Assembly (NCBI GenBank): GCA_022821145.1
Contig: JAJEEE010000077.1
Location: 88,795 to 152,794 of the forward strand
DNA: 64,000 nt
DNA from: Acidobacteriota bacterium
Lineage (GTDB): Bacteria > Acidobacteriota > Terriglobia > 20CM-2-55-15
Direction of reading: 5' to 3'
Shown here one piece after another: positions 1-64,000 of this stretch (its first letter is position 1; each line of letters starts with the position of its first letter). Below the pieces are notes generated by a model that was given only the letters and a program-made list of their open reading frames with translations, ran no database searches and was not told the DNA's origin. The translations under genes and the position numbers were made by a program.

Positions 1-412
1 GCTGGTTCACGGTCACCGCGACGTTGTCGCTGATCGTTCCGCCCGGACCGGTGGCCGTGGCCGTGTAGGTCACGGTCGACTCCGGCGACACCGAGCGCGT
101 ACCGTTGGCGGCTACCGACCCGATGCCGGGCTCGATGCTGACGTCGTTCGCGTTGGTGGCGGACCATTGGAGCGTGGTGGATTCTCCGGCAGTGATCGCG
201 TCCGGATCCGCTGTGATCGTGACCGTCGGCATCGGCGGAGGCGGAGGCGGAGGCGGAGGCGCCGCCTGCGGCGGAGGCGGAGGCGGAGGCGCCGCGGGCC
301 GGCTGCAAGACCACGAAACGAGGCCGATCAGTATCAAGGCCGCGATCAGCCCGGAGCGTCCCATTCTTCCGGAGCCCGAACGGCCCGTTCCAGATGGCTT
401 ACCAGATTTCAT
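1..412 (-). CDS. pal: Pal-like peptidoglycan-associated lipoprotein, C-terminus cut by window edge
   Basis: Runs off the left edge, so only the first 137 codons are visible. The visible protein has a basic N-terminus, a hydrophobic stretch (LIAALILIGLVSW) and a lipobox-like SWSC, then two proline runs, then an Ig-like segment with repeated T-x-T-x-T pattern. The C-terminal OmpA-like peptidoglycan-binding domain expected of Pal would lie outside the window. The identification comes from position: it follows tolQ-tolR-tonB/tolA-tolB, with a 63-nt gap after tolB. Acidobacterial Pal proteins often carry such an Ig-like insert (family knowledge). The start at 412 is preferred over the in-frame ATG at 421 because AAGGAG lies 9 nt upstream of 412 and directly abuts 421. 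Role: outer-membrane anchor of the Tol-Pal system in cell division and envelope integrity. Confidence 0.75.
   Translation of the reverse strand, partial: MKSGKPSGTGRSGSGRMGRSGLIAALILIGLVSWSCSRPAAPPPPPPPQAAPPPPPPPPPMPTVTITADPDAITAGESTTLQWSATNANDVSIEPGIGSVAANGTRSVSPESTVTYTATATGPGGTISDNVAVTVNQ
233..296. repeat. GGCGGA hexamer repeats encoding poly-proline
   Basis: Two short arrays of GGCGGA separated by GCGCCGCCT-like spacers lie inside pal. Read on the minus strand they encode two proline runs just after the lipidated cysteine, forming a rigid linker. Such arrays can change in length by slippage. On the plus strand they generate meaningless Gly- or Arg-rich frames. Confidence 0.8.
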
Positions 413-475
413 TCCACTCATCTCCTTGTTCTGGCTGTACTGTCGGGAGCAATCCCTATTTATCAGATCGGAGGC

Positions 476-1876
476 CTATTGTGCCATGTAATTGGACCAA
501 GCGGGAGCCTCATTATTTCCCACGCGGGTCAGTTGCCGGACGCGGCTCCCATCGACCAGCATCGAGTACAACTGGGTCGCGCCGTTCCGGTCGGACTGGA
601 AAACGAGATGGCGGCCGTCCGGCGACCAGCTTGGGTCTTCGTTGTAGCCGGAATTCTGGGTCAACTGGATGTTCCGGCCCGTCTGCAGGTCGTGGATCCA
701 TATGTCGGAAGGGCCGCCGCCCGGAGGCTGCCAGGTATAGGCGATCGTCCGGCCGTCCGGCGACCATGAGGGCTGGTCGGCGTGTCCGCTGTCGGTGAGC
801 TGCTCGACGTTGCTGCCCTCGGCGTCCATCATGTAGAGTTGCGGCAACACGCTGGCCCGGGTCGAAATGAACGCGATCCGGTTGCCGGCCGGATTGAAGA
901 CCGGCGACAGGTCGGTCCCGCGGGACCGGGTCAACCGGCGCAGATTTTCGCCGTCGATGTCCGCAAGGTACAGCTCCATGTCGGGCTGGCCGCCGATCTC
1001 CCCTTGCGTCGACGCGAAGGCCATCCTCTGTCCGTCGGACGACCATGCCGGCGTCGTTGTCGTGCCCGGATAGTCGGGAAACGCAAAACCCTGCCGGTCC
1101 CGGGGAGAGATGATCTCGATGTTCACTTCGAAGTCGGTCATGTGCGTGTACGCGATCCGGCTGTTGTCGTGGGACCAGCGCGGGCTGACGGCCGTCGAAT
1201 GCAGCGTCGTCAATTGGCGTTGGTTGTAACCGTCGTAGTCCATCACCCAGACCTCCTTGCGCCGGTAGGGGTCGCTGGCGCGCGTGGTCCGGTCCGACAC
1301 GAACGCGATCTGTGTCCGGGCGATGCCGCGAACGCCGCCGCCGAGCTCCGAGACGATGCGGTCGGCGATGTCGTGGGCGAGGATCCGCACTCCCGTCTCG
1401 CTCCGATCGATCCGATAGCGCAACCCGAAGAGTTCGCGTTCTGCGGGGTCGGTCTTCATGTCCCACAATCGGAGCTCGGAGACGAACCGGCCCTCGGCGT
1501 CGACCTGCACATTGCCGAACGCCAGGATCTCCGTGTCGAGGGCGGGTGCGATCCAGTCTTCCGGGACGATATCCCGGGGAAGGCCGAACGTGCCTTCGGG
1601 GTGGAAGCTGCGCCCGACCATCGTGAAAATGCCGGCGAATTCCAGGTCGTTCCAGAGCGTTTCGTTGAACACGCCGACCAGGCTCTCGGTCTCCGCGGGC
1701 GCGCCTTCGCCCGCGGCGCCCAGTTGGAACAACGGCAAGGCCAGGCGGATGGACTGCGCGCCGGTGTCGGTCCCGATTTCGACATCCGCCTGCGCCGCCA
1801 TGACAGGCGCGCCGTGCGGAATCACGGCTCCGATCAAGAGCGGCGCTCCGGCCGCTACGAAGGCTCGTCTATTCAT
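476..1876 (-). CDS. tolB: TolB, periplasmic beta-propeller of the Tol-Pal system
   Basis: 466 aa. An N-terminal signal peptide precedes the TolB N-domain (about 45-165) and a PD40/WD40-like beta-propeller. At least five blades show the SPxW(S)xDGxxIAFxS signature, for example PSWSPDGRTIAYTW and PSWSPDGRHLVFQS. Length is close to the usual 430-470 aa. The start at 1876 (MNRRAFVAAG) places the signal peptide at the N-terminus; longer readings only translate the tail of the upstream gene. The signal begins with an Arg-Arg pair (NRRAFVAAG), so Tat export is possible but the motif is weak. TolB links the TolA/TonB protein with Pal. It lies 8 nt downstream of tonB/tolA, in the same operon. Confidence 0.93.
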   Translation of the reverse strand: MNRRAFVAAGAPLLIGAVIPHGAPVMAAQADVEIGTDTGAQSIRLALPLFQLGAAGEGAPAETESLVGVFNETLWNDLEFAGIFTMVGRSFHPEGTFGLPRDIVPEDWIAPALDTEILAFGNVQVDAEGRFVSELRLWDMKTDPAERELFGLRYRIDRSETGVRILAHDIADRIVSELGGGVRGIARTQIAFVSDRTTRASDPYRRKEVWVMDYDGYNQRQLTTLHSTAVSPRWSHDNSRIAYTHMTDFEVNIEIISPRDRQGFAFPDYPGTTTTPAWSSDGQRMAFASTQGEIGGQPDMELYLADIDGENLRRLTRSRGTDLSPVFNPAGNRIAFISTRASVLPQLYMMDAEGSNVEQLTDSGHADQPSWSPDGRTIAYTWQPPGGGPSDIWIHDLQTGRNIQLTQNSGYNEDPSWSPDGRHLVFQSDRNGATQLYSMLVDGSRVRQLTRVGNNEAPAWSNYMAQ

Positions 1877-1884
1877 GGTCGGCC

Positions 1885-2730
1885 TCACCTTCTCAACTCG
1901 AACCAGAAACGGACGCGAACGCGCGCGCCGCGGTAGTCCGCGGGCAACGGGCCCAGGTTCCGCGCCGCGAACACGGCCCGGCGGGCCGAGCGGTCCAGGG
2001 CGTCGTTGCCGCTGGATCGGTCGATCGCGATATTCGTGATGTCGCCGTTGCGTTCGATGTCGAACGTCACCCAGACCCGCGGCGCCGTCCGGACATTGGC
2101 CGGGATCCGGCCCTGGATCCACGCCTCGGAGATCCGCCGCCGGATCGATTCGACGTACCGGCCGTACCGCTCGCCGAACGCCCCGTCGCCCAGAGACAGC
2201 CCGGTTCCGTCGCCGGCGCCCGCGTTGCCGAACGGCAGGTCCAACTGCCCGCCCTCGCCGAACGGCACGGCGTTGTCCGGGCGTTCGGCGGGCGGATCGT
2301 CATCGGGTTCGTCCCGCGGCGTCGGCGGAGCCGCCGGTTCCGGTTCCGGCGCGGGCCGCGTCTCGGCCGTGGCGGGCGTCTCCGGAATCGCCACCGCATC
2401 GGGTTCGGCCTCGACCGGGGCGGGCGCCGGAAGCGGCTCGGATTCGAAGAACCCCTCCGATTCGTTTCCGGCCGCCGTTTCGTTGACGACCTCGGGCCGC
2501 GGCAGCGGGATGCCGCCGAAGTCGCCCGCGATGGTCACCCGGATACCGCCCGACGCGTCGGGGTCGCCCCACAGGGCGCCGCCCATGTCCGGGAACATCC
2601 CCGGCAGCGCGGCCGCGGCGGTCAGGCCCAGGACATGCAGGCCGAGCGATACGGCCAGACCCCGGCGAAAACGGTCGTCGAGCCGCCGGGCGTTCTCGCG
2701 CGATCGGTCATGGCCGCTGTGCTGCCTCAT
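1885..2730 (-). CDS. TonB/TolA-type energy-transducing protein of the tol operon
   Basis: 281 aa. A short cytoplasmic N-terminus with many Arg is followed by one transmembrane segment (about 24-45), a long Pro/Glu/Ala-rich periplasmic spacer (about 90-170) and a C-terminal TonB-type domain (about 190-281, with ISEAWIQGRIP and the end VRVRFWFELRR). By position it fills the TolA role between TolR and TolB, but its C-terminal domain reads as TonB/TolA-superfamily rather than classical enterobacterial TolA. It could also energise the receptors elsewhere in the window. Its ATG overlaps the TolR stop (ATGA, 2727-2730), so the two are probably translationally coupled. Confidence 0.85.
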   Translation of the reverse strand: MRQHSGHDRSRENARRLDDRFRRGLAVSLGLHVLGLTAAAALPGMFPDMGGALWGDPDASGGIRVTIAGDFGGIPLPRPEVVNETAAGNESEGFFESEPLPAPAPVEAEPDAVAIPETPATAETRPAPEPEPAAPPTPRDEPDDDPPAERPDNAVPFGEGGQLDLPFGNAGAGDGTGLSLGDGAFGERYGRYVESIRRRISEAWIQGRIPANVRTAPRVWVTFDIERNGDITNIAIDRSSGNDALDRSARRAVFAARNLGPLPADYRGARVRVRFWFELRR

Positions 2731-3143
2731 GGATTCGACTCGATCGGCCGGGTCACGATGTTGATCTCGATTCCGGCCAGGGCCAGGCGTTCCATGACGG
2801 CCGTGACCGTGCCGTGCGGGACGTTCTCGTCGGCTTCCAGGTACACGGCCCGGTTCGCGCCGTCGGGCGTCCGCTCGACCATCTCGGGGACCAGCGCGTT
2901 GATGTTGATCGGCTCGCCTTGCAGGAACAGCTCCTGACCGCGGTTGATCGAGACGATGAAGCGCTGCTCGTTCAACGTCTCGACCGTCTGGGTGCGCGGC
3001 AGGTCGATGTCGATGCCGGATTGGATCACCGGCGCCGTGATCATGAAGATGATCAGCAGGACCAGCATGACGTCGATGAACGGAATCATGTTGATCTCGG
3101 CCAACGCCGTCTGGGTCCGACCCTCTCGCGTGGTGAACGCCAT
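2727..3143 (-). CDS. tolR: TolR/ExbD biopolymer transport protein
   Basis: 138 aa, the usual size. A single membrane segment at about 20-40 contains the conserved proton-channel Asp in MIPFIDVMLVLL (Asp24). The C-terminal periplasmic domain follows (EQRFIVSINR, PHGTVTAVMERLALAGI). With TolQ it forms the proton-driven motor of Tol-Pal. The ATG at 3143 starts 2 nt after the tolQ stop, and the 3' end overlaps tonB/tolA by 4 bp. ExbD is the alternative name, but the linked tolB and pal favour TolR. Confidence 0.92.
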   Translation of the reverse strand: MAFTTREGRTQTALAEINMIPFIDVMLVLLIIFMITAPVIQSGIDIDLPRTQTVETLNEQRFIVSINRGQELFLQGEPININALVPEMVERTPDGANRAVYLEADENVPHGTVTAVMERLALAGIEINIVTRPIESNP

Positions 3144-3145
3144 CG

Positions 3146-3859
3146 TCAGTCCCGCCCGTCCGGTTCCACGATCGCCAGAAACTCCGCCTGCAGGTCGTCG
3201 AGCTGGCCGCCCACATGACGCAGCTCCACGACGAAGTGATTGTATGCCACCACGGCGGGAATCGCAGCGAACAGGCCGGCCGCGGTGGCGATCAGAGCCT
3301 CCGCGATCCCGGGGCCGACCGACGCCAGAGAGGTCCCGCCGCCGCCCAACGCGGACAACCCGAGAAAGGAGCCGATCACGCCGAGAACGGTCCCGAACAG
3401 GCCGATGAAGGGCGCGGCCGACGCCGTGGTCGCCAGGAACGTCATCCGGCTCTCCAGCTCGGTCAACTGTCCCGCCGCGGCGCGCTGCAGGGTGCGTTCC
3501 ACGGTGTTGGGACTCGACGCCCGCCTCGGCCGTCCCGCAACGTCGTCGCCCGCGGCAGCCACGAGCTCGCAACCGATGTCGAAGACGGGAACCAGCGGCG
3601 TGAACCGCAGCGTCTCGCAAGCCGCGCCGACTTCCGACAGGGTGCCGGCTTTCTTGAAGATCCTCCAGAAAGTTTCCGACTCTCGGCGAATCTTCCGGAA
3701 GAGCAGCGCTTTCGAGAGGATCACGCCCCACGAGGCCACGGAGATCACGAGCAGAATCAACAGGACGACCTGTGCGAGGGGGCCGGTTTGACGGAGCAGG
3801 GCGATCAGGTCCGCGCCTCCCTGCAGGATCCAGGCCGCGGGGTAAACCGGGTTCGGCAA
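3146..3859 (-). CDS. tolQ: TolQ/ExbB proton channel family protein
   Basis: 237 aa from a TTG start at 3859. Three membrane segments are seen at about 28-54, 140-168 and 185-210; the latter two contain the MotA/TolQ/ExbB signature (APFIGLFGTVLGVIGSF, GPGIAEALIATAAGLFAAIP). The TTG is chosen because AAAGGAG lies 6 nt upstream of it. An in-frame TTG at 3892 would add 11 residues but falls inside a T-tract next to a hairpin and has no ribosome site. It heads the tol operon and is divergent from recN. A terminator-like hairpin sits in its leader. Confidence 0.92.
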   Translation of the reverse strand: MPNPVYPAAWILQGGADLIALLRQTGPLAQVVLLILLVISVASWGVILSKALLFRKIRRESETFWRIFKKAGTLSEVGAACETLRFTPLVPVFDIGCELVAAAGDDVAGRPRRASSPNTVERTLQRAAAGQLTELESRMTFLATTASAAPFIGLFGTVLGVIGSFLGLSALGGGGTSLASVGPGIAEALIATAAGLFAAIPAVVAYNHFVVELRHVGGQLDDLQAEFLAIVEPDGRD

Positions 3860-3890
3860 CTCAAGCTCCTTTCCGAGTGCGCCGGCGCGC

Positions 3891-3926
3891 AAAAAAACAG
3901 CAGTGGGGCACGGGTCCCGGCCCCAC
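3891..3926 (-). terminator. Terminator-like hairpin in the tolQ leader (possible attenuator)
   Basis: Read on the minus strand, GTGGGGC (3926-3920) pairs with GCCCCAC (3909-3903). The loop itself holds complementary CGGG/CCCG. After TGCTG comes a run of seven T (3897-3891). This is the form of an intrinsic terminator, yet no minus-strand gene lies upstream and the tolQ ribosome site begins about 18 nt downstream. It could therefore attenuate the tol operon. Confidence 0.55.
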
Positions 3927-4027
3927 CGCTACAGGAATCAGACGAAACCGGTCCGAAAACGAATCACCGCGGCGTGTGGTCTTTCGAACCTGCGGCCGCC
4001 GACTTCCAAACCCGCAGCCACTTGGAA

Positions 4028-4033
4028 TATAAA
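4028..4033 (+). promoter_or_regulatory. -10-like hexamer of recN
   Basis: TATAAA ends 8 nt before the recN ATG, with no clear Shine-Dalgarno between them. This matches the short-spaced pattern seen at many unit heads in the window and predicts a leaderless transcript. Confidence 0.4.
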
Positions 4034-4041
4034 CGGAACGT

Positions 4042-5676
4042 ATGCTCCGGCTGCTCCGAGTCCGCAACTTCGCGCTGATCGACGAGCTCGAGTTGGCGTT
4101 CACCGGCGGCCTCAACCTGCTGTCCGGGGAAACCGGGGCCGGGAAGTCGCTGATCGTGGACGCGCTGGCGCTGATCGCGGGGAGCAAGGCTTCCAGCGAG
4201 ACGATCCGGAGCGGGGAACGCCGCGCCCGGATCGAAGCCGTCTTCGACACGCCGCCGCACCTCGATCTCACGTCGATCGGCATCGATCCCGAGGACGAAC
4301 TCGTCCTTCGGCGGGAGATATCGTCGGACAATCGCAACCGCGTCTTCATCAACAGCCAACCCAGCACGGTCGCCGGCCTTCGCAAGATCGCGCCGGCATT
4401 GCTCGATATCCACGGACAACACGAGCAGCAATCGCTGCTCGACGCCCGGCGCCAACTGGACTTGATCGACCGCGCCGCCGGCGAGGCCGGCCTCGTCTCG
4501 ACCGTCCGTTCTCTATTCGCCGCGACACGCGAACTCGAGGACGAACTGGCGTCGCTGGAAACCACCGAGGCCGAAGCCGACCGGCGCGCCGAGCAGCTCC
4601 GGTTCGAGCGCGACGAGATCGAGCGGGCCGCACCTGAACACGGCGAGGCGGACGCGCTCCGGGAACGGATCCACGCCCTCCAGCACTCCGAGAAACTGTT
4701 CGAGGCGGCCGCCGGCGGATACCAACGCCTTTACGAAGCCGAAGGCTCCGTTCTGGAACAGCTCGCGACGCTTCGCCGGACGCTTCAGCAGGTGTCGCGA
4801 TACGACCGCCGCCTCCAACCGATCCTGGCGCATGCGGACGCGGCGCACGCCAGCGTCGAGGAGCTCGCCTTCGCGCTTCGCGACTACCTCGGCCGGCTGG
4901 ACGCCGAGCCCGGCCGCATGGACCGGCTCCAGGAACGCCTCTCGCGCCTGGAGCGCCTGCACCGCAAATACGGCCCGGACCTGACCGCGCACCTGGAAAC
5001 GGTAATCCAGGAATTGGACACAATAGGTCTAAGGAACTCGCGCCGCGATGACGTTTCCCGACGACTGACGGAAACGCGGACACGGTTCCGGGAGGCCGCG
5101 GGACGTCTCGGCGACATCCGGCGAAGCGTCTCGGCTCGATTGGAAGAACACGTCACCGGTGAAATCCAGTCGCTCGCCATGCCGCGCGCCGTCTTCCGCA
5201 TCGACTGGGAGGCCACGTCGCCGCGCGCGAGCGGATGCGAGGCCTGCCGTTTCGTGCTGGCGCCGAATCCCGGCGAAGCGGCCGCGCCGCTCGCGTCCAT
5301 CGCGTCCGGAGGCGAGCTCTCGCGAACCATGCTGGCGCTGCGCACCGTGCTGACCGGGCACGGGGAAACCGGAACCCTCGTGTTCGACGAGGTGGACGCC
5401 GGGATCGGAGGCGAGGCGGCCGAAACGGTGGGGCGCAAGCTGAAGGCGCTGGCCGCCTCCTACCAGGTTCTCTGCGTGACGCACGTGGCCCAGATCGCGC
5501 GTTTCGCCGATCGCCATTCGCGCATCGACAAGCGCGTCTTCGACGGGCGGACGGCCACGCGGGTCGAAACGCTGGCGGGCGAGGCGCGGATCGAGGAGCT
5601 CGCCCGGATGATGAGCGGACCGGCCGTGACCGACGCCGCGCGGAGGCATGTCCGAGAGTTGCTCGCGCGCTCCTGA
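4042..5676 (+). CDS. recN: RecN, DNA double-strand break repair SMC-like ATPase
   Basis: 544 aa, near the usual 550. The Walker A motif GETGAGKS is at residues 29-36 after a typical N-terminus (LRLLRVRNFALIDELEL). A coiled-coil middle region follows (about 150-360, rich in Glu/Arg/Leu). The C-terminal ABC half carries the signature ASGGELSRTMLALR and Walker B LVFDEVDAGIGG, then CVTHVAQIA. RecN bridges and protects broken ends during recombinational repair in the cytoplasm. The gene stands alone, divergent from tolQ. RecO, another recombination factor, is encoded elsewhere in the window. Confidence 0.96.
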   Translation: MLRLLRVRNFALIDELELAFTGGLNLLSGETGAGKSLIVDALALIAGSKASSETIRSGERRARIEAVFDTPPHLDLTSIGIDPEDELVLRREISSDNRNRVFINSQPSTVAGLRKIAPALLDIHGQHEQQSLLDARRQLDLIDRAAGEAGLVSTVRSLFAATRELEDELASLETTEAEADRRAEQLRFERDEIERAAPEHGEADALRERIHALQHSEKLFEAAAGGYQRLYEAEGSVLEQLATLRRTLQQVSRYDRRLQPILAHADAAHASVEELAFALRDYLGRLDAEPGRMDRLQERLSRLERLHRKYGPDLTAHLETVIQELDTIGLRNSRRDDVSRRLTETRTRFREAAGRLGDIRRSVSARLEEHVTGEIQSLAMPRAVFRIDWEATSPRASGCEACRFVLAPNPGEAAAPLASIASGGELSRTMLALRTVLTGHGETGTLVFDEVDAGIGGEAAETVGRKLKALAASYQVLCVTHVAQIARFADRHSRIDKRVFDGRTATRVETLAGEARIEELARMMSGPAVTDAARRHVRELLARS

Positions 5677-5701
5677 TCCGCCCGGCGTTCGCCGCTCCGG
5701 T

Positions 5702-5729
5702 TTGAATTTGCCGGGAACGCAGTTATAGT
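5702..5729 (+). promoter_or_regulatory. Promoter upstream of the bifunctional nuclease gene
   Basis: TTGAAT (5702-5707) and TATAGT (5724-5729) are separated by 16 nt in the gap after recN, giving a leader of about 30 nt. Confidence 0.5.
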
Positions 5730-5767
5730 CGAAGGGATCGTTTCCTTTCGTTTCGTTGGGGGCTCGG

Positions 5768-6250
5768 GTGGAAGTCGAAATGAAGATTCGGGGCCTGATG
5801 ATGGACCCGATCACCAACATGCCGATCGTGATTCTCAAGGAGGCCGACGGCAACGCGATCCTGCCCATCTGGGTCGGTGTCTCCGAAGCCAACGCCATCG
5901 CCCTGGAGATCGAGAAGGTCTCCACGCCCCGCCCGATGACGCATGACCTGCTCAAGAACGTGCTGATCGGCCTGGGGAGTCACGTGGACAAGGTCGTCGT
6001 CACCGCGATCCAGGACGACACGTTCTACGCGGTGATCTGGGTGGAGCGGGCCGGACGGTTGATCTCCATCGACTCGCGGCCCAGCGACGCTCTCGCGCTG
6101 GCGTTGAGAATCGACTGTCCCATCCTGGTCGAGGATGAAGTGCTCCGCAACTCGAAGAGCCAGACCAAGAACCCCGAGCGCATCAACAACGAGGACCTCA
6201 AGCGCTGGCTCGACATGAACGACGAGGACTTCGGCAAGTACAAGATGTGA
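5768..6250 (+). CDS. Bifunctional nuclease family protein (DUF151)
   Basis: 160 aa from GTG 5768. The family core is clear: MKIRGLMMDPITNMPIVIL, then LPIWVGVSEANAIALEIE, RPMTHDLLKNVL and the signature SRPSDALALALR. The C-terminal tail (RINNEDLKRWLDMNDEDFGKYKM) resembles the UVR-like extension in some members. Relatives are small cytoplasmic proteins with reported DNase/RNase activity; the cellular role is unsettled. Start choice: GTG 5768 follows a G-rich run and gives the common MEVEMKIRG beginning. TTG 5756 and ATG 5780 are alternatives. The gene converges on cofD across a MITE. Confidence 0.85.
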   Translation: MEVEMKIRGLMMDPITNMPIVILKEADGNAILPIWVGVSEANAIALEIEKVSTPRPMTHDLLKNVLIGLGSHVDKVVVTAIQDDTFYAVIWVERAGRLISIDSRPSDALALALRIDCPILVEDEVLRNSKSQTKNPERINNEDLKRWLDMNDEDFGKYKM

Positions 6251-6259
6251 GCGTCCGGC

Positions 6260-6423
6260 TAGGAGCCTGTGGTGAAACCCCGCGTCGCACCGAGACCGGT
6301 GAGGCGCCCGTCTGGCAAGGCGCGAGAAGGGAGCATATTCCCGATATGTGACCGACGAGCAACGCAGTCCAGACGGGATGCGTCGCCGGTCGAATGCAGC
6401 AGGGGTTCCACCACAGGCTCCTA
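6260..6423. mobile_element. MITE-like element, copy 1 (164 bp including flanking TA)
   Basis: Non-coding element with 22-bp terminal inverted repeats. The left end is TAGGAGCCTGTGGTGAAACC; the right end is its complement with one mismatch (GGTTCCACCACAGGCTCCTA). TA lies at both ends, consistent with TA target duplication as in IS630/Tc1-mariner elements. Internally it is a long imperfect palindrome with its centre at CATAT-tcccg-ATATG (6334-6348), so it can fold along its whole length. A second copy at 9155-9318 differs at only a few positions. The right-end TA plus the first G of the element (read on minus) form the TAG stop of cofD. Confidence 0.85.
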
Positions 6424-7368
6424 GCGTCTGACCGGGCGTTCCTCGTTGACGACCCGCCGCGCCAGCCGGGCGGCGTCGTCGGGGCCGGCAACCACGATGT
6501 TCTCCACCCACACGCGCGGCCCCGCTTTCCGGATGGCTTCCAGGAGGGACAGGTCCGACGTGTGGATGACGAACTGGTCCAGAAAGTCGCCGTACCGTTG
6601 CGCCACCGTCTGGGCCGAAACCGGCGCGCCGCCCGCCACCCGCATCAACGGCTCGAACCGCGCGCCGTTGTTGCCCGGAAGGTGCGTGCCGACGACGGGG
6701 CTGACGCCGATGACGGCGGCCGGCGTCCGTCCGAGCGCGTCGCGAATACCGGGAACCGCCAGAATCGCGTCCATGCAGCGCACGGGATCCGCCGGAGCCA
6801 GAATCACACGTGAGGCGGTCATGATGGCGTCGATCGCGGTCGACAACGCCTGGGCGTCCTCCGCGCCCTCATAGCACACGGACAGGACCGTCGCGGCGGG
6901 ATTCGCGTAGAAATCCGCGACGCTCATCGCGCCCCCCTGTGTCAGGACGCGCGTCCGGACTCTCTGGTTCGTCGCCGGGAGGATCGACACGCCCACGCCG
7001 AACCGCTCGGTCAATTCCCGGGTGGCTTCTTCCAGACTGGAGCCGGACCTCAACAACTGCGTCCGCAACAGGTGCGTGGCCAAATCGCGGTCGCCGATCT
7101 TCCGGTTCGACCGCAGACCGAGCCGCCTCGCTCCGTCGCAGGATTGGAACGTCTCGCCGCGCCGGCGCCAGTTCCTTGCCGGGTCCAGCTCACCCGCCAG
7201 GGCGTACAGGATGCAATCGACGTCGGGGCTGACGTGCAGACCCCAGGTCTCGTCGTCGTCCCCCACGTTGACGACCACGCGGATGCGCTCTTCCGGAAAG
7301 ACCTCCACCAGGCCCGTCAGGAACTTGGCGGTCTCCAGACCGCCGCCCAGAACCGTTACGTGACCCAT
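6421..7368 (-). CDS. cofD: CofD-like 2-phospho-L-lactate transferase (coenzyme F420 pathway)
   Basis: 315 aa. Family features: an N-terminal nucleotide/phosphate loop (TVLGGGLETAKFLTGL), NVGDDDETWGLHVSPDVDCILYALAG, IGDRDLATHLLRTQLLR and PVVGTHLPG. The order matches CofD/FbiA, which joins a phosphoenolpyruvate- or lactate-derived GMP/GDP donor to the deazaflavin Fo, rather than YvcK. No other F420 gene is in the window. The start at 7368 is fixed by the conserved N-terminus; TATAGT ends 6 nt upstream, suggesting a leaderless mRNA. The stop codon is shared with the right end of a MITE. Confidence 0.82.
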   Translation of the reverse strand: MGHVTVLGGGLETAKFLTGLVEVFPEERIRVVVNVGDDDETWGLHVSPDVDCILYALAGELDPARNWRRRGETFQSCDGARRLGLRSNRKIGDRDLATHLLRTQLLRSGSSLEEATRELTERFGVGVSILPATNQRVRTRVLTQGGAMSVADFYANPAATVLSVCYEGAEDAQALSTAIDAIMTASRVILAPADPVRCMDAILAVPGIRDALGRTPAAVIGVSPVVGTHLPGNNGARFEPLMRVAGGAPVSAQTVAQRYGDFLDQFVIHTSDLSLLEAIRKAGPRVWVENIVVAGPDDAARLARRVVNEERPVRR

Positions 7369-7374
7369 ACCGAG

Positions 7375-7380
7375 ACTATA
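7375..7380 (-). promoter_or_regulatory. -10-like hexamer of cofD
   Basis: TATAGT on the minus strand ends 6 nt before the cofD ATG. No Shine-Dalgarno sequence fits in the gap, so a leaderless transcript is predicted. Confidence 0.45.
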
Positions 7381-7414
7381 CCCGTGGTCGGACGAAGGAA
7401 ACGGCCGTATCCGG

Positions 7415-9007
7415 CTAGTTGTCGCGGACGGGTATCCAGAGCGATCCGGTGGCGCGCGTCGCGACGTCCCGCACCGCCAGCCGCAGGACTCCCGGGCGAG
7501 TACCCGTGTCGACCACCTGCTCGACGACAAGGCCGTTCAACGGCCGCCTGTCGTCCAGTTGGGTATCCGTGACGCTGAACGGGCGGCGCGTGGGCGGCAG
7601 CACCCGCAACGGTTCCGATGAATCCGCAAAGAAGGTCATCGCGATCTCGATCTCGCCGGTCCAATCGCCGGCGGCGCGCATCAGGTTGAGGTCGGCCGCG
7701 TCGACGCCGATCGCGACACGATATCGGCCCGGCGCGTCCGGAACGGCCTCGACCCGGGCCAGCAGGCCCAGCGCGGTGGCGTCGAGCGGATCCAACAGCG
7801 CCTGGTCCAGGGCCGGCGGATCCGGCGCCGGACTGCGAAACCCGTAGTAACCTTTCCGGTGCAGCACGTCGACGTCGCGGCCCTCGACGCGAACCTCGAG
7901 TTCGTGGAACCCCGTATCCGACTCGATTTCCGGCACGTAGAAACCCAACGAGTAGCTGGCCGTCGCATCGCGCACCGCCTCGCGCATGCGTGTGGCCAAC
8001 CCGTTCGTGTTGAATGACGCGCGTCCGCCGGTAACCTGCGCCATCCTCATCGGAATGTCGAGTTGCTCTGTGAACGGCCGAGCCGAGCCGATCCTCAACC
8101 CCAACGCGTCGATCGGATAGACGGCGACGTTTCCGTCAATGAGGACGCGAAACATCGCTTCGATTCGATCCAGCGTCGACGGTGGCAGTCCAAGCCGACT
8201 GGCAAGTTGAGTGTCGGGATGCCGCCACGGATCGTACGAGAGCGGAAACTCCCCGGAAAGCCACACCAGGTTCTTGCGACCGGGCAGTCGCGACAGATAA
8301 CGGCCGGCCGCCTCGAGCGCGGCCGCCGTCAGCAGGATTCGACGCCTCCGGTAGTACGCCTCCTCCGCTTCCGATACGTCCTGCGGAATGCTCAGGTTGC
8401 CGGCGATCGTCCCGACGCTGGCCTCCACGTCCAGCGAGTGCACCGGTCGGCGGGACTCGAGCGCGCGCCGGATGTCGGACGGACGCGCGGTGAAGTCTCC
8501 CAGCGCGGTGAATCCCCGCTCGCTTAGCTCGAATACCGCGATGTGTTCGCCGTTGCCCAACGCCTGGTCGAGGAACGCATCGAGTTGATGGTTCATGAAC
8601 CCCTGGTCGGCGTACAACGTATTCAACCGGTCGACGACGATCGCGGTGGCCGATCTGGGCTGCCGCCCCAGCCGGTCCAGGCGATTCGACACGACTTGGT
8701 CCGGTATCGCCGCGACGACATCCGGTTCCGGCCCATCGGTACGGATGACGTCGAACATTGCGATCGGGCGTTCGACCCCGTCGTCGAGAATCGTGAAATC
8801 GCCGGCTGTGAGATTCGGAATCGGGCCGCTGTCGTCCATGACGACAGCGTTCACCTGCACCAGTTGCGTATCGACCCGCAAGACACCGTCGTCGGTCTCG
8901 TCGACCTGAACGGCGAGGAGGGACGTCGGCCCGAGGGCGAGAAGCGCCGCTAGTCGGATGGGCGCGCCGAGGCATCGGCGCCGGTTCGATCTCGCTGTCT
9001 GTTCCAT
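7415..9007 (-). CDS. VWFA-related secreted protein, acidobacterial type
   Basis: 530 aa. A signal peptide (LAALLALGPTSLLAVQ) precedes the TIGR03436-like VWFA-related region. This begins with the hallmark FRVDTQLVQV-type segment (VLRVDTQLVQVNAVVMDDSG), then LTAGDFTILDDGVERPI, a strand ATAIVVDRLNTLY and later GRKNLVWLSGEFPL and VTGGRASFNTNGL. A C-terminal beta-rich part starts near residue 400. This family is expanded in Acidobacteria and its function is unknown. A complete MIDAS metal site is not obvious, so metal-dependent adhesion should not be assumed. ATG 9007 is the first start compatible with the signal peptide. The gene stands between two MITE-flanked genes. Confidence 0.75.
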   Translation of the reverse strand: MEQTARSNRRRCLGAPIRLAALLALGPTSLLAVQVDETDDGVLRVDTQLVQVNAVVMDDSGPIPNLTAGDFTILDDGVERPIAMFDVIRTDGPEPDVVAAIPDQVVSNRLDRLGRQPRSATAIVVDRLNTLYADQGFMNHQLDAFLDQALGNGEHIAVFELSERGFTALGDFTARPSDIRRALESRRPVHSLDVEASVGTIAGNLSIPQDVSEAEEAYYRRRRILLTAAALEAAGRYLSRLPGRKNLVWLSGEFPLSYDPWRHPDTQLASRLGLPPSTLDRIEAMFRVLIDGNVAVYPIDALGLRIGSARPFTEQLDIPMRMAQVTGGRASFNTNGLATRMREAVRDATASYSLGFYVPEIESDTGFHELEVRVEGRDVDVLHRKGYYGFRSPAPDPPALDQALLDPLDATALGLLARVEAVPDAPGRYRVAIGVDAADLNLMRAAGDWTGEIEIAMTFFADSSEPLRVLPPTRRPFSVTDTQLDDRRPLNGLVVEQVVDTGTRPGVLRLAVRDVATRATGSLWIPVRDN

Positions 9008-9154
9008 CGGCAACCCTCTCGCCTCCGCCGGATCGCGTTCGGACGCTCGAATCTCAATATGGCACGCTTGCCACACGGGGTCTATCGGTGAATGCGATTT
9101 CCGCGGCCATCCTTGCAGATGCGTCCGTCGAACCGTGCCGCCCCATTCAACCCC

Positions 9155-9318
9155 TATGAGCCTGTGGTGAAACCCCGCGTCGCACCGAGACCGGTGAGGC
9201 GCCCGTCTGGCAAGGCGCGAGGAGGGAGCATATTCCCGATATGTGACCGACGAGCAACGCAGTCCGGACGGGATGCATCGCCGGTCGAATGCAGCAGGGG
9301 TTCCACCACAGGCTCCTA
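9155..9318. mobile_element. MITE-like element, copy 2 (164 bp including flanking TA)
   Basis: Same orientation and length as copy 1, with a handful of base differences. The left end reads TATGAGCC instead of TAGGAGCC; internal changes include GAGGAGGG for GAGAAGGG and CAGTCCGGACGG for CAGTCCAGACGG. It is flanked by TA on both sides. As with copy 1, its right-end TA and adjoining G supply the TAG stop of the minus-strand gene to its right (9316). No transposase is encoded, so it must have moved with help in trans. Confidence 0.85.
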
Positions 9319-10236
9319 TGCTCCCGCCTCCGGCATGACGGCGTCGAGAAACCCGAATACGGCGCCGATGTAAGCGTCCGGCGCCGCCTGGAAGGCCCGG
9401 CCGTGCCGTGCGCCGTCGATCACCAGCAATTCCGATTGCGGGCTTGCCGACGCCGCGTGGAGTCGCCGCGCCAACTCGGGCGGCATCCGGACGTCGTCGC
9501 TCCCGGCAATGAACAGTACGGGCAAGTCCGGACGGCGCGCGACCGCGCGCTCCACGTCGCCGTCCTCGAGATCGAATCCCATTCGGCGGCGAGTCAGTCC
9601 GATGATCAGGTCCGCGATCGGAAACGACGGCAGACGCGTGATCAACTCGAAGTGGTGGGCCACGGTCTCGTCGAACGACAGGAAGGCGCTGTCGGCGATC
9701 ACGGCCCGGGCGGCCGTACACAGATTTCCCGACAAGAGCGCCGTCGATGCGCCCAGGGAGACGCCCCACAGCGCAAGGGGGCGGCCCGGCGACCGCAGCC
9801 GGGCGAATTGCTGAGCCGCGCAGACGTCGCGGCTCTCGTGAACCCCGAGGGTTGTATACGCGTCCGGGCTTTCGCCGTGGTTCCGGAGATCGAAGAGCAA
9901 CGTCCCGTAACCCCGTTCCCGGCTCCGGGCGGCCCGCTCAAGCAGCTCCGAGCGTGTCCGGTTCAGACCGTGTACGAAGACGATCACGGGCGATCCGCCA
10001 TCTCCAGCGTTCCACCAGCCTTGAAGCCGGACGCCGTCAGCGGTGACGAACTCGACCGGTTCCACTTCCAGGCCGAACGCCGCGGGATCCACGCCGCGGC
10101 TCTCGGGGAACGAGAACCGTGTGTCGGTGATCAGGAACGAACCGCCCAGGGGCACGCCCACGAAGAGCAGGAGAGCCAGCAGGCCGCCGGCCAATGCGAG
10201 TACGCGCGTGAGGCGGCGTCCAAGGCGCGGCGTCAT
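9316..10236 (-). CDS. Membrane-anchored alpha/beta hydrolase
   Basis: 306 aa. An N-terminal membrane anchor (about 11-34) is followed by an alpha/beta-hydrolase fold: oxyanion strand VIVFVHGLNRTR, nucleophile elbow GVSLGAS with Ser160, the acid in AGSDDVRMP and the catalytic His in GARHGRAF. The layout resembles the BAAT/YqiK-like 'esterase with anchor' group; the substrate cannot be told. It is the last gene of a minus-strand unit hemF-zinc ribbon-hydrolase, overlapping the zinc-ribbon gene by 4 bp (ATGA). Its stop codon is formed at the boundary with a MITE. Confidence 0.75.
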   Translation of the reverse strand: MTPRLGRRLTRVLALAGGLLALLLFVGVPLGGSFLITDTRFSFPESRGVDPAAFGLEVEPVEFVTADGVRLQGWWNAGDGGSPVIVFVHGLNRTRSELLERAARSRERGYGTLLFDLRNHGESPDAYTTLGVHESRDVCAAQQFARLRSPGRPLALWGVSLGASTALLSGNLCTAARAVIADSAFLSFDETVAHHFELITRLPSFPIADLIIGLTRRRMGFDLEDGDVERAVARRPDLPVLFIAGSDDVRMPPELARRLHAASASPQSELLVIDGARHGRAFQAAPDAYIGAVFGFLDAVMPEAGA

Positions 10237-10868
10237 ATCGCTCCGCCGCCGACGGCCGGCGCATTCGGATCCGGGGAGGCGCCACCTACGGTGCCGGTGA
10301 AGCTGGCGAGCACGACGTCCGTGCCGACGCCGACCACATCGTACGTCACCGTGAACGGCGGTTGCGCGATCACGATCCAGTCCATGGGGAATCGCCGCTT
10401 TTCCGCCGCCTCGAGTCCATCGTCGAGAGCAACGCCGAGCGGTGTAGGTTGCTGATCACGGAGAACGACAATGCGGCTTCCGAGGTCGTCGAAGTAGACC
10501 TCCGCAGGCCGTTCGCTCTCGACTCGCGCGTGGACCTCGACGGGCACCGAGGTCAGGGCTGCGTCGCCCAGGTTCTCGACGATCAGGGAGAAGTGATGGC
10601 GGTAGATGTTCGACTCGGGCTCACCGGATTCCCCAAGCAACTCCAGATCGAATGCGACGTTCGAGTAGTCGAACGGCGGCGGTCCGGGCCGGAGGATCAA
10701 TCCCGCAAACAGAACGAGAACGGCGATGGCATAGGGGTAGGGCGTTCCGAAACGGAGCGTTCGGACCAGGACGTCGGTCCGCGGGGACCGGCCAGCCAGC
10801 CTCCGGCCGCAGTGAGGGCAGAATCGGCTGTCGCGGGGCACCGTGCCGCCGCAGAATCGACAGAACAT
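10233..10868 (-). CDS. Zinc-ribbon membrane protein of unknown function
   Basis: 211 aa. The N-terminal zinc ribbon has Cys3, Cys6, Cys17 and Cys20 (FCRFCG, FCPHCG). A single membrane segment (about 44-60) and a beta-rich extracytoplasmic domain with FxxLVENLGDAAL follow; the latter looks like a CARDB/NEAT-type beta-sandwich. No enzymatic motif is seen. It overlaps hemF (TGATG) and the downstream hydrolase (ATGA), so all three are probably made together. Function not recognised. Confidence 0.65.
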   Translation of the reverse strand: MFCRFCGGTVPRDSRFCPHCGRRLAGRSPRTDVLVRTLRFGTPYPYAIAVLVLFAGLILRPGPPPFDYSNVAFDLELLGESGEPESNIYRHHFSLIVENLGDAALTSVPVEVHARVESERPAEVYFDDLGSRIVVLRDQQPTPLGVALDDGLEAAEKRRFPMDWIVIAQPPFTVTYDVVGVGTDVVLASFTGTVGGASPDPNAPAVGGGAI

Positions 10869-11737
10869 CAGACCCAGTCCCGGGGTTGAAAGAAACGGGC
10901 GGCCGCCTGCTCGGCGCTCCCGTCCTCGGGATCGTAATCGTACGCCCAGCGCGCCGAGGGCGGAAGGCTCATCAGGATGGACTCGGTCCGGCCCCGCGTC
11001 TTGAGCCCGAAGACCGTTCCGCGGTCGTACACCAGGTTGAACTCCGCGTACCGCCCCCGGCGGATCGCCTGGAACGCCCTCTCGCGCTCGCCGTACGGCG
11101 CGTCGCGTCGACGCTCGACGATGGGCAGGTATGCGGGCAGTATCGCATCGCCGATGGATCGGACGAAGCCGAAGAGCCTGTCCAGATCGTCATCGAGATA
11201 GTCGAAGAACACGCCGCCGACGCCTCGCATCTCACCCCGGTGCCGGATCGTGAAGTACTCGTCGCACCAGCTCTTGAAGCGCGGATAGTAGGCGGGATCG
11301 TGACGGTCGCAGGCGGCCTTCAGCGTCCGGTGAAAGTGAGCGCAGTCCTCCGGGCGGGGATAGACGGGGGTCAGGTCCGCGCCGCCGCCGAACCAGGACG
11401 CGTCGCCTTTTTCCAGGTACCGCAAATTGGCGTGCACGATCGGCACCATCGGGCTGCGCGGGTGCAGGACCATCGAGATTCCCGTGGCGAAGAACGTGTT
11501 GCCCGCGCCTCGCGGAATCTCGCGGGCGAACTCGTCGGACAGTTCCCCGTGGACGCTGGAGCAATTGACGCCGGCCTTCTCGAACACGGCGCCGTCTTCC
11601 AGCACGCGGGTCCGCCCCCCCCCGCCGCCACCGCGCTCCCAGTGGTCCTCGCGGAAGCCCGCGCCGTCGAGCGCGGACAGCGACTCGGTGATGCGGTCCT
11701 GCAACACGTGGAAGTACTCGGCCGCGCGGCGAGTCAT
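10868..11737 (-). CDS. hemF: HemF, oxygen-dependent coproporphyrinogen III oxidase
   Basis: 289 aa, slightly shorter than the E. coli enzyme. It converts coproporphyrinogen III to protoporphyrinogen IX with O2, in haem synthesis in the cytoplasm. Conserved stretches: VNCSSVHGEL, PMVPIVHANLRYLE, WFGGGADLTPVYP, YYPRFKSWCDEYFTIRHR and YAEFNLVYDRGTVFGL. The presence of the O2-dependent form indicates aerobic life. ATG 11737 has TATCAT ending 6 nt upstream, fitting a leaderless start. It heads a three-gene unit with a zinc-ribbon protein and a hydrolase whose link to haem is not evident. Confidence 0.95.
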   Translation of the reverse strand: MTRRAAEYFHVLQDRITESLSALDGAGFREDHWERGGGGGGRTRVLEDGAVFEKAGVNCSSVHGELSDEFAREIPRGAGNTFFATGISMVLHPRSPMVPIVHANLRYLEKGDASWFGGGADLTPVYPRPEDCAHFHRTLKAACDRHDPAYYPRFKSWCDEYFTIRHRGEMRGVGGVFFDYLDDDLDRLFGFVRSIGDAILPAYLPIVERRRDAPYGERERAFQAIRRGRYAEFNLVYDRGTVFGLKTRGRTESILMSLPPSARWAYDYDPEDGSAEQAAARFFQPRDWV

Positions 11738-11809
11738 CCTGCCATGATATACGCGCTCCCGGCGTTTTTCACCGGGGCCGCCGGCTGCTAACATGACACG
11801 CGCGCGCCC

Positions 11810-13162
11810 ATGTCCGGATCCATCGACACGTACGTGACCTCGCATCGAAGCGAGTTCGAAGAGACGCTTCGACGCTGGGTGGCGATCCCGACCATCAGCG
11901 CGTCCCCGGAACACCGAACCGCGATCCGCACGTGCGCCGGCGCCGTCGTCGACCATGTCCGGGGAATCGGCGGGGAAGCCGCCGTCGTCGAAACACCCGG
12001 CAACCCGGTCGTCCTGGCCGAGTTCCGCGCGGGCCCGGACCGGCCCACCGTGAGCGTCTACAACCACCTGGACGTCCAGCCGGCCGACGAACCCGAATGG
12101 CGCTCGGACCCGTTCGCCATGGGGATCCGCGACGGCGTGTACACGGGCCGCGGCACCACCGACGACAAGGGGCCGGCCCTGACCGCGTTGATGGCGGCCC
12201 GCTACGCCGCCGAGCAGGGAGTCCCCGTCAACGTCCGCTTCATCTGGGAACTGGAGGAAGAAATCGGGAGCCCCCATTTCGAGTCGTTCGTCCGGGCCAA
12301 CATCGACGCGCTTCGGTCCGACTCGGTGGTCGTCTCCGACACGGTATGGATATCGCGCTCGCGCCCGGCGATGCCGTGCGGCCTGCGCGGCATGTTGACG
12401 GCCCGCATCCTTCTCGAAACCGGCACGAAGGACGTCCACTCCGGCCTGACCGGCGGCGCGGCGCGCAACCCGGTGGCCGAGCTCTGCGCGCTGGCCGCCG
12501 CATGCTGCGACTCGAAGACGGGCGAGGTCCGGATCCCCGGTTTCTACGACGACGTGGAACCGGTCTCGGCCGAGGAACGCGACGCCCTGCTGAAGTCGGG
12601 CTTCGACGCCGAGGTGTTTCGCCAGGCTCATGGGCTGAGACTGTTGCGGTCGGGAGACAGCGCCGAGCTGGCCGAACGGATCTGGACGCGGCCGACCTTC
12701 GAGGTCCACGGCATCGTCGGCGGATACACCGGCCCGGGCGTGAAGTCGGCCATCGCCCCGCGCGCCGAAGCCAAGATCAGCATGCGCCTGGTCCCGGCTC
12801 AATCCCCGGCCCGGCAGTTCGAATCGCTCCGGCGCTTCGTCGGCGAGCTCAATCCCGACGCCGCGGTCGAGCTGGACGGCATGCTGCCGCCGTACCTGGG
12901 TCCGCGGGAGGGCCCCTACGCCGACGCGGCCCGGGACGCGATGCAGCACGCGTTCGGCCGGGCGCCGGTATGGGTCCGGGAGGGGGGCTCGATCGGCGCG
13001 GTCCTCACCATGAACGACTACCTGGCGGCGCCGATCGTGTTCCTCGGCCTCAGCCTGCCCGAGCACGGCTATCACGCGCCCAACGAGCACTTCGACTGGG
13101 GGCAGGCCTCGAGCGGCATGAAGATGTTCGTGCGGTACTTCGAGAACGTCTCGAGAATCTAG
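11810..13162 (+). CDS. M20 family dipeptidase/metallopeptidase
   Basis: 450 aa, typical of the CNDP/PepV-like branch. Metal ligands are visible: His86 and Asp88 (YNHLDVQP), Asp118 (GRGTTDDKGP), the Glu cluster 149-151 (ELEEEIGSP) and the C-terminal His in GYHAPNEHFDWG. A dimerisation lid domain lies at about 200-330. It is expected to be a cytoplasmic dizinc dipeptidase; the exact substrate is open. It is divergent from hemF and followed 13 nt later by a small hydrolase on the same strand. Confidence 0.88.
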   Translation: MSGSIDTYVTSHRSEFEETLRRWVAIPTISASPEHRTAIRTCAGAVVDHVRGIGGEAAVVETPGNPVVLAEFRAGPDRPTVSVYNHLDVQPADEPEWRSDPFAMGIRDGVYTGRGTTDDKGPALTALMAARYAAEQGVPVNVRFIWELEEEIGSPHFESFVRANIDALRSDSVVVSDTVWISRSRPAMPCGLRGMLTARILLETGTKDVHSGLTGGAARNPVAELCALAAACCDSKTGEVRIPGFYDDVEPVSAEERDALLKSGFDAEVFRQAHGLRLLRSGDSAELAERIWTRPTFEVHGIVGGYTGPGVKSAIAPRAEAKISMRLVPAQSPARQFESLRRFVGELNPDAAVELDGMLPPYLGPREGPYADAARDAMQHAFGRAPVWVREGGSIGAVLTMNDYLAAPIVFLGLSLPEHGYHAPNEHFDWGQASSGMKMFVRYFENVSRI

Positions 13163-13175
13163 CACCCAGGTGCCC

Positions 13176-13823
13176 ATGGAACGACGCCTCGACGTCGACG
13201 GCATGCCGGTGGCGGCCCGGGCCCCGGACGCCTGGGACCGGGACACGGCCGTCGTCCTCGGGCACGGCGCCGGGCAGGGAATGGACTCGGCGTTCATGTC
13301 GTTCTTCCACCGGGGGCTGGCCGGAGCGGGCTTCCTGTCCGTCACGTTCAACTTCCCCTACATGGAGGCCGGCCGCAGGATCCCGGATCCCCAAAAGAGG
13401 CTTCAAGCCAGTTACGCGGCCGTGACCAGCACGATCCGACGCACGTTCGCGCCCCGCCGGATGGTGATCGGGGGCAAGTCGATGGGGGGGCGCGTCGCGT
13501 CTTACATCGCCGGCGACGCGGGCCACTTCGCGGGGCTGCTGTTCCTGGGTTATCCGCTGCACCCGGCCGGACGGATCGACAAGCCGAGAGACGCGCACCT
13601 GTACGCGTTGCGTCAGCCGATGTTGTTCGTCAGCGGCAACCGTGACCCACTGGCGCGCTCGGACCTGCTCGCCGCGGTCGTGGAAAGGATCGGGGACCGC
13701 GCCGCGATTCACTGGATCGACGGAGGCGACCACTCGCTCCGGGTGCGCGCGTCCGACGGCGAGAGTTTTCCCGAGGCGCTGGGGGTGATCGAGATGTGGC
13801 TATCCGGTCTCCGGCGGCCGTGA
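13176..13823 (+). CDS. Alpha/beta hydrolase, KANL3/Tex30-like (dienelactone hydrolase clan)
   Basis: 215 aa. Motifs: GHGAGQGMDS (oxyanion loop), the nucleophile elbow GGKSMGGR with Ser102, LFVSGNRDPLA with Asp157 and GGDHSLRV with His186. This GKSMGGR elbow is characteristic of the KANL3/Tex30-like family, whose substrates are unknown. ATG 13176 is preferred over GTG 13170 because AGG lies 5 nt upstream of it. The last 24 bp overlap the 3' end of the convergent aminotransferase gene. Confidence 0.78.
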   Translation: MERRLDVDGMPVAARAPDAWDRDTAVVLGHGAGQGMDSAFMSFFHRGLAGAGFLSVTFNFPYMEAGRRIPDPQKRLQASYAAVTSTIRRTFAPRRMVIGGKSMGGRVASYIAGDAGHFAGLLFLGYPLHPAGRIDKPRDAHLYALRQPMLFVSGNRDPLARSDLLAAVVERIGDRAAIHWIDGGDHSLRVRASDGESFPEALGVIEMWLSGLRRP

Positions 13824-14927
13824 AGCCGTGGCGTCGTCCCGCGCCGGGCCTCCCGACCCGCGCCTTTCCGACGCCAACGCCGTCCGGAAGCTCTCGCAGA
13901 AGTAGTCCAGCTCGTCATCGGTCAGGTGACCGACGTGGCCGATCCGGAATATCCGGCCCGCCAGACGGCCGGGACCGCCCTCGATCAGAATGCCGAAGCC
14001 GTCCTCGAGGCGTTTCCGAAAACGGTTGACGTCCAGGCCGTCCGGGGCGACGACGGCCGTGATCCCGTCCCCCGGAGACCGTGCATAGAGCTCCAGGCCG
14101 GCGTCCTGCACCAGGGCGCGGATCCGGTCGGCCACGTCCCGGCGGCGACGGTACAACCCGCCCGGGCCCATCGCGTCGATCAGGTCCAGCGACGCGTCGA
14201 GCTGATGCATCAGCGACAACGGCGGCGTCACGGGGACGCCCTCGAGATAGGACGCCCAGTCCCAGGTCAGGCGCGGCGAGCGGCAGGAGCGGGCATGCCG
14301 CAGGGCGCGCGCGTTGACGGCCACCAGCCCCAGACCGGCCGGCATCATCAGGCCCTTCTGCGACCCCGAGACGACGACATCGACGTTCCAGGAGTCCATC
14401 CGGAGCGGCGAGACGGCCAGGCCCGACACGGCGTCGGCGGCCAGGTACTTCCCCCGCTCCCGGACCGCGGCGCCGATGCCGTCCAACTCGATCCGAACGC
14501 CCGTCGAGCTTTCGCTCCACGTCACGTAGACCACGTCGGCCTCCGGCCAGCGGTCCATCGCGCGCCGCACGTCGCCTTCGCGGGCGCCGGTACGCCAGTC
14601 GACTTCCACGGGGCGGGACCGGATTCCGTACGCCTCCGCGATCGCGACCCACCGTTCGGCGAATACGCCGCCGACCATGACGATCACCTCGTCTCCCGGA
14701 GACGTGAGGTTGACGACGGCGGACTCCATCGCTCCCGTCCCGCACGAGGACAGGAATACGATGTCCGCCGCGTCGGTCCCGAACAGCGGACGGACGCGCC
14801 GCCTGAGGGCCGCCTGGAACTCGGCGAACCGGGGTGAGCGATGGAAGAACATGGGGCGCTGGGCCGCCTGCCGAACGGCGTCGGGAACCTGCATCGGTCC
14901 GGGGAGCATCAGCAACAGGCGATCCAC
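13800..14927 (-). CDS. Class V aminotransferase (serine-pyruvate/alanine-glyoxylate type)
   Basis: 375 aa. A PLP-dependent fold-type I enzyme: LLMLPGPMQVPDAV at the N-terminus (typical LxGPT/GP start), SSCGTGAMESAV, WSESSTGVRIEL, DAVSGLAVSPLRMD and the Schiff-base Lys in SGSQKGLMMPAGLGL. It is probably a serine-glyoxylate or alanine-glyoxylate aminotransferase, or the SerC-like enzyme of serine synthesis. GTG 14927 is chosen because GGAGG lies 5 nt upstream; an ATG at 14966 has no ribosome site. The gene is divergent from the UPF0182 gene and converges with the hydrolase. Confidence 0.85.
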   Translation of the reverse strand: MDRLLLMLPGPMQVPDAVRQAAQRPMFFHRSPRFAEFQAALRRRVRPLFGTDAADIVFLSSCGTGAMESAVVNLTSPGDEVIVMVGGVFAERWVAIAEAYGIRSRPVEVDWRTGAREGDVRRAMDRWPEADVVYVTWSESSTGVRIELDGIGAAVRERGKYLAADAVSGLAVSPLRMDSWNVDVVVSGSQKGLMMPAGLGLVAVNARALRHARSCRSPRLTWDWASYLEGVPVTPPLSLMHQLDASLDLIDAMGPGGLYRRRRDVADRIRALVQDAGLELYARSPGDGITAVVAPDGLDVNRFRKRLEDGFGILIEGGPGRLAGRIFRIGHVGHLTDDELDYFCESFRTALASERRGSGGPARDDATASRPPETG

Positions 14928-14992
14928 GTGTTCCTCCCTGCGATCCGCATCGTCCGCGGCGGACATCATTACACTAATCCGTCCGATCCGTG

Positions 14993-14998
14993 TAAGCT
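14993..14998 (+). promoter_or_regulatory. -10-like hexamer of the UPF0182 gene
   Basis: TAAGCT (TANNNT form) ends 8 nt before the ATG at 15007. There is no ribosome site in the gap. Confidence 0.35.
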
Positions 14999-15006
14999 GT
15001 CCAGTC

Positions 15007-17733
15007 ATGCGTGGGTCCAATGTCGAGGCATTTCCCGGGGGACGCCTGATTCCGCGCGCCCTCGCCGTGTTCGTCCTGATCGTCCTGTCCTTTCGCGGCA
15101 TCTCGCTGTACGTCGAGGACCTCTGGTTCACCAGCGTCGGTTTCCGTTCGGTGTACTGGATCCGCATCGCCGTGCAGGCCGGCGCGTTCCTCGTCTTCGC
15201 GGCCGCCACCGCCGTCGCCTTGTTCCTGCTGCTGAGGGCGGTCATTCCGAAGGCGTCGGAGAGCCGGCGCCTGGTGGAGATCGGCGGCGAGACGATCGAG
15301 ATTCCGGGGACGCACGTTCTGAAACGGATTGCCGCGCTCGCGTCGTTGGGCCTCGGACTGATGTTCGGACTCGCCTACAGCGCGGATTGGGCCCGCTATG
15401 CGCTGTTCCTGAACCGGCCCGCGGCGTCGGGGACCGTCGACCCGATCCTGGAACGCGACCTGACGCACTACCTGTTCGTCCTTCCGGTCTACGACGCGGT
15501 CGGCGCCTGGTTGCTGGCGATCAGCATCATCGTCCTGATCGGCGGAATCCTGATGGCGCCCATGGACGCCGCGCAACGGTTCCGGGGCGTTTCGCTCGGC
15601 CTCGCCCTCGTCCTGGCCGCCCTGGCGATCCAGGCCAACCTCGCCCGGTTCCATCGGCTCTACCAGGATCACGAGCTGTTTTCCGGCGTCAATTACGCCG
15701 ACGACAACGCGATCCTTCCCGGGCTCGGCGTATTGACGCTCGCCCTGGCGCTGGGCGCCGTGTGGAGCGCATGGAACGTCCGCGCCTGCCGGATACGGAA
15801 CCTGGCCGTCGCCGCCGGAATGCCCGCGCTGGTCTATATTCTGGTCCTGGTGGCGTATCCGGCGTACGTGACCAACTTCATCGTGCGGCCGAACGAGTTG
15901 GGCAGGGAATCGGAATACATCGCGCACAACATCCGGCATACACGGCTCGCCTTCGGGTTGGACGACGTCGAGGAGATGGACTTCAACCCGGTCGAGACGC
16001 TGGAGGGGTTCGACCGCGCGGCCCATGCCCAGACGCTGGACAACGTCCGGCTCTGGGACTGGCGGGCCCTGCAGGCCACGCTGCAGCAGGTCCAGGAGAT
16101 CCGCGACTACTACGACTTCGCCGACATCGACGTCGACCGCTACGTCATCGACGGCCGCAAGCAATCCATGATGCTGGCCACCCGGGAGCTCAACCTGGAC
16201 CGCGTGCCGATCGCCGAGAACGCCTGGGTCGCCGAACGGCTGATCTACACGCACGGTTACGGCGTGACGATGAATCCGGTCAACCAGTTCACCGACGAAG
16301 GCCTTCCCGAGCTGATCCTCTACGACATGCCGGTGGTGAGCGCGTCCGAGTCCGTGCGCGTCGAGCGCCCCGAGATCTACTTCGGCGAGTTGACCGACTG
16401 GCACGTCTACGTCAACACCAATCGCGAGGAGTTCGACTACCCGGAAGGGCGGGCCGGCGACGCGTACTCGACCTACGAAGGCGAAGGCGGCATCCGGGTC
16501 GGCTCCTTCCTCCGCCGCCTCCTGCTGGCATACGAGACCGGGGAATTGTGGACGCTACCGTTCGCCAACGACGTCACGCCGGACAGCCAACTCCTGATGC
16601 GCCGCAACATCCGGGAGCGGACGCGCATGATCGCGCCGTTCCTGCTCTACGACGACGACGCCTACATGGTGGTCGGCGACGACGGAGCGCTGTACTGGAT
16701 GATGGACGCGTTCACGGTGTCGGACCGTCACCCGTATTCGCGGCCGATCAACGTCGGCGGACGAGGCATCAACTACATCCGGAACAGCGTGAAGGTCGTG
16801 ATCAACGCCTACGACGGCGCGACCACGTTCTACGTGTTCGAACCGGACGATCCCGTGATCCAGGCCTACCGGAACGTCTTTCCGGACCTGTTCGCCGAGG
16901 CCGACTCCATGCCCGCGAACTTGCGGCTCCACACGCGCTACCCGGAGTTGCTGTTCCAGATCCAGGCGTTCACATACGCCACGTATCACGTCGACGACCC
17001 GCAAGTCTTCTACAACCGGGCGGACTTGTGGACCGTCGCCCAACAGAGCCGGTCGCAGGCCGGGGCCGACCAGATCGAGCCCTACTTCGTACTGCTCCGC
17101 TTCCCCGGCGAGGAAGACGTCGAGTTCGTGTCCATTCTGCCGTTCACCCCGGCGAACCGGAACAACCTGATCGGCTGGATGGCCGCCCGCAGCGACGGCG
17201 ACGCCTACGGCCGGTTGCGCGCATACACGTTTCCCGAATCGCGCCTGATCGAAGGACCCTTGCAGATCGAGGCGCGAATCGACCAGGATCCGGAACTCTC
17301 CTCCCAGTTGAGCCTCTGGAACCAGCAGGGCTCGACCGTGCTCCGGGGGAATCTCCTTGTCATCCCGATCGACGACACGCTTCTGTTCGTCTCGCCGATC
17401 TACCTTCAGGCTGAGCGCAGCCCCATGCCCGAGTTGCGGATCGTGGTGCTCGCCACGGAAGACCGGATGAGCTACGGCGCGTCCTTCGAAGAGGCGCTCG
17501 GACAGCTGCTCGACGGTCAGGGGGTCAATCCCTCGCCGGTACCGCTGGGAATCACCGGCGCGGATACCGGATCGGGCGTCGCCGGGCCCGACATCGACGA
17601 CAGGGAAGCCCTCATCGCCCAAGCCGCGCAGGCGCTCGAGGACTACCAGCAACTGACCGCCGAAGGGCGTCTCGCCGAGGCCGGCCGACGGCTCGAGGCG
17701 CTCCGTGACGCCCTGGGCGCTCTCCGCCGTTGA
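15007..17733 (+). CDS. UPF0182 (COG1615) family large membrane protein
   Basis: 908 aa, the usual size for this family. About seven membrane segments lie in the first 300 residues (for example ALAVFVLIVLSFRGISLYV and LGLGLMFGLAYSADWARYALF), followed by a large extracytoplasmic domain of about 600 residues (ETLEGFDRAAHAQTLDNVRLWDW, RELNLDR, GYGVTMNPVNQFTDEG, PEIYFGE). The C-terminal 60 residues form an acidic, Ala/Glu-rich helix (EALIAQAAQALEDYQQL). The family is widespread in Actinobacteria, Cyanobacteria and Acidobacteria; function unknown. ATG 15007 fits the membrane-protein N-terminus. Confidence 0.88.
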   Translation: MRGSNVEAFPGGRLIPRALAVFVLIVLSFRGISLYVEDLWFTSVGFRSVYWIRIAVQAGAFLVFAAATAVALFLLLRAVIPKASESRRLVEIGGETIEIPGTHVLKRIAALASLGLGLMFGLAYSADWARYALFLNRPAASGTVDPILERDLTHYLFVLPVYDAVGAWLLAISIIVLIGGILMAPMDAAQRFRGVSLGLALVLAALAIQANLARFHRLYQDHELFSGVNYADDNAILPGLGVLTLALALGAVWSAWNVRACRIRNLAVAAGMPALVYILVLVAYPAYVTNFIVRPNELGRESEYIAHNIRHTRLAFGLDDVEEMDFNPVETLEGFDRAAHAQTLDNVRLWDWRALQATLQQVQEIRDYYDFADIDVDRYVIDGRKQSMMLATRELNLDRVPIAENAWVAERLIYTHGYGVTMNPVNQFTDEGLPELILYDMPVVSASESVRVERPEIYFGELTDWHVYVNTNREEFDYPEGRAGDAYSTYEGEGGIRVGSFLRRLLLAYETGELWTLPFANDVTPDSQLLMRRNIRERTRMIAPFLLYDDDAYMVVGDDGALYWMMDAFTVSDRHPYSRPINVGGRGINYIRNSVKVVINAYDGATTFYVFEPDDPVIQAYRNVFPDLFAEADSMPANLRLHTRYPELLFQIQAFTYATYHVDDPQVFYNRADLWTVAQQSRSQAGADQIEPYFVLLRFPGEEDVEFVSILPFTPANRNNLIGWMAARSDGDAYGRLRAYTFPESRLIEGPLQIEARIDQDPELSSQLSLWNQQGSTVLRGNLLVIPIDDTLLFVSPIYLQAERSPMPELRIVVLATEDRMSYGASFEEALGQLLDGQGVNPSPVPLGITGADTGSGVAGPDIDDREALIAQAAQALEDYQQLTAEGRLAEAGRRLEALRDALGALRR

Positions 17734-18251
17734 CCCGATCGAGGATCGCCGATCCAGGCCCGATCCACAGCGGATTCCGGCGCCCATCCGTTGCAGGACG
17801 CCCATTCGATGGCTGTTGGCGACGCGTGTACCGCACCGAGCCCGGTCCACTAGGGAGTTGAACAAGCGATAGTCGCAGAAAGCGCACTCGGCAAGGCTTT
17901 CAAGCCCGGGTGACGCGGGAATACGCATGGTAACAGGCTTGTAAAAGACGCGAGTTTTCAACAAGCCTCATTCGCGTTGGACCGCTGCAACATGCTGCCA
18001 GTCATCGTGTTAATCCGCTTAACCCTTGAAAAATAGACATTTCCACAGCTTTTTCCACAGCGCCTGCCCCACCGCGTTTGCGGGTCCGCCCGAGGGAAGG
18101 GCTCCGTCGGCGCGTCAACGGCGCGACGGGACGCGCCAACGGCCTCGGGCGTGCTATTAGTCGACATAATAATCATTATGCGACGTTAGATCCGCGGCCG
18201 CGCCGCCACCCCGTCCTTGAACCGGACCTCCGGCCGCGCCATAATCGCCCT
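17734..18251. other. Gene-free 0.5-kb stretch between the UPF0182 gene and moaA
   Basis: No convincing coding sequence on either strand. Seen here: a hairpin with arms AGGCTTGT (17935-17942) and ACAAGCCT (17961-17968), extended inside by AAAA/TTTT; a GTTAA-tccgc-TTAAC inverted repeat (18010-18024 region); two DnaA-box-like 9-mers (18039-18047, 18051-18059); and a Fur-box-like palindrome just upstream of moaA. The stretch is noticeably richer in A/T from about 17935 to 18060 than its surroundings. It may be a regulatory region plus decayed sequence. Confidence 0.6.
18167..18181 (+). promoter_or_regulatory. Fur-box-like palindrome upstream of moaA
   Basis: Read on the minus strand it is GCATAATGATTATTA, matching 12 of 15 positions of the 7-1-7 Fur consensus TGATAATGATTATCA. 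It is an isolated AT-rich palindrome (CATAAT-aatc-ATTATG) in GC-rich sequence, about 70 nt before moaA. A Fur-family regulator is encoded in the window at 49923-50885. Binding is not shown. Confidence 0.4.
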
Positions 18252-19262
18252 GTGACCGTCACCGACACGTTTCGCCGTCCGCTGAAGGACCTCCGTATCT
18301 CCGTCACGGACCGCTGCAACTATCGCTGCAACTACTGCATGCCGTTCGACGAATACGTCTGGATCGAAAAGGATGCGATCCTGACCTTCGAGGAGATCGT
18401 GCGCGTCGCATCGGTCGTCGCCGACCTGGGCGTCGAAAAGATACGGATCACCGGAGGCGAACCGTTGGTCCGCCGCGACCTCGAGGCCCTCGTGCAGTCC
18501 CTCGCGGCCATCGAGAAGATACGCGACCTGTCATTGACCACCAACGCGTCGCTTCTGGCCGGAAAGGCGCGCGCTCTTCGCGCGGCGGGTCTGGACCGGA
18601 TCAACGTCAGCCTGGACACGCTCCGGAAGGACCGGTTTCTGAAACTGACGCGTCGCGGTGACCTCGACCAGGTCCTGGCGGGCGTCGAGGCCGCGCGCGT
18701 TGCGGGCTTCGTTCCGATCAAGCTCAACACGGTCGTGATCCGGGACGTGAACGACGACGAGATCCTGGATCTGGTCGACTACTGCCGGGAGCACGGGTTC
18801 GAACAGCGGTTCATCGAGTACATGGACGTGGGCAACGCCAACAACTGGTCGATGGAGCGGACGGTTCCCAAGCAGCGGATCCTGGAGACCATCGACGCCC
18901 GGTATCCCGTCGAGCCGGTGGGACGTCCGGACGGCCGGGCGCCCGCCGAGCGGTATCGTTTCAAGGATGGAAGCGGGTTCGTCGGCATCGTCGGATCGGT
19001 GACCGAGCCGTTCTGCGGAAGCTGCAGCCGCGGCCGCATGACGGCCGACGGACGTCTGGTGACCTGTCTCTTTTCGGAGTCCGGATTCGACCTGCGGCCG
19101 CTGATACGCGGCGGGGCTTCCAACGAGCGGCTGGCCGAAACGATAGCGCGCATCTGGGCCGGACGGACCGACCGGTACTCGGAGACGCGCTGGGAGGCCA
19201 TCGCATCGGGCCGTCCGATGCCCGCCGGCAGGAAGATCGAAATGATCACCTTGGGCGGCTAG
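18252..19262 (+). CDS. moaA: MoaA, GTP 3',8-cyclase (molybdenum cofactor synthesis)
   Basis: 336 aa from GTG 18252. A radical SAM enzyme making 3',8-cH2GTP from GTP, the first step of molybdopterin synthesis. The N-terminal [4Fe-4S] motif is Cys22-x3-Cys26-x2-Cys29 (CNYRCNYCMP), with ITGGEPLVRRD for SAM binding. The C-terminal cluster motif is CGSCSRGRMTADGRLVTC, and the protein ends in the MoaA-specific Gly-Gly tail. CATAAT ends 6 nt before the GTG and no ribosome site exists, so the mRNA may be leaderless. The other Moco gene here is mobA at the right edge. Confidence 0.96.
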   Translation: MTVTDTFRRPLKDLRISVTDRCNYRCNYCMPFDEYVWIEKDAILTFEEIVRVASVVADLGVEKIRITGGEPLVRRDLEALVQSLAAIEKIRDLSLTTNASLLAGKARALRAAGLDRINVSLDTLRKDRFLKLTRRGDLDQVLAGVEAARVAGFVPIKLNTVVIRDVNDDEILDLVDYCREHGFEQRFIEYMDVGNANNWSMERTVPKQRILETIDARYPVEPVGRPDGRAPAERYRFKDGSGFVGIVGSVTEPFCGSCSRGRMTADGRLVTCLFSESGFDLRPLIRGGASNERLAETIARIWAGRTDRYSETRWEAIASGRPMPAGRKIEMITLGG

Positions 19263-19292
19263 CCGGATTCGGAATGCGGTCCCGGTAAACTG

Positions 19293-19324
19293 AAAAGAGG
19301 CCCGAAGATTGGACAACGGGCCTC
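19293..19324 (-). terminator. Intrinsic terminator of the histone-like gene
   Basis: An 8-bp perfect stem GAGGCCCG/CGGGCCTC (19297-19304 with 19317-19324) and a 12-nt loop. Read on the minus strand it is followed by TTTT. It lies between the convergent moaA and histone-like genes and may also stop moaA transcripts. Confidence 0.75.
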
Positions 19325-19375
19325 CCCAACCCACGCGGCCGGGTCAACGCGGCCCGGCCGTTCGGTCAGGACGAC

Positions 19376-19549
19376 CTATTTTTTCTTCGCGGTCTTCTTC
19401 GCCGCCTTCTTGGCGGTCTTCTTCGCCGCCTTCTTGGTAGCCTTCTTGGCCGTCTTCTTGGCGGCCTTCTTGGTAGCCTTCTTGGCGGTCTTCTTCGCCG
19501 CCTTCTTGGCAGCCTTCTTCTTGGCAGGGGCTTTCTTCTTCGTAGCCAT
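19376..19549 (-). CDS. Lysine/alanine-rich histone H1-like protein
   Basis: 57 aa, nearly all Lys, Ala and Thr in a repeating AAKKxAKK pattern, like the C-terminal tail of eukaryotic H1, Chlamydia Hc1/Hc2 and Pseudomonas AlgP. Such proteins bind DNA without sequence preference. ATG 19549 follows AAGGAG by 9 nt, one of the clearest ribosome sites in the window. The DNA itself is a short-period repeat (CTTCTTGGCGGC-like units, 19380-19540), prone to length change. It has its own terminator. Confidence 0.8.
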   Translation of the reverse strand: MATKKKAPAKKKAAKKAAKKTAKKATKKAAKKTAKKATKKAAKKTAKKAAKKTAKKK

Positions 19550-19791
19550 TACGAGTTTCTCCTTGTTTCTCTCTAGTTCTGCTTCCCTCCACGAACGCGC
19601 ATCCGAAAAACCGAAGATACGCGCGCGTGTCGTAGAATCGCCGCCGCGTTTCCGGTCCGAAAGGGTCGACCGAACACGGAACGACATCGTCATTCTTTTC
19701 TGCAAGGAACCCAGATCAGGTCCATTCGTCGTGCGTCGCGACAGGATTATTCGATGCGGCGGCGCCCATATACAATTCCACGCCGTCCTGG

Positions 19792-19797
19792 TACGGT
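19792..19797 (+). promoter_or_regulatory. -10-like hexamer of the 19804 lipoprotein gene
   Basis: TACGGT (TANNNT) ends 6 nt before the ATG. A better -10 sequence, TACAAT, lies at 19771-19776 and would give a leader of about 20 nt, so the choice is open. Confidence 0.25.
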
Positions 19798-19803
19798 TCG
19801 CAA

Positions 19804-20307
19804 ATGACTCGCGACACGGCGCCGGTTCGAAAGTTCCTCGCCCTGTGCCTGATCTTTCCCGGGTGCTCCGGACTCGACACGCTCACCGGACCCGTGCTGG
19901 ACGATGCCGAGCGGCGATGGGCCGCGCACCGGCCCGGCTCCTATCGCATGGTCCTCGAGATCGGCGGCCAACGCGTGGAGAGCGGCCGCTACGAGGTCTT
20001 CGTGTTCCAGGGCGCCGTACGCCGCATGACGTTCGACGGCATCGAAGTCGCTCCGGACCGGAGCGACGACTATTCGATCCACGGCCTGTTCCGGACCCTG
20101 CGCCAGGAACTGGCGCTATCGGAAGATCCCCGTCAGCTCGGGGCGCCGGCCGGCTACGCCGCCTATCTCATGGCGCGTTTCCATCCCGAAACCGGCCGGC
20201 TGGAACATTACAGGAGGACCGTGGGGGGCGCGTCCAACAACGTCGACATCGAGGTCGTGGAATTCGAGGCGGACGACGGCGCAACCTCGCCGGGCGCGAC
20301 ACGGTGA
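19804..20307 (+). CDS. Small lipoprotein, DUF6174-like
   Basis: 167 aa. Signal peptide with a lipobox ending at Cys21 (LCLIFPGC). The mature part shows the pattern W-x2-x2-PGSYRMVLEIGG, RYEVFVFQGAVRRMTFDG, SIHGLFRTLRQEL and a late HPETGRLEHYRR, resembling DUF6174-type proteins. Function unknown; probably anchored in the envelope. Its stop abuts the stop of the convergent cupin gene (TGATCA at 20305-20310). Confidence 0.6.
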   Translation: MTRDTAPVRKFLALCLIFPGCSGLDTLTGPVLDDAERRWAAHRPGSYRMVLEIGGQRVESGRYEVFVFQGAVRRMTFDGIEVAPDRSDDYSIHGLFRTLRQELALSEDPRQLGAPAGYAAYLMARFHPETGRLEHYRRTVGGASNNVDIEVVEFEADDGATSPGATR

Positions 20308-20664
20308 TCAAGCGCGGCCGAAATCGTCGTCCAGTCGCACGATATCGTCCTCTCCAAGGTAGCTTCCGCGCTGAACTTCGATCACGATCAGACGCTCGCC
20401 GCCCCGGTTCTCGAGGCGGTGCGCCGCGCCCACCGGAACATCGATGCTCTGACCGGGACCCAGGTCGATCTCGCGGCCGTCGAGCGTCACGTGCGCCTCG
20501 CCGCGAACGACCGTCCAATGCTCGGCGCGCGACGCATGCTTCTGGTAGCTCAGCCTGCGTTCGGGCGCGACCTCGATCCGCTTGACCTTGTAGCCGGCCG
20601 CATCGTCGAGAACCGTGAAGCGACCCCAGGGTCGCACGTCGGTGGATCCGATTTCGGTATTCAT
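20308..20664 (-). CDS. Cupin, mannose-6-phosphate isomerase type II-like
   Basis: 118 aa, a single beta-barrel. Motifs: RPWGRFTVLDDAAGYKVKRIEV, the cupin metal motif in YQKHASRAEHWTVVRGEAHV, and PVGAAHRLENRG. This is the isomerase half of AlgA/ManC-type enzymes as a stand-alone protein. It probably interconverts mannose-6-phosphate and fructose-6-phosphate or a related sugar phosphate; without the pyrophosphorylase half the substrate is uncertain. GGGAG upstream of the ATG serves as ribosome site. Confidence 0.8.
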   Translation of the reverse strand: MNTEIGSTDVRPWGRFTVLDDAAGYKVKRIEVAPERRLSYQKHASRAEHWTVVRGEAHVTLDGREIDLGPGQSIDVPVGAAHRLENRGGERLIVIEVQRGSYLGEDDIVRLDDDFGRA

Positions 20665-20761
20665 CCCGTCTCCCTGCCGGCGCCGGCGACGACCGCGGCG
20701 CCGACGTCATCATACCGCGCGAGGCGCGCGGTCGGCGGTGCGCCGCGGCCCCGCCGGCTGC

Positions 20762-20767
20762 TATGCT
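20762..20767 (+). promoter_or_regulatory. -10-like hexamer of the OPT transporter gene
   Basis: TATGCT (TANNNT) ends 7 nt before ATG 20775. No ribosome site is seen. Confidence 0.35.
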
Positions 20768-20774
20768 ATGCCGC

Positions 20775-22691
20775 ATGAACGGCGCCAACGCTGGAAAACC
20801 CTATGTCTCCCCGTCGACGAACCTCGCCGAAATCACCGTCAAGTCGTTGCTGCTGGGCGCGCTGCTGGCGGTCATTCTGGGCGCGGCCAACATGTACCTC
20901 GGGTTGTTCGCCGGAATGACCGTCTCGGCGTCCGTGCCGGCGGCCGTCATCTCGATGGCGATACTCCGCGCGTTCCGAACGTCGAACATACTCGAGAACA
21001 ACATCGTGCAAACGGCGGCCTCGGCCGGCGAAAGCGTGGCGGCCGGCGTGATCTTCACGATTCCAGCCCTGGTGATCCTGGGTGTGTGGACCGAGTTCGA
21101 CTACCTGGAAACGACCATGATCGCAGGGTTCGGCGGCATTCTCGGCGTGCTGTTCTCGATTCCGCTGCGTCGCGCGCTGATCGTGGAGAAGCCGCTGACG
21201 TTCCCGGAAGGCGTCGCGACCGCCGAAGTCCTGAAGGTCGGCGAATCCGGCGGGACCGGCATCCGGCACATCGCGACCGCCGGCGCGGTCAGCGCCACCT
21301 TCAAGTTCGGCGAGCTGGGGCTGCGCCTCTGGGGCGGCGTCGTGGAGCAGGCCGCCTACGCCGGCAACACGATCCTCTACTTCGGGAGCAACCTCTCGCC
21401 GGCCCTGGTGGCCGTCGGGTATATCGTCGGGCTCAACATCGCGGTTCTGGTCTTCATCGGCGGCGCCATCAACTGGCTGGTCGCGATTCCGATCGTCGCG
21501 GCCGTCCAGGGCGTCGACCCGGCCGTTCCGGCCGTCGACGCGGCGGGGTCGATCTGGTCCACCCAGACCCGCTACATCGGAGTCGGCGCCATGGTGATCG
21601 GCGGCCTGTGGGCCCTGGTCCGCATACGCGCGAACCTGATCGCGGGCATACGGTCCGGCGCCGCGGCGTATCGCAGGTCGCGCGACGCCGGAACCGTTCG
21701 CGTTCGGACCGACCGCGACGTGCCGATGCAGTGGATCGGCGCTCTGATGGTCGTTTCGCTGCTTCCCCTGTACCTCATCTTCCAGCACATCACCGGCCGC
21801 CCGTTGGTGTCCGCGTTCATGGCGGTCGTCATGCTCGCGGCCGGTTTCCTGTTTTCCGCCGTCGCGGCGTACATGGCGGGCCTGGTCGGGTCGTCGAACA
21901 ATCCCGTTTCGGGCGTGACGATCGCGACCATCCTCGCCTCGGCCCTGCTCCTGCTGCTGCTGTTGGGCGCGGACGATCCCCTCGGCCCGGCCTCCGCGAT
22001 TCTGATCGGAGCGGTCGTCTGCTCGGCCGCCGCCCTGTCGGGCGACAACCTGCAGGACCTGAAGGCCGGCTACATCGTCGGCGCCACGCCGTTCAAGCAG
22101 CAGATCATGCAATGCGTGGGCGTCGTGGCCGCGGCCGCGGTGGCCGCGCCGACGTTGACGCTCCTGCTGAACGCGTACGGGATCGGGGTCCCGACCGAGA
22201 CGCATCCGGAACCGCTCGCGGCGCCGCAGGCCACGTTGATGGCGTCGGTGGCGCGCGGCGTCTTCATGGGCGGACTCCCGATGGTCATGGTGCTCATCGG
22301 AATGCTGATCGCCGTGGCCGTCATCGTTCTGGACCTCTACCTGGAACGCACCGGCCGCCGGTTCCGAACGCCCGTCCTGGCGCTGGCCGTGGGCATCTAC
22401 CTGCCGTTCGAATTGTCCGTGCCGATCGCGATCGGCGGGTTGCTGGCGTACGCGGCCTCCCGGATCCGCCCCGCCGGGGCCGGGGACCGCGGCGTGCTAT
22501 TCGCGGCCGGCCTGATCACTGGAGAAGCCCTGGTGGGCATCGGGATGGCCGTGCCGATCGTCATCTACGGCCAACCCGACATTCTGGCGTTCTGGGGGGT
22601 GCACGAAGGCAACGCGCCCGGGATCGCGCTTCTGGCCGCCGTCGTGTTCCTGCTCTATCGTTCGGCCACGTCGCGGCGCGCGAGCGGCTGA
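20775..22691 (+). CDS. OPT family oligopeptide transporter
   Basis: 638 aa, highly hydrophobic with about 14-16 membrane segments. Family marks: NMYLGLFAGMTVSASVPAAVISMAILRAF near the N-terminus, ENNIVQTAASAGESVAAGVIFTIPAL, FPEGVATAEVLK, and GLVGSSNNPVSGVTI in the second half. Bacterial OPT members import oligopeptides or metal-chelator complexes; the substrate is not readable from sequence. ATG 20775 is chosen over two upstream in-frame positions because it sits 7 nt after TATGCT. It stands alone, upstream of the convergent dap operon. Confidence 0.92.
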   Translation: MNGANAGKPYVSPSTNLAEITVKSLLLGALLAVILGAANMYLGLFAGMTVSASVPAAVISMAILRAFRTSNILENNIVQTAASAGESVAAGVIFTIPALVILGVWTEFDYLETTMIAGFGGILGVLFSIPLRRALIVEKPLTFPEGVATAEVLKVGESGGTGIRHIATAGAVSATFKFGELGLRLWGGVVEQAAYAGNTILYFGSNLSPALVAVGYIVGLNIAVLVFIGGAINWLVAIPIVAAVQGVDPAVPAVDAAGSIWSTQTRYIGVGAMVIGGLWALVRIRANLIAGIRSGAAAYRRSRDAGTVRVRTDRDVPMQWIGALMVVSLLPLYLIFQHITGRPLVSAFMAVVMLAAGFLFSAVAAYMAGLVGSSNNPVSGVTIATILASALLLLLLLGADDPLGPASAILIGAVVCSAAALSGDNLQDLKAGYIVGATPFKQQIMQCVGVVAAAAVAAPTLTLLLNAYGIGVPTETHPEPLAAPQATLMASVARGVFMGGLPMVMVLIGMLIAVAVIVLDLYLERTGRRFRTPVLALAVGIYLPFELSVPIAIGGLLAYAASRIRPAGAGDRGVLFAAGLITGEALVGIGMAVPIVIYGQPDILAFWGVHEGNAPGIALLAAVVFLLYRSATSRRASG

Positions 22692-22703
22692 GGCCGCCGG
22701 ACC

Positions 22704-23531
22704 TCAGCGCAGCGCGTCTTCGAGGGACGTGGCCGCGTCGGTTCGCGCGTCCCGGTACTTGACGATCACGGGCGCGTAGAGCGCCACGCCCTCATCGGCC
22801 GCGAAACGGCCGGTCGCCGGGCGCGTGCCCGGGACGACGACCGCGCCGGCCGGGATTCGGAGAGGCGCGCCCGCCGTCCTGCGGTACGCCTGCGCGCGCA
22901 CGAGGTCGTAGACCGTCACCGCGCCGGTCAACAGGACGCCCGGCGCCAGGACCGCGCCTTCCCCGACGATCACGCCTTCGTAGACGCCGCAGTTGCCGCC
23001 CACGAACACGTCGTCCTCGACCACCACGGGCACGGCGCCCGGGGGCTCGAGCACGCCGCCGATCTGGGCCGCGGCCGAGACATGGACGCGCTTGCCGATC
23101 TGCGCGCACGATCCCACCAGCGCATGGGAATCCACCATGGTGTGGTCATCCACCCACGCGCCGATGTTGATGAACATCGGCGGCATGCAGATGACGCCCG
23201 CGCCGATGTATACGCCGTCGCGAATGCTCGAACCGCCCGGGACGACGCGCGGCCCGTCGCCGACGCGCCGCAGCGGCAGGGTGTCCTTGTCACGGTAACG
23301 GAACTCGCCGGCGAGCTCGCGTTCCCGGTTGTCGCCGATGCGGAACGCCAGGAGGATTCCCTGCTTGACCCACGCATTGGCGCGCCAGACCCCGTCGACC
23401 TTCTCGGCCGCCCGAAAATCCCCGCGGTTGAGGCCGGCCCGAAACCTCTCGACGACGGCCATACCCTCGACACGCGCCGTCCGAGGCGGGAGATCCAGGA
23501 GCCGCTCGATGTCTTGGCGGATCTCCGTCAT
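22704..23531 (-). CDS. dapD: DapD, 2,3,4,5-tetrahydropyridine-2,6-dicarboxylate N-succinyltransferase
   Basis: 275 aa. Left-handed beta-helix acyltransferase with hexapeptide repeats from about residue 105 (SSIRDGVYIGAGVICMPPMFINIGAWVDDHTMVDSHALVGSCAQIGKRVHVSAAAQIGGVLEP). It commits the pathway to the succinylase branch of diaminopimelate/lysine synthesis, matching the DapE homologue four genes earlier in the operon. It is last in dapE-dapB-dapA-dapD. AAGAGG just before the ATG may serve as ribosome site. Confidence 0.95.
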   Translation of the reverse strand: MTEIRQDIERLLDLPPRTARVEGMAVVERFRAGLNRGDFRAAEKVDGVWRANAWVKQGILLAFRIGDNRERELAGEFRYRDKDTLPLRRVGDGPRVVPGGSSIRDGVYIGAGVICMPPMFINIGAWVDDHTMVDSHALVGSCAQIGKRVHVSAAAQIGGVLEPPGAVPVVVEDDVFVGGNCGVYEGVIVGEGAVLAPGVLLTGAVTVYDLVRAQAYRRTAGAPLRIPAGAVVVPGTRPATGRFAADEGVALYAPVIVKYRDARTDAATSLEDALR

Positions 23532-23550
23532 CCTCTTATATCCATTTGAA

Positions 23551-24480
23551 TCAATTATTTGAATCTACTACTTGATGTGATCGATGAGCTACCAGCGGGA
23601 TGGCCAGGGTCTCGGCCGCGTGACGAACGGCGTCGCGAGTCCGCGTTTCGGGAGGGACCAACGGCAGTCGGTACGCTTCCTCGATCAGTCCCATCATCGC
23701 CAACAACGACTTGACCGGAACGGGATTCGGTTCCATGAAGTGCGCCTGGATCAACGGGAGGAGCCGGTAGTGAAGCTCCCGCGCTTCGCTGATCCGGCCG
23801 GCGAGGGCCGCGTCGACCATCCGCTTGAACGCGCCGGGCGCCGCGTTCGACGTCACCGAAACCACGCCGTCCGCGCCCATGGCGATCTCCGCCGCCGCCA
23901 GCGGGTCGTCGCCCGACAGGACGCCGAACCCCGGCGGCCGGTGACGCAGGATCTCGCCCACCGGATCCAGGCTCCCCGAAGCTTCCTTGATCGCCGCGAT
24001 CCCGGGGAGTTCCGCCAGGCGCAGCGTCGTCTCCGGATGAATGCCGCCCCCGGTTCTCGCGGGAACGTTGTAGAGCACGACGGCGATGTCGGCGGCCTCG
24101 GACACGGCCTTGTAGTGCTCGAAGTACCCGCCCTGCTGCGGACGGTTGTAGTACGGCCCCACCGACAGCACGCCGTCGGCCCCGAGGCGCGCGGCCCGCT
24201 CCGTCAACCGCACGGCGTGGGCCGTGGAGTTCGAGCCGGCGCCCACGATCACCGGCACGGCGCCGCCCGCCCGCTCCAGCACGAGCGACGCGACCCGCTC
24301 CCACTCCCCGTCCTCCAGCGTCGGGCTCTCTCCGGTGGTGCCGCACGGAAACAGCATGTCGACGCCGTTCTTCAGTTGGAAATCGACCAGGCGCCCGAGG
24401 GCGGCCTCGTCGACGGCGCCCCCGGACGTGAACGGCGTCACCAGCGCCGTGCCCGTTCCGCGGAAACCCGACTTCGTCAT
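23551..24480 (-). CDS. dapA: DapA, 4-hydroxy-tetrahydrodipicolinate synthase
   Basis: 309 aa, slightly long at the C-terminus. TIM-barrel aldolase condensing pyruvate with aspartate semialdehyde. Catalytic residues are all visible: Thr48-Thr49 (PCGTTGES), Tyr111 (GPYYNRPQQ), Tyr137 (LYNVPARTGG), Arg142 and the Schiff-base Lys165 (AAIKEASG). ATG 24480 overlaps the dapB stop (ATGA). The C-terminal end lies in an AT-rich patch with a 13-bp tandem repeat around TTTGAATC (23545-23565), which covers the stop. Confidence 0.96.
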   Translation of the reverse strand: MTKSGFRGTGTALVTPFTSGGAVDEAALGRLVDFQLKNGVDMLFPCGTTGESPTLEDGEWERVASLVLERAGGAVPVIVGAGSNSTAHAVRLTERAARLGADGVLSVGPYYNRPQQGGYFEHYKAVSEAADIAVVLYNVPARTGGGIHPETTLRLAELPGIAAIKEASGSLDPVGEILRHRPPGFGVLSGDDPLAAAEIAMGADGVVSVTSNAAPGAFKRMVDAALAGRISEARELHYRLLPLIQAHFMEPNPVPVKSLLAMMGLIEEAYRLPLVPPETRTRDAVRHAAETLAIPLVAHRSHQVVDSNN

Positions 24481-25205
24481 CGCGTCACCGCCTCTCCCAG
24501 GTCGACGTCGTCCATCGTGAAAACCCCGCGCCGGCCGCGAACCCAGCGGGCGGCGGCCAGCGCGCCCAGCGCGAATCCGGTGCGGTCGCGGGCCACGTGC
24601 TTCAGCTCGATCTCGTCGGCTGGGGAATCGAATCGAACGGCGTGGACGCCGGCGGCGTGACCGGAACGAACCGAGGAGATCTGCAGGCATTCGGGCGCGA
24701 TCATGCCGTCGGGAGCGCTGGACAGAAGCCGCGTCTTTCGATCCATGCCGTCCAGGAGAATCTCGCCCAACCGCAGCGCCGTGCCGCTCGGGCTGTCGAC
24801 TTTCCGACCGTGGTGCCGCTCCGCGATATGCGCGTCGTACTGCGGCCACCGGTCGATGAGCTCGGCGGCGAGCCGCGCGATGCGGTAGAAGACGTTGACC
24901 CCGATCGAGAAGTTCTGCGCGTAGAGCATGGCGGAGTCGGTGAACCAGGGCCGCACGTCCGCCAGACGCGCGTACCAGCCGGTCGTCCCCACGACGAGGT
25001 CCACGCCCGCGTCGGCCGCGGTCCTCATGTTGCCCAGGACCGCATCCGGCGTCGAGAACTCGATCGCGACGTCGGCCTCGCGGAGCGCGGCCGCCGTCGC
25101 CGGGGGCTCGATGTCGAAGATCCCGGCAATGGAGTCCCCCGCGGCGACGGCCGCCTTCTCGACCTCGCGCCCCATGCGCCCGTATCCGATGATCGCGATC
25201 TTCAT
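24477..25205 (-). CDS. dapB: DapB, 4-hydroxy-tetrahydrodipicolinate reductase
   Basis: 242 aa. N-terminal Rossmann motif GYGRMGREV, EFSTPDAVLGNM, GTTGWY, and the catalytic region EIAERHHGRKVDSPSGTA (reads AHIAERHHGRKVDSPSGTALRL) with the conserved His-His and Lys. It reduces the DapA product with NAD(P)H. It overlaps dapE upstream and dapA downstream by 4 bp each, so translation is tightly coupled. Confidence 0.95.
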   Translation of the reverse strand: MKIAIIGYGRMGREVEKAAVAAGDSIAGIFDIEPPATAAALREADVAIEFSTPDAVLGNMRTAADAGVDLVVGTTGWYARLADVRPWFTDSAMLYAQNFSIGVNVFYRIARLAAELIDRWPQYDAHIAERHHGRKVDSPSGTALRLGEILLDGMDRKTRLLSSAPDGMIAPECLQISSVRSGHAAGVHAVRFDSPADEIELKHVARDRTGFALGALAAARWVRGRRGVFTMDDVDLGEAVTR

Positions 25206-26203
25206 GAGTCCGCGGTGTCCAGCAGCCTTCGAACGAGCTGCTCGTACAGGTCGACGCCGTCGAGAAGCTCCCGCTTGGATATCTTCTCGTTGGCCGTGTG
25301 CGCGTCCAGGATCGATCCCGGCCCCACCAACAGCGGCCGTCCGAGGCGCCCCAGATACGGCACGTCGCTGCCGAACGCCACGACCGTCGTCGGGAAGCCG
25401 TCGACCACGTGCATCACCTGCGGCGACGATCCCGCCAGTACGTCGATCTCCGCGCGCCCCGCCACGATCCCGTCCAGTCTCGCGCGCGCCTCGTCGACGC
25501 CTTCCACCGTCCGCATCATCAGGCCGGCCGTGGCCTGCGGCGCCAGGATATTGGCCTTCTCGCCGGCCCGCAACACGCCGACGTTGCAGGTGCCCCGTCC
25601 CAGCTCGGGGTCCGCGCCCCAGTCCGCGCGGATGCAGTCGGACAGCACGTCGATCAGGGGATGCACCGCCGAGCGTCCGGCATCGGGATAACCGGAATGC
25701 GCGGCCCGCCCCGCGACCCGCAGGTCGGCCAGAAGCGTTCCCTTCTGCGCCCGCGCCAGCCGGTTTTCGGTCGGCTCGCCGACGATGACGTATCGGGAGT
25801 TCCAGTCGAGCGAGTTCGCGGCCCTCGCCCCGTCGCCTCCGGTCTCTTCCCCGACGAGAAACAGGTATCCGAAACCGTCCACGCCGTCGGCCCGCAGCCG
25901 GGCGCCCGCCTCGATCATGGCGGCCGCGATGCCCTTGGCGTCACACGCACCCCGGCCATACAGCGCGTCGTCGTCTTCGTCCACGTCCAGGAATGGCGGA
26001 ACGGTGTCGATGTGAGTGCAGAAAACGACTTCGGCGCCGGCCGTTCCGGCCATGACGTTCCAACGGTCGGATCCCACCTCCTGGGTCGCGACCTCGAATC
26101 CCGTGCGTTCCAGGTAGGCGGCCAGGTAGCGGCCCACCTCTCCTTCGGACCCCGTCAGGGACGGGATGCGCATCAATTCGCGGGTCAGTTCGAACGGATT
26201 CAT
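25202..26203 (-). CDS. dapE: M20 desuccinylase, DapE/LysK-like
   Basis: 333 aa. M20 metallopeptidase with metal ligands in FCTHIDTVPP, GRGACDAKG, GEETGGDG and VGEPTEN, and the C-terminal His in HTANEKIS. Placed first in an operon with dapB-dapA-dapD it most simply removes succinate from N-succinyl-L,L-diaminopimelate. It is shorter than enterobacterial DapE (375 aa) and close to the acetyl-lysine/acetyl-ornithine deacetylase branch, so the assignment leans on context. A perfect TATAAT (26224-26229, minus strand) lies 20 nt upstream of the ATG. Confidence 0.85.
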   Translation of the reverse strand: MNPFELTRELMRIPSLTGSEGEVGRYLAAYLERTGFEVATQEVGSDRWNVMAGTAGAEVVFCTHIDTVPPFLDVDEDDDALYGRGACDAKGIAAAMIEAGARLRADGVDGFGYLFLVGEETGGDGARAANSLDWNSRYVIVGEPTENRLARAQKGTLLADLRVAGRAAHSGYPDAGRSAVHPLIDVLSDCIRADWGADPELGRGTCNVGVLRAGEKANILAPQATAGLMMRTVEGVDEARARLDGIVAGRAEIDVLAGSSPQVMHVVDGFPTTVVAFGSDVPYLGRLGRPLLVGPGSILDAHTANEKISKRELLDGVDLYEQLVRRLLDTADS

Positions 26204-26223
26204 CGCGACAGATTCGACCGCCC

Positions 26224-26229
26224 ATTATA
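26224..26229 (-). promoter_or_regulatory. -10 element of the dap operon
   Basis: Perfect TATAAT on the minus strand, 20 nt before the dapE ATG, giving a leader of roughly 13 nt. No good -35 hexamer is seen. Confidence 0.5.
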
Positions 26230-26242
26230 GACGGTCTTCACG

Positions 26243-26248
26243 TACAAT
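26243..26248 (+). promoter_or_regulatory. -10-like hexamer of cyaY
   Basis: TACAAT ends 6 nt before GTG 26255, predicting transcription from the start codon itself. Confidence 0.4.
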
Positions 26249-26254
26249 CTTGCC

Positions 26255-26590
26255 GTGATCGGGGAAGCCGAGTTCGGACGGAAGAGCGTGGAAGCGCTCG
26301 AAACGCTCAACCGGCGCCTCGACGTCGTCGCCGAGGCGCACGATGTCGAGATCCTGTATCAGGGAGGCGTCCTGACACTCGAGATCGAGGAGCCGTCGCC
26401 CTCCAAGATCGTCATCAGCCCGAACAGCGCGGCGGGTCAGATCTGGATATCCGCCCTGTCCACGAGCTTCAAGCTCGACTGGATGGTCGAACGCGACGCT
26501 TTCGTCCTTGCGAGGACCGGAGAAGCCTTGCCGGCGCTCGTGGGGCGCCTCGTCGGCGAAGAGCTAGGCGTCGGACCGGTCACCGTCTAG
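26255..26590 (+). CDS. cyaY: CyaY/frataxin-like iron-binding protein
   Basis: 111 aa from GTG 26255. Frataxin pattern: an acidic first helix (VEALETLNRRLDVVAEAHDVEI), strands LEIEEPSPSKIVISPNSAAGQIWIS and LSTSFKLDWMVERDAFV, and the C-terminal helix ALPALVGRLVGEELG. It is thought to regulate or feed iron into Fe-S cluster assembly. No isc or suf genes are in the window. The 3' end overlaps the convergent membrane-protein gene by 27 bp. Confidence 0.85.
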   Translation: MIGEAEFGRKSVEALETLNRRLDVVAEAHDVEILYQGGVLTLEIEEPSPSKIVISPNSAAGQIWISALSTSFKLDWMVERDAFVLARTGEALPALVGRLVGEELGVGPVTV

Positions 26591-27115
26591 CACGGGCCTT
26601 CCCTTCACGATCCAGACGGCCGCGAGAACGCCCGCGACGAGCTTGAAACCGTCGCCGATGCTGTAGGCGGCGTGTAGCCACCCGAACGCGGCCAGCTCCG
26701 GAGGCGGCGGATCCCTCGGCACGAAATCCAGCGCGCGGCCGATGTCGACGATCGGCGGCGTCACGGCGAACGTGAGCACGACGGTCAGGCCCAGCATCGC
26801 CAGCGCCGCCACGCGCAGACGCACGCGCCCCAGGTTCCAGACCAGCGCCGTCAACGCCGCGCCCATCACGGTCTCGGCCACCCCCCAGGCGACGAAGAAC
26901 AGCCGGTTCAACTCGGAAGCAAGATAGCGGAGAAACTCACGGGCCGCCCCCGGGCGGTCGGCGTCCAGGACTTCGACGCCGCCCTCGAACGCCGGATTCG
27001 GCATCGCCTCCAGCAGGCGGTCGATCGTGTAGAAGTTCTGCATGGCGACGGCGGCCACGATGACGATGCCCAGCATCCAGCCGCCCAGGATCACGAGCGC
27101 GATCTCGCGTTTCAT
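26564..27115 (-). CDS. Membrane protein of unknown function
   Basis: 183 aa, four predicted membrane segments (about 6-26, 70-92, 98-118 and 145-168) with an extracytoplasmic loop after the first. It resembles DUF4149-like small membrane proteins in layout but no clear motif is seen. It lies downstream of the HEAT-repeat gene on the same strand (13-nt gap) and converges with cyaY. Function not recognised. Confidence 0.6.
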   Translation of the reverse strand: MKREIALVILGGWMLGIVIVAAVAMQNFYTIDRLLEAMPNPAFEGGVEVLDADRPGAAREFLRYLASELNRLFFVAWGVAETVMGAALTALVWNLGRVRLRVAALAMLGLTVVLTFAVTPPIVDIGRALDFVPRDPPPPELAAFGWLHAAYSIGDGFKLVAGVLAAVWIVKGRPVLDGDRSDA

Positions 27116-27128
27116 TCGGGGCCCGCCC

Positions 27129-27857
27129 CTACCGCCGCTGGAGGATGCCTTTCGCGGTCAGGCCGAACCCGTCCGGGAGCGTCTCTTCCACCCGCGGACG
27201 GAATCCCTTGACGGCCCAGCCGTGATCGGCGAACAGCTCGGCGATGCGGCGCCGGATCCGGGGACGGTCGTCCGCCGCGAGGAAGGCTTCGAGCAGGGTT
27301 GCCCGCGTCGACTCGCCCAACCCCACGAGCGCCTCGACGGCGGCGATCCGGACGTCGTCGTCGGCGTCGTCCAGGAACCCCGTCAACAGCGGCTCCATGT
27401 CGGGCGTGACATGGTCGTGGACCGCCCGGATCAGGCTGACTCGATGCTCCGGCGCCGCGAACTCGCTCTGCGCGACGCTCTCGATGATGTCCACCAGGCG
27501 CCGGACCAGTTCGTCCCTGGACACGATTCGCGCCAGCGCCTGCACCGGCCAGTCCACCTGGTGATGATGTTTCATGAAACGGAGGATCGGATCGACGGCG
27601 CGCTCGCCGGCCTCGACGAGCATGTCGACGACCATCCGCTTCTCCTCGATGTCCTGGGTGATCACGCGGCTGGACATCGTGAACCGCTTGAGAAGGGCCA
27701 ACAGGGCCTCGGGTGTTCCCCAGGCGAACAGCTTTTCGGCGGCCTCGATGCGGGGCGCTTCCTCCCCGTGGGTCTCGGTCAACCGCTTGACGGCCTTCTC
27801 GATCTGCCGCGGGGTCGGCCCGCCGCCGCGCTTCAGGAAATCGAACATCGCCGTCAT
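27129..27857 (-). CDS. HEAT-repeat protein
   Basis: 242 aa, all alpha-helical. Helix pairs of HEAT type are clear at about 150-215 (PLLTGFLDDADDDVRIAAVEALVGLGE, ATLLEAFLAADDRPRIRRRIAELFADHG). It is probably a soluble scaffold. ATG 27857 overlaps the stop of the upstream M23 peptidase gene (ATGA), which supports this start over ATG 27848. Partner and role unknown. Confidence 0.75.
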   Translation of the reverse strand: MTAMFDFLKRGGGPTPRQIEKAVKRLTETHGEEAPRIEAAEKLFAWGTPEALLALLKRFTMSSRVITQDIEEKRMVVDMLVEAGERAVDPILRFMKHHHQVDWPVQALARIVSRDELVRRLVDIIESVAQSEFAAPEHRVSLIRAVHDHVTPDMEPLLTGFLDDADDDVRIAAVEALVGLGESTRATLLEAFLAADDRPRIRRRIAELFADHGWAVKGFRPRVEETLPDGFGLTAKGILQRR

Positions 27858-28651
27858 GGCAGTCGCGTCAGCGAGAACGGATCCACGCGGGCGTTCTGGA
27901 TCCGGAATCCCCAGTGGAGATGCGGACCCGTCACGCGCCCCGTGGCGCCGACCCGCCCGAGGACCTCCCCCTTCTCGACCATCTGCCCGATCTCGACGTC
28001 GATCCCTGAAAGGTGGAGATAGACGGAGAAGACACCCTGCCCGTGGTCCACGATCACGGTGTTGCCGTTGAAGAAGTAGTCGCCGGTTTCGGCCACGCGG
28101 CCCCGGTTCGCCGAGCGTACCGGCGTCCCCGCGACGGCCGCGATGTCGGCGCCCGAGTGCGGGTTCCGGGGCTGGTCGTTGAAGACGCGCCGGTGACCGA
28201 AGTTGCTCCCCCGCCCTCCGGGAATCGGCGCTTCGAACCCCTCCGTCCAGTGGATCTCCGGCGTGATGGCCGCGAACACTTCGCCCAGGCGCGCGCTCTC
28301 GCGGTTCGCGCGCGCCAGGTTCTCGGGGCTCAACTCCACGAAACGCGGCGCCACCGTCAATCGGGTGATGGGGAATTCCTTCGGGGTGACGCGGATCGTT
28401 TCGCGCCGGACCTCGGTGGCGCCGTCGGCGAAGGCGAACGTGACCCGCGCCGGATGATCACCGGCCGCACGGTCCAGGTCGACGCCGAGAACCGCCACCC
28501 ACGAACCGCCCGACCGCGCCAGCGGAACGGTGCGGCCGCGCCATTCGGCCTCCACGCGTTCCAGGCCGTCGCGGTGGGGATACTCCAGCCACAGGGCGTC
28601 GCCCTGGGCGACGGAGAACACCGTGAACATCCATGCGAACGCGGCCCACAT
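27854..28651 (-). CDS. M23 (LytM) family metallopeptidase, secreted
   Basis: 265 aa. Signal peptide (MWAAFAWMFTVFSVAQG), an Ig-like/beta domain (about 25-120), then a LytM domain with zinc ligands in NPHSGADIAA (His, Asp) and GPHLHWGF (HxH). It is expected to cut peptidoglycan cross-links in the periplasm or to activate amidases. ATG 28651 has AGGAGG 5 nt upstream; longer readings lack this. Coupled to the HEAT-repeat gene. Confidence 0.9.
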   Translation of the reverse strand: MWAAFAWMFTVFSVAQGDALWLEYPHRDGLERVEAEWRGRTVPLARSGGSWVAVLGVDLDRAAGDHPARVTFAFADGATEVRRETIRVTPKEFPITRLTVAPRFVELSPENLARANRESARLGEVFAAITPEIHWTEGFEAPIPGGRGSNFGHRRVFNDQPRNPHSGADIAAVAGTPVRSANRGRVAETGDYFFNGNTVIVDHGQGVFSVYLHLSGIDVEIGQMVEKGEVLGRVGATGRVTGPHLHWGFRIQNARVDPFSLTRLP

Positions 28652-28782
28652 GAAACCCTCCTCTGGCGTTACGCCACGCTTCATTCTACGCCGATCGCGG
28701 GGACAGGTCAGGGTTCGGACCGTGGACGGGTCCTGGAAGGGGCCGGGAGCGATTTCGCCCCGGGCGGCGAGAGTGTTCATGC

Positions 28783-28788
28783 GATAAT
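28783..28788 (+). promoter_or_regulatory. -10-like hexamer of ccdA
   Basis: GATAAT ends 8 nt before ATG 28797, without a ribosome site between. Confidence 0.35.
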
Positions 28789-28796
28789 CGTCGCCG

Positions 28797-29540
28797 ATGA
28801 CGGATATCGGCATCGTCGCGGCATTCGTCGCCGGGACCATCTCGTTTCTCTCCCCCTGCGTGCTCCCCCTGGTGCCCGGTTACATCTCGATCGTCTCGGG
28901 CATCTCGCTGGACCGTCTGCAAACGAACGACCCGGGCGTCGGCCGGATCGTCATCGTCAACTCCGTCCTCTTCATCTGCGGGTTCTCGGTGACGTTCATC
29001 CTCCTGGGCGCGTCGGCCAGCGTGGTGGGCCAGTTCCTGATGTCGCAGATGTCGATCCTGTTCCGCGTGGCGGGCGCCCTGATCATCGTCTTCGGCCTTC
29101 ACCTGATCGGCGTCTTCAGGATTCCGTTCCTGTACCAAGACGCGCGATTTCACGACGTCAAGCCGCGCGGCGCCGTCGGCGCGTTCGTGCTCGGGTTGGC
29201 GTTCGCCTTCGGATGGTCCCCGTGCATCGGCCCGATCCTGGCCGGCATCCTGACCGTCGCCGGCACGCGGGAATCGGTCACCGAAGGCATGTTCCTGCTC
29301 TCGATCTACTCGGCGGGACTCGGATTGCCTTTCCTGGCAACCAGCGTCGGGCTGAACCGGTTCCTGTCCCTCTACGGCCATTTCCGGCGCCATCTCCGGA
29401 AAGTCGAAGTGGCGAGCGGAGTCCTCGTCGTCGCCATCGGCGCGCTGATCCTGACCAACAGCCTGACGCGCTTCAACGCGTACTTCACGTTCATGGACAC
29501 GTTCGTCCTCTGGCTGGAACGCACCGTCCTGGGCGTCTGA
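28797..29540 (+). CDS. ccdA: CcdA/DsbD-type thiol-disulfide transmembrane transporter
   Basis: 247 aa with six membrane segments. The two redox Cys are in FLSPCVLPLVPGY (Cys21) and FGWSPCIGPILAG, the family hallmark. It moves electrons from cytoplasmic thioredoxin to extracytoplasmic thiol proteins, for cytochrome c maturation or periplasmic disulfide reduction. A natural partner in this window is the TlpA-like lipoprotein at 51008-51553. It is followed 39 nt later by the TerB-like gene on the same strand. Confidence 0.93.
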   Translation: MTDIGIVAAFVAGTISFLSPCVLPLVPGYISIVSGISLDRLQTNDPGVGRIVIVNSVLFICGFSVTFILLGASASVVGQFLMSQMSILFRVAGALIIVFGLHLIGVFRIPFLYQDARFHDVKPRGAVGAFVLGLAFAFGWSPCIGPILAGILTVAGTRESVTEGMFLLSIYSAGLGLPFLATSVGLNRFLSLYGHFRRHLRKVEVASGVLVVAIGALILTNSLTRFNAYFTFMDTFVLWLERTVLGV

Positions 29541-29567
29541 CGCCGCGCCGCCTCTCCGACCGGCTGG

Positions 29568-29573
29568 TACAAT
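29568..29573 (+). promoter_or_regulatory. -10-like hexamer of the TerB-like gene
   Basis: TACAAT ends 6 nt before ATG 29580, consistent with a leaderless start separate from ccdA. Confidence 0.4.
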
Positions 29574-29579
29574 CCGCCC

Positions 29580-30455
29580 ATGGTCCACGCCTCGAACGCC
29601 GTTTCGCTGTTGAAGGTGCTGGCCGCGGCCGCGTGGGCCGACCGGACCCTGTCCCAGTCCGAGATGAACTACATCAAGGAACTGGCGCGCCGATTCGAGC
29701 TGGACGACACCGACTGGTTCGCCCTGCAACCCTTCCTGGAAGACCCTCCGACCGACGACGAGCGCGAAGCCGTCCTTCGCGATCTCGTCGCGCGAATCGG
29801 CTCGGAACGCGAACGGCGGGACGTGATCGCGCACATCGAAAGCGTGATCGGCGCCGACGACCGGATCACGCCGGAAGAAACCGAGCTGTTGCGGCGCTAC
29901 GAGGAGATCCTCCGCGAGCCGTCGTCGCTGGACCTGATGTTCCGGCGGCTCAAGACCCTGTTCCAGACCCGGCCGCCCCGGCCGGAGGCCGACATCGACG
30001 AGTTCCTGCGGAACAAGATCCTGTTCAAGCTGCGGCGGCGAACCGACGCCGCCCGGATCACTCCGGAAATGCACCGGCTCGCTCTCCTGGGCGGGCTGAT
30101 GGGAATCGTCGCGTACGCCGACCATGACATCGACGAACGGGAAATCGAGGAAATCCGGAGACAGTTGCAGGGCCGCGGGCGCTTCGACGACGAGGCGCTC
30201 GAAGTGCTGCTCGCGATCATTCACGAGGAATCGGTGCGCGGGCTCGACCGTCACCGCCTGATCTCGGAATACTCGACGGGCACGTCGCTGGAGGACCGGG
30301 TCGAGTTGCTCGACCTGTTGTTCGGGGTCGCCGGCGCCGACGGGGGTCTCACCCACCGCGAGCTGGAAGAGTTGCGCGCCATCGCCTCGGCGCTCCACCT
30401 CAGCCACCGGCAATACATCGGCGCCAAGCTCCGGGCCGGAGAGGCGGCCGGATAG
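29580..30455 (+). CDS. TerB-like protein with duplicated domains
   Basis: 291 aa, helical. Four related acidic segments recur: AWADRTLSQSEMNYIKEL, GADDRITPEETELLRR, AYADHDIDEREIEEIRRQ and AGADGGLTHRELEELRAI. Each has the Asp-rich turn plus helix typical of TerB (tellurite-resistance-like) domains, so the protein looks like two TerB domains in tandem. TerB domains bind metal ions or act in membrane stress complexes; no other ter genes are present. Function is not established. Confidence 0.75.
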   Translation: MVHASNAVSLLKVLAAAAWADRTLSQSEMNYIKELARRFELDDTDWFALQPFLEDPPTDDEREAVLRDLVARIGSERERRDVIAHIESVIGADDRITPEETELLRRYEEILREPSSLDLMFRRLKTLFQTRPPRPEADIDEFLRNKILFKLRRRTDAARITPEMHRLALLGGLMGIVAYADHDIDEREIEEIRRQLQGRGRFDDEALEVLLAIIHEESVRGLDRHRLISEYSTGTSLEDRVELLDLLFGVAGADGGLTHRELEELRAIASALHLSHRQYIGAKLRAGEAAG

Positions 30456-30464
30456 GACGACGCG

Positions 30465-31115
30465 TTACCGGGCCGCGGCCGGCTCCCGGGCCGAATGGAG
30501 GGTATAGAGCGGACCGAGCCGCTTGAACGTCGCGACGGCCGTGCGCTTGAACCCCGCCGGCGTCATCGCCAGAAACGCGGCCCGGTCGATGCGCCGCCCC
30601 AGTACGAGCTGGCCGTCGCGGCGGCGTGTCAATTCGGCGCCGAGCCCGATCAATTCGGCATCCGAAAACGCGGCGATCGACCGGGCCGGCTCCTCGTCAT
30701 GCTCGTTCTCGAACCAGGACAACCGGCGGCCCCCAGCGATCGCCCCACGGACGAGCGCGCCCTCGCGCCGCCACTGGAGCGCCCATTCCGCCTTGTCGTA
30801 GTACTCGGGCCCGACCTCGAACAGCAGCCGCACGCAGTTCTCCGAGACGGCCACCTTGAAGTGGACGTCCTTCTTGTATCCGCGCCGGTCGCCGCCGATC
30901 GCGGCCCAGGTATCGTCGGGGGGATGGACCGTGCGGCGGGCGTGCCGCGCCACGTGTGCAAAGACCGGCCGATCCACGATGGATGCGATGGGCGGCGCCA
31001 ACGCATCTCCGATCGATTCCAGCTTTGGCCGAACCCGCTCGGCCAACGCCGCCATGCGCTCCTCGAAACCCGGAATCGAGAACACACGAAAATCCTTTGC
31101 TTCGAACAGTTCCAT
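30465..31115 (-). CDS. DUF1054 (UPF0637, YktB-like) family protein
   Basis: 216 aa. Matches the YktB pattern: KDFRVFSIPGFEERMAAL, RPKLESIGDALAP, HVARHARRTVHPPDDTWAAIGGDRRGYKKDVHFKV. The family is small and cytoplasmic, known mainly from Firmicutes; biochemical function unknown. Presence here outside Firmicutes may reflect transfer or simply wider distribution. AAAGGA and GAGG lie upstream of the ATG. Converges with the TerB-like gene. Confidence 0.75.
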   Translation of the reverse strand: MELFEAKDFRVFSIPGFEERMAALAERVRPKLESIGDALAPPIASIVDRPVFAHVARHARRTVHPPDDTWAAIGGDRRGYKKDVHFKVAVSENCVRLLFEVGPEYYDKAEWALQWRREGALVRGAIAGGRRLSWFENEHDEEPARSIAAFSDAELIGLGAELTRRRDGQLVLGRRIDRAAFLAMTPAGFKRTAVATFKRLGPLYTLHSAREPAAAR

Positions 31116-31279
31116 CGCGCCTCAACGTCCTTTCGTCACGCGGACCACCCGCAGGCTACAAGCCGGTCGCGGCGAAGTCAAAGCCGGAATCGATGTCTGC
31201 CGGCGCCGGAAGGCCGGTAGAGCACCGTGCGGAGTGGACATCGGGATTACCGTCATGGTCGAACGGACGCGGCTTGGGC

Positions 31280-32098
<819 letters not shown>

Positions 32099-32105
32099 CC
32101 CGGTG

Positions 32106-32111
32106 ATTATA
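32106..32111 (-). promoter_or_regulatory. -10 element of thiD
   Basis: Perfect TATAAT on the minus strand, ending 7 nt before the ATG. It predicts a leaderless thiD mRNA. Confidence 0.5.
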
Positions 32112-32122
32112 GTCCGGGGTGC

Positions 32123-32128
32123 TACAAT
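32123..32128 (+). promoter_or_regulatory. -10 element of the 32136 gene
   Basis: TACAAT ends 7 nt before ATG 32136. It is back-to-back with the thiD -10, so two leaderless promoters diverge from a 37-nt gap. Confidence 0.45.
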
Positions 32129-32135
32129 CAGGCCG

Positions 32136-32762
32136 ATGTCGCGAATCGGGCCCATCGTCGGGTTCACGGCCCTCATGGCCGCTCCCGTGGCCGCTCAGGT
32201 GCCCGCGGGTCCACCCTATCGGTCGGAAATTCACCCCAACCCGATCGTCACGTTCGTCACCGACGACGATTTCTCGCCGGCGACCTACGGCGACGCGCGC
32301 GACGCGGCGGGCGTCGATCTCATGGGGTTGTCTTCGGCGGAGGGCGTCCGGGACAACGTCGCCGTCGCCGGCGGTTTCGTCGACGAAATCGAGATCCTGG
32401 GCCGCTCGACGGATGTCCTGTTCCATCCGGTGGTCCGGCAGACGTTCCGGCTGGTCGACGATGAGATCTTCGTCCTGTATTCGTTCCGCGATCCGCGCCC
32501 GACCGAGATTCCGTCCGACGAGCTGGCCGCCGTTCTCGACCTGCATGCGTTCGCACCGGACGAGAATCCCGACGAGGCCCGTTTCGGCGACGGCCCGAGG
32601 CCGGAACGGCTGGCGATTCGCGGGTCGGAGGGGCTGCTGTTCGACGAAACCGGGTCGTCGGGGCGGCTGACGCTGTTCTGGCAAGAAGGCAGGGCCGCCC
32701 ACGTGGCCTCGGGCCGCGTGTCCCGGGAACGCCTTTTTCGGATCCTTCGGGATCTCCTCTAG
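32136..32762 (+). CDS. Secreted protein of unknown function
   Basis: 208 aa. Signal peptide (PIVGFTALMAAPVAAQ), then an acidic beta-rich domain with no recognised motif (VTFVTDDDFSPATYGDA, TFRLVDDEIFVLYSFRDPRP). Predicted periplasmic. It is followed 9 nt later by an epimerase gene with its own strong ribosome site. Not recognised. Confidence 0.6.
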   Translation: MSRIGPIVGFTALMAAPVAAQVPAGPPYRSEIHPNPIVTFVTDDDFSPATYGDARDAAGVDLMGLSSAEGVRDNVAVAGGFVDEIEILGRSTDVLFHPVVRQTFRLVDDEIFVLYSFRDPRPTEIPSDELAAVLDLHAFAPDENPDEARFGDGPRPERLAIRGSEGLLFDETGSSGRLTLFWQEGRAAHVASGRVSRERLFRILRDLL

Positions 32763-32771
32763 GAGGAAGAC

Positions 32772-33680
32772 GTGCAAGTCGCGGTCACGGGCGCCACCGG
32801 GTTCATAGGCCGGAAACTGGTCGCGGCGCTGGATGCCGCCGGGCATTCCACAGTCATCGTCACGCGGCGCCGGGAGAGCGCGTCCCGGGCGTTTCCGAAC
32901 GCTGCGGGCGTCGTGGAGTGGGACCTGCCCGGCCGGGAGCTGGATCCGGGCGTGCTCGAGGGCCTGGACGGCGTCGTTCACATGGCCGGCGCCCCGGTCG
33001 CCCAGCGTTGGACGGCGAACGCGAAGCGCGTCATCGAGGAGAGTCGAATCCTCTACACGCGCGCCCTGGCCGGCGCGATTGGCCGCGCATCACGGCCGCC
33101 CTCGGTCCTGGTCAGTTTTTCCGCCATCGGCTACTACGGCGTTCGCGGCGACGAACGTCTCAACGAGGCGGCCTCCGCCGGAACGGATTTTCTGGCGCGC
33201 GTGTGCCGTGGATGGGAAGGCGAAGCCGCCCGCGCCGCGGATTCCGGCGTGCGGGTCGTCAACCCCCGCGTCGGCATCGTCGTGGGCCGGGGCGGCGGCG
33301 CCCTGGCGCAGATGCTCACGCCGTTCAAGATGGGCGTCGGCGGTCCGATCGGCAACGGCCGCCAGTGGATGTCCTGGGTTCACGTCGACGACGTGATCGG
33401 TATTGCGCTCGATGCGCTCACGCGCGGGGCACTCGCCGGTCCCGTGAACGCGACCGCTCCGGAACCCGTCACGAACCGGGATTTTTCCAAGGCGCTGGGC
33501 CGCGCGCTCCGCCGTCCCGCCGTCCTGCCGATCCCCGTCCTCGGACTGAAGGTCCTGTTCGGCGGCTTCGCCGACATCCTTGCGACCGGACAGCGCGTAA
33601 TTCCTTCGAAGGCCCTGTCCGCCGGCTACGAGTTCCGGTATGCCGACCTCGACGCGGCCCTCGCCGAAGCCGTGTCATGA
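32772..33680 (+). CDS. TIGR01777-type NAD-dependent epimerase (YfcH/SDR39U1-like)
   Basis: 302 aa from GTG 32772, with AGGAGG 5 nt upstream. Extended SDR: dinucleotide motif VTGATGFIGRKL (7-13 glycines), HMAGAPVAQRW, SAIGYYGVRGDE and the C-terminal DUF1731-like end (LILKVLFGG-type, here GLKVLFGGFADILATGQRV). Substrate unknown. Its stop overlaps the lptFG start (ATGA at 33677-33680). Confidence 0.88.
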   Translation: MQVAVTGATGFIGRKLVAALDAAGHSTVIVTRRRESASRAFPNAAGVVEWDLPGRELDPGVLEGLDGVVHMAGAPVAQRWTANAKRVIEESRILYTRALAGAIGRASRPPSVLVSFSAIGYYGVRGDERLNEAASAGTDFLARVCRGWEGEAARAADSGVRVVNPRVGIVVGRGGGALAQMLTPFKMGVGGPIGNGRQWMSWVHVDDVIGIALDALTRGALAGPVNATAPEPVTNRDFSKALGRALRRPAVLPIPVLGLKVLFGGFADILATGQRVIPSKALSAGYEFRYADLDAALAEAVS

Positions 33681-35971
33681 ATCGCATCGACCGGTACATC
33701 TTCCGCGAGATTCTCACGCCGACGCTCATCGCCTTGCTCGCGTTGACGGGCGTCCTGGTCGGCCGGCAAATCAGCGCCCTGCTCGAGCTCGTTCTCCGGT
33801 GGTCGCCGAGCCCGTCGGAACTGTGGGATTTGATCCGGATGCTCGCGCCCTCCGCCCTGACGTTCACGATCCCGACGGCCGTTCTGGTCGGGGTTCTGAC
33901 CGGGCTGGGGCGCATGTCCTCCGACAGCGAGAGCGTCGCGCTGCGCGCCGCCGGTTTCTCAACCGGCGCCATCGTTCGCCCGGTGCTCGCACTGGGCGTT
34001 CTGGCGTGGGCCGCGAACCTCGCGTTGGCGATCTGGATCGCGCCGGCCAGCATCGCACGGCTCCAGGCCTGGACGGCGGACGTCGCGACCCGCCAGGCGG
34101 CGCTCGAGTTGCGCCCCCGCGTGTTCAACGAAGACCTCGAGGACTGGGTCCTCTACGTTCCGGACGTCTCGCCCGACGGCCGCGACTGGCGGGGTGTCCT
34201 GCTCGCGAACGTGCAAGACCCCGACGAAACCGAGATCATCGTCGCCGAGTCCGGACGGTTGACGGGAGACGGAGCCGACGGGCGGTACGAACTCACGTTG
34301 GCGTCGGGAAGCACGCAGCGCGTGTCCCGACTCGCGCAGAGCCGTTACACGTATGCCCGTTTCGCGTCCCATTCCATTCCACTGCCTCGGGTCCCGACGG
34401 CGTCCGGCGACGTTCCGGCGCCGGAGGACGCGCTGCGGAGCCCCACCGCGGCGCTGTGGGACCGCATTCAGGAAGGATCGGCGACCGAGGCCGAACAGGT
34501 GGAGTTCCATCGCCGCCTCGCCATGCCCTTCGCCGCCGTGGCCTTCGCCACGATCGCGTTTCCGCTCGGATTGCGGACGCGCCGCGGGGGGCGTTCCATG
34601 GGCCTGGTGACCAGCGCCGTCCTGATGCTGGCCTACTACATGCTCTTCATCGGCGGCACGAGGATCGCCGAAGACGCCCAGATGTCGCCGTTCGCCGGGA
34701 CCTGGGGGGCCAACCTCGTCTTCGCGCTGCTGGGGGCCGCGCTCCTGGCGCGGTCGGGAAGCGAGAGCCGGAATCGCTTTCCCGACGCTCTCCTCGACGG
34801 GGGCGCGCGTCTACTGTCGCGGCTGACCCCGGTTCGGCGCGCGGCGAGCGCGCGTCCGGGGACCGCGCCCCGGGCGCATCCCACGTGGTTCCGCATCCTG
34901 GACGTCTACATCTTGCGGTCCTTCTGGGCGTTCTTCGCGCTCGTGCTGGCGATCTTCGTCTCGCTCTTTGTCGTGGTCACGTTGTTCGAGCTGCTCTCCG
35001 ACATCGTCCGCAACGATACGAGCCCCGGCGTCGTCGGCAGCTATTTCCTCTTTCTCCTGCCCCAGATCTTCTACTGGGTGTCCCCGCTCGCCGTCCTGGT
35101 GGCCGTCCTCATCAGCCTGGGCGTGTTCACGAAGTCCAACGAGACCCTCGCGGTCAAGGCCGGCGCCATCAGCCTCTACCGTCTGTGCGTTCCGTTGCTC
35201 CTGATGGGAGGACTGCTGTCGGCCGGAACTTACTTTCTCCAGGACTTCCTGCTGCCGTACACCAACCGGCAACAGGACTTCTACAGGAACACGATCAAGG
35301 GGCGGGCCGAGCAGAGCTACCGGGATCCGCAAAGACAATGGATGGCGGGTTCCGACGACCGGGTCTACTACTACCCATACTTCGATCCCGATCGCAACAT
35401 CTTCTACGACCTGAACGTCTTCTCGTTCAGCCCGGCCACGTTCGCGCTCGAGGAATGGACCTACGCCTCCCGCGCGGTCTGGGACGGGCGCGCGTGGGCC
35501 TTCGAGAACGGTTGGAAACGGTCGGTCGGCCCGGCGGGCGAAGACGCCTACGAACCGTTCGAAGCCCGGGAATTCCCGGGAATGCGGGACGCGCCCGAGC
35601 ACTTCAAGAAGGAAGTCCGGCTGGCGTCCCAGATGAACTTTCGGGAACTCCGGGACTACATCGACGACCTGGCCACGAGCGGTTTCGACGTCAGCAGCCT
35701 GAGGGTGGACCTCTATCGCAAGTTCTCGTTCCCGCTGGTCACGCTGATCATGGCCGTCATCGCCGTCCCGTTCTCGTTCACCACGGGACGGCGCGGCGCC
35801 TTCTACGGGATCGGCCTGGCCATCGTCATCGGGATCGGCTACTGGGGCGCCTTCGAAATTTTCGACAAGCTCGGCGGCTTGAACCGGCTCTCGCCGATCA
35901 TCGCCGCCTGGTTCCCCAACCTGATCTTCGGTTCGGCCGGTTTCTGGCTGCTCCTGCGAGTCCGGACTTGA
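33677..35971 (+). CDS. lptFG: Fused LptF-LptG LPS-export permease
   Basis: 764 aa, twice the length of a single permease. The first half (about 1-375) reads as LptF: DRYIFREILTPTLIALLALTGVLV, a periplasmic beta domain (about 150-250), then three membrane segments (MPFAAVAFATIAFPLGLRTRR). The second half (about 400-764) is LptG: WFRILDVYILRSFWAFFALVLA, SNETLAVKAGAISLYRL, a periplasmic domain and KFSFPLVTLIMAVIAVPFSFTTGRRGAFYGIG. A linker of about 40 Arg-rich residues joins them. The two halves would form the inner-membrane channel with LptB, pulling LPS toward LptC/A. No stop or frameshift is seen at the junction. Confidence 0.9.
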   Translation: MNRIDRYIFREILTPTLIALLALTGVLVGRQISALLELVLRWSPSPSELWDLIRMLAPSALTFTIPTAVLVGVLTGLGRMSSDSESVALRAAGFSTGAIVRPVLALGVLAWAANLALAIWIAPASIARLQAWTADVATRQAALELRPRVFNEDLEDWVLYVPDVSPDGRDWRGVLLANVQDPDETEIIVAESGRLTGDGADGRYELTLASGSTQRVSRLAQSRYTYARFASHSIPLPRVPTASGDVPAPEDALRSPTAALWDRIQEGSATEAEQVEFHRRLAMPFAAVAFATIAFPLGLRTRRGGRSMGLVTSAVLMLAYYMLFIGGTRIAEDAQMSPFAGTWGANLVFALLGAALLARSGSESRNRFPDALLDGGARLLSRLTPVRRAASARPGTAPRAHPTWFRILDVYILRSFWAFFALVLAIFVSLFVVVTLFELLSDIVRNDTSPGVVGSYFLFLLPQIFYWVSPLAVLVAVLISLGVFTKSNETLAVKAGAISLYRLCVPLLLMGGLLSAGTYFLQDFLLPYTNRQQDFYRNTIKGRAEQSYRDPQRQWMAGSDDRVYYYPYFDPDRNIFYDLNVFSFSPATFALEEWTYASRAVWDGRAWAFENGWKRSVGPAGEDAYEPFEAREFPGMRDAPEHFKKEVRLASQMNFRELRDYIDDLATSGFDVSSLRVDLYRKFSFPLVTLIMAVIAVPFSFTTGRRGAFYGIGLAIVIGIGYWGAFEIFDKLGGLNRLSPIIAAWFPNLIFGSAGFWLLLRVRT

Positions 35972-35980
35972 GCTCCGGGT

Positions 35981-37126
35981 CTACTTCACAGCGCTTTGCA
36001 GCGCCCGAGTCTTGTCCTTCTTCTCCCAGGTGAACTCCTTCACTTCGCGTCCGAAGTGCCCATAACTTGCCGTTTTCGTATAGATTGGACGGCGCAACTT
36101 CAACGATTCCATGATGCCCCTGGGCGTCAGCTTGAAGACTTCCCGGACGGCGTCCTCGATACGGGTATCGGGCACATGGCCCGTGCCGAACGAGTCGACG
36201 CGGACGGACACGGGATCGGCGACGCCGATGGCGTAGGCCAACTGGATCTCGGCCCGATCGGCCAGACCGGCGGCCACGACGTTCTTGGCCACGTATCGCG
36301 CCATGTAGCACGCCGAACGGTCCACCTTGGTCGGGTCCTTCCCCGAGAAGGCGCCGCCGCCGTGCCGTCCCATGCCGCCGTACGTATCGACGATGATCTT
36401 CCGTCCGGTCAGGCCGCAGTCGCCCTGGGGACCGCCCACGACGAACCGTCCCGTGGGATTGACGTGATACCGGGTCCGGCGGTCGAGCAGGTGCTCGGGA
36501 ACGACCGCCTTGATGACGTGCTGGATGATGTCGCGGCGAATCTTCCGTGGACCGGCGTCGGGGTCGTGTTGCGTGGAGATCACGACCGTGTCGCAGCGGA
36601 TGGGCGCATCACCCTCGTACTGGACCGACACCTGCGACTTGCCGTCGGGTCGGAGGTATGGGAGCGTGCCGTCCTTCCGGACCTTCGCAAGCTGGAGGGT
36701 CAACTTGTGGGCCAGCAGGATGGGCGTCGGCATCAGTTCCGGAGACTCGTTGGTCGCGTATCCGAACATCATGCCCTGGTCGCCCGCGCCTCCGGTGTCC
36801 ACGCCCATCGCGATGTCGGGAGACTGTTTGCCCAACGCGTTCATGACGGCGCATGTCTTGAAGTCGTACCCGTACGCGGCGTCGGTATAACCGATCTGCT
36901 CGATCGTCCGACGGACGACCTTCTCGTATTCGACGACCGCCTTGGTCGTGATCTCGCCGGCGACCATCGCGAAACCGGTCGCGACCATCGTCTCGCACGC
37001 GACACGGCTCATCGGATCCTGCTGGATCAGCGCATCCAGTATCGCGTCGGAAATCTGGTCGGACACCTTGTCCGGATGTCCCTCGGTCACCGATTCGGAG
37101 GTGAACAATTGTCGTCTGTTACTCAC
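35981..37126 (-). CDS. metK: MetK, S-adenosylmethionine synthetase
   Basis: 381 aa. Motifs: [40 protein letters not shown], and [19 protein letters not shown]-type loop (here ...RSACYMARY). It makes SAM from ATP and methionine. GTG 37126 follows AGGAGAGG by about 5 nt, a good ribosome site. It lies 78 nt downstream of xerD on the same strand. I looked for a SAM riboswitch in that gap; it is too short and shows no such fold. Confidence 0.97.
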
Positions 37127-37204
37127 TGAAACCTCTCCTGGTTACACGTATTGATACCGTTCCGGTCCGCGGACCGCACGATCCGTTTCTCAACCGTCCC
37201 CTGT

Positions 37205-38077
37205 TCAGGCTCGAGGATGGTGGTTCAGGTAGATTCGCCTCAGCCGCTCCCGAACCACGTGCGTGTAGATCTGGGTGGTCGAAATATCCGTGTGCCCCAG
37301 CATCAACTGCACGGACCTGAGATCGGCGCCCCTGTCCAGCAGGTGCGTCGCGAAGGAGTGACGAAGCATGTGCGGCGTGATCCGCTTGCGGATCTTCGCG
37401 CGCTCTCCGTAACCCCGCAGAATCAACCAGAATCCCGCCCGCGTCAACCGCTTTCCCCGATAATTCAAAAAAAGGAACGGGCTCGTCGAGCGCGAGCGGC
37501 CCTCGCCCAGGTATTCGCGGACGGCCCGAACGGCCGATTCCCCAAGTGGAACGACCCGCTCCTTGCCGCCCTTTCCGAGCGAGCGTACGTACCCATTGTC
37601 CAGATCCACGGCGTCCAGCGTCAACCCCACCAGTTCCGAAACCCGCAGTCCGGTGGCGTAGAGCACCTCCAGCATGGCCCGGTCGCGCCGCCCGAACCGC
37701 GTCGCCTCGTCGGGAGCGGCGAGCAAACGGTCCACCTCGTCCAGCGTCAGGAAGCGCGGCAGACGGCTCCAGGCCCTGGGCGGATCGACGGCGGCGGCCG
37801 GATTGCGTCCGGCGGCCCCCTCCAACTCCAGGAACCGATGCAGTCCGCGGACGGCGCTCAGCGCCCGGGCCGCCGAGCGCGCCTGCCGGCCGCGACGGTT
37901 CATGTAACCGATGAAGCCGGAAACGACGTCGGGCTCCACCCGGCTCAGGGTGCGCCCGCCGAGGTAGTCCAGGTACAGTGTCAGGTCGCGCCCGTAGGCC
38001 GACAACGTGTTTCGGGCGAGACCCTTCTCGATGCGGAGATACTGCGTGAACCGGTCCACCCACGCGTCGTTCGTCAT
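37205..38077 (-). CDS. xerD: XerD-type tyrosine site-specific recombinase
   Basis: 290 aa, normal size. N-terminal SAM-like core-binding domain (about 1-100) and a C-terminal catalytic domain with the tyrosine-recombinase residues: Arg in ATGLRVSELVGL, His-x-x-Arg in TPHMLRHSFATHLL, LGHTDISTTQIYTH and the nucleophile Tyr in that segment. It resolves chromosome dimers at dif with a partner recombinase. The operon position between murJ and metK, with no nearby phage genes, favours a housekeeping XerD over an integrase. Overlaps murJ by 4 bp. Confidence 0.92.
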   Translation of the reverse strand: MTNDAWVDRFTQYLRIEKGLARNTLSAYGRDLTLYLDYLGGRTLSRVEPDVVSGFIGYMNRRGRQARSAARALSAVRGLHRFLELEGAAGRNPAAAVDPPRAWSRLPRFLTLDEVDRLLAAPDEATRFGRRDRAMLEVLYATGLRVSELVGLTLDAVDLDNGYVRSLGKGGKERVVPLGESAVRAVREYLGEGRSRSTSPFLFLNYRGKRLTRAGFWLILRGYGERAKIRKRITPHMLRHSFATHLLDRGADLRSVQLMLGHTDISTTQIYTHVVRERLRRIYLNHHPRA

Positions 38078-39642
38078 CGCGCTGCCCGGCCCGGCGGCCG
38101 CAGCACGCCGCGCAGCTCGCCGATCTCGCGGGCGCCGAGCAACGCGGCCACGCCGAAATAGACCGCCGCGGCCAGCCCGATCGTCGCCGCCAGCGCCAGC
38201 GCGCGCTGGGAGAAGGGCTCGTCGAAGTAGAAGCCGGGCCGCTGAATCAGCCAGCGGGCGACCAATCCCAGGGCCGCCGAGGCCGCCAGGAAGCGGAGCA
38301 TCGACGCTGCGACTTCTCGGATGCCCAGAGCCCCCTCCCGGCGCCTGAACACGACGACGAGCGCGACGGCGTTGAACACGCCGGCCAGCGAAGCCGCCAG
38401 GGCGGGGCCGCCGACCTGGAGCGGCGCCAGGAACATGGCGTTCAAGACGATGTTCAGCAGCATCGCGGCGAACGCGATCCACACCGGCGTGCCCGTGTCC
38501 TGCATGGAGTAGAAGGCCGGGGCCACGATCTTGACCAGCGCGAAGGCCGAAAGCCCGATCGCGTAGAAGAGAAGCGCGTAGGCGGTCATGGCCGTATCCG
38601 AGGCGTCGAACTCCCCGCGTTCGAACAACACCTGGACGATCGGCACGCGCAGCACGATCAGCCCCACGGTCGCCGGGACGGTGATGAACAGGACGAGGCG
38701 CATCGCGAAGTTCAGCGTCCGCTTCATCTCGTCCATCCGGCGGGCGTCGGCCTGCCGGGACATCATCGGCACGATGACCGTCGCGATCGCGATCGCGTAA
38801 CCGCCCAGCACGAGCTCCATCACGCGGTCCGAATAGTTGAGCCAACTGAGGGCGCCTTCCCCGATGGTGGACGCGAACAGGGTGCCGACCACGACGTTGA
38901 CGTTCACCACGCCCACCCCCACCGCCACCGGCCCCATCAGCGCCAGCACCTTGCGCACGCCCGGATGACGCCGATCCAGAACCGGCCGGAATCGCCATCC
39001 GCTCGACAGCAACTGGGGCACCTGGACCGCGATCTGGACGACGCCCCCGGCGAGGACGCCGACGGACAGCGCGCGCTCCGGCGTCGAAAACGCGCCCGTC
39101 GCGTACGAGAACCCGATGATGGCGAGATTGAGCAGCACCGGGGCGAACGCGGGCGCCGCGAACCGGCCGAGGCTGTTGAGTACGCCCATGGCCATGGCCG
39201 AGGCGCTGACCAGCAGGATGTAGGGGAACATGATCCGGTTGAGCTGCGCGGTCAACTCCAGCTTCCCGGGCGTATCCCCGAAGCCCCAGACCAGTAGCGG
39301 AACGAGCCATTCGGAAAAGACGACGCCGATCACGACCACGACCGTCAGGCCCAGCGTCAGCAACGTCAGGACGGCGTTCGCGAGACGGAACGCCTCGTCA
39401 CGGCCTTTCCCCTGGAGGTACTTCGAGAAAGTGGGAATAAACGCGGCGCTGACGGCGCCTTCGCCGACGAGCCGGCGCAACATGTTCGGGATCCGGTAGG
39501 CGGCGACGAACGCGTCGTTCGCGTCGTCGGCCCCCAGGAGAGCCGCGATCCGCATTTCGCGGAACATTCCGGCGACGCGGCTCAAGACCGTGATCGATGT
39601 GATCAACGAGGCCGGGCCGACGAGCGCACGATGTTCCGACAC
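38074..39642 (-). CDS. murJ: MurJ, lipid II flippase
   Basis: 522 aa, 14 predicted membrane segments. MVF/MurJ features: SLITSITVLSRVAGMFREMRIAALLG with the essential Arg residues, ANDAFVAAYRIPNMLRRLVGEGAVSAAFIPTFSKYL, and PSFYSMQDTxTPV-type segment (here APAFYSMQDTGTPVWIA). It flips lipid II for peptidoglycan synthesis. GTG 39642 is inside a long inverted repeat shared with the divergent lpxD. TAGTAT ends 6 nt upstream, so transcription may begin at the start codon. Confidence 0.94.
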   Translation of the reverse strand: MSEHRALVGPASLITSITVLSRVAGMFREMRIAALLGADDANDAFVAAYRIPNMLRRLVGEGAVSAAFIPTFSKYLQGKGRDEAFRLANAVLTLLTLGLTVVVVIGVVFSEWLVPLLVWGFGDTPGKLELTAQLNRIMFPYILLVSASAMAMGVLNSLGRFAAPAFAPVLLNLAIIGFSYATGAFSTPERALSVGVLAGGVVQIAVQVPQLLSSGWRFRPVLDRRHPGVRKVLALMGPVAVGVGVVNVNVVVGTLFASTIGEGALSWLNYSDRVMELVLGGYAIAIATVIVPMMSRQADARRMDEMKRTLNFAMRLVLFITVPATVGLIVLRVPIVQVLFERGEFDASDTAMTAYALLFYAIGLSAFALVKIVAPAFYSMQDTGTPVWIAFAAMLLNIVLNAMFLAPLQVGGPALAASLAGVFNAVALVVVFRRREGALGIREVAASMLRFLAASAALGLVARWLIQRPGFYFDEPFSQRALALAATIGLAAAVYFGVAALLGAREIGELRGVLRPPGRAAR

Positions 39643-39670
39643 CCTGCTATACTAGCAGTCCGTGTCGGAA
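39634..39670. promoter_or_regulatory. 37-bp inverted repeat forming the divergent murJ/lpxD start region
   Basis: Arms TTCCGACAC (39634-39642) and GTGTCGGAA (39662-39670) are perfect complements, as are CTGCTA (39644-39649) and TAGCAG (39653-39658), around the centre TAC. The only asymmetry is C against TCC between the two arms. The centre holds overlapping -10 hexamers, TATACT (plus) and TAGTAT (minus). Both arms end in GTG TCG GAA, the first codons of lpxD and of murJ. Confidence 0.75.
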
Positions 39671-40693
39671 GCGTACGCGGGCGGGCGCGCGATGAGACTG
39701 GGTGATATCGCCGAGGCGTTGGGCTGCCGCCTCGAAGGCGACGCGGGCGTCGAGATCACGGGGGTCCGCGGCATCGAGGACGCTTCCGCCTCGGACCTGG
39801 CCTTCGTCTCCAACCGCAAGTACGTTGCCCGGGCCCGTCGGACCCGGGCCGGCGCGGTCATCGTCGACGAGGACTTCGAGCCGCTCCCCCGCCCCACGCT
39901 CCGGACATCGAATCCGTACCTGGCGTTCGCGCGCTCGATCGAACTCTTCCATACCGCCCCCGAGCCCCGGCGCGGGGTCGACCCCACGGCGCGAATCGCC
40001 GAAACGGCGACCCTCGGCCGCGACGCCGCGATCGGACCGTACGTGGTCATCGAGGACGAGGCCGCGATCGGCGACCGGGCCACGCTGGCGGCATTCACGT
40101 TCATCGGAAGGGGTTGCCGGATCGGCGACGACTTCCGGGCGCACTCCCACGTCTCGATTCGTGAATACACGCGGATCGGCCGCAACGTGATCCTCCAGGA
40201 CGGGGTCCGCGTCGGCGCCGACGGTTTCGGTTTCGCCAAGAAAGACGACGCGTCCTGGCACAAGATTCTGCAGTCCGGCGTGGTCGTCATCGAGGACGAC
40301 GTGGAGATCGGGGCCAACACCACCATCGACCGCGGCACGATCGGGGAGACGCGCATCCGGCGCGGGGCCAAGATCGACAACCTGGTCCAGATCGGCCACG
40401 CGTCCGTCGTCGGCGAGGACACGCTCCTGTGCGCGCAGGTCGGGCTGGGGGGAAGCACGGTCGTGGGCCGGAGCTGCATCCTGACCGGTCAGGTGGGCGT
40501 CGTCGGACACCTCGAGATCGGCGACCGCGTCGTCGTCACCGGCCAGACCGGAATCCCCGGCGACGTCGAGGACGACGCGACGATCTCAGGCTCGCCGGGC
40601 TTCGACAACAAGCGTTGGCTCCGCTCTTCGGCCATCTTCAAGCGACTGCCGGAACTGCTCCGGCGGATCGAGGCGCTCGAGAAGAGCCGCTGA
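39662..40693 (+). CDS. lpxD: LpxD, UDP-3-O-acylglucosamine N-acyltransferase
   Basis: 343 aa from GTG 39662. N-terminal uridine-binding domain (MRLGDIAEALGCRLEGD, SDLAFVSNRKY), then a left-handed beta-helix of hexapeptides (ARIAETATLGRDAAIGPYVVIEDEAAIGDRATL) with the catalytic His in VQIGHASVVGE, and a C-terminal helix. Third step of lipid A synthesis. GTG 39662 sits 8 nt after TATACT, fitting a leaderless start and the inverted repeat; ATG 39692 (MRLGDIAE) is a credible alternative close to the usual family N-terminus. Confidence 0.93.
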   Translation: MSEAYAGGRAMRLGDIAEALGCRLEGDAGVEITGVRGIEDASASDLAFVSNRKYVARARRTRAGAVIVDEDFEPLPRPTLRTSNPYLAFARSIELFHTAPEPRRGVDPTARIAETATLGRDAAIGPYVVIEDEAAIGDRATLAAFTFIGRGCRIGDDFRAHSHVSIREYTRIGRNVILQDGVRVGADGFGFAKKDDASWHKILQSGVVVIEDDVEIGANTTIDRGTIGETRIRRGAKIDNLVQIGHASVVGEDTLLCAQVGLGGSTVVGRSCILTGQVGVVGHLEIGDRVVVTGQTGIPGDVEDDATISGSPGFDNKRWLRSSAIFKRLPELLRRIEALEKSR

Positions 40694-40709
40694 GGCGGCG
40701 TATCGCGCG

Positions 40710-42764
40710 CTACCCGGAAACGACTATTTCGGAGACGTCGGCGACCCTCAGGAAGGCTTCCATGAGGTCTCGAAGCACGGCCAGCCGCCGCGCCCGGATT
40801 TCCGCGTCGGCGTGCATGACGAGGATCGCCTCGAAGTACGCCTCCAGGACCGGCGCCAAGGCGGCCATCTCGCCCAACGCCTCGCGATAGTCGCCCGTGG
40901 CCGCCAGGGCTTCGACCCGGGGGCCCAGAGCGGCCACGCGCTCGGCCAGGGCCGCTTCCTCCGGTTCCATGCCCCGCGTGTCGCGGGCGCCGTCCGGGAC
41001 CGCGCCGGCCCGTTTCAGAATGTTCTTGACGCGCTTGAACGCCCCGGCGATCGCGACGATGTCGGCGCTTTCCCGGACCGCATGTACCGCCTCGATCCGC
41101 GACAACGCGTCGGCGGGGTCGTCGATGCCCGTGGCCAGAACCGCGTTGACCTCGTCGTAGGCGAAGCCCCGCTTGCCGAGCACGAACCGCAAGCGGTCGG
41201 CGAAGAACTCGAGAAACGTTCGCGCGTCCTCGCCGACGAGACGTCCGTCGAACTCGATGGCCGACGTCATGGAGAACGGCAGGCGGTGGTCCAGGAGGAT
41301 CTTGACGACGCCCTGCGTGTGGCGGCGAAGCGCCAGCGGGTCGGCCGATCCCCGGGGCGTCAACCCGACGGAGAAGCAGCCGAACAGCGTGTCCAGACGG
41401 TCGGTCAGGGCGAGGACCGCGCCCGGGGCGGTTTCCGGGGATCGATCGTCCAGGCTCCCGGGGCGGTACTGGTCGTAGATCGCCTTCCACACCGATGGCG
41501 GTTGTCCTTCGCGTTCGGCGTAGAGTCCGCCGGCGACGCCCTGCAGGTCGGCGAACTCGCCGACCAGGTCCGTCGTCAGATCGGACTTGGACCAGGACAC
41601 CGCCCGGGTCAACGCGTCGGCGTCGACGTCCGCCCCGGTGAGGGCGTTCACGCGCCCGGCGAGGCGCGTCATCCGCCGGACCTTGTCGCGGTAGTTTCCG
41701 AGCTTTCGGTGGAAGGTCAGCGCGTCCAGGTCGTCCACCCGCTCGGCGAGCGATCGCCGGACATCGACGTCCCAGAAGAAGAGGGCGTCGCGCAGGCGGG
41801 CTTCCAGGACGCGCTCGTGCCCCCGACGGATCCATCCCTTCGGGTCCGCCCCGGTGTTCATCACTCCCAGGAAGCACGGCAGCAACTCCCCGTCGACGCC
41901 CTCGACGGCGAAGTATTTCTGATGCTCCCGCATCACCGTGACCGAAACCTCGCGCGGCAGACGGAGGAAACGCTCGTCGAACCGGCCCGCGACGACGGTG
42001 GGGAACTCGTTGAGGTACACGACCTCCTCCAGCAAGGCCTCGTCCGGAAGAAGGCGCCCGCCGAGGGATTCGCACGCCGCCTTCAGCTCCCCGCGGACCT
42101 TTTCCCGGCGGTCGTGCTGCGACACGATGACGCCGTTGGAGGCGAGTTTGCGAACATAGTCGTCGTAGTTCTCTACGGGAATCGAAGAACGGCCGAGGAT
42201 GCGGTGTCCGGCCGTTTCGGCGCCCGACCTCACGCCGAACAACTCGAGATCCACGAGGGCGCCGCCCAGCAAGGCGACGACCCAGCGGATCGGACGGGCG
42301 AATTCCCGTCCCGGCTCGTTCCAGTACATGGTCTTGGGGAACGTCAACGAGGCGACCAGAGGGGGTACGGCATCGGCGAGAATCTCCCGTGCGGGCCGCC
42401 CGCCCGTTTCCGACTCGAAGCCGACGTACGGCCCGCGTTCGGTCTCGAATACCTCGAGCCGGTCCACGCCGAGTCCCGACTTGCGGGCGAAGCCCAGGAG
42501 AGCCTTCGACGGCGCCCCGTCGTTGAACGCGATACTGGCCGGTGGGCCCAGGGTCCGAGTGGTGACGGTTTCCTGGGCCTCGGCCAGCTTCGTGACGCGA
42601 ACCGCGAGCCGGCGGGCCGTACCGAACGTCTCGACGCCGTCGAAGGACAGCTTTTCCTCTTGGAGCAACGCGCGAAACCGGCGCCCGAGCTCTTCCAGCG
42701 CCGGCGCCATGGCGCGGGCCGGAATCTCCTCGCACCCGACCTCGAGCAGGAACTCCCGGCTCAC
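40710..42764 (-). CDS. glyS: GlyS, glycyl-tRNA synthetase beta subunit
   Basis: 684 aa, as in other bacteria. N-terminus FLLEVGCEEIPARAMAPALEEL is the family hallmark; later REHQKYFAVEG, GVMNTGADPKGW, HRKLGNYRDKVRRM and LTDRLDTLFGCFSVGLTPRGSADPLALRR. The beta subunit binds tRNA-Gly. GTG 42764 overlaps the glyQ stop (GTGA), so synthesis of the two subunits is coupled. A tetrameric alpha2beta2 enzyme is expected. Confidence 0.97.
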   Translation of the reverse strand: MSREFLLEVGCEEIPARAMAPALEELGRRFRALLQEEKLSFDGVETFGTARRLAVRVTKLAEAQETVTTRTLGPPASIAFNDGAPSKALLGFARKSGLGVDRLEVFETERGPYVGFESETGGRPAREILADAVPPLVASLTFPKTMYWNEPGREFARPIRWVVALLGGALVDLELFGVRSGAETAGHRILGRSSIPVENYDDYVRKLASNGVIVSQHDRREKVRGELKAACESLGGRLLPDEALLEEVVYLNEFPTVVAGRFDERFLRLPREVSVTVMREHQKYFAVEGVDGELLPCFLGVMNTGADPKGWIRRGHERVLEARLRDALFFWDVDVRRSLAERVDDLDALTFHRKLGNYRDKVRRMTRLAGRVNALTGADVDADALTRAVSWSKSDLTTDLVGEFADLQGVAGGLYAEREGQPPSVWKAIYDQYRPGSLDDRSPETAPGAVLALTDRLDTLFGCFSVGLTPRGSADPLALRRHTQGVVKILLDHRLPFSMTSAIEFDGRLVGEDARTFLEFFADRLRFVLGKRGFAYDEVNAVLATGIDDPADALSRIEAVHAVRESADIVAIAGAFKRVKNILKRAGAVPDGARDTRGMEPEEAALAERVAALGPRVEALAATGDYREALGEMAALAPVLEAYFEAILVMHADAEIRARRLAVLRDLMEAFLRVADVSEIVVSG

Positions 42765-43639
42765 GGTGTGTCCTCGAGCAGAGGGAAGCCCAGTTCCCTG
42801 CGGCTGTCGACATACGCGCTCGCGACCGCGCCCAGCAGCGCCCGGACACGCCCGATGATGTCGACGCGCTCGGTCGCGCTGACGGCGCCGCGGGCGGTCA
42901 GCACGTTGAAGAGGTGGGAGCACCGGAGGCAGCAGTCGTAGGCCGCCAGGACCAGCCCGTCTTCGATGGACCGGGCGGCTTCCGCCTCGCAGTCGGCGAG
43001 CATCCGGTAACAGCGGTCGATGTCGGCCCGCTCGAAGTAGTACCGCGAGAACTCGAACTCCTCACGGCGGCGGATCTCGCCATAGGACAACGCCTCGTTC
43101 CACGGCAGGTCGAAGACGTTGTCCGCGTCGTTCAGACCCATCGCGATCCGTTCGAGGCCGTAGGTGATCTCGCCCGATATCGGCCAGAGTTCCAGGCCGC
43201 CCGACTGCTGGAAATAGGTGAACTGGGTGATCTCCTGGCCGTCCAGCATCACCTGCCATCCCACGCCCACGGCGCCGCCCATGGGCCATTCCCAGTTGTC
43301 CTCCTCGAACTTCACGTCGTGCGCCGCCAGGTCGATGCCGATCGCGCGCAGGGATTCCAGGTAGAGCATCTGGATGTCGGCCGGGGGCGGCTTCAGGATG
43401 ACCTGAAGCTGGTGATGCTTCTCCAGCCGGTTCGGGTTCTCTCCGTATCGGCCGTCGGCCGGACGGCGCGACGGCTGCACGTAGGCCGCACGGTACGGTT
43501 CCGGACCCAGGACGCGCAGGAACGTTTCCGGGTGCATCGTGCCGGCGCCGATCTCGACATCGTACGGCTGCTGAACGACGCACCCCTGGTCCGCCCAGAA
43601 CGCCGTGAGCGATCGAATCAGCTCCTGAAACGTCGTCAT
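42761..43639 (-). CDS. glyQ: GlyQ, glycyl-tRNA synthetase alpha subunit
   Basis: 292 aa. TFQELIRSLTAFWADQGCVVQQPYDVEIGAGTMHPETFLR, YVQPSRRPADGRYGENPNRLEKHHQLQVILKP and WPMGGAVGVGWQVMLDGQEITQFTYFQQ are almost invariant in the family. It forms glycyl-adenylate. Overlaps recO upstream (ATGA) and glyS downstream, giving a recO-glyQ-glyS unit seen in several phyla. Confidence 0.97.
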   Translation of the reverse strand: MTTFQELIRSLTAFWADQGCVVQQPYDVEIGAGTMHPETFLRVLGPEPYRAAYVQPSRRPADGRYGENPNRLEKHHQLQVILKPPPADIQMLYLESLRAIGIDLAAHDVKFEEDNWEWPMGGAVGVGWQVMLDGQEITQFTYFQQSGGLELWPISGEITYGLERIAMGLNDADNVFDLPWNEALSYGEIRRREEFEFSRYYFERADIDRCYRMLADCEAEAARSIEDGLVLAAYDCCLRCSHLFNVLTARGAVSATERVDIIGRVRALLGAVASAYVDSRRELGFPLLEDTP

Positions 43640-44358
43640 CGTTCGAGATACCGGTCCATCCAGAGCTTGTTCAGTTGCAGGACGTGCCGCAAGCCGCCGG
43701 CGTCGGGCGTCTCCGCGAGCGCCGGGGCGGACCCCGCGTCCAGCGTGTGCGTCATCATCCAGCGCATCGCGTCCACGGCCGGCGGCGGCACCTCGGTCCC
43801 TTCGCCCCGCCCACACGGCCCGCAGGCCACGTGGGTCAATCCCGGCATCAGGACGCGCGCGTCGCCCGGGGCGAGCCGCCGCCGGCACGCCGAGCACTCG
43901 AACATGTCGGGCAACACGCCCGCGAACCGGAGCATCCACGTCTGGAAGTACCCGCGGACCAGTTCCAGCGGAAGCCCCCGGATCAAGCTCCGGCGCGTCA
44001 GGCGGAACAGGCGGAACACCGCGTCCTGCGCGTCACGGTCGGGCAGGAAGCGGTCGACGAGGTCGGCAACCTGCGACGCCGCCACGGCCCGGTCATAGTC
44101 CTCGAGCAGTTTCATGGGCGAGTCGATCAGCTCGGTCGACCGGATCCGCACCAACTCCTGGTTCTCCTTCTGAAAGAACGCGACCCGGGAATGCGCCAGC
44201 GGCTCCAGCGACGCTCCGAAACGGCTTCCCGGCTTGCCGACGCCGTTCGCCACGCCGCGCAACTTGCCGTGGTCGCGGGTGAAGAAAACCACGATGCGAT
44301 CGGCTTCGGCCAGCGGGTAGGTCTTGAGTATGATGGAATCGCTCTCATGAAGGGGCAT
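43636..44358 (-). CDS. recO: RecO, recombination mediator
   Basis: 240 aa. N-terminal OB-fold (SDSIILKTYPLAEADRIVVFFTRDHGKLRGVANGVGKPGSRFGA) and a helical C-terminal part with a zinc site FECSACRRRLAPGD...HVACGPCG. It loads RecA on SSB-covered DNA with RecR. The start at 44358 is set by the conserved N-terminus; no strong ribosome site is seen. First gene of recO-glyQ-glyS. Confidence 0.9.
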   Translation of the reverse strand: MPLHESDSIILKTYPLAEADRIVVFFTRDHGKLRGVANGVGKPGSRFGASLEPLAHSRVAFFQKENQELVRIRSTELIDSPMKLLEDYDRAVAASQVADLVDRFLPDRDAQDAVFRLFRLTRRSLIRGLPLELVRGYFQTWMLRFAGVLPDMFECSACRRRLAPGDARVLMPGLTHVACGPCGRGEGTEVPPPAVDAMRWMMTHTLDAGSAPALAETPDAGGLRHVLQLNKLWMDRYLER

Positions 44359-44435
44359 CGACGGAACCCATTCCCGACGGCCGCGGGTCGCGGCGCACTC
44401 GATGGCGCCGCGTCCGGAGAATTCCTGATTTAAAC

Positions 44436-45407
44436 ATGCACGCGCCGGGAAACGCCACACCGATTCCCGAACGCGGGCGGGGCGCGGCCCCCGTGGATGT
44501 GGTGGGGCTCGGCCTGAACGCGATGGACTACATCGCCGTGGTGCCCCGGTTCCCCCGTCCGGGCGGCAAGACGGATATCGCACACCTCCGGCTGGAACCC
44601 GGCGGGCAGGTCGCAACGGCGTTGACGGTCTGCGCAAGGATGGGGTTGGCGGCGCGCTACCTGGGTTCGGTCGGGGCCGATCCGCTGGGACAACTCCAGA
44701 TGGAGAGCCTTGAACGCGAGGGCATCGACGTCTCGAGCGTCCGCGTGGTTGCGGACGCCGCCAGTCAGATGGCCGTCATACTGCTTGAGGAAGGCGTCGG
44801 GGAGCGGACGATCCTCTGGCACCGGGACCGACGGCTGACGTTCCCGCCCGAGGCGGTTTCGACAGGCGTCGTGGCGTCCGGACGCATCCTCCACCTGGAC
44901 GGCCGCGACTCGGCCGCGGCCCTCGGCGCGGCCCGCTCGGCTCGCGCGTTGGGGGTCCCGGTCATCGTCGACATCGACCGGCTGTACGACGAGGACACCG
45001 CGCGGTTGCTGGGCACGGTGGACTACCTGATCGCCGCCGAGGAGTTCGGCCGCTCGCTGACCGGCCTCGACGACCCGGCGGACGCCGCGCTGGCTCTGGC
45101 CGAACGCTTCCCCCAAGCCGTGACCGGCGTCACGCTCGGGGCCCGTGGCGCCGTCTTCGTTCTGGACGGACGGCCCGAGCGCTCGCCGGCGTTCGAAGTC
45201 GAGGTCCGGGACACGACCGGCGCCGGAGACGTCTTTCACGGCGCCTTCATCGTCGGGCTGCTCCGGGGATGGGACATCCGCCGCACCATCCGGTTCGCAC
45301 ACGCCGCGGCCGCGATGAAGTGCCGTCAACTCGGGGCCCGGCGCGGCATCCCGACCGTGGAGGCAGTGGACGCGTTCCTGGAAGCGGCGCGCGAACGCGC
45401 GCCGTAA
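44436..45407 (+). CDS. PfkB/ribokinase family carbohydrate kinase
   Basis: 323 aa. N-terminal VVGLGLNAMDYIAVV, the glycine-rich substrate loop EPGGQVATALTVCARMG, and the C-terminal ATP/anion-hole motif RDTTGAGDVFHGAF with the catalytic Asp. The sugar cannot be told; members phosphorylate ribose, fructose, adenosine and others. It stands alone, divergent from recO. Confidence 0.87.
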   Translation: MHAPGNATPIPERGRGAAPVDVVGLGLNAMDYIAVVPRFPRPGGKTDIAHLRLEPGGQVATALTVCARMGLAARYLGSVGADPLGQLQMESLEREGIDVSSVRVVADAASQMAVILLEEGVGERTILWHRDRRLTFPPEAVSTGVVASGRILHLDGRDSAAALGAARSARALGVPVIVDIDRLYDEDTARLLGTVDYLIAAEEFGRSLTGLDDPADAALALAERFPQAVTGVTLGARGAVFVLDGRPERSPAFEVEVRDTTGAGDVFHGAFIVGLLRGWDIRRTIRFAHAAAAMKCRQLGARRGIPTVEAVDAFLEAARERAP

Positions 45408-45435
45408 CAGCTCGGAAACGCCGCCGTGCGCGGGA

Positions 45436-46644
45436 TCAACCCTGGAACGGCCGGCGGACGTAACGCCCGGCCTCGTCGCGGACATCGTCGGGCGCATCGA
45501 GCGCCAGGACACGCTCGTACTCGGCGACGGCGCGCGTCCTCTGGCCGTCGGAGTCGTAGATCTTCCCCATCCAGAGACGCGCCCGCGCCTCGAGCGGCTC
45601 GGTGGTTTCCGGGCTGTCGAGCAGCACGCGAAAGGTCTCCAGGGCCGCCGTGTTGTCCATCCCGTGGATGTGGGCCTCGGCCTTGCGGTACAGCACGCTT
45701 TCAGGCTCCAGCCGATCGTAGCCGGCGCCGCCGCTCCGGATCTGCGCCAGGATCGAATCGTAGACCGCGACGGCGCGATCCCAATCCTCCATTCGCCGGT
45801 GGACCGAGGCCTGCTCCAACTCGAACAGGAAGTTCCGCGGGTACGCGGCGTGGAGTTCCTCAAGCAGCGCGAGCGCCTTCTCGTACTGCTCTTCCCTGTT
45901 GTAGACGACGACCAGAACGACCTTGGCGTTGACCGCGCCCCGGTCGCCCAGCTCGGCGGCGTACTCGAGCTGCTCGATCCCGCCTTCCTTGTCCCCGCGG
46001 ATGCCGACCAGGCCGATCAACGCCCGCAGGAACAACGGCAGGGCGCCGACCGTGTAGTCGTACGCGCCGATCGTGAGGCGCGCGTCGTTGTACGACGGAT
46101 CGAGCTCGAGCAGCCTCATGTGATGCTCGCGCGCCACGCGGGCGGCGCCGTTCGCGCTGAGATACGCCTTCTTGACCGTGGCCTCGAAACTGGCCAGGGA
46201 GCCGTGGGCGATACCCAGGGCGTAGAGCGCCTCGCGGTCCTCGGGCTCGGCCTCGAGGATGGCCTCGGCGGCCGCGATCGCCCGGGCCAGGACGCCGCGC
46301 AGCCGTTCCTCGCGTTCGGGGCTGACCAGGTCGTCGGCGTCGTCGCGGCTCGAACCGGAGTCCGAATACGCGTCCAGGTTCATCTTTTCCTGCTCGAAGA
46401 CGATCCTGAGCCAGATCGAGGACGCCAGCAGGTTCCAATACCGGGGATTGTCCGGTTCCTCGGCGGTCAGTGCCTGGAACTCCGCCTCCGCGGCGTCGAA
46501 GTCGAGACTGTACAAGGCATCCCGGGCCTCGGCCTCCCGCGACGCCGCGAACTGGAGTCCCCCGGCGAGCGCGGGCGATTGGAGGACGGCCGCCACGCTG
46601 CCCACAACCCACAGCCGCCGAATGATCACGTTTCGCGACAACAT
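45436..46644 (-). CDS. Secreted TPR-repeat protein
   Basis: 402 aa. Signal peptide (RRLWVVGSVAAVLQSPALA) followed by helical TPR-like repeats: ALYSLDFDAAEAEFQALTAEEPDNPRYW, EAEPEDREALYALGIAHGSLASF, EEQYEKALALLEELHAAYPRN and QRTRAVAEYERVLALDAPDD. A YDYTVGALPLFLRALIGLVGIRGDKEGG segment is typical of large acidobacterial TPR proteins. Probably a periplasmic scaffold. It is downstream of the receptor gene on the same strand (137-nt gap) and may be co-transcribed with it. Confidence 0.72.
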   Translation of the reverse strand: MLSRNVIIRRLWVVGSVAAVLQSPALAGGLQFAASREAEARDALYSLDFDAAEAEFQALTAEEPDNPRYWNLLASSIWLRIVFEQEKMNLDAYSDSGSSRDDADDLVSPEREERLRGVLARAIAAAEAILEAEPEDREALYALGIAHGSLASFEATVKKAYLSANGAARVAREHHMRLLELDPSYNDARLTIGAYDYTVGALPLFLRALIGLVGIRGDKEGGIEQLEYAAELGDRGAVNAKVVLVVVYNREEQYEKALALLEELHAAYPRNFLFELEQASVHRRMEDWDRAVAVYDSILAQIRSGGAGYDRLEPESVLYRKAEAHIHGMDNTAALETFRVLLDSPETTEPLEARARLWMGKIYDSDGQRTRAVAEYERVLALDAPDDVRDEAGRYVRRPFQG

Positions 46645-46781
46645 GCGTTCCGCAACGGCAACGGAGGCGGTCGTCGATCCGCCCCTTCGGACGCAACCGT
46701 CTCGCCGCGGCTCCCATCAATGTATTCCATCGTACGGTACCCGAACAAGCTTCGCCGATACGTTCCCGGCCGGCCCGGCAT

Positions 46782-49700
46782 TCAGAAACGGAACCGGAGT
46801 CCCAACTGAATCCGGCGCGGCGGGTGTGCGCCGGTAAAGCCCAACGGTTCGGCGGGCCCGCGGGACGGGTCTCCCGTCACATCGAACGACGGCATGGGCG
46901 AGGCGCCGACGACGGTGTTGACGCCCGAATAGTTGATCGCGTTGAAGAGGTTGAACGCCTCGGCCACGGCGTCGATACGGCGGTTCTCGCCCAGGTCGAA
47001 CGATTTCTGAACTCGAATGTCGACGCTGGCGAACCGGGGGCCGCGGCCCGTGTTCCTCCCGGCCGACGGCGGCCGGTCCGTGTGCGGGTTCGTGTCGCCG
47101 TTGGCGTCGAAGCCCAGGCGAAGGTTGAACGGCCGGCCGCTGGCGAGTATGACGCTGGGCGACAGAGTGATCCCGGCCAGGAGGCGGACGGCCGCGAAAC
47201 CGGGATCGAGTGGCGCCCTGAAGACGCCCGTCAGGACGAGGCGGTGGCGTTCGTCGAGCGCCGACACGGCGCGCTCCGACGCCAGGTCGAGTTGATTCGC
47301 CGCTTGCAGCTCCGTGAGTGCGCCCGCGACGTCATCGATCGTCTTCGACAGCGTGTACGCCGCGTGGAACTGGTAGAAGTCGGAGAAACGCCGGCCGACC
47401 CGGGCGGTGACGCCGTGATGGACGGAGTTGCCCGACGACTCCAGGACGTTGTCCTGGAGGATGGCCGCGTCGATGAGTCCGAACACCGGGCCGGACTCGT
47501 TGTCGCCGACGATGCGGAGATTCCGATTCCGCGACCTCGGCAACTTCACACCGCGATTCCAGAGATAACCCACGCTCGCCGTCCAGTGCGCGCCCCACTC
47601 CCGTTCGACCTCCAAGGTGGCCTGCTGGCTGTAGGGACTGATCCGGTCCGGGGATGGACGCAGACGAACCGAGGGCGCCGTCTCGGGTGACAGGCCCAGA
47701 CCCGCAACGTCGGCCGCGGAGATCCGCCGGTCGCCGACGACACCCTGCCGGATCAGCCGTTCCCAGACGCGGGCGGCGTCCGGCCCGCTCTCCGGCCCCG
47801 GCCGCCCGTCCCGGAGCACGAGCCAGTGCCGGGCGCCGGCGCCGTCCGCGAGCGGTTCGAGCCAGCCGACACTGGCGTCGACCGGGGCGTGAAAGACGCC
47901 GTAGCCCCCCCGGAGCACGGTCCGCGGGCGGAAGCTCCAGGAGAAACCGATTCGCGGGGCGACGTTGTTGGCGTCCCGGCGCGGGAAGGGCGTCTGGACC
48001 TCGACATCGTAACGGACTCCCAGCGCCAGCGTGAGCGATCGCGTCACTCGGACGGTGTCTTGAAGATAACCGGCCAGCAAGCCGTCGTTCCGCGCGACGG
48101 CCGGATCCCCGAGCCCCAGCCGGTATGAAATCGGCCGGCCCATGTTGTAGGCCTGCAGCGCCGTGATGGGTTCGGAGAACCGGCCCGCGAGGTCGGTGCG
48201 GCCGAGGGCCGCCAGCGCGCGCCCCGCGGCCGCCGAACGGCCGTCACCGTGCCGCGAATCGACGAGGAAGGCCAACGGAACGTCCTGCCCGAAGACGAAT
48301 CGGCCGCCGAAGTACGATTCCGAGACTCCCCGCCGGGTCACGCGGTGCCACTCGCCGCCCGTCTTCAACTCGTGGCGGCCCGCCACCTGGATGAAGTTGT
48401 CCACCAAACGCCAGCGCCTTGCGTCTCGACGGATGGGGAGAAACGCGTCCCGGCCGAGCGTCGCCAGCCCGTGGATCTGTATTTCCGGGCCCAGAGCGTC
48501 CGTGGGCAGCGTCTCCAGGTCGCCGTCGGCCCACTGGAAACGGAGCTCGTTCAATCGCGACGCGGAGAACTCGCCGACGGCGGACAGATTCACCGACACG
48601 TCTCGACGCCACAGGTCGACGCCGCCCGAGGGCCCGGTCAGGCCGCCGAACGCGCGAGCGTCGTGGTCCGCGTCACCGAAACCGAGTCGAAACGAGACCC
48701 GGCCGGTTCCTGGAACCTGATGATCCAGACGCAGCGATGCGGCATGCGCCTCGGTACGGGCCGGGAAAACGCCGCTCTCGCCCTCCAGCAACGCGACCGT
48801 CGCCCGGTGCGAGGCCTCCGACGTCGTCAATTGCGCCGAAAGCGACGCGCCAAGCGATCGAAGCTCGGCGACCGGGGCGGAACTCATGACCGCCAACAAC
48901 TCGGCCTGGGACGCGGTCGGACGCAGGACGGCCTCGTCCTGCAGAAACGTGGCGGTCTCGGAACGCCTCTCGGAGCGGCCGTCGTAGGACACGAAAAAGA
49001 AGCTCCGGTCCCGTACGATCGGACCGCCCAGACCGAATCCCGACTGCACGCGTCGAAACGGCGCATCGACGACTGCGCCGCCCGGACCGACAGCGAACGG
49101 GTTCGGCGCATCCAGAGCCTCGTGCCTCGCGAAAACGAACGCCGAACCGTGCCAGTCGTTGCCGCCGGACCGGGATACGAGATGGATGACGCCCGTCCGG
49201 GCGCGGCCGACCTCAACCGGAACGCCGGCGCGATGGACACGAAACTCCTCGACCCCTTCCGGGCCGATGACAGCCGCGCCCGTCGCCGCGTCGATGTCCA
49301 GTCCGTCGATGGCGACCCGGTGGGAGCGCCCGCTCTGGCCCGTGAACGACAGGTCCGAATCCGGAGTCCACGGAAGTTCGAACGCGGCCGGGCCGCGCGC
49401 TCGCGTCGCGCCGGGCGTCAGCAGGGTCAGGTCCAGAACCATCCGGCCGTCGAGGGGCGAGTTCTCGATCCGCAACCGGCCGATCGTATCGGCCGCGTGG
49501 GTCCGTCCGGCCTCGATCGGCGGCGCGGGCGTTGTCAGAAGCACTTCGCTTCCAGCCGGCGCCGCCGTCAACCGGGCGTCGATGTCGACCCTCTGCCCCA
49601 CCCCGACGCGTATCGGACGCCGGGTGACGACGGTGAAGCCATCCAGCGCGAACTCGATTTCGTAGTCGCCGGGCGGAACCAGTGGAAAAACGTAATCGCC

Positions 49701-49889
49701 CCGCCCGTCGCTCGCCGTCCGCCACACCGCCCCGGTGTCGGTCCGGGTCGCGGACACCTGGACCGCGGGCAACGCCGCGCCGAGCGAATCGACGATGGTC
49801 CCGTCGATGCCGCCGTCCGACGCCTGGGGCCCGGCATGCGCGCCGGACGCCAACACCAGAACGCAGCAGAGAACCGGCCGAAGGTTCAT
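46782..49889 (-). CDS. Oar-like TonB-dependent outer-membrane receptor
   Basis: 1035 aa. Signal peptide, a carboxypeptidase regulatory-like domain (GTIVDSLGAALPAVQVSATRTDTGAVWRTASDGRGDYVFPLVPPGDYEI, about 28-105), a degenerate plug (about 120-220), then a long beta-barrel of about 800 residues ending in the terminal Phe (IQLGLRFRF), the usual signal for insertion. This domain order is typical of Oar-like receptors in Acidobacteria. Substrate unknown. It starts 33 nt after the Fur-rubrerythrin fusion on the same strand, which makes iron-linked regulation plausible. Confidence 0.85.
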   Translation of the reverse strand: MNLRPVLCCVLVLASGAHAGPQASDGGIDGTIVDSLGAALPAVQVSATRTDTGAVWRTASDGRGDYVFPLVPPGDYEIEFALDGFTVVTRRPIRVGVGQRVDIDARLTAAPAGSEVLLTTPAPPIEAGRTHAADTIGRLRIENSPLDGRMVLDLTLLTPGATRARGPAAFELPWTPDSDLSFTGQSGRSHRVAIDGLDIDAATGAAVIGPEGVEEFRVHRAGVPVEVGRARTGVIHLVSRSGGNDWHGSAFVFARHEALDAPNPFAVGPGGAVVDAPFRRVQSGFGLGGPIVRDRSFFFVSYDGRSERRSETATFLQDEAVLRPTASQAELLAVMSSAPVAELRSLGASLSAQLTTSEASHRATVALLEGESGVFPARTEAHAASLRLDHQVPGTGRVSFRLGFGDADHDARAFGGLTGPSGGVDLWRRDVSVNLSAVGEFSASRLNELRFQWADGDLETLPTDALGPEIQIHGLATLGRDAFLPIRRDARRWRLVDNFIQVAGRHELKTGGEWHRVTRRGVSESYFGGRFVFGQDVPLAFLVDSRHGDGRSAAAGRALAALGRTDLAGRFSEPITALQAYNMGRPISYRLGLGDPAVARNDGLLAGYLQDTVRVTRSLTLALGVRYDVEVQTPFPRRDANNVAPRIGFSWSFRPRTVLRGGYGVFHAPVDASVGWLEPLADGAGARHWLVLRDGRPGPESGPDAARVWERLIRQGVVGDRRISAADVAGLGLSPETAPSVRLRPSPDRISPYSQQATLEVEREWGAHWTASVGYLWNRGVKLPRSRNRNLRIVGDNESGPVFGLIDAAILQDNVLESSGNSVHHGVTARVGRRFSDFYQFHAAYTLSKTIDDVAGALTELQAANQLDLASERAVSALDERHRLVLTGVFRAPLDPGFAAVRLLAGITLSPSVILASGRPFNLRLGFDANGDTNPHTDRPPSAGRNTGRGPRFASVDIRVQKSFDLGENRRIDAVAEAFNLFNAINYSGVNTVVGASPMPSFDVTGDPSRGPAEPLGFTGAHPPRRIQLGLRFRF

Positions 49890-49922
49890 CGCGTCGCCGT
49901 CGGGTGGGCTCTCGCCCCTGCC

Positions 49923-50885
49923 CTACGCATCCGCGACGGCGTTTTCGGCCTCGACCAGCCGTTCGTACTCGTCGCGGAGGCTTTCCAGGTGCGAACGTTC
50001 CTCGCGCGCGAATTCCCGGAAGATCTTCCGTCCGCGCGGATCATCCAACTGCTGGGCGAAGTCGTTGAAGAACTTGTGGGACTTGCGTTCGATGTCCATG
50101 GCCAGGTGGAGCGCCTCGACGTGGGTCATCGCGTCCCGGACGTCGATCGACAGCAACTCTCGCTCCGGGAAGATCCGGTCGGCAATCTTGCGGCTCACCG
50201 GCAACCGGGCGGGCTCGCGGCGGAGCCACCGGTGCTCCTCCAGCAGCGCCTTGTACTCGCCCCGAAGACGATCCATGTGCCCGGCCTCCTCCGCGGCCAA
50301 TGCCTCGAACATCCGGCGCCCGCCGGGATCCCGCGTCTTCTTGGAAGCGTTCGTGTAGAAACTGTAGCCACGGCGCTCCACGGCCAACGTCAGCTCCAGG
50401 GCGTCGCGCGCCAGGATCTTCCGTTGACGTTCGTCTTCCGCGAGGCCCGTCTGCTCGGCTTCGTCCCGTTCGCACGCGCGGCAGGACCCGTAGATCGCGT
50501 AACGGCTGAACACGGGCTGAAAGTCGTGCTTTTCGGTTTCCTCGCGAATCAGGCGCTCGATCCGCCGCGACGGGAACTCCTCGGTGTCGCCGCAGCGATC
50601 GCAAATGAAGTGGATATGATTCGGCTGGCTGATCAGGGGCTCGTATCGCGTCGTCCCCTCGTGCTTGGCCTGGCGGATCATCCCGGACTCCAGCAGAATC
50701 TTCAGGGTCCGGTAGATCGTCGAAAGCCCGATGCGGTGGCCCTTCTCGATCAACCGTTCTCGGATCTCCTCGACCGAGGGGTGGTCGTCCGCCTCCACAA
50801 GCGTCTCCCATACATGAGACCGCTGTGAAGTCTTCCTGAGTTTCTTCTCCGACAGGAATCTCTGAAAGCGTTTCTGCTGGCGCAT
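49923..50885 (-). CDS. Fur-family metalloregulator fused to a duplicated rubrerythrin-like di-iron domain
   Basis: 320 aa, more than twice the usual Fur. Residues 1-145 are Fur: winged helix (TSQRSHVWETLVEADDHPSVEEIRERL, GLSTIYRTLKILLESGMI), the metal-site segment NHIHFICDRCG (His90, His92) and structural zinc pairs Cys95/Cys98 and Cys135/Cys138. Residues 155-315 are a four-helix ferritin-like domain built from two similar halves: ALELTLAVERRG...EEAGHMDRLRGEY and ALHLAMDIERKS...EERSHLESLRDEY. Di-iron ligands would be Glu170, Glu200/His203, Glu266 and Glu296/His299. There is no frameshift between the parts. Such a protein could sense iron by Fur and oxidise or sense peroxide by the di-iron centre. 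ATG 50885 begins the Fur domain; 10 nt upstream lies TATAAT. Confidence 0.9.
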   Translation of the reverse strand: MRQQKRFQRFLSEKKLRKTSQRSHVWETLVEADDHPSVEEIRERLIEKGHRIGLSTIYRTLKILLESGMIRQAKHEGTTRYEPLISQPNHIHFICDRCGDTEEFPSRRIERLIREETEKHDFQPVFSRYAIYGSCRACERDEAEQTGLAEDERQRKILARDALELTLAVERRGYSFYTNASKKTRDPGGRRMFEALAAEEAGHMDRLRGEYKALLEEHRWLRREPARLPVSRKIADRIFPERELLSIDVRDAMTHVEALHLAMDIERKSHKFFNDFAQQLDDPRGRKIFREFAREERSHLESLRDEYERLVEAENAVADA

Positions 50886-50895
50886 CGGTGTCGCG

Positions 50896-50925
50896 ATTAT
50901 AAGCGGCTCGTTCGCGTCGTGTCCC
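50896..50925 (-). promoter_or_regulatory. Promoter of the Fur-rubrerythrin gene
   Basis: On the minus strand GGGACA (50925-50920) and a perfect TATAAT (50901-50896) are 18 nt apart. The predicted start of transcription is within about 5 nt of the ATG, so the mRNA would be nearly leaderless. No full Fur box is visible here. Confidence 0.5.
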
Positions 50926-51007
50926 GCAATTCTCCGCCGACGACCGTACGTTCGGCTGCACGAACGCTGTGGTATAGTTTTTCCCAACACGTCCGCCGAG
51001 GGTCGAC

Positions 51008-51553
51008 ATGAAGAACCCGATATCCTTGAGCCTTCTGGTGGTGGGCCTGAGCGCCTGCGCCGCCCCCCCCCAACCCGCCTTCGATGGCGAGTGTGTCGCA
51101 CCCCAACTCGCCGCCGACGACGCGGGCGACGGCGAACACCGACCGGCGCCGTTTTTCCAGTTGGCGGCGTTTCCAGACGGGGCCCTGTGTTCCGAGGAAC
51201 TCCGCGGAAAAGTCGTGGTCGTGGACTTCTGGGCCACTTGGTGCCAACCCTGCATCGCGGAGATCCCGCACCTCAACGCGCTCCACGACGAATACGGTCC
51301 GGACCAGTTCGCCGTGATCGGCGTCACGATCGAATCGGGCGCCTACGAGGACATCCAGGCCGAGCTCGACCGGTTCGGGATCGAGTATCCCGTGGTGATG
51401 GGCGACGAAGCCGTCGTCAACGGTTTCGGCGGCGTCATCGGTTTTCCGACGAAGTTCGTCGTGACGCCGGATTGGACCATCTACAAGCGGCACATGGGCG
51501 GGGGCGAACATATCAAGGAACAGATCGAGCAGGACATCGCCGACCTGCTCTGA
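51008..51553 (+). CDS. TlpA/ResA-like thioredoxin lipoprotein
   Basis: 181 aa. Lipoprotein signal with lipobox GLSAC (Cys17). The thioredoxin domain has the active site WCQPC (Cys79, Cys82) in VVDFWATWCQPCIAEIPHLNALH and the cis-Pro in GFPTKFVV. Expected to be a membrane-anchored thiol reductase, probably fed with electrons by CcdA (28797-29540). GAGGG lies 5 nt upstream of the ATG and TATAGT is at 50973-50978. Divergent from the Fur fusion gene. Confidence 0.9.
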   Translation: MKNPISLSLLVVGLSACAAPPQPAFDGECVAPQLAADDAGDGEHRPAPFFQLAAFPDGALCSEELRGKVVVVDFWATWCQPCIAEIPHLNALHDEYGPDQFAVIGVTIESGAYEDIQAELDRFGIEYPVVMGDEAVVNGFGGVIGFPTKFVVTPDWTIYKRHMGGGEHIKEQIEQDIADLL

Positions 51554-51579
51554 GCCGCCGACCCCGGGGTCCGTTGCCG

Positions 51580-52392
51580 TCAAACGGGAACCAAGACGGA
51601 AAACAGCAGGAACTTGGCGAAGAACTCGCCGAACAGCAAGGTCACCACGACCAGGTAGAGCAGCCCCGTTGCGGCCTGCGTGTGGCGGATCCGAACCGTG
51701 CTCCAGGTCATCAGCCCCAGGATGACCGGTATCGCCACGCCGAATATCACTCGCGGCCAGAAGAACAGCCCCTGGTCCCGCATCAGTTCGGTGGCGACAC
51801 CGGCCCAGGTGACCCCTTCGACGGCGGCGGGGAGCACCGACAGGCTGACGCCGATCGTCAGCGCGCGAAACGCCACGGCGGCCAGATAGACGCCGGTCAA
51901 CCGCTTCAGCGGTTCGATGGACAGTTTCGGAACCACCAGGTACCAGTGACCGAATACCATGGCCAGCATGCCCGATCCCAGCAGGGCCGTCGCCGCGAGG
52001 TGATGCAGCAGCAGCAACTGCCGCTCCCAGCCGCCCAGGTCCATCAGTTGCGTGAAAGCGAGGGAGTCGGCGGCGACGGCGCCGAGCCCCATGGCGGCGG
52101 CGGCCCCCAGGAGAACGAGGGCCGGCCCGTGCTTGCCTATGTGAACGGTACGATTGTAGACGCCGGCCAGCACGGCGGACCCGGCCAGGAGTACGAACGG
52201 CAGCGCGCTGTCGCGGGCGGTCGGAGGGAACAGGTAGTCGAAACCCAGGGCCACGCCCATCAGGATGGCCGCGGTCTTGCTGGCGAACTCGAAGAAGCTG
52301 TTTCCGATCGAACGGGGCGAGATCCAGAGCAAGGTCGACAGCATGCCGACCGCGAGCTGGGAGAACAGGAAGAAGAACGTCGATGAAATCAT
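51580..52392 (-). CDS. Multi-pass membrane protein of unknown function
   Basis: 270 aa, about eight membrane segments. Conserved-looking polar residues inside the membrane: His-His in LLLLHHLAATALLGSGMLAMVFGHWYLVVPKL and an Arg in FRALTIGVSL; these could bind haem, but no known family is recognised. Its start region overlaps that of the divergent amidohydrolase gene by 10 bp (52383-52392). TATATT (minus strand, 52405-52410) is 12 nt upstream. Confidence 0.6.
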   Translation of the reverse strand: MISSTFFFLFSQLAVGMLSTLLWISPRSIGNSFFEFASKTAAILMGVALGFDYLFPPTARDSALPFVLLAGSAVLAGVYNRTVHIGKHGPALVLLGAAAAMGLGAVAADSLAFTQLMDLGGWERQLLLLHHLAATALLGSGMLAMVFGHWYLVVPKLSIEPLKRLTGVYLAAVAFRALTIGVSLSVLPAAVEGVTWAGVATELMRDQGLFFWPRVIFGVAIPVILGLMTWSTVRIRHTQAATGLLYLVVVTLLFGEFFAKFLLFSVLVPV

Positions 52393-53480
52393 GGCGACTC
52401 GGGCAATATAGCAGGCTGACGATCGTCGGCGCCTGTATCGGCGCCGGCTGCGTCGATCAGCCGACGCTGGAGACGTACCGGTCGAACGATCCGCCGTGCT
52501 ACGACCGCGCGGCGCAGCCCCAAACCGCCATCGTCGATGCCCACGTGCACTTTCGGCCGTTCGGCGGCGCCGCGGTTCCGTTCACGGAGATGATCTCGTA
52601 CCTGGAAGACACCGGCGTGCTGTTCGCCAACGTGTACGGCATCGGCCAGATGCTGCCCGCCGCGTCGACGTGCACCTACTACCTGGACTGCCCGGGAACG
52701 CCCGTGACGCCGACGTTGACCAACGACTTCGTCAACGCGGCCAACGCCATCGGCCACCGGCCGCAACGCGTTCACCTGACGCTGTCGATGAGCTTCCCGG
52801 ACCTGTCCCGGCCCGAATCGATCCTTCCCGGAATGCAACTCCTGGACGCGGAGTTTCCGGGCGTCTTCCGGTGGATGGGCGAGGTCAACCTCGTCAAGCA
52901 GGCGTTGTTCGACAATGGACGCGACGCCGTTCCCATCGACGCCCTGCCGGGTTGGGCGGCCTTCATGGAAGCGCTGCGGGAACGGGACATTCCGCTGGCG
53001 ATTCACTCGGATCTGGGCAACGACGCGGACCCGCTCCGCTATCTGCCCCACATGGAGGAAGTGCTGCGCCTGTACCCGGACAACGCGATCGTCTGGGTCC
53101 ACATGGGCCTCTCGCGGGAACTGGCCGACATGGACGCCGGTCGTCATATCCGAACGATGACATCCCTTCTGGACCGTTATCCGCGGCTGATGCTGGACAT
53201 CTCCTGGCGGGTCATCGACGACGCCTATTTCTCGCAGGCCGAGAAACGGCCACTCTACGTCGCGTTCTTCAACGAGTACTCGGAGCGGATCCTCCCGGGA
53301 ACCGATTTCCTGGCCTCGAGCGACAAGGACTTTGACGTATATCGGGACGAGCTTCGCGCCACCAGCCGCATCCTCGGCGAGCTGGACGACACGGCGTTCC
53401 GGAACATCGCCCTCGGGCGGAACTACTTTCGGTTGCTGGGACTGGACTACGACGCGCCGCCGGTGTGCGCTTCACCGTGA
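52383..53480 (+). CDS. Amidohydrolase-family lipoprotein
   Basis: 365 aa. Lipoprotein signal ending at Cys23 (GACIGAGC). TIM-barrel amidohydrolase-2 features: HVHF (His54, His56), PLAIHSDLGND, AIVWVHMGLSRE and the late metal Asp in LPGTDFLASSDKD. It is probably a metal-dependent hydrolase or decarboxylase at the outer or inner membrane surface; the substrate is unknown. Its start lies within the start region of the divergent membrane-protein gene. Confidence 0.78.
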   Translation: MKSWRLGQYSRLTIVGACIGAGCVDQPTLETYRSNDPPCYDRAAQPQTAIVDAHVHFRPFGGAAVPFTEMISYLEDTGVLFANVYGIGQMLPAASTCTYYLDCPGTPVTPTLTNDFVNAANAIGHRPQRVHLTLSMSFPDLSRPESILPGMQLLDAEFPGVFRWMGEVNLVKQALFDNGRDAVPIDALPGWAAFMEALRERDIPLAIHSDLGNDADPLRYLPHMEEVLRLYPDNAIVWVHMGLSRELADMDAGRHIRTMTSLLDRYPRLMLDISWRVIDDAYFSQAEKRPLYVAFFNEYSERILPGTDFLASSDKDFDVYRDELRATSRILGELDDTAFRNIALGRNYFRLLGLDYDAPPVCASP

Positions 53481-53496
53481 GGCGGCCGGGACGCGC

Positions 53497-54900
53497 TCAG
53501 ACCTCGTCGTAGTCCTCCGGCATGAGAACGAACTCCGGATACGCCTCGATGCCGAGCTCCGCGACGTCCTGACCCAACTGCTCGACCTGCGGCTCCACGC
53601 GAACGCCGATGGTCATGGCCAGACCCTTCCAGACGAGGCCCGACACGACGAACGTGAACGCGCCGACGGCGGCGATGCCCACCAACTGCACCCAGATGCC
53701 GCCGCCGCCGAAGAGGCCGGCGGCCAGCGTGCCCCAGACCCCCGCGAACAGGTGCGCCGGAACGGCCCCGACCACGTCGTCGACGCGCAGGTTCTCCAGC
53801 AGCCTCATCGCCGCCGTGCAGATGACGCCCCCGACGGCGCCGATCAGGATCGCCCAGTGGCTGCCGACCAGTCCGGGACCGGCCGTGATCGAAACCAGTC
53901 CCGCGATGGCCCCGTTCAAGCCGGCGAGCAGATCGACCCGCCCCAGCAGCGGACGCGACACCGCAATGGCCGCGACGACCCCGGCCGCGCCGGCCAGGTT
54001 CGTGTTGACCAGCACCTGGCTCATGGCCACGACATCCGCCGCGCTTCCCAAGGCGAGTTGCGAGCCCCCGTTGAAGCCGAACCAGCCGAACCACAGAATG
54101 AACACGCCGAGCGTGACGACCGGAACGTTGGAGGGCGGGGTCGGCTTGACGGTTCCGTCCCGCCGAAACTTGCCGAGCCGGGGTCCGACGATCAGAGCGC
54201 CGGCCAGCGCCGCCCAGCCACCGGTACCGTGCACGATGGTCGACCCGGCAAAGTCCTGAAATCCCATCTGCGCCAGCCATCCGCCGCCCCAGGTCCAGGC
54301 GCCGACGATGGGATAGATGATCGCCGTCAACACCAGCGTGAACGCGAAGAACGACCACAACTTGACACGCTCGGCCAGGGCTCCCGACACGATCGACGCG
54401 GCCGTCGCCACGAAGACCATCTGGAAGAACCAGTCCGACATCACCGCGTATCCGTTGGCCACGACCGCGGCCTGCGCGCCGGCGTCCGCCCCGCCCCCGA
54501 TCAAGGCGATCTCGTCGGGCGAAGGGCCGTAGAACAGCGCTAACGACCCGATCCATCGACCGACGTCGACGTACATCAGGTTGTAGCCGATCGCGAAGAA
54601 CGCGATGCCGGCCACCGAGTACAGGCCGATGTTCTTGAGGCAGATGACGGACGCGTTCTTGGTGCGCACCGATCCGGTCTCGAGCATGGTGAAGCCCGCG
54701 GCCATCCACATCACCAAGCCGCCCCACAACAGAAAGGAAAGAGTGTTGAAAACGAACCGGGTTTCATCTGCCACTTGCGCAGCGGCCGGGGTGGCGATCG
54801 AAAGCAGCGCCAGGAGCGCCGCGCACCTGAGCGCCACGACGCCCCACCGCCGGACGCCCGCTCGGATCGCTGTTCCGCGCACCTTTTCGAGTTCCGCCAT
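53497..54900 (-). CDS. amt: Amt-type ammonium transporter
   Basis: 467 aa. Signal peptide (LAALLALLSIATPAAAQ-like) and eleven membrane segments. Amt marks: TLSFLLWGGLVMWMAAGFTMLETGSVRTKNA, the pore His in GSTIVHGTGGWAALAGALIVGPR, FNGGSQLALG, and the second His in PAHLFAGVWGTLAAGLFG. ATG 54900 follows AAGGAG by 5 nt. No glnK/PII gene adjoins it, unlike in many genomes. Imports ammonium into the cytoplasm. Confidence 0.95.
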   Translation of the reverse strand: MAELEKVRGTAIRAGVRRWGVVALRCAALLALLSIATPAAAQVADETRFVFNTLSFLLWGGLVMWMAAGFTMLETGSVRTKNASVICLKNIGLYSVAGIAFFAIGYNLMYVDVGRWIGSLALFYGPSPDEIALIGGGADAGAQAAVVANGYAVMSDWFFQMVFVATAASIVSGALAERVKLWSFFAFTLVLTAIIYPIVGAWTWGGGWLAQMGFQDFAGSTIVHGTGGWAALAGALIVGPRLGKFRRDGTVKPTPPSNVPVVTLGVFILWFGWFGFNGGSQLALGSAADVVAMSQVLVNTNLAGAAGVVAAIAVSRPLLGRVDLLAGLNGAIAGLVSITAGPGLVGSHWAILIGAVGGVICTAAMRLLENLRVDDVVGAVPAHLFAGVWGTLAAGLFGGGGIWVQLVGIAAVGAFTFVVSGLVWKGLAMTIGVRVEPQVEQLGQDVAELGIEAYPEFVLMPEDYDEV

Positions 54901-55156
54901 CGGCTCTCCTTCGGCGCGCCCTGTTCGAATGAAGGCGCGATATTGGGCGGATGCCCGGACGCGCCACGGGTGCGGCGCGCTCCGGAGCATGCCACCGATA
55001 CGATTATCGGGTTCGACGCGCCCACTATAGACAACCCATTCCAACGGAACAAGCCATTCGGCGCCGGACGCCCCGAACCACGCCCCGCGCATGTTGCCAT
55101 ACATGCGCTCTTCTGCGACGATGGTGCCGCCGGACGCGGGATCGAGAGGAAGTGTC

Positions 55157-56635
55157 ATGTCACCCAGACCGGTCGACGGGAGCGATCTTTCGCCAGGGCG
55201 GCGGCTGTTCGCCGGGTACGCGTGCGATCCCGCCTTCTACGACGAGATGTTCGAGCGCGGCGGCGTCCCCCGCCCCCACAGTCGGAACCTCTGGGAGGCT
55301 CTCGACGCGATGCCGCCCGAGGCGGCCGCGGGCTTGCAGGAACGCGCCGAGCGCTCCTTCCTGCACGAAGGCGTCACGTTCTCGGTGTACGGCGAGGACG
55401 GCGCCGAGGAGCGGATCATCCCGATCGACGTGTTTCCGCGGATCATCGACGCGGCCGAGTGGGCCATCATCGAACGCGGTCTCCGGCAGCGGCTCGAGGC
55501 GCTGAATCTCTTCCTGGCGGACGTGTACGGCCCGGCGCGGATTCTCGCCGACGGCGTCGTGCCCGCGGACCTGATCCTGAATTGTCCCCAATACCGTCCC
55601 GAAATGCGCGCCGTGGACGTCCCCCATGGCGCCTACGTGGCCATCTGCGGAACCGACATCGTCAGGACCCATGACGGGTTCCTGGTCCTGGAAGACAACC
55701 TGCGCGTCCCCTCCGGCGTCTCCTACATGCTCGCCAACCGCCGGGCGGTCCGGACGAGCCTCCGCAACCTGTTCCGCCGGTGCCGGGTCCGGAACATCGA
55801 GCACTACGGGCGGCTTCTTCGAGAATCGTTGAGCGAGTTGGCGCCGAACGGGGCGACGGAGCCCACGATCGTCCTGTTGACGCCCGGCGTCTACAACGCG
55901 GCCTTCTACGAACACATGTTCCTGGCCCGCGAGATGGGCGTCGAGCTGGTGGAGGGCTCGGACCTGCTGGTCGACGACGGGCGGGTCTACATGCGAACCA
56001 CGCGCGGACCGCGAAGGGTGGACGTCGTCTACCGCCGCATCGACGACGATTTCCTCGACCCGCTGGCGTTCCGGTCCGACTCGCAACTCGGGACGCCGGG
56101 ACTGTTCTCGGCGTTTCAAGGAGGGAACGTGGCCCTGGCCAACGTTCCGGGCACCGGTGTGGCCGACGACAAGAGCGTCTATTCCTACGTTCCCGATATC
56201 ATCCGCTACTATCTCGCCGAGGAACCGCTGCTGGCCAACGTCGAAACGCACCTGTGCCGCGACCCCGAGGGCCTGGAATTCACCCTCGACAACCTCGACC
56301 GCCTCGTGGTCAAGGTGGTCGGCGGCTCGGGCGGCTACGGGATGCTCGTGGGACCCCACGCAACGCCCGGCGAGCGCGCGGCCTACGCCGAGGAGATCCG
56401 CCGGGACCCGGCCAATTTCATTTCCCAGCCGGTGCTCGACCTTTCCTGCGCCCCCTGCCTGACCGGGGAGGGCGCCGCGCCGCGCCACGTCGATCTTCGT
56501 CCGTTCATACTGCGAGGACGCGAGACGCGCCTGGCGCCGGGCGCGTTCTGCAGAGTCGCCCTGAAACCCGGGTCTCTGGTCGTCAACTCGAGTCAGGGCG
56601 GCGGCGGCAAGGACCTCTGGGTTCTCGCGGAATAG
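55157..56635 (+). CDS. Circularly permuted ATP-grasp protein (DUF404/DUF407)
   Basis: 492 aa. ALNLFLADVYGPARILADGVVPADLI, GAYVAICGTDIVRTHDGFLVLEDNLRVPSGVSYMLANR, SVYSYVPDIIRYYLAEEPLLANVETHLC and VVKVVGGSGGYGMLVGP are the family hallmarks. These enzymes join with alpha-E proteins and transglutaminases in a predicted peptide-ligation/maturation system of unknown product (comparative-genomics knowledge). AGAGGA lies before ATG 55157. The alpha-E gene follows 4 nt later. Confidence 0.9.
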   Translation: MSPRPVDGSDLSPGRRLFAGYACDPAFYDEMFERGGVPRPHSRNLWEALDAMPPEAAAGLQERAERSFLHEGVTFSVYGEDGAEERIIPIDVFPRIIDAAEWAIIERGLRQRLEALNLFLADVYGPARILADGVVPADLILNCPQYRPEMRAVDVPHGAYVAICGTDIVRTHDGFLVLEDNLRVPSGVSYMLANRRAVRTSLRNLFRRCRVRNIEHYGRLLRESLSELAPNGATEPTIVLLTPGVYNAAFYEHMFLAREMGVELVEGSDLLVDDGRVYMRTTRGPRRVDVVYRRIDDDFLDPLAFRSDSQLGTPGLFSAFQGGNVALANVPGTGVADDKSVYSYVPDIIRYYLAEEPLLANVETHLCRDPEGLEFTLDNLDRLVVKVVGGSGGYGMLVGPHATPGERAAYAEEIRRDPANFISQPVLDLSCAPCLTGEGAAPRHVDLRPFILRGRETRLAPGAFCRVALKPGSLVVNSSQGGGGKDLWVLAE

Positions 56636-56639
56636 CGCC

Positions 56640-57626
56640 ATGCTCTCGCGCAGCGCTCAGGGACTGTATTGGATGGGACGGTACCTGGAGCGCGCCCAGC
56701 ACGGCTGCCGCCTGCTCACCGATCAGATGGAGGCGATCGAGGACCAGCCGGTCGATCAGGTCGACCGCCGCTGGCGGCGGATCTACACCGGACTCGGCCG
56801 CGCCCCTCTGGCCGGCGGTCTCGAATCCAGCCGAGGCGACGACGTCTTCATGCTGGTCGACGCCTTCACCCTGGCCGACGACCTGACGTTCGAGCCCAAC
56901 AACCCGGACGCGATCCGTTCGTGTCTGGCCGCCGCGCGGGAAAACGCCCGACAGGTGCGCAACCTGATCGGCAAGGATATGTGGTCGCGTCTCAACGTCG
57001 CCTACCTCGAGCTGCGCGAGGCGGGGATCACCGAGATCTGGAAGGACCGGCCGGCCGAGTTCTACGTCCGCTCGGAAGACGCCGTTCGGGCGTTCCTCGG
57101 TATCGCCGACAGCACGATGTACCGCGACGCCGGCTGGCACTTCCTGGAACTCGGCCGGTTCGTCGAACGCGCGCAGGCGCTGGCGTCCCTTCTCGACGCC
57201 CAGCTTGCCGTCTTTCCAAGCGCCGAGCCCAATGTCGAATCGGCGTGGCATTCGCTGTTGCGCATCTGCGAGGCGCGCATGGCGTACCGCCGCCTGCACT
57301 CGGTCGAATACCAGCCCCACACGGTCGTCGACTTCATCGTGGCCGATACGCGGCTCTCGCGCTCGATTCGCCATGCGTTGGGGCGTGTCTCGGAATCCCT
57401 GGAGGCGATATCGGGCGGCGAGCCCCTCGCGCCCGAGGCGTCCCGGCGCGTGGGACGCATGGCCGCGCGCATCGACGACGGCTGGCCGCGCCGGGATCCC
57501 GATGACGATTCGTCGGCCCGATCCGTGCTCCAGGAGATCCGGCAGTCCTTGTGGGACCTCGACGCCGACATCACGTCCGCCTACTTCGATTACGACGTCC
57601 GGGACCGGCTTCCGGAAGCCGGATAG
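56640..57626 (+). CDS. Alpha-E domain protein (DUF403)
   Basis: 328 aa, all alpha-helical. LSRSAQGLYWMGRYLERAQHGCRLL at the N-terminus, NPDAIRSCLAAARENARQVRNLIGKDMW and FVERAQALASLLDAQL are the family signature. Nearly always coded beside the circularly permuted ATP-grasp gene, as here with a 4-nt gap. The usual third partner, a transglutaminase-like protease, is absent on either side in the window. Confidence 0.9.
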   Translation: MLSRSAQGLYWMGRYLERAQHGCRLLTDQMEAIEDQPVDQVDRRWRRIYTGLGRAPLAGGLESSRGDDVFMLVDAFTLADDLTFEPNNPDAIRSCLAAARENARQVRNLIGKDMWSRLNVAYLELREAGITEIWKDRPAEFYVRSEDAVRAFLGIADSTMYRDAGWHFLELGRFVERAQALASLLDAQLAVFPSAEPNVESAWHSLLRICEARMAYRRLHSVEYQPHTVVDFIVADTRLSRSIRHALGRVSESLEAISGGEPLAPEASRRVGRMAARIDDGWPRRDPDDDSSARSVLQEIRQSLWDLDADITSAYFDYDVRDRLPEAG

Positions 57627-57636
57627 CGCCGAGTCC

Positions 57637-60600
57637 TCACCCCCCGGTGCCGAACCGGTAGGTCACCCCGAACTTGACCCGGCGTCCTTTCGGGTCGTGC
57701 GTCAACCCGTCGAACCCCTGCTCGAGGTCCACGAACGGCGGCATCGCGTCGAGCAGGTTCAAGCCTTGGAGGGTGATGTCGAAGCCTCGGCCCGGGAAAC
57801 GCCACTGGAAGGCCATGTCCCACGTCGCGAACGAATCGATCGTGTTTCGAAGCGACGAACCCCTGTCCTGGAGACCCGATATGTAGTTGAAGAAGTTCGT
57901 GTAGCTGACGTCGCCGACGTGGTAGCCGATCGAGGCCCGGTGCTTCCACGTCGGCAGCGTCACGGCCAGCGGGTTGCCGAAGTTGATGAAACCGGCGGCG
58001 TCGGTTTCGGGTTGCAACTCCACGTCGAAGCCTTCCAGCGTCAGGGAGCGGGTCCTGTAGTCGAGCGTGTGCGTGGTGTCCCAACTCGCCGCCAGGCGGC
58101 CGGGCCCCGCCTCCGTGTTGAGACCGAAGTGAACGTCCAGCCCGGAGGTGGTGAGGCCCGGCCAGTTCACCAGATCGATCCCCACGCGTTCCAGCTCGCT
58201 CGCCGGGCAGCGTTCCTCGGCGGGCAGGTCGCTGGCCCGGCCGTTCGAGCACTGGATATACGGCGCGTAGGCGTCGAACTGGGCGCGGCCCAGCCGTCCC
58301 CGCTGAGCCTGATCGTATTGGTCGAGAACCCCCAGATACGGCATCGACGCGATGACGTTCTCGAAGTCGTAGGTCCAGTAGTCGACCGTCGCCTCGAAGC
58401 CGCCGGTCGTGAACAGCACCGTCCCCAGGTTCCACGTGAAGGCCCGCTCGGGCTTGAGGTCCGGGTTCCCGAATCGGTCGACGGCCTGATACGCGCCGGT
58501 CTGGGGCACCCACTCCAACGTGGTCAGGGGCGACGTGTTCGTGTCGTCCAGCGACGGCGTCCGGAACGTGGTCTGCAGCGAGCCCCGCAGCGACAGCAGC
58601 ATGTCGGAGGTCTGGACCAGCTCGAAACGCCACCCCAGTTTCGGATCGAAGCTGTTCTCGATATCGCCGTGGACCTCGTAGTTCATCGCGAACTGCACAT
58701 CGAGGCGCGGCCCGACATTGACCGCCAGCTCGCCGAAGAATCGCTGCACCGAGTGATCGAGATCGTACGCCGCGTTCACGTTGGTGAAGGCGTACGGACC
58801 GAAGCGGTCCGCCGGCGAACAGCTCTGGTCGCCGATGACCGGGCAGGGGTTGTGGGCGACGTCGCCCGCACGGTTCGGGGCGGCGTCGGCTTGAAAGCGG
58901 CGGAACTGGTAGCCGAACGCGAAATCGGCCACGGTGTCCACCAGCGTCCCGCTCAGCGCCGCGTCGATCACGAACAGGTTCGTGGCGCTGACCAGATCGG
59001 CCTCGTCGCTCATCCAGGCGATCAGCTCGGGACTGTTGGCCAGCTCGGGCCGAGCATTCGGGTTGCCGGCGCCCACCGCGTGCGGGGCGCCGGGTTGGGC
59101 CGAGTTCCGGTACGCATTGCTGAAGGGGTTGTAGTACACGCAGCCGCCCTGGCCCGGACCCCGACCCTCGAGCGTGGCCGGATCGACGCGCATGCCCGGG
59201 GCCACCGTCGGGTCGGCCACGACCCCGACGCCGCAGTTCGGACCTCCGTAACCGCGGTATGCCAGGAAGATCCGCTCCGTGTAGACACCCGGCAGGTTGT
59301 AGTTTCCGCGGGCGCGGGACCAACTCAACCCGATGTCGTAGCGGACGTTCTCGCTGACGTCGCCGGCGACCGAGCCGGCCAGGCGCTGGGTGCGCGCCTG
59401 CCGGTCGAGCAGTCGCACGGGCCCCGAGTTGCCGACGGTCCGGCCTCGAAAGTACCAGGTGTCGCCGTTGCCGCAGAACGCGTTGTCCGGGTAGTCCTGG
59501 CAGAAGGCCGCCCGGCCGGGATGAGTGGCGCCCACTTCCTGAACTCCGTTGTACAGGAGCGGGAACGGCGGATAGGACGGCGTCGTGCGCCAGGCCGGAA
59601 TCCTCGCCTCGGACCACAACCCCTCGAGGTGGTACTCGGCCGCGCCGTTCAACGGACCGTTGAGCTCGACGAACATGCGCGTGAGGTTCTGGGCGTCGAT
59701 CAGGGAGTCCCAGGGGGCATAGCGGAACCGGCACGTCCACTCCTCCACGTGCCCGCCCATCGCGGCGCATTCCGGATCGATGAAGCCCGCCTCGTTGCCC
59801 GGGACACCGTCCCACAACGTGCCCTGCGCGGCGCGGTGCGCCGCCTCGAAGTCGGCGACCGACTCCGCGCCCGTCGTGTTCGGCACGATGAAGGCGCCCG
59901 GGTTCCCGACGCTGGACCACCCGCCGCGGCCGCCCTCGTAGTTTCGGAGTGTCCGGTCGGGCCGTTCCGCCGCGACCAGTTCGCGTCGCTGCACGCGCTC
60001 GGCCGACGCGACCAGTTGCGAAGAGCCGACGAAGCCGCCCCAGATGCCGGAGACCGTGCTGTCCCCCGCGCCGACGAAGTAATCGTGGGTGGCGTTGAGC
60101 TCGAATCCCCGAAAGTCGTCCCGGGTCACGAAGTTGGCGACGCCGGCCACCGCGTCCGATCCGTAGGTCGCCGAGGCCCCTTCCTTCAGGACCTCGATCC
60201 GGTCGATGGCGATCGCGGGAATCGCGTTGATATCGACGAACCGGCCTCCGATCAGCCGGGCCGGGACATACGTCTGGCGGCGTCCGTTGAACAGCACCAG
60301 CGTCCGCGAGGCGCCCAGTCCGCGAAGGTTCACGTTGGCGATGGTCTCGGTGATCGTGGCGGGCTGGTCCGAGTTGTACCAACTGTTCCGTTCGCCGATG
60401 ACGCCGTGGCTGGCCCCGACGTTCCGGAACAGGTCGACGAGTTGCGCCGAACCCTGGTCCTGCAGCGTCGCGCGGCTCACGACGGCGACGGCGTGCGGCA
60501 GGTTGATCGCGGGCGCCTCGATCGCGGTGCCGGTCGCGACCACCGACACCTGCTCGGAGAACCCGCCGATCTGCATCTCGACGTCGAGCGTGGTCACGGC

Positions 60601-60912
60601 CCCCGCGGACACCGTCACACGCTCGCGCTCGAGAAGCGCGAAACCGGGCAACGAGAAACGCACCGTGTAGGTCCCGGACGGAAGCGCGGAGCGGTAGGCG
60701 CCGTCGCCGCCGCTGACCGCGACCGACGGAACGTCCAGGGCGGGCCCGGTGACCTCGACCTCGACGCCCGGCAGCAACGCGCCGGTCGCGTCGCTGACGG
60801 CGCCGGCGAGGCCGGTGTCCTGGGCCGCGGCCCCCGTGACCCACAGACACGCGGACACACCCGCGACGACCAGTTTGTCGATGGCCGCGCGTCGACGTGT
60901 ATTCGAATGCAT
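57637..60912 (-). CDS. TonB-dependent receptor with carboxypeptidase-regulatory-like N-terminus
   Basis: 1091 aa. Signal peptide (KLVVAGVSACLWVTGAAAQ), a regulatory-like domain (GAVSDATGALLPGVEVEVTGPALDVPSVAVSGGDGAYRSALPSGTYTV, about 33-110), a full plug domain (VAVVSRATLQDQGSAQLVDLFRNV, VNLRGLGASRTLVLFNGRRQ, AIDRIEVLKEGASATYGSDAVAGVANFVTR) and a long 22-strand barrel ending in VKFGVTYRFGTGG. It contains eight or so Cys in barrel loops, suggesting disulfide-stabilised loops. Import substrate unknown. GGGAG lies 6 nt before ATG 60912. It stands alone. Confidence 0.93.
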   Translation of the reverse strand: MHSNTRRRAAIDKLVVAGVSACLWVTGAAAQDTGLAGAVSDATGALLPGVEVEVTGPALDVPSVAVSGGDGAYRSALPSGTYTVRFSLPGFALLERERVTVSAGAVTTLDVEMQIGGFSEQVSVVATGTAIEAPAINLPHAVAVVSRATLQDQGSAQLVDLFRNVGASHGVIGERNSWYNSDQPATITETIANVNLRGLGASRTLVLFNGRRQTYVPARLIGGRFVDINAIPAIAIDRIEVLKEGASATYGSDAVAGVANFVTRDDFRGFELNATHDYFVGAGDSTVSGIWGGFVGSSQLVASAERVQRRELVAAERPDRTLRNYEGGRGGWSSVGNPGAFIVPNTTGAESVADFEAAHRAAQGTLWDGVPGNEAGFIDPECAAMGGHVEEWTCRFRYAPWDSLIDAQNLTRMFVELNGPLNGAAEYHLEGLWSEARIPAWRTTPSYPPFPLLYNGVQEVGATHPGRAAFCQDYPDNAFCGNGDTWYFRGRTVGNSGPVRLLDRQARTQRLAGSVAGDVSENVRYDIGLSWSRARGNYNLPGVYTERIFLAYRGYGGPNCGVGVVADPTVAPGMRVDPATLEGRGPGQGGCVYYNPFSNAYRNSAQPGAPHAVGAGNPNARPELANSPELIAWMSDEADLVSATNLFVIDAALSGTLVDTVADFAFGYQFRRFQADAAPNRAGDVAHNPCPVIGDQSCSPADRFGPYAFTNVNAAYDLDHSVQRFFGELAVNVGPRLDVQFAMNYEVHGDIENSFDPKLGWRFELVQTSDMLLSLRGSLQTTFRTPSLDDTNTSPLTTLEWVPQTGAYQAVDRFGNPDLKPERAFTWNLGTVLFTTGGFEATVDYWTYDFENVIASMPYLGVLDQYDQAQRGRLGRAQFDAYAPYIQCSNGRASDLPAEERCPASELERVGIDLVNWPGLTTSGLDVHFGLNTEAGPGRLAASWDTTHTLDYRTRSLTLEGFDVELQPETDAAGFINFGNPLAVTLPTWKHRASIGYHVGDVSYTNFFNYISGLQDRGSSLRNTIDSFATWDMAFQWRFPGRGFDITLQGLNLLDAMPPFVDLEQGFDGLTHDPKGRRVKFGVTYRFGTGG

Positions 60913-61012
60913 GACAATCTCCCGATGAATTTCGCAAAAAAACAGACAAATATGAGACAGGGACGCGAACATCAGACAACAATCCCGCCGACGCGTCAAC
61001 TTCGGGGCCGGA

Positions 61013-62266
61013 CTACATGGCCGACGGGATCCCGAAGTAGCCCTCGCCCGCACGTCGCACGGCGTCGTGACGCCCGGCGACGGAGCCATCGACCAGGACC
61101 AGGAACTTCCAGAGCGCCCGGTGCTTTTCCTTCAACACACGGATCTCGGCGTTGTTCGAACCCGAAAGCGGCTGGACTCCGCCGGCGTCGAGCCGCACAG
61201 CCACGTCGGCCTCGGGCAGCGACATGCCCACGGCCGGACAATAGACGATCACGTGGTGCGCCTCGAGTCCGGCGGCCCGCGCGATCTCGGTTTCCGCCCG
61301 GGCCCGGCCGGCCGGATCGAAGTGAAAGCGCTCCTCGAGGCTCGCCTGCACGGCCGATCCGATGTCGACGTTCAGCAGGTATGCCGGCTTGTAGAGGCGG
61401 CGGCTCTCCAGGCGATCGAGAACGTGAGCGACGCCTGGGATCGCTCCGAAGCCTTCCCGCAACGTCCAGAAAAGAGATTCGTCCCCGAGACGGCGGAGGC
61501 GGGCCGCGTCGAGCCCGGCTGCAAGCGCCATCTCGACGGCCTTGGAGATCATGGCGCCCGAAGCCAGCTTGGCGTGATGGAAATAGACGCGCTCGGTCAG
61601 CGTATAGCGAATGCGAAGCAGGTGCACGACTTCGGACAAGGCGTCGCGCCGCAGCATGCCGTGTTTCTCGAGCCGCAGGATCAAGCGGCCGTCCCGTTCC
61701 TCGAAGGACTGGAAGACACGTTCGTCGTATCGCTGCGACAAGCCGCAGAAGTAGTTGTCGCGGCGGAGATAGTCGAGCAGGTCGGCGCTGACGGCCCCGC
61801 CGACGATATCGGAGGCCAACGTGCCGTTCTCCGACAGGATCGCGGCGACGCCGTCCGTGAGCCCATGCCTGGAGAGCACCTCCGCGATCGACGATTCCCG
61901 GAGGAAGTACCGCAACCGGTCGGCGTCCCGGTCGTGCCGCAACAGCACCCGCCGCTCGTCCTCCAGCGTGTGACCGAACGGAATATGCGTGACGTCGTGA
62001 AGCAGCGCCGCGCACCGGATCAGGATCTCCTCGTCCCGCGACACCGCGCGCCTCCGGCCGACGGCGTCGATCAGGCGCCGCGCCATCCACGCCGTTCCGA
62101 TGGAGTGCTCGAAGCGCGTGTGCGTGGCCGATGGAAAGACAAGATACGCCGTCCCGAGTTGCTTGATCGCGCGCAGACGCTGGAACTCGGGCGTGTCGAT
62201 CAGCTCGATCTCCAGATCGTCCAGCTCGATGTCCCCGTGAACGGCGTCGCGCACGACCTTCGGCAT
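61013..62266 (-). CDS. HD-domain phosphohydrolase, SAMHD1/dGTPase-like
   Basis: 417 aa. Metal ligands: His54 (HTRFEHSIGTAWMA), His90-Asp91 (RCAALLHDVTHIPFGHT) and Asp in SADLLDYLRRDNYFCGL. The N-terminus (VVRDAVHGDIELDDLEIELIDTPEFQRLRAIKQLGTAYLVFPSATHTR) is typical of SAMHD1-like proteins, which cut dNTPs; whether this one does is not known. CATAAT ends 9 nt upstream of the ATG. Confidence 0.88.
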   Translation of the reverse strand: MPKVVRDAVHGDIELDDLEIELIDTPEFQRLRAIKQLGTAYLVFPSATHTRFEHSIGTAWMARRLIDAVGRRRAVSRDEEILIRCAALLHDVTHIPFGHTLEDERRVLLRHDRDADRLRYFLRESSIAEVLSRHGLTDGVAAILSENGTLASDIVGGAVSADLLDYLRRDNYFCGLSQRYDERVFQSFEERDGRLILRLEKHGMLRRDALSEVVHLLRIRYTLTERVYFHHAKLASGAMISKAVEMALAAGLDAARLRRLGDESLFWTLREGFGAIPGVAHVLDRLESRRLYKPAYLLNVDIGSAVQASLEERFHFDPAGRARAETEIARAAGLEAHHVIVYCPAVGMSLPEADVAVRLDAGGVQPLSGSNNAEIRVLKEKHRALWKFLVLVDGSVAGRHDAVRRAGEGYFGIPSAM

Positions 62267-62278
62267 GGCCGGGGGATT

Positions 62279-62307
62279 ATGGCATTATTCGGGAAGGCCG
62301 CTATAAT
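62279..62307 (+). promoter_or_regulatory. Promoter of the CusF-like lipoprotein gene
   Basis: ATGGCA (62279-62284) and perfect TATAAT (62302-62307), 17 nt apart. Transcription would start near 62314, giving a leader of about 22 nt that contains GGAGG. Confidence 0.6.
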
Positions 62308-62336
62308 TGACGGACGTCGCAACCTGGAGGTTTCCG

Positions 62337-62705
62337 TTGAAAGTCGCTCCAATCACCCTCTTGGCGCTGTCGTTGCCGCTCGTGACGGCGTGTGCCGGCG
62401 CGGAGGAACCCGCGCCGGCCGTCGAAGCCGAGCCGGCGGCCATGACCGCGGCGGCGCCCGCCGGGGACGGCACGCGCGAGAACCCCTACGTCGGGCAGGG
62501 CGTGATCACGGAAGTCGGCGAGACCCAATTGGTGATCGACCACGGCGTGATCCCCGGCTGGATGGGCGCCATGCAGATGGCGTTCCCCGTCACCGAGGAG
62601 GTGGACCTGACGGGTCTGGCCGCCGGCGACGCGATCACGTTCAACGTCGAGCTGGAAGGCGTGATGGGTTATCAAGTCTTCCAGGTCGAACCGATCGAGG
62701 AATAG
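62337..62705 (+). CDS. CusF-like copper-binding lipoprotein
   Basis: 122 aa from TTG 62337, with GGAGG 6 nt upstream. Lipobox LVTAC (Cys19). After an Ala/Pro/Glu-rich linker the C-terminal beta-barrel (about 50-120) shows the CusF-type pattern GVITEVGETQLVIDHGVIPGWMGAMQMAFPV with His69, Trp75 and Met79/Met81, then GDAITFNVELE. CusF binds Cu(I)/Ag(I) through His, two Met and a Trp; the same residue set is present, but spacing between His and Trp differs. No efflux pump genes are adjacent. Confidence 0.75.
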   Translation: MKVAPITLLALSLPLVTACAGAEEPAPAVEAEPAAMTAAAPAGDGTRENPYVGQGVITEVGETQLVIDHGVIPGWMGAMQMAFPVTEEVDLTGLAAGDAITFNVELEGVMGYQVFQVEPIEE

Positions 62706-62758
62706 CCGCCTGGCGCCGGCTCCACCGACTTCGCGCGAGTTCCCAGCCGCGACCGTAT

Positions 62759-62829
62759 TGGGAGGTCGTCTAACGGTAGGACTGCAGACTCTGGATCTGC
62801 CTGTCGGGGTTCGAATCCCTGCCTCCCAG
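62759..62829 (+). tRNA. tRNA-Gln (CTG anticodon)
   Basis: Cloverleaf: acceptor TGGGAGG with CCTCCCA, discriminator G; anticodon stem GCAGA/TCTGC, loop CTCTGGA, anticodon CTG (62791-62793); T arm GGGGTTCGAATCCC. The CCA end is not encoded. U1-A72 start is characteristic of tRNA-Gln. Confidence 0.95.
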
Positions 62830-62937
62830 TTTTCCCTTCGTTCCGTCGGCGAACCGCCGCGCCGCGCGCGCCCACGACTTGCGGACGGCGCGCGCAGAAA
62901 CGTAAAATACTGTCGCCGTTCGTTTTGAACGGCGCGA

Positions 62938-63011
62938 GGCCCCATCGTCTAGTCGGTCTAGGACGTAGCCCTCTCAAGGCTAAAACACGGGTTCGAGTCC
63001 CGTTGGGGCTA
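62938..63011 (+). tRNA. tRNA-Glu (CTC anticodon)
   Basis: Acceptor GGCCCCA with TGGGGCT (G1-U72 wobble), discriminator A; anticodon stem TAGCC/GGCTA, loop CTCTCAA, anticodon CTC (62973-62975); T arm CGGGTTCGAGTCCCG. CCA not encoded. Lies 108 nt after tRNA-Gln on the same strand. Confidence 0.93.
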
Positions 63012-63064
63012 TCCGCGGAACGGATGTTTGCCGGGTTCGCACCCGTTCCCGCCACGCTTGAAGA

Positions 63065-63610
63065 ATGACTCCCTCACGGTTGGAAACCGCGACGCTCGGC
63101 GGGGGATGCTTCTGGTGCCTGGAAGCCGTCTTCCAGGAGTTGAGCGGCGTGGCGTCGGTCCGGTCGGGTTACTCGGGGGGCGCTCGTGAGAACCCGTCGT
63201 ACGAGCAGGTCTGCACGGGAGCCACGGGTCACGCGGAGGTCGTTCAGATCCGATTCGACCCGGACGTGATCGCGTTCCGGGAAATCCTGCACGTCTTCTT
63301 CGCCACCCACGATCCCACGACGCTGAACCGCCAGGGCGGCGACGTCGGCACGCAGTATCGATCCGTGATCTTCCACGCATCCGACGCGCAGAAGCGGACC
63401 GCTGAGGCGGTGATCGGCGAGATCGACGCGTCCGGCGCGTTCTCCGATCCGGTCGTCACCGAACTGGCGCCGCTGGAAGCGTTCTACCCGGCCGAAGACT
63501 ACCATGCCGACTACTACCGGTCGAATCCGTCCCAACCGTATTGCCGGTACGTCATCGATCCCAAGGTCTCGAAGTTCCGCATGCAGTTCTTCGACAGGCT
63601 GAAGAAATAG
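63065..63610 (+). CDS. msrA: MsrA, peptide methionine (S)-S-oxide reductase
   Basis: 181 aa. Catalytic motif GGGCFWCLEAVF with Cys15, GYSGG, GHAEVVQIRFDP, GDVGTQYRSVIF and a resolving Cys near the C-terminus (SQPYCRYVIDPKVSKFR). It repairs oxidised methionine. Start at ATG 63065 gives the usual length. The partial mobA gene follows 10 nt later. Confidence 0.95.
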   Translation: MTPSRLETATLGGGCFWCLEAVFQELSGVASVRSGYSGGARENPSYEQVCTGATGHAEVVQIRFDPDVIAFREILHVFFATHDPTTLNRQGGDVGTQYRSVIFHASDAQKRTAEAVIGEIDASGAFSDPVVTELAPLEAFYPAEDYHADYYRSNPSQPYCRYVIDPKVSKFRMQFFDRLKK

Positions 63611-63620
63611 GCGCGCGGCC

Positions 63621-64000
63621 GTGTTATCGGACGCTGCCGCGCGACGGAAGCTGACGGGTTTCGTGCTGGCCGGCGGAGCGAGCCGCCGCATGGGACGCGA
63701 CAAGGCGCTCCTTCCGTGGCGGGACGGCACGTTGCTGGAGCACATGACGCGCAAGATGGCGACCGTCGCCGGGCGCGTGCGCGTGGTCGGCCGCGGCGAC
63801 CTGCCGGACCGGCAGCCGGATCGGGGACCGGTGGAAGGGATCGCGACCGCTCTTTCCGTGACGGCGACCGAGTACAACCTGATCGTCGCGGTCGATCTTC
63901 CCGAACTGGACCCGGCCTTTCTCGAATACATGGCGGGGCGTCTGGAAACGTCCGGATCCGGACTCGTGACCTGCCGCGTCGCGGACGCAACGCCGCTCTG
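63621..64000 (+). CDS. mobA: MobA, molybdenum cofactor guanylyltransferase, cut by window edge
   Basis: GTG start at 63621; 126 codons visible, then the window ends. N-terminal signature FVLAGGASRRMGRDKALLPW (GTP-binding loop with Arg and Lys) and LIVAVDLPELDPAFLEYM (metal/Mg2+-binding Asp). It adds GMP to molybdopterin or to Mo-cofactor, a late step in the pathway begun by MoaA (18252-19262). A general MobA-like nucleotidyltransferase is the alternative until the C-terminus is seen. Confidence 0.85.
   Translation, partial: MLSDAAARRKLTGFVLAGGASRRMGRDKALLPWRDGTLLEHMTRKMATVAGRVRVVGRGDLPDRQPDRGPVEGIATALSVTATEYNLIVAVDLPELDPAFLEYMAGRLETSGSGLVTCRVADATPL

Follow-up and report, generated by a model that had tools for sequence, protein, structure and literature searches.

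Organization of the fusion locus

The analysed window, a 64,000-nucleotide stretch of Acidobacteriota DNA, carries on its minus strand a gene that joins a Fur regulator to a ferritin-like domain, flanked by a divergent redoxin gene and a downstream gene for a receptor-like outer-membrane protein. The principal features are as follows.

46782–49889, minus strand: TonB-dependent-receptor-like outer-membrane protein, 33 nt downstream of the fusion
49923–50885, minus strand: Fur–ferritin fusion gene, 320 aa in a single frame, with full-length homologues
49968–50405, minus strand: ferritin-like (rubrerythrin/COG1633-type) domain, aa 161–306, with PF02915 and 2fzf/TM1526 profile matches and four predicted helices
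49989–50090, minus strand: di-iron half-site 2, E266 (helix C) and E296xxH299 (helix D)
50277–50378, minus strand: di-iron half-site 1, E170 (helix A) and E200xxH203 (helix B)
50406–50459, minus strand: linker, aa 143–160, the least conserved part
50460–50885, minus strand: Fur part, aa 1–142, with winged helix, regulatory site and zinc Cys4
50896–50901, minus strand: TATAAT –10-like box, ending 10 nt 5' of the fusion ATG
51008–51553, plus strand: TlpA-like redoxin with a CxxC motif (PF00578/PF08534), divergent from the fusion

The frame runs uninterrupted through 320 codons from an ATG at 50883–50885 to a stop at 49923–49925, in exact agreement with the coordinates, strand and frame given by an earlier sequence-only reading, which had described one continuous frame joining the two domains. 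The ATG is taken as the start because the TATAAT box is conserved beside it in the window's family, f1, where it adjoins the fusion ATG in all ten members compared; its position suggests a leaderless transcript of the f1 fusion. Separate production of the two domains, which the sequence-only reading had named as evidence against itself, is ruled out by a linker without a start codon: ATG, GTG and TTG codons are absent between residues 131 and 166 of the window protein. A chance or assembly fusion is likewise ruled out by conservation of the full-length frame across Acidobacteriota. Incomplete copies number only two, one of them (L031) cut by a contig end and the other (L117) lacking most of the Fur part. 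The L117 copy has the ferritin part but retains just the last stretch of the Fur part; it lies in a single-contig genome of 85% completeness (G209) that has no FUR match, and represents either a broken copy or a sequencing error.

In both of the further f1 regions that were inspected, a homologue of the redoxin gene is likewise divergent from the adjacent fusion, and the two start codons come as close as ~40 nt in some f1 genomes. A hydrophobic 270-aa protein with no Pfam match (window 51580–52392, minus strand) is conserved next to the redoxin and fusion genes in three genomes of f1, and a TonB-receptor-like gene adjoins the fusion in L086 as well. Among 17 regions, nine place an ErpA/IscA-type Fe-S carrier gene (Pfam run on one) directly upstream on the same strand.

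Conserved metal ligands of the Fur half

The N-terminal half matches PF01475 (FUR) over aa 14–125 with an E-value of 5.6e-27 and 94.7 bits, against a curated Pfam cut-off of 23.1. Its regulatory ligands H35, E82, H90, H92 and E103 are invariant in all 64 distinct full-length fusions, and the hinge-site ligands of the window protein align with those of solved Fur structures. The zinc cysteines C95, C98, C135 and C138 are equally invariant (64/64), which bears out the earlier description of a complete Fur with both CxxC pairs. The additional His-rich site of Fur is missing from f1 and from the largest fusion clade.

Di-iron ligands and predicted fold of the ferritin-like half

The C-terminal half matches PF02915 (Rubrerythrin) over aa 161–306 (E 3.8e-12; 47.2 bits against a curated cut-off of 22.8). 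All six di-iron ligands, E170, E200, H203, E266, E296 and H299, are present, as the sequence-only reading had stated, and are kept in 60 of the 64 distinct fusions. The two halves of the domain are 38% identical over 56 aa, so the internal repeat that the same reading had called a duplication is real; helix-pair pseudo-repeats with pseudo-twofold symmetry are normal for ferritin-like four-helix bundles, and nothing about it is unusual. Among solved structures, the top matches to a profile of the ferritin part are 2fzf (2.5e-11) and TM1526 (7.7e-11), followed by designed di-iron proteins, EncB and symerythrin. Structurally, AlphaFold models built from shallow alignments contain the Fur elements and four long helices at modest confidence (mean pLDDT 66 and 71) and do not define how the helices pack. 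Foldseek searches with the ferritin model return weak matches with large rmsd, while single hairpins of the predicted model match sulerythrin, rubrerythrin and EncB. No cysteine follows residue 138 in the window sequence, so a rubredoxin-like FeCys4 domain is absent, and the Pfam scan of the window protein contains no membrane domain of the VIT1 exporter type. The C-terminal domain is predicted to bind iron and to have ferroxidase activity.

The four exceptions to ligand conservation all fall in family f36 (L059, L125, L128 and L131), where one or more di-iron ligands are gone and every Fur ligand is intact. Judged by these sequences, the Fur part does not strictly depend on the di-iron centre in the f36 lineage, and any coupling between the two sites would not be obligatory there, because the Fur site is retained while di-iron ligands are lost. 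The f36 fusions thus offer a natural test set for the need of the di-iron site.

Distribution, selection and origin

Full-length fusions occur in 10 of the 11 genomes of family f1, including the window's own; the other f1 members are 56–93% identical to the window protein, and those of family f7 33–35%. A homologue search finds matches in 70 of 396 Acidobacteriota genomes and 42 of 211 genera (even draw, E<=1e-27), nearly all spanning both domains. In the phylum of L003, the full-length fusion occurs in none of 198 genomes, and the Fur-part matches found in 126 of these end at or before position 173 of the 314-position model. A search at E<=1e-40, made without a positive control, likewise gives no fusion in 149 genomes from the phylum of L002. 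Plasmid or phage carriage was considered and rejected: no plasmid record covers 80% of the fusion query, and viral contigs contain no fusion.

Between the window gene and its closest homologue, dN/dS is ~0.15 for the Fur part and ~0.06 for the ferritin part; both halves are therefore under strong purifying selection, and the ferritin half is the more constrained. A single origin of the fusion is compatible with the Fur-domain tree, which needs three changes between fused and unfused states and has few columns and several long branches.

The fusion as sole FUR protein or beside a standalone Fur

FUR-family proteins were counted in 58 genomes picked for carrying the fusion, a count that leaves other iron-regulator families, such as DtxR, aside. 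The fusion is the only FUR protein in 36 of the 57 carriers with a detectable one, among them a single-contig genome (G050); the remaining carrier, G209, yielded no FUR protein.

The window's genome (G000) contains two FUR proteins: besides the fusion, a standalone Fur is encoded at C3:50164-50526. The feoAB promoters of f1 contain classical Fur boxes, GAAAATGATAATCGTTTTC, which the standalone Fur may serve. In the window's genome the box reads CGAAATGACAATCGTTTTC, a Fur-box-like site in front of a FeoB gene (C3:153597-155271) that lies just past the window end, ~15 kb from the fusion. Since a standalone Fur co-occurs and the fusion has diverged, the fusion in the window's family is probably a second, specialised regulator; its regulon may be narrowed, given that the standalone Fur is also present.

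A putative operator in the largest fusion clade

The genome G406 has the fusion and no other FUR protein; in front of its feoAB genes, a TATAAT box is followed directly by TGAGACTTAGTCTCA, a perfect palindrome with the 7-1-7 geometry known from Fur boxes (PMC7762939). The strict pattern TGAGAYTNARTCTCA gives nine sites in 6 of the 15 genomes searched and none for the reversed control, and all nine precede iron-uptake or iron-linked genes, namely FeoA-FeoB (3), an FTR1 iron permease (1), TonB-receptor (2), PepSY_TM (2) and CbiX (1). The looser pattern TGAGAnnnnnTCTCA, a Fur-box-like palindrome, was picked after two of the sites were known, so that those two are not independent. It gives 92 sites against 3 reversed across 40 genomes of the largest fusion clade, whereas 25 genomes that do not belong to the clade have 51 sites and 44 reversed ones (Fisher p ~7e-13, with genome relatedness ignored). 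All 33 informative clade genomes lean toward TGAGAnnnnnTCTCA over its reverse, and the 27 clade genomes in which the fusion is the only FUR protein contribute 65 sites against 3. Read individually, 16 of 20 clade sites adjoin iron-import or iron-linked genes, and none of 19 sites read by eye outside the clade has a recognisable iron gene beside it. Sites in front of feoAB, FTR1, TonB-receptor, PepSY_TM and CbiX genes are found at L175–L183, L203, L205–L209 and L211. The divergent partner in L176, L179 and L181 is a conserved protein with the N-terminus (V/M)R(I/M)DLNSDLGESFGPWPMG that resembles 5-oxoprolinase subunit A.

Sole-FUR status together with enrichment of TGAGAnnnnnTCTCA at iron-import genes indicates that the clade fusion is very probably the working iron-uptake repressor, presumably acting through this putative operator, the link between fusion and operator resting on co-distribution. 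The window and the f1 family have no excess of TGAGAnnnnnTCTCA, neither a Fur box nor TGAGAnnnnnTCTCA lies near the window's fusion, and the ten f1 fusion promoters share no conserved palindrome. There is also no sign of autoregulation, as 7-1-7 palindromes of the TGA...TCA type are absent ahead of the operon in the erpA-fusion regions. A near-palindrome, GA(A/T)ATTGACATTCAATTTC, lies in the feo region of f7 genomes (L156 3191–3209 and L158 46–64) and is a candidate operator of the f7 fusions, the sole FUR protein there.

Comparison with known systems

Like the Fur proteins of M. gryphiswaldense (4RAZ/4RB1) and E. coli (8J6W), the fusion has the PF01475 fold, the zinc Cys4 site, the iron regulatory site and the invariant arginine of the recognition helix, together with, in the largest clade, a putative operator of 7-1-7 geometry and candidate iron-import targets. 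It differs from them in its extra C-terminal di-iron domain of ~160 aa, in the loss of the additional His-rich site in f1 and the largest clade, and in a putative largest-clade operator that reads TGAGAnnnnnTCTCA rather than TGATAATnATTATCA. The COG1633/rubrerythrin-like proteins, represented by P. furiosus 2fzf, T. maritima TM1526 (1vjx) and symerythrin (3qhb), share the repeated E...ExxH four-helix motif and are the best natural profile matches, whereas the partner in the fusion is a DNA-binding regulator; unlike strict rubrerythrin, the fusion has no rubredoxin FeCys4 domain. MbfA also fuses a non-caging ferritin-like domain to another iron-homeostasis module, but there the partner is a VIT1-type membrane exporter instead of a regulator, and MbfA is itself under the control of Irr, a Fur-family regulator that is a separate protein (PMC7762939). 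The window protein matches the MbfA model NF045676 weakly (34.6 of 450 bits). Ferritin-type domains are thus seen with several partners, as MbfA and a weak NCBIfam match of the window protein to a GltB/ferritin-type fusion model illustrate.

A likeness of working principle, with no homology claimed, exists with FBXL5 and BRUTUS, which combine a helical di-iron domain and an effector in one chain with iron- and O2-dependent output (PMC12022348); these are eukaryotic proteins with a hemerythrin fold and an E3 ligase output. The di-iron hemerythrin-like centres of plant BRUTUS hold non-labile iron in the oxidised state and become partly labile on reduction (PMC12022348), and by this analogy a di-iron domain can plausibly act as a sensor.

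Proposed mechanism and alternative explanations

The favoured reading, to which we assign a probability of roughly 0.55, is that the fusion is a Fur-family iron-responsive repressor whose built-in ferritin-like di-iron domain adjusts repression by iron and redox state. The sequences support a single molecule that unites an intact Fur metal-sensing site with an intact di-iron site, both under strong selection; we infer that metal occupies these sites, that the second has ferroxidase chemistry, that the protein binds its operator directly and that the two sites are coupled. In the proposed mechanism, the Fur half would dimerise via its zinc-stabilised domain, bind Fe(II) at the conserved His/Glu site and bind DNA, and the C-terminal four-helix domain would hold a carboxylate-bridged di-iron site. 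This site would most likely read iron and oxygen, as di-Fe(II) versus non-labile di-Fe(III), and would adjust the repressor such that iron status and redox state jointly decide when iron import is switched off. The more specific proposal, in which a ferroxidase-type centre is a second sensor that informs the Fur half of the Fe(II)/Fe(III) or O2 state, and in which most Acidobacteriota with the fusion have no Fur other than this two-site repressor, is tentative, with slightly less than an even chance of being right.

Coupling is the least certain step of the mechanism, and buffering without signalling is the main rival. Under that alternative, which is rather unlikely though it merits weight, the ferritin-like domain would be an iron-buffering or ferroxidase appendage that handles iron on its way into or out of the Fur site and guards DNA from Fenton chemistry in the manner of a mini-Dps. 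In keeping with such an appendage, the di-iron site is complete in 60 of 64 fusions, the ferritin half has changed less than the Fur half when the window protein is compared with its nearest homologue, and MbfA is a precedent in which an iron exporter carries a ferritin-like domain of the non-caging kind (PMC7762939). Against it, a low-copy transcription factor with an attached enzyme would presumably be a poor bulk detoxifier, and many families keep one domain order and a short linker, which suggests that the two domains are functionally linked. A mainly structural or oligomerising role of the domain, with a dispensable metal site, is quite improbable: the f36 members, with Fur ligands kept and di-iron ligands lost, speak for it, but every fusion outside f36 compared here keeps all six ligands at ~30–60% identity to the window protein, more conservation than a structural role by itself would account for.

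For the window's lineage, the reading that the fusion controls the adjacent redoxin and receptor genes as a PerR-like peroxide regulator has a very small chance of being correct. The divergent TlpA-like redoxin, with its very short shared promoter region in f1, would suit such a role, and the best NCBIfam score of the window protein is to a PerR model, although at 69.5 bits it is far below the cut-off of 180 and no NCBIfam equivalog exceeds its own cut-off. PerR needs Asp at two regulatory ligand positions for peroxide oxidation of histidine, whereas both positions are Glu (E82 and E103), never Asp, in 64 of 64 fusions, and PerR-type peroxide sensing is therefore unlikely. The earlier suggestion that Fe(II) sensing is coupled to iron oxidation or peroxide sensing is thus partly supported: both sites occur in one chain and the fusion is tied to iron-uptake promoters in a large clade, a PerR-type peroxide branch is unlikely, and tuning of DNA binding by the di-iron centre stands as a hypothesis.

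Implications for iron regulation

A literature search of open-licence papers found no published description of a Fur fused to a ferritin-like domain, in line with the earlier statement that no characterised protein of this architecture is known, and the fusion is rated here as a new, widespread variant of Fur. What is new is its status as the only FUR protein in most of the carriers with a detectable one, and the enrichment of TGAGAnnnnnTCTCA in one large clade. The Fur of the textbooks senses bacterial iron through a single regulatory iron site, whereas a broad range of environmental bacteria has a Fur that carries a second, chemically different predicted iron site in the same chain. The fusion allows a direct test of whether a bacterial repressor can use a di-iron centre to weigh iron level together with oxygen or redox conditions, an integration proposed for hemerythrin-type sensors of plants and animals, and TGAGAnnnnnTCTCA with its target genes provides ready candidates for assays. 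The two-domain architecture also supplies an annotation rule for genes otherwise called only 'Fur' or 'ferritin family'. In carriers whose sole FUR protein is the fusion, iron control may thus draw on a single regulator molecule with iron sites of two kinds.
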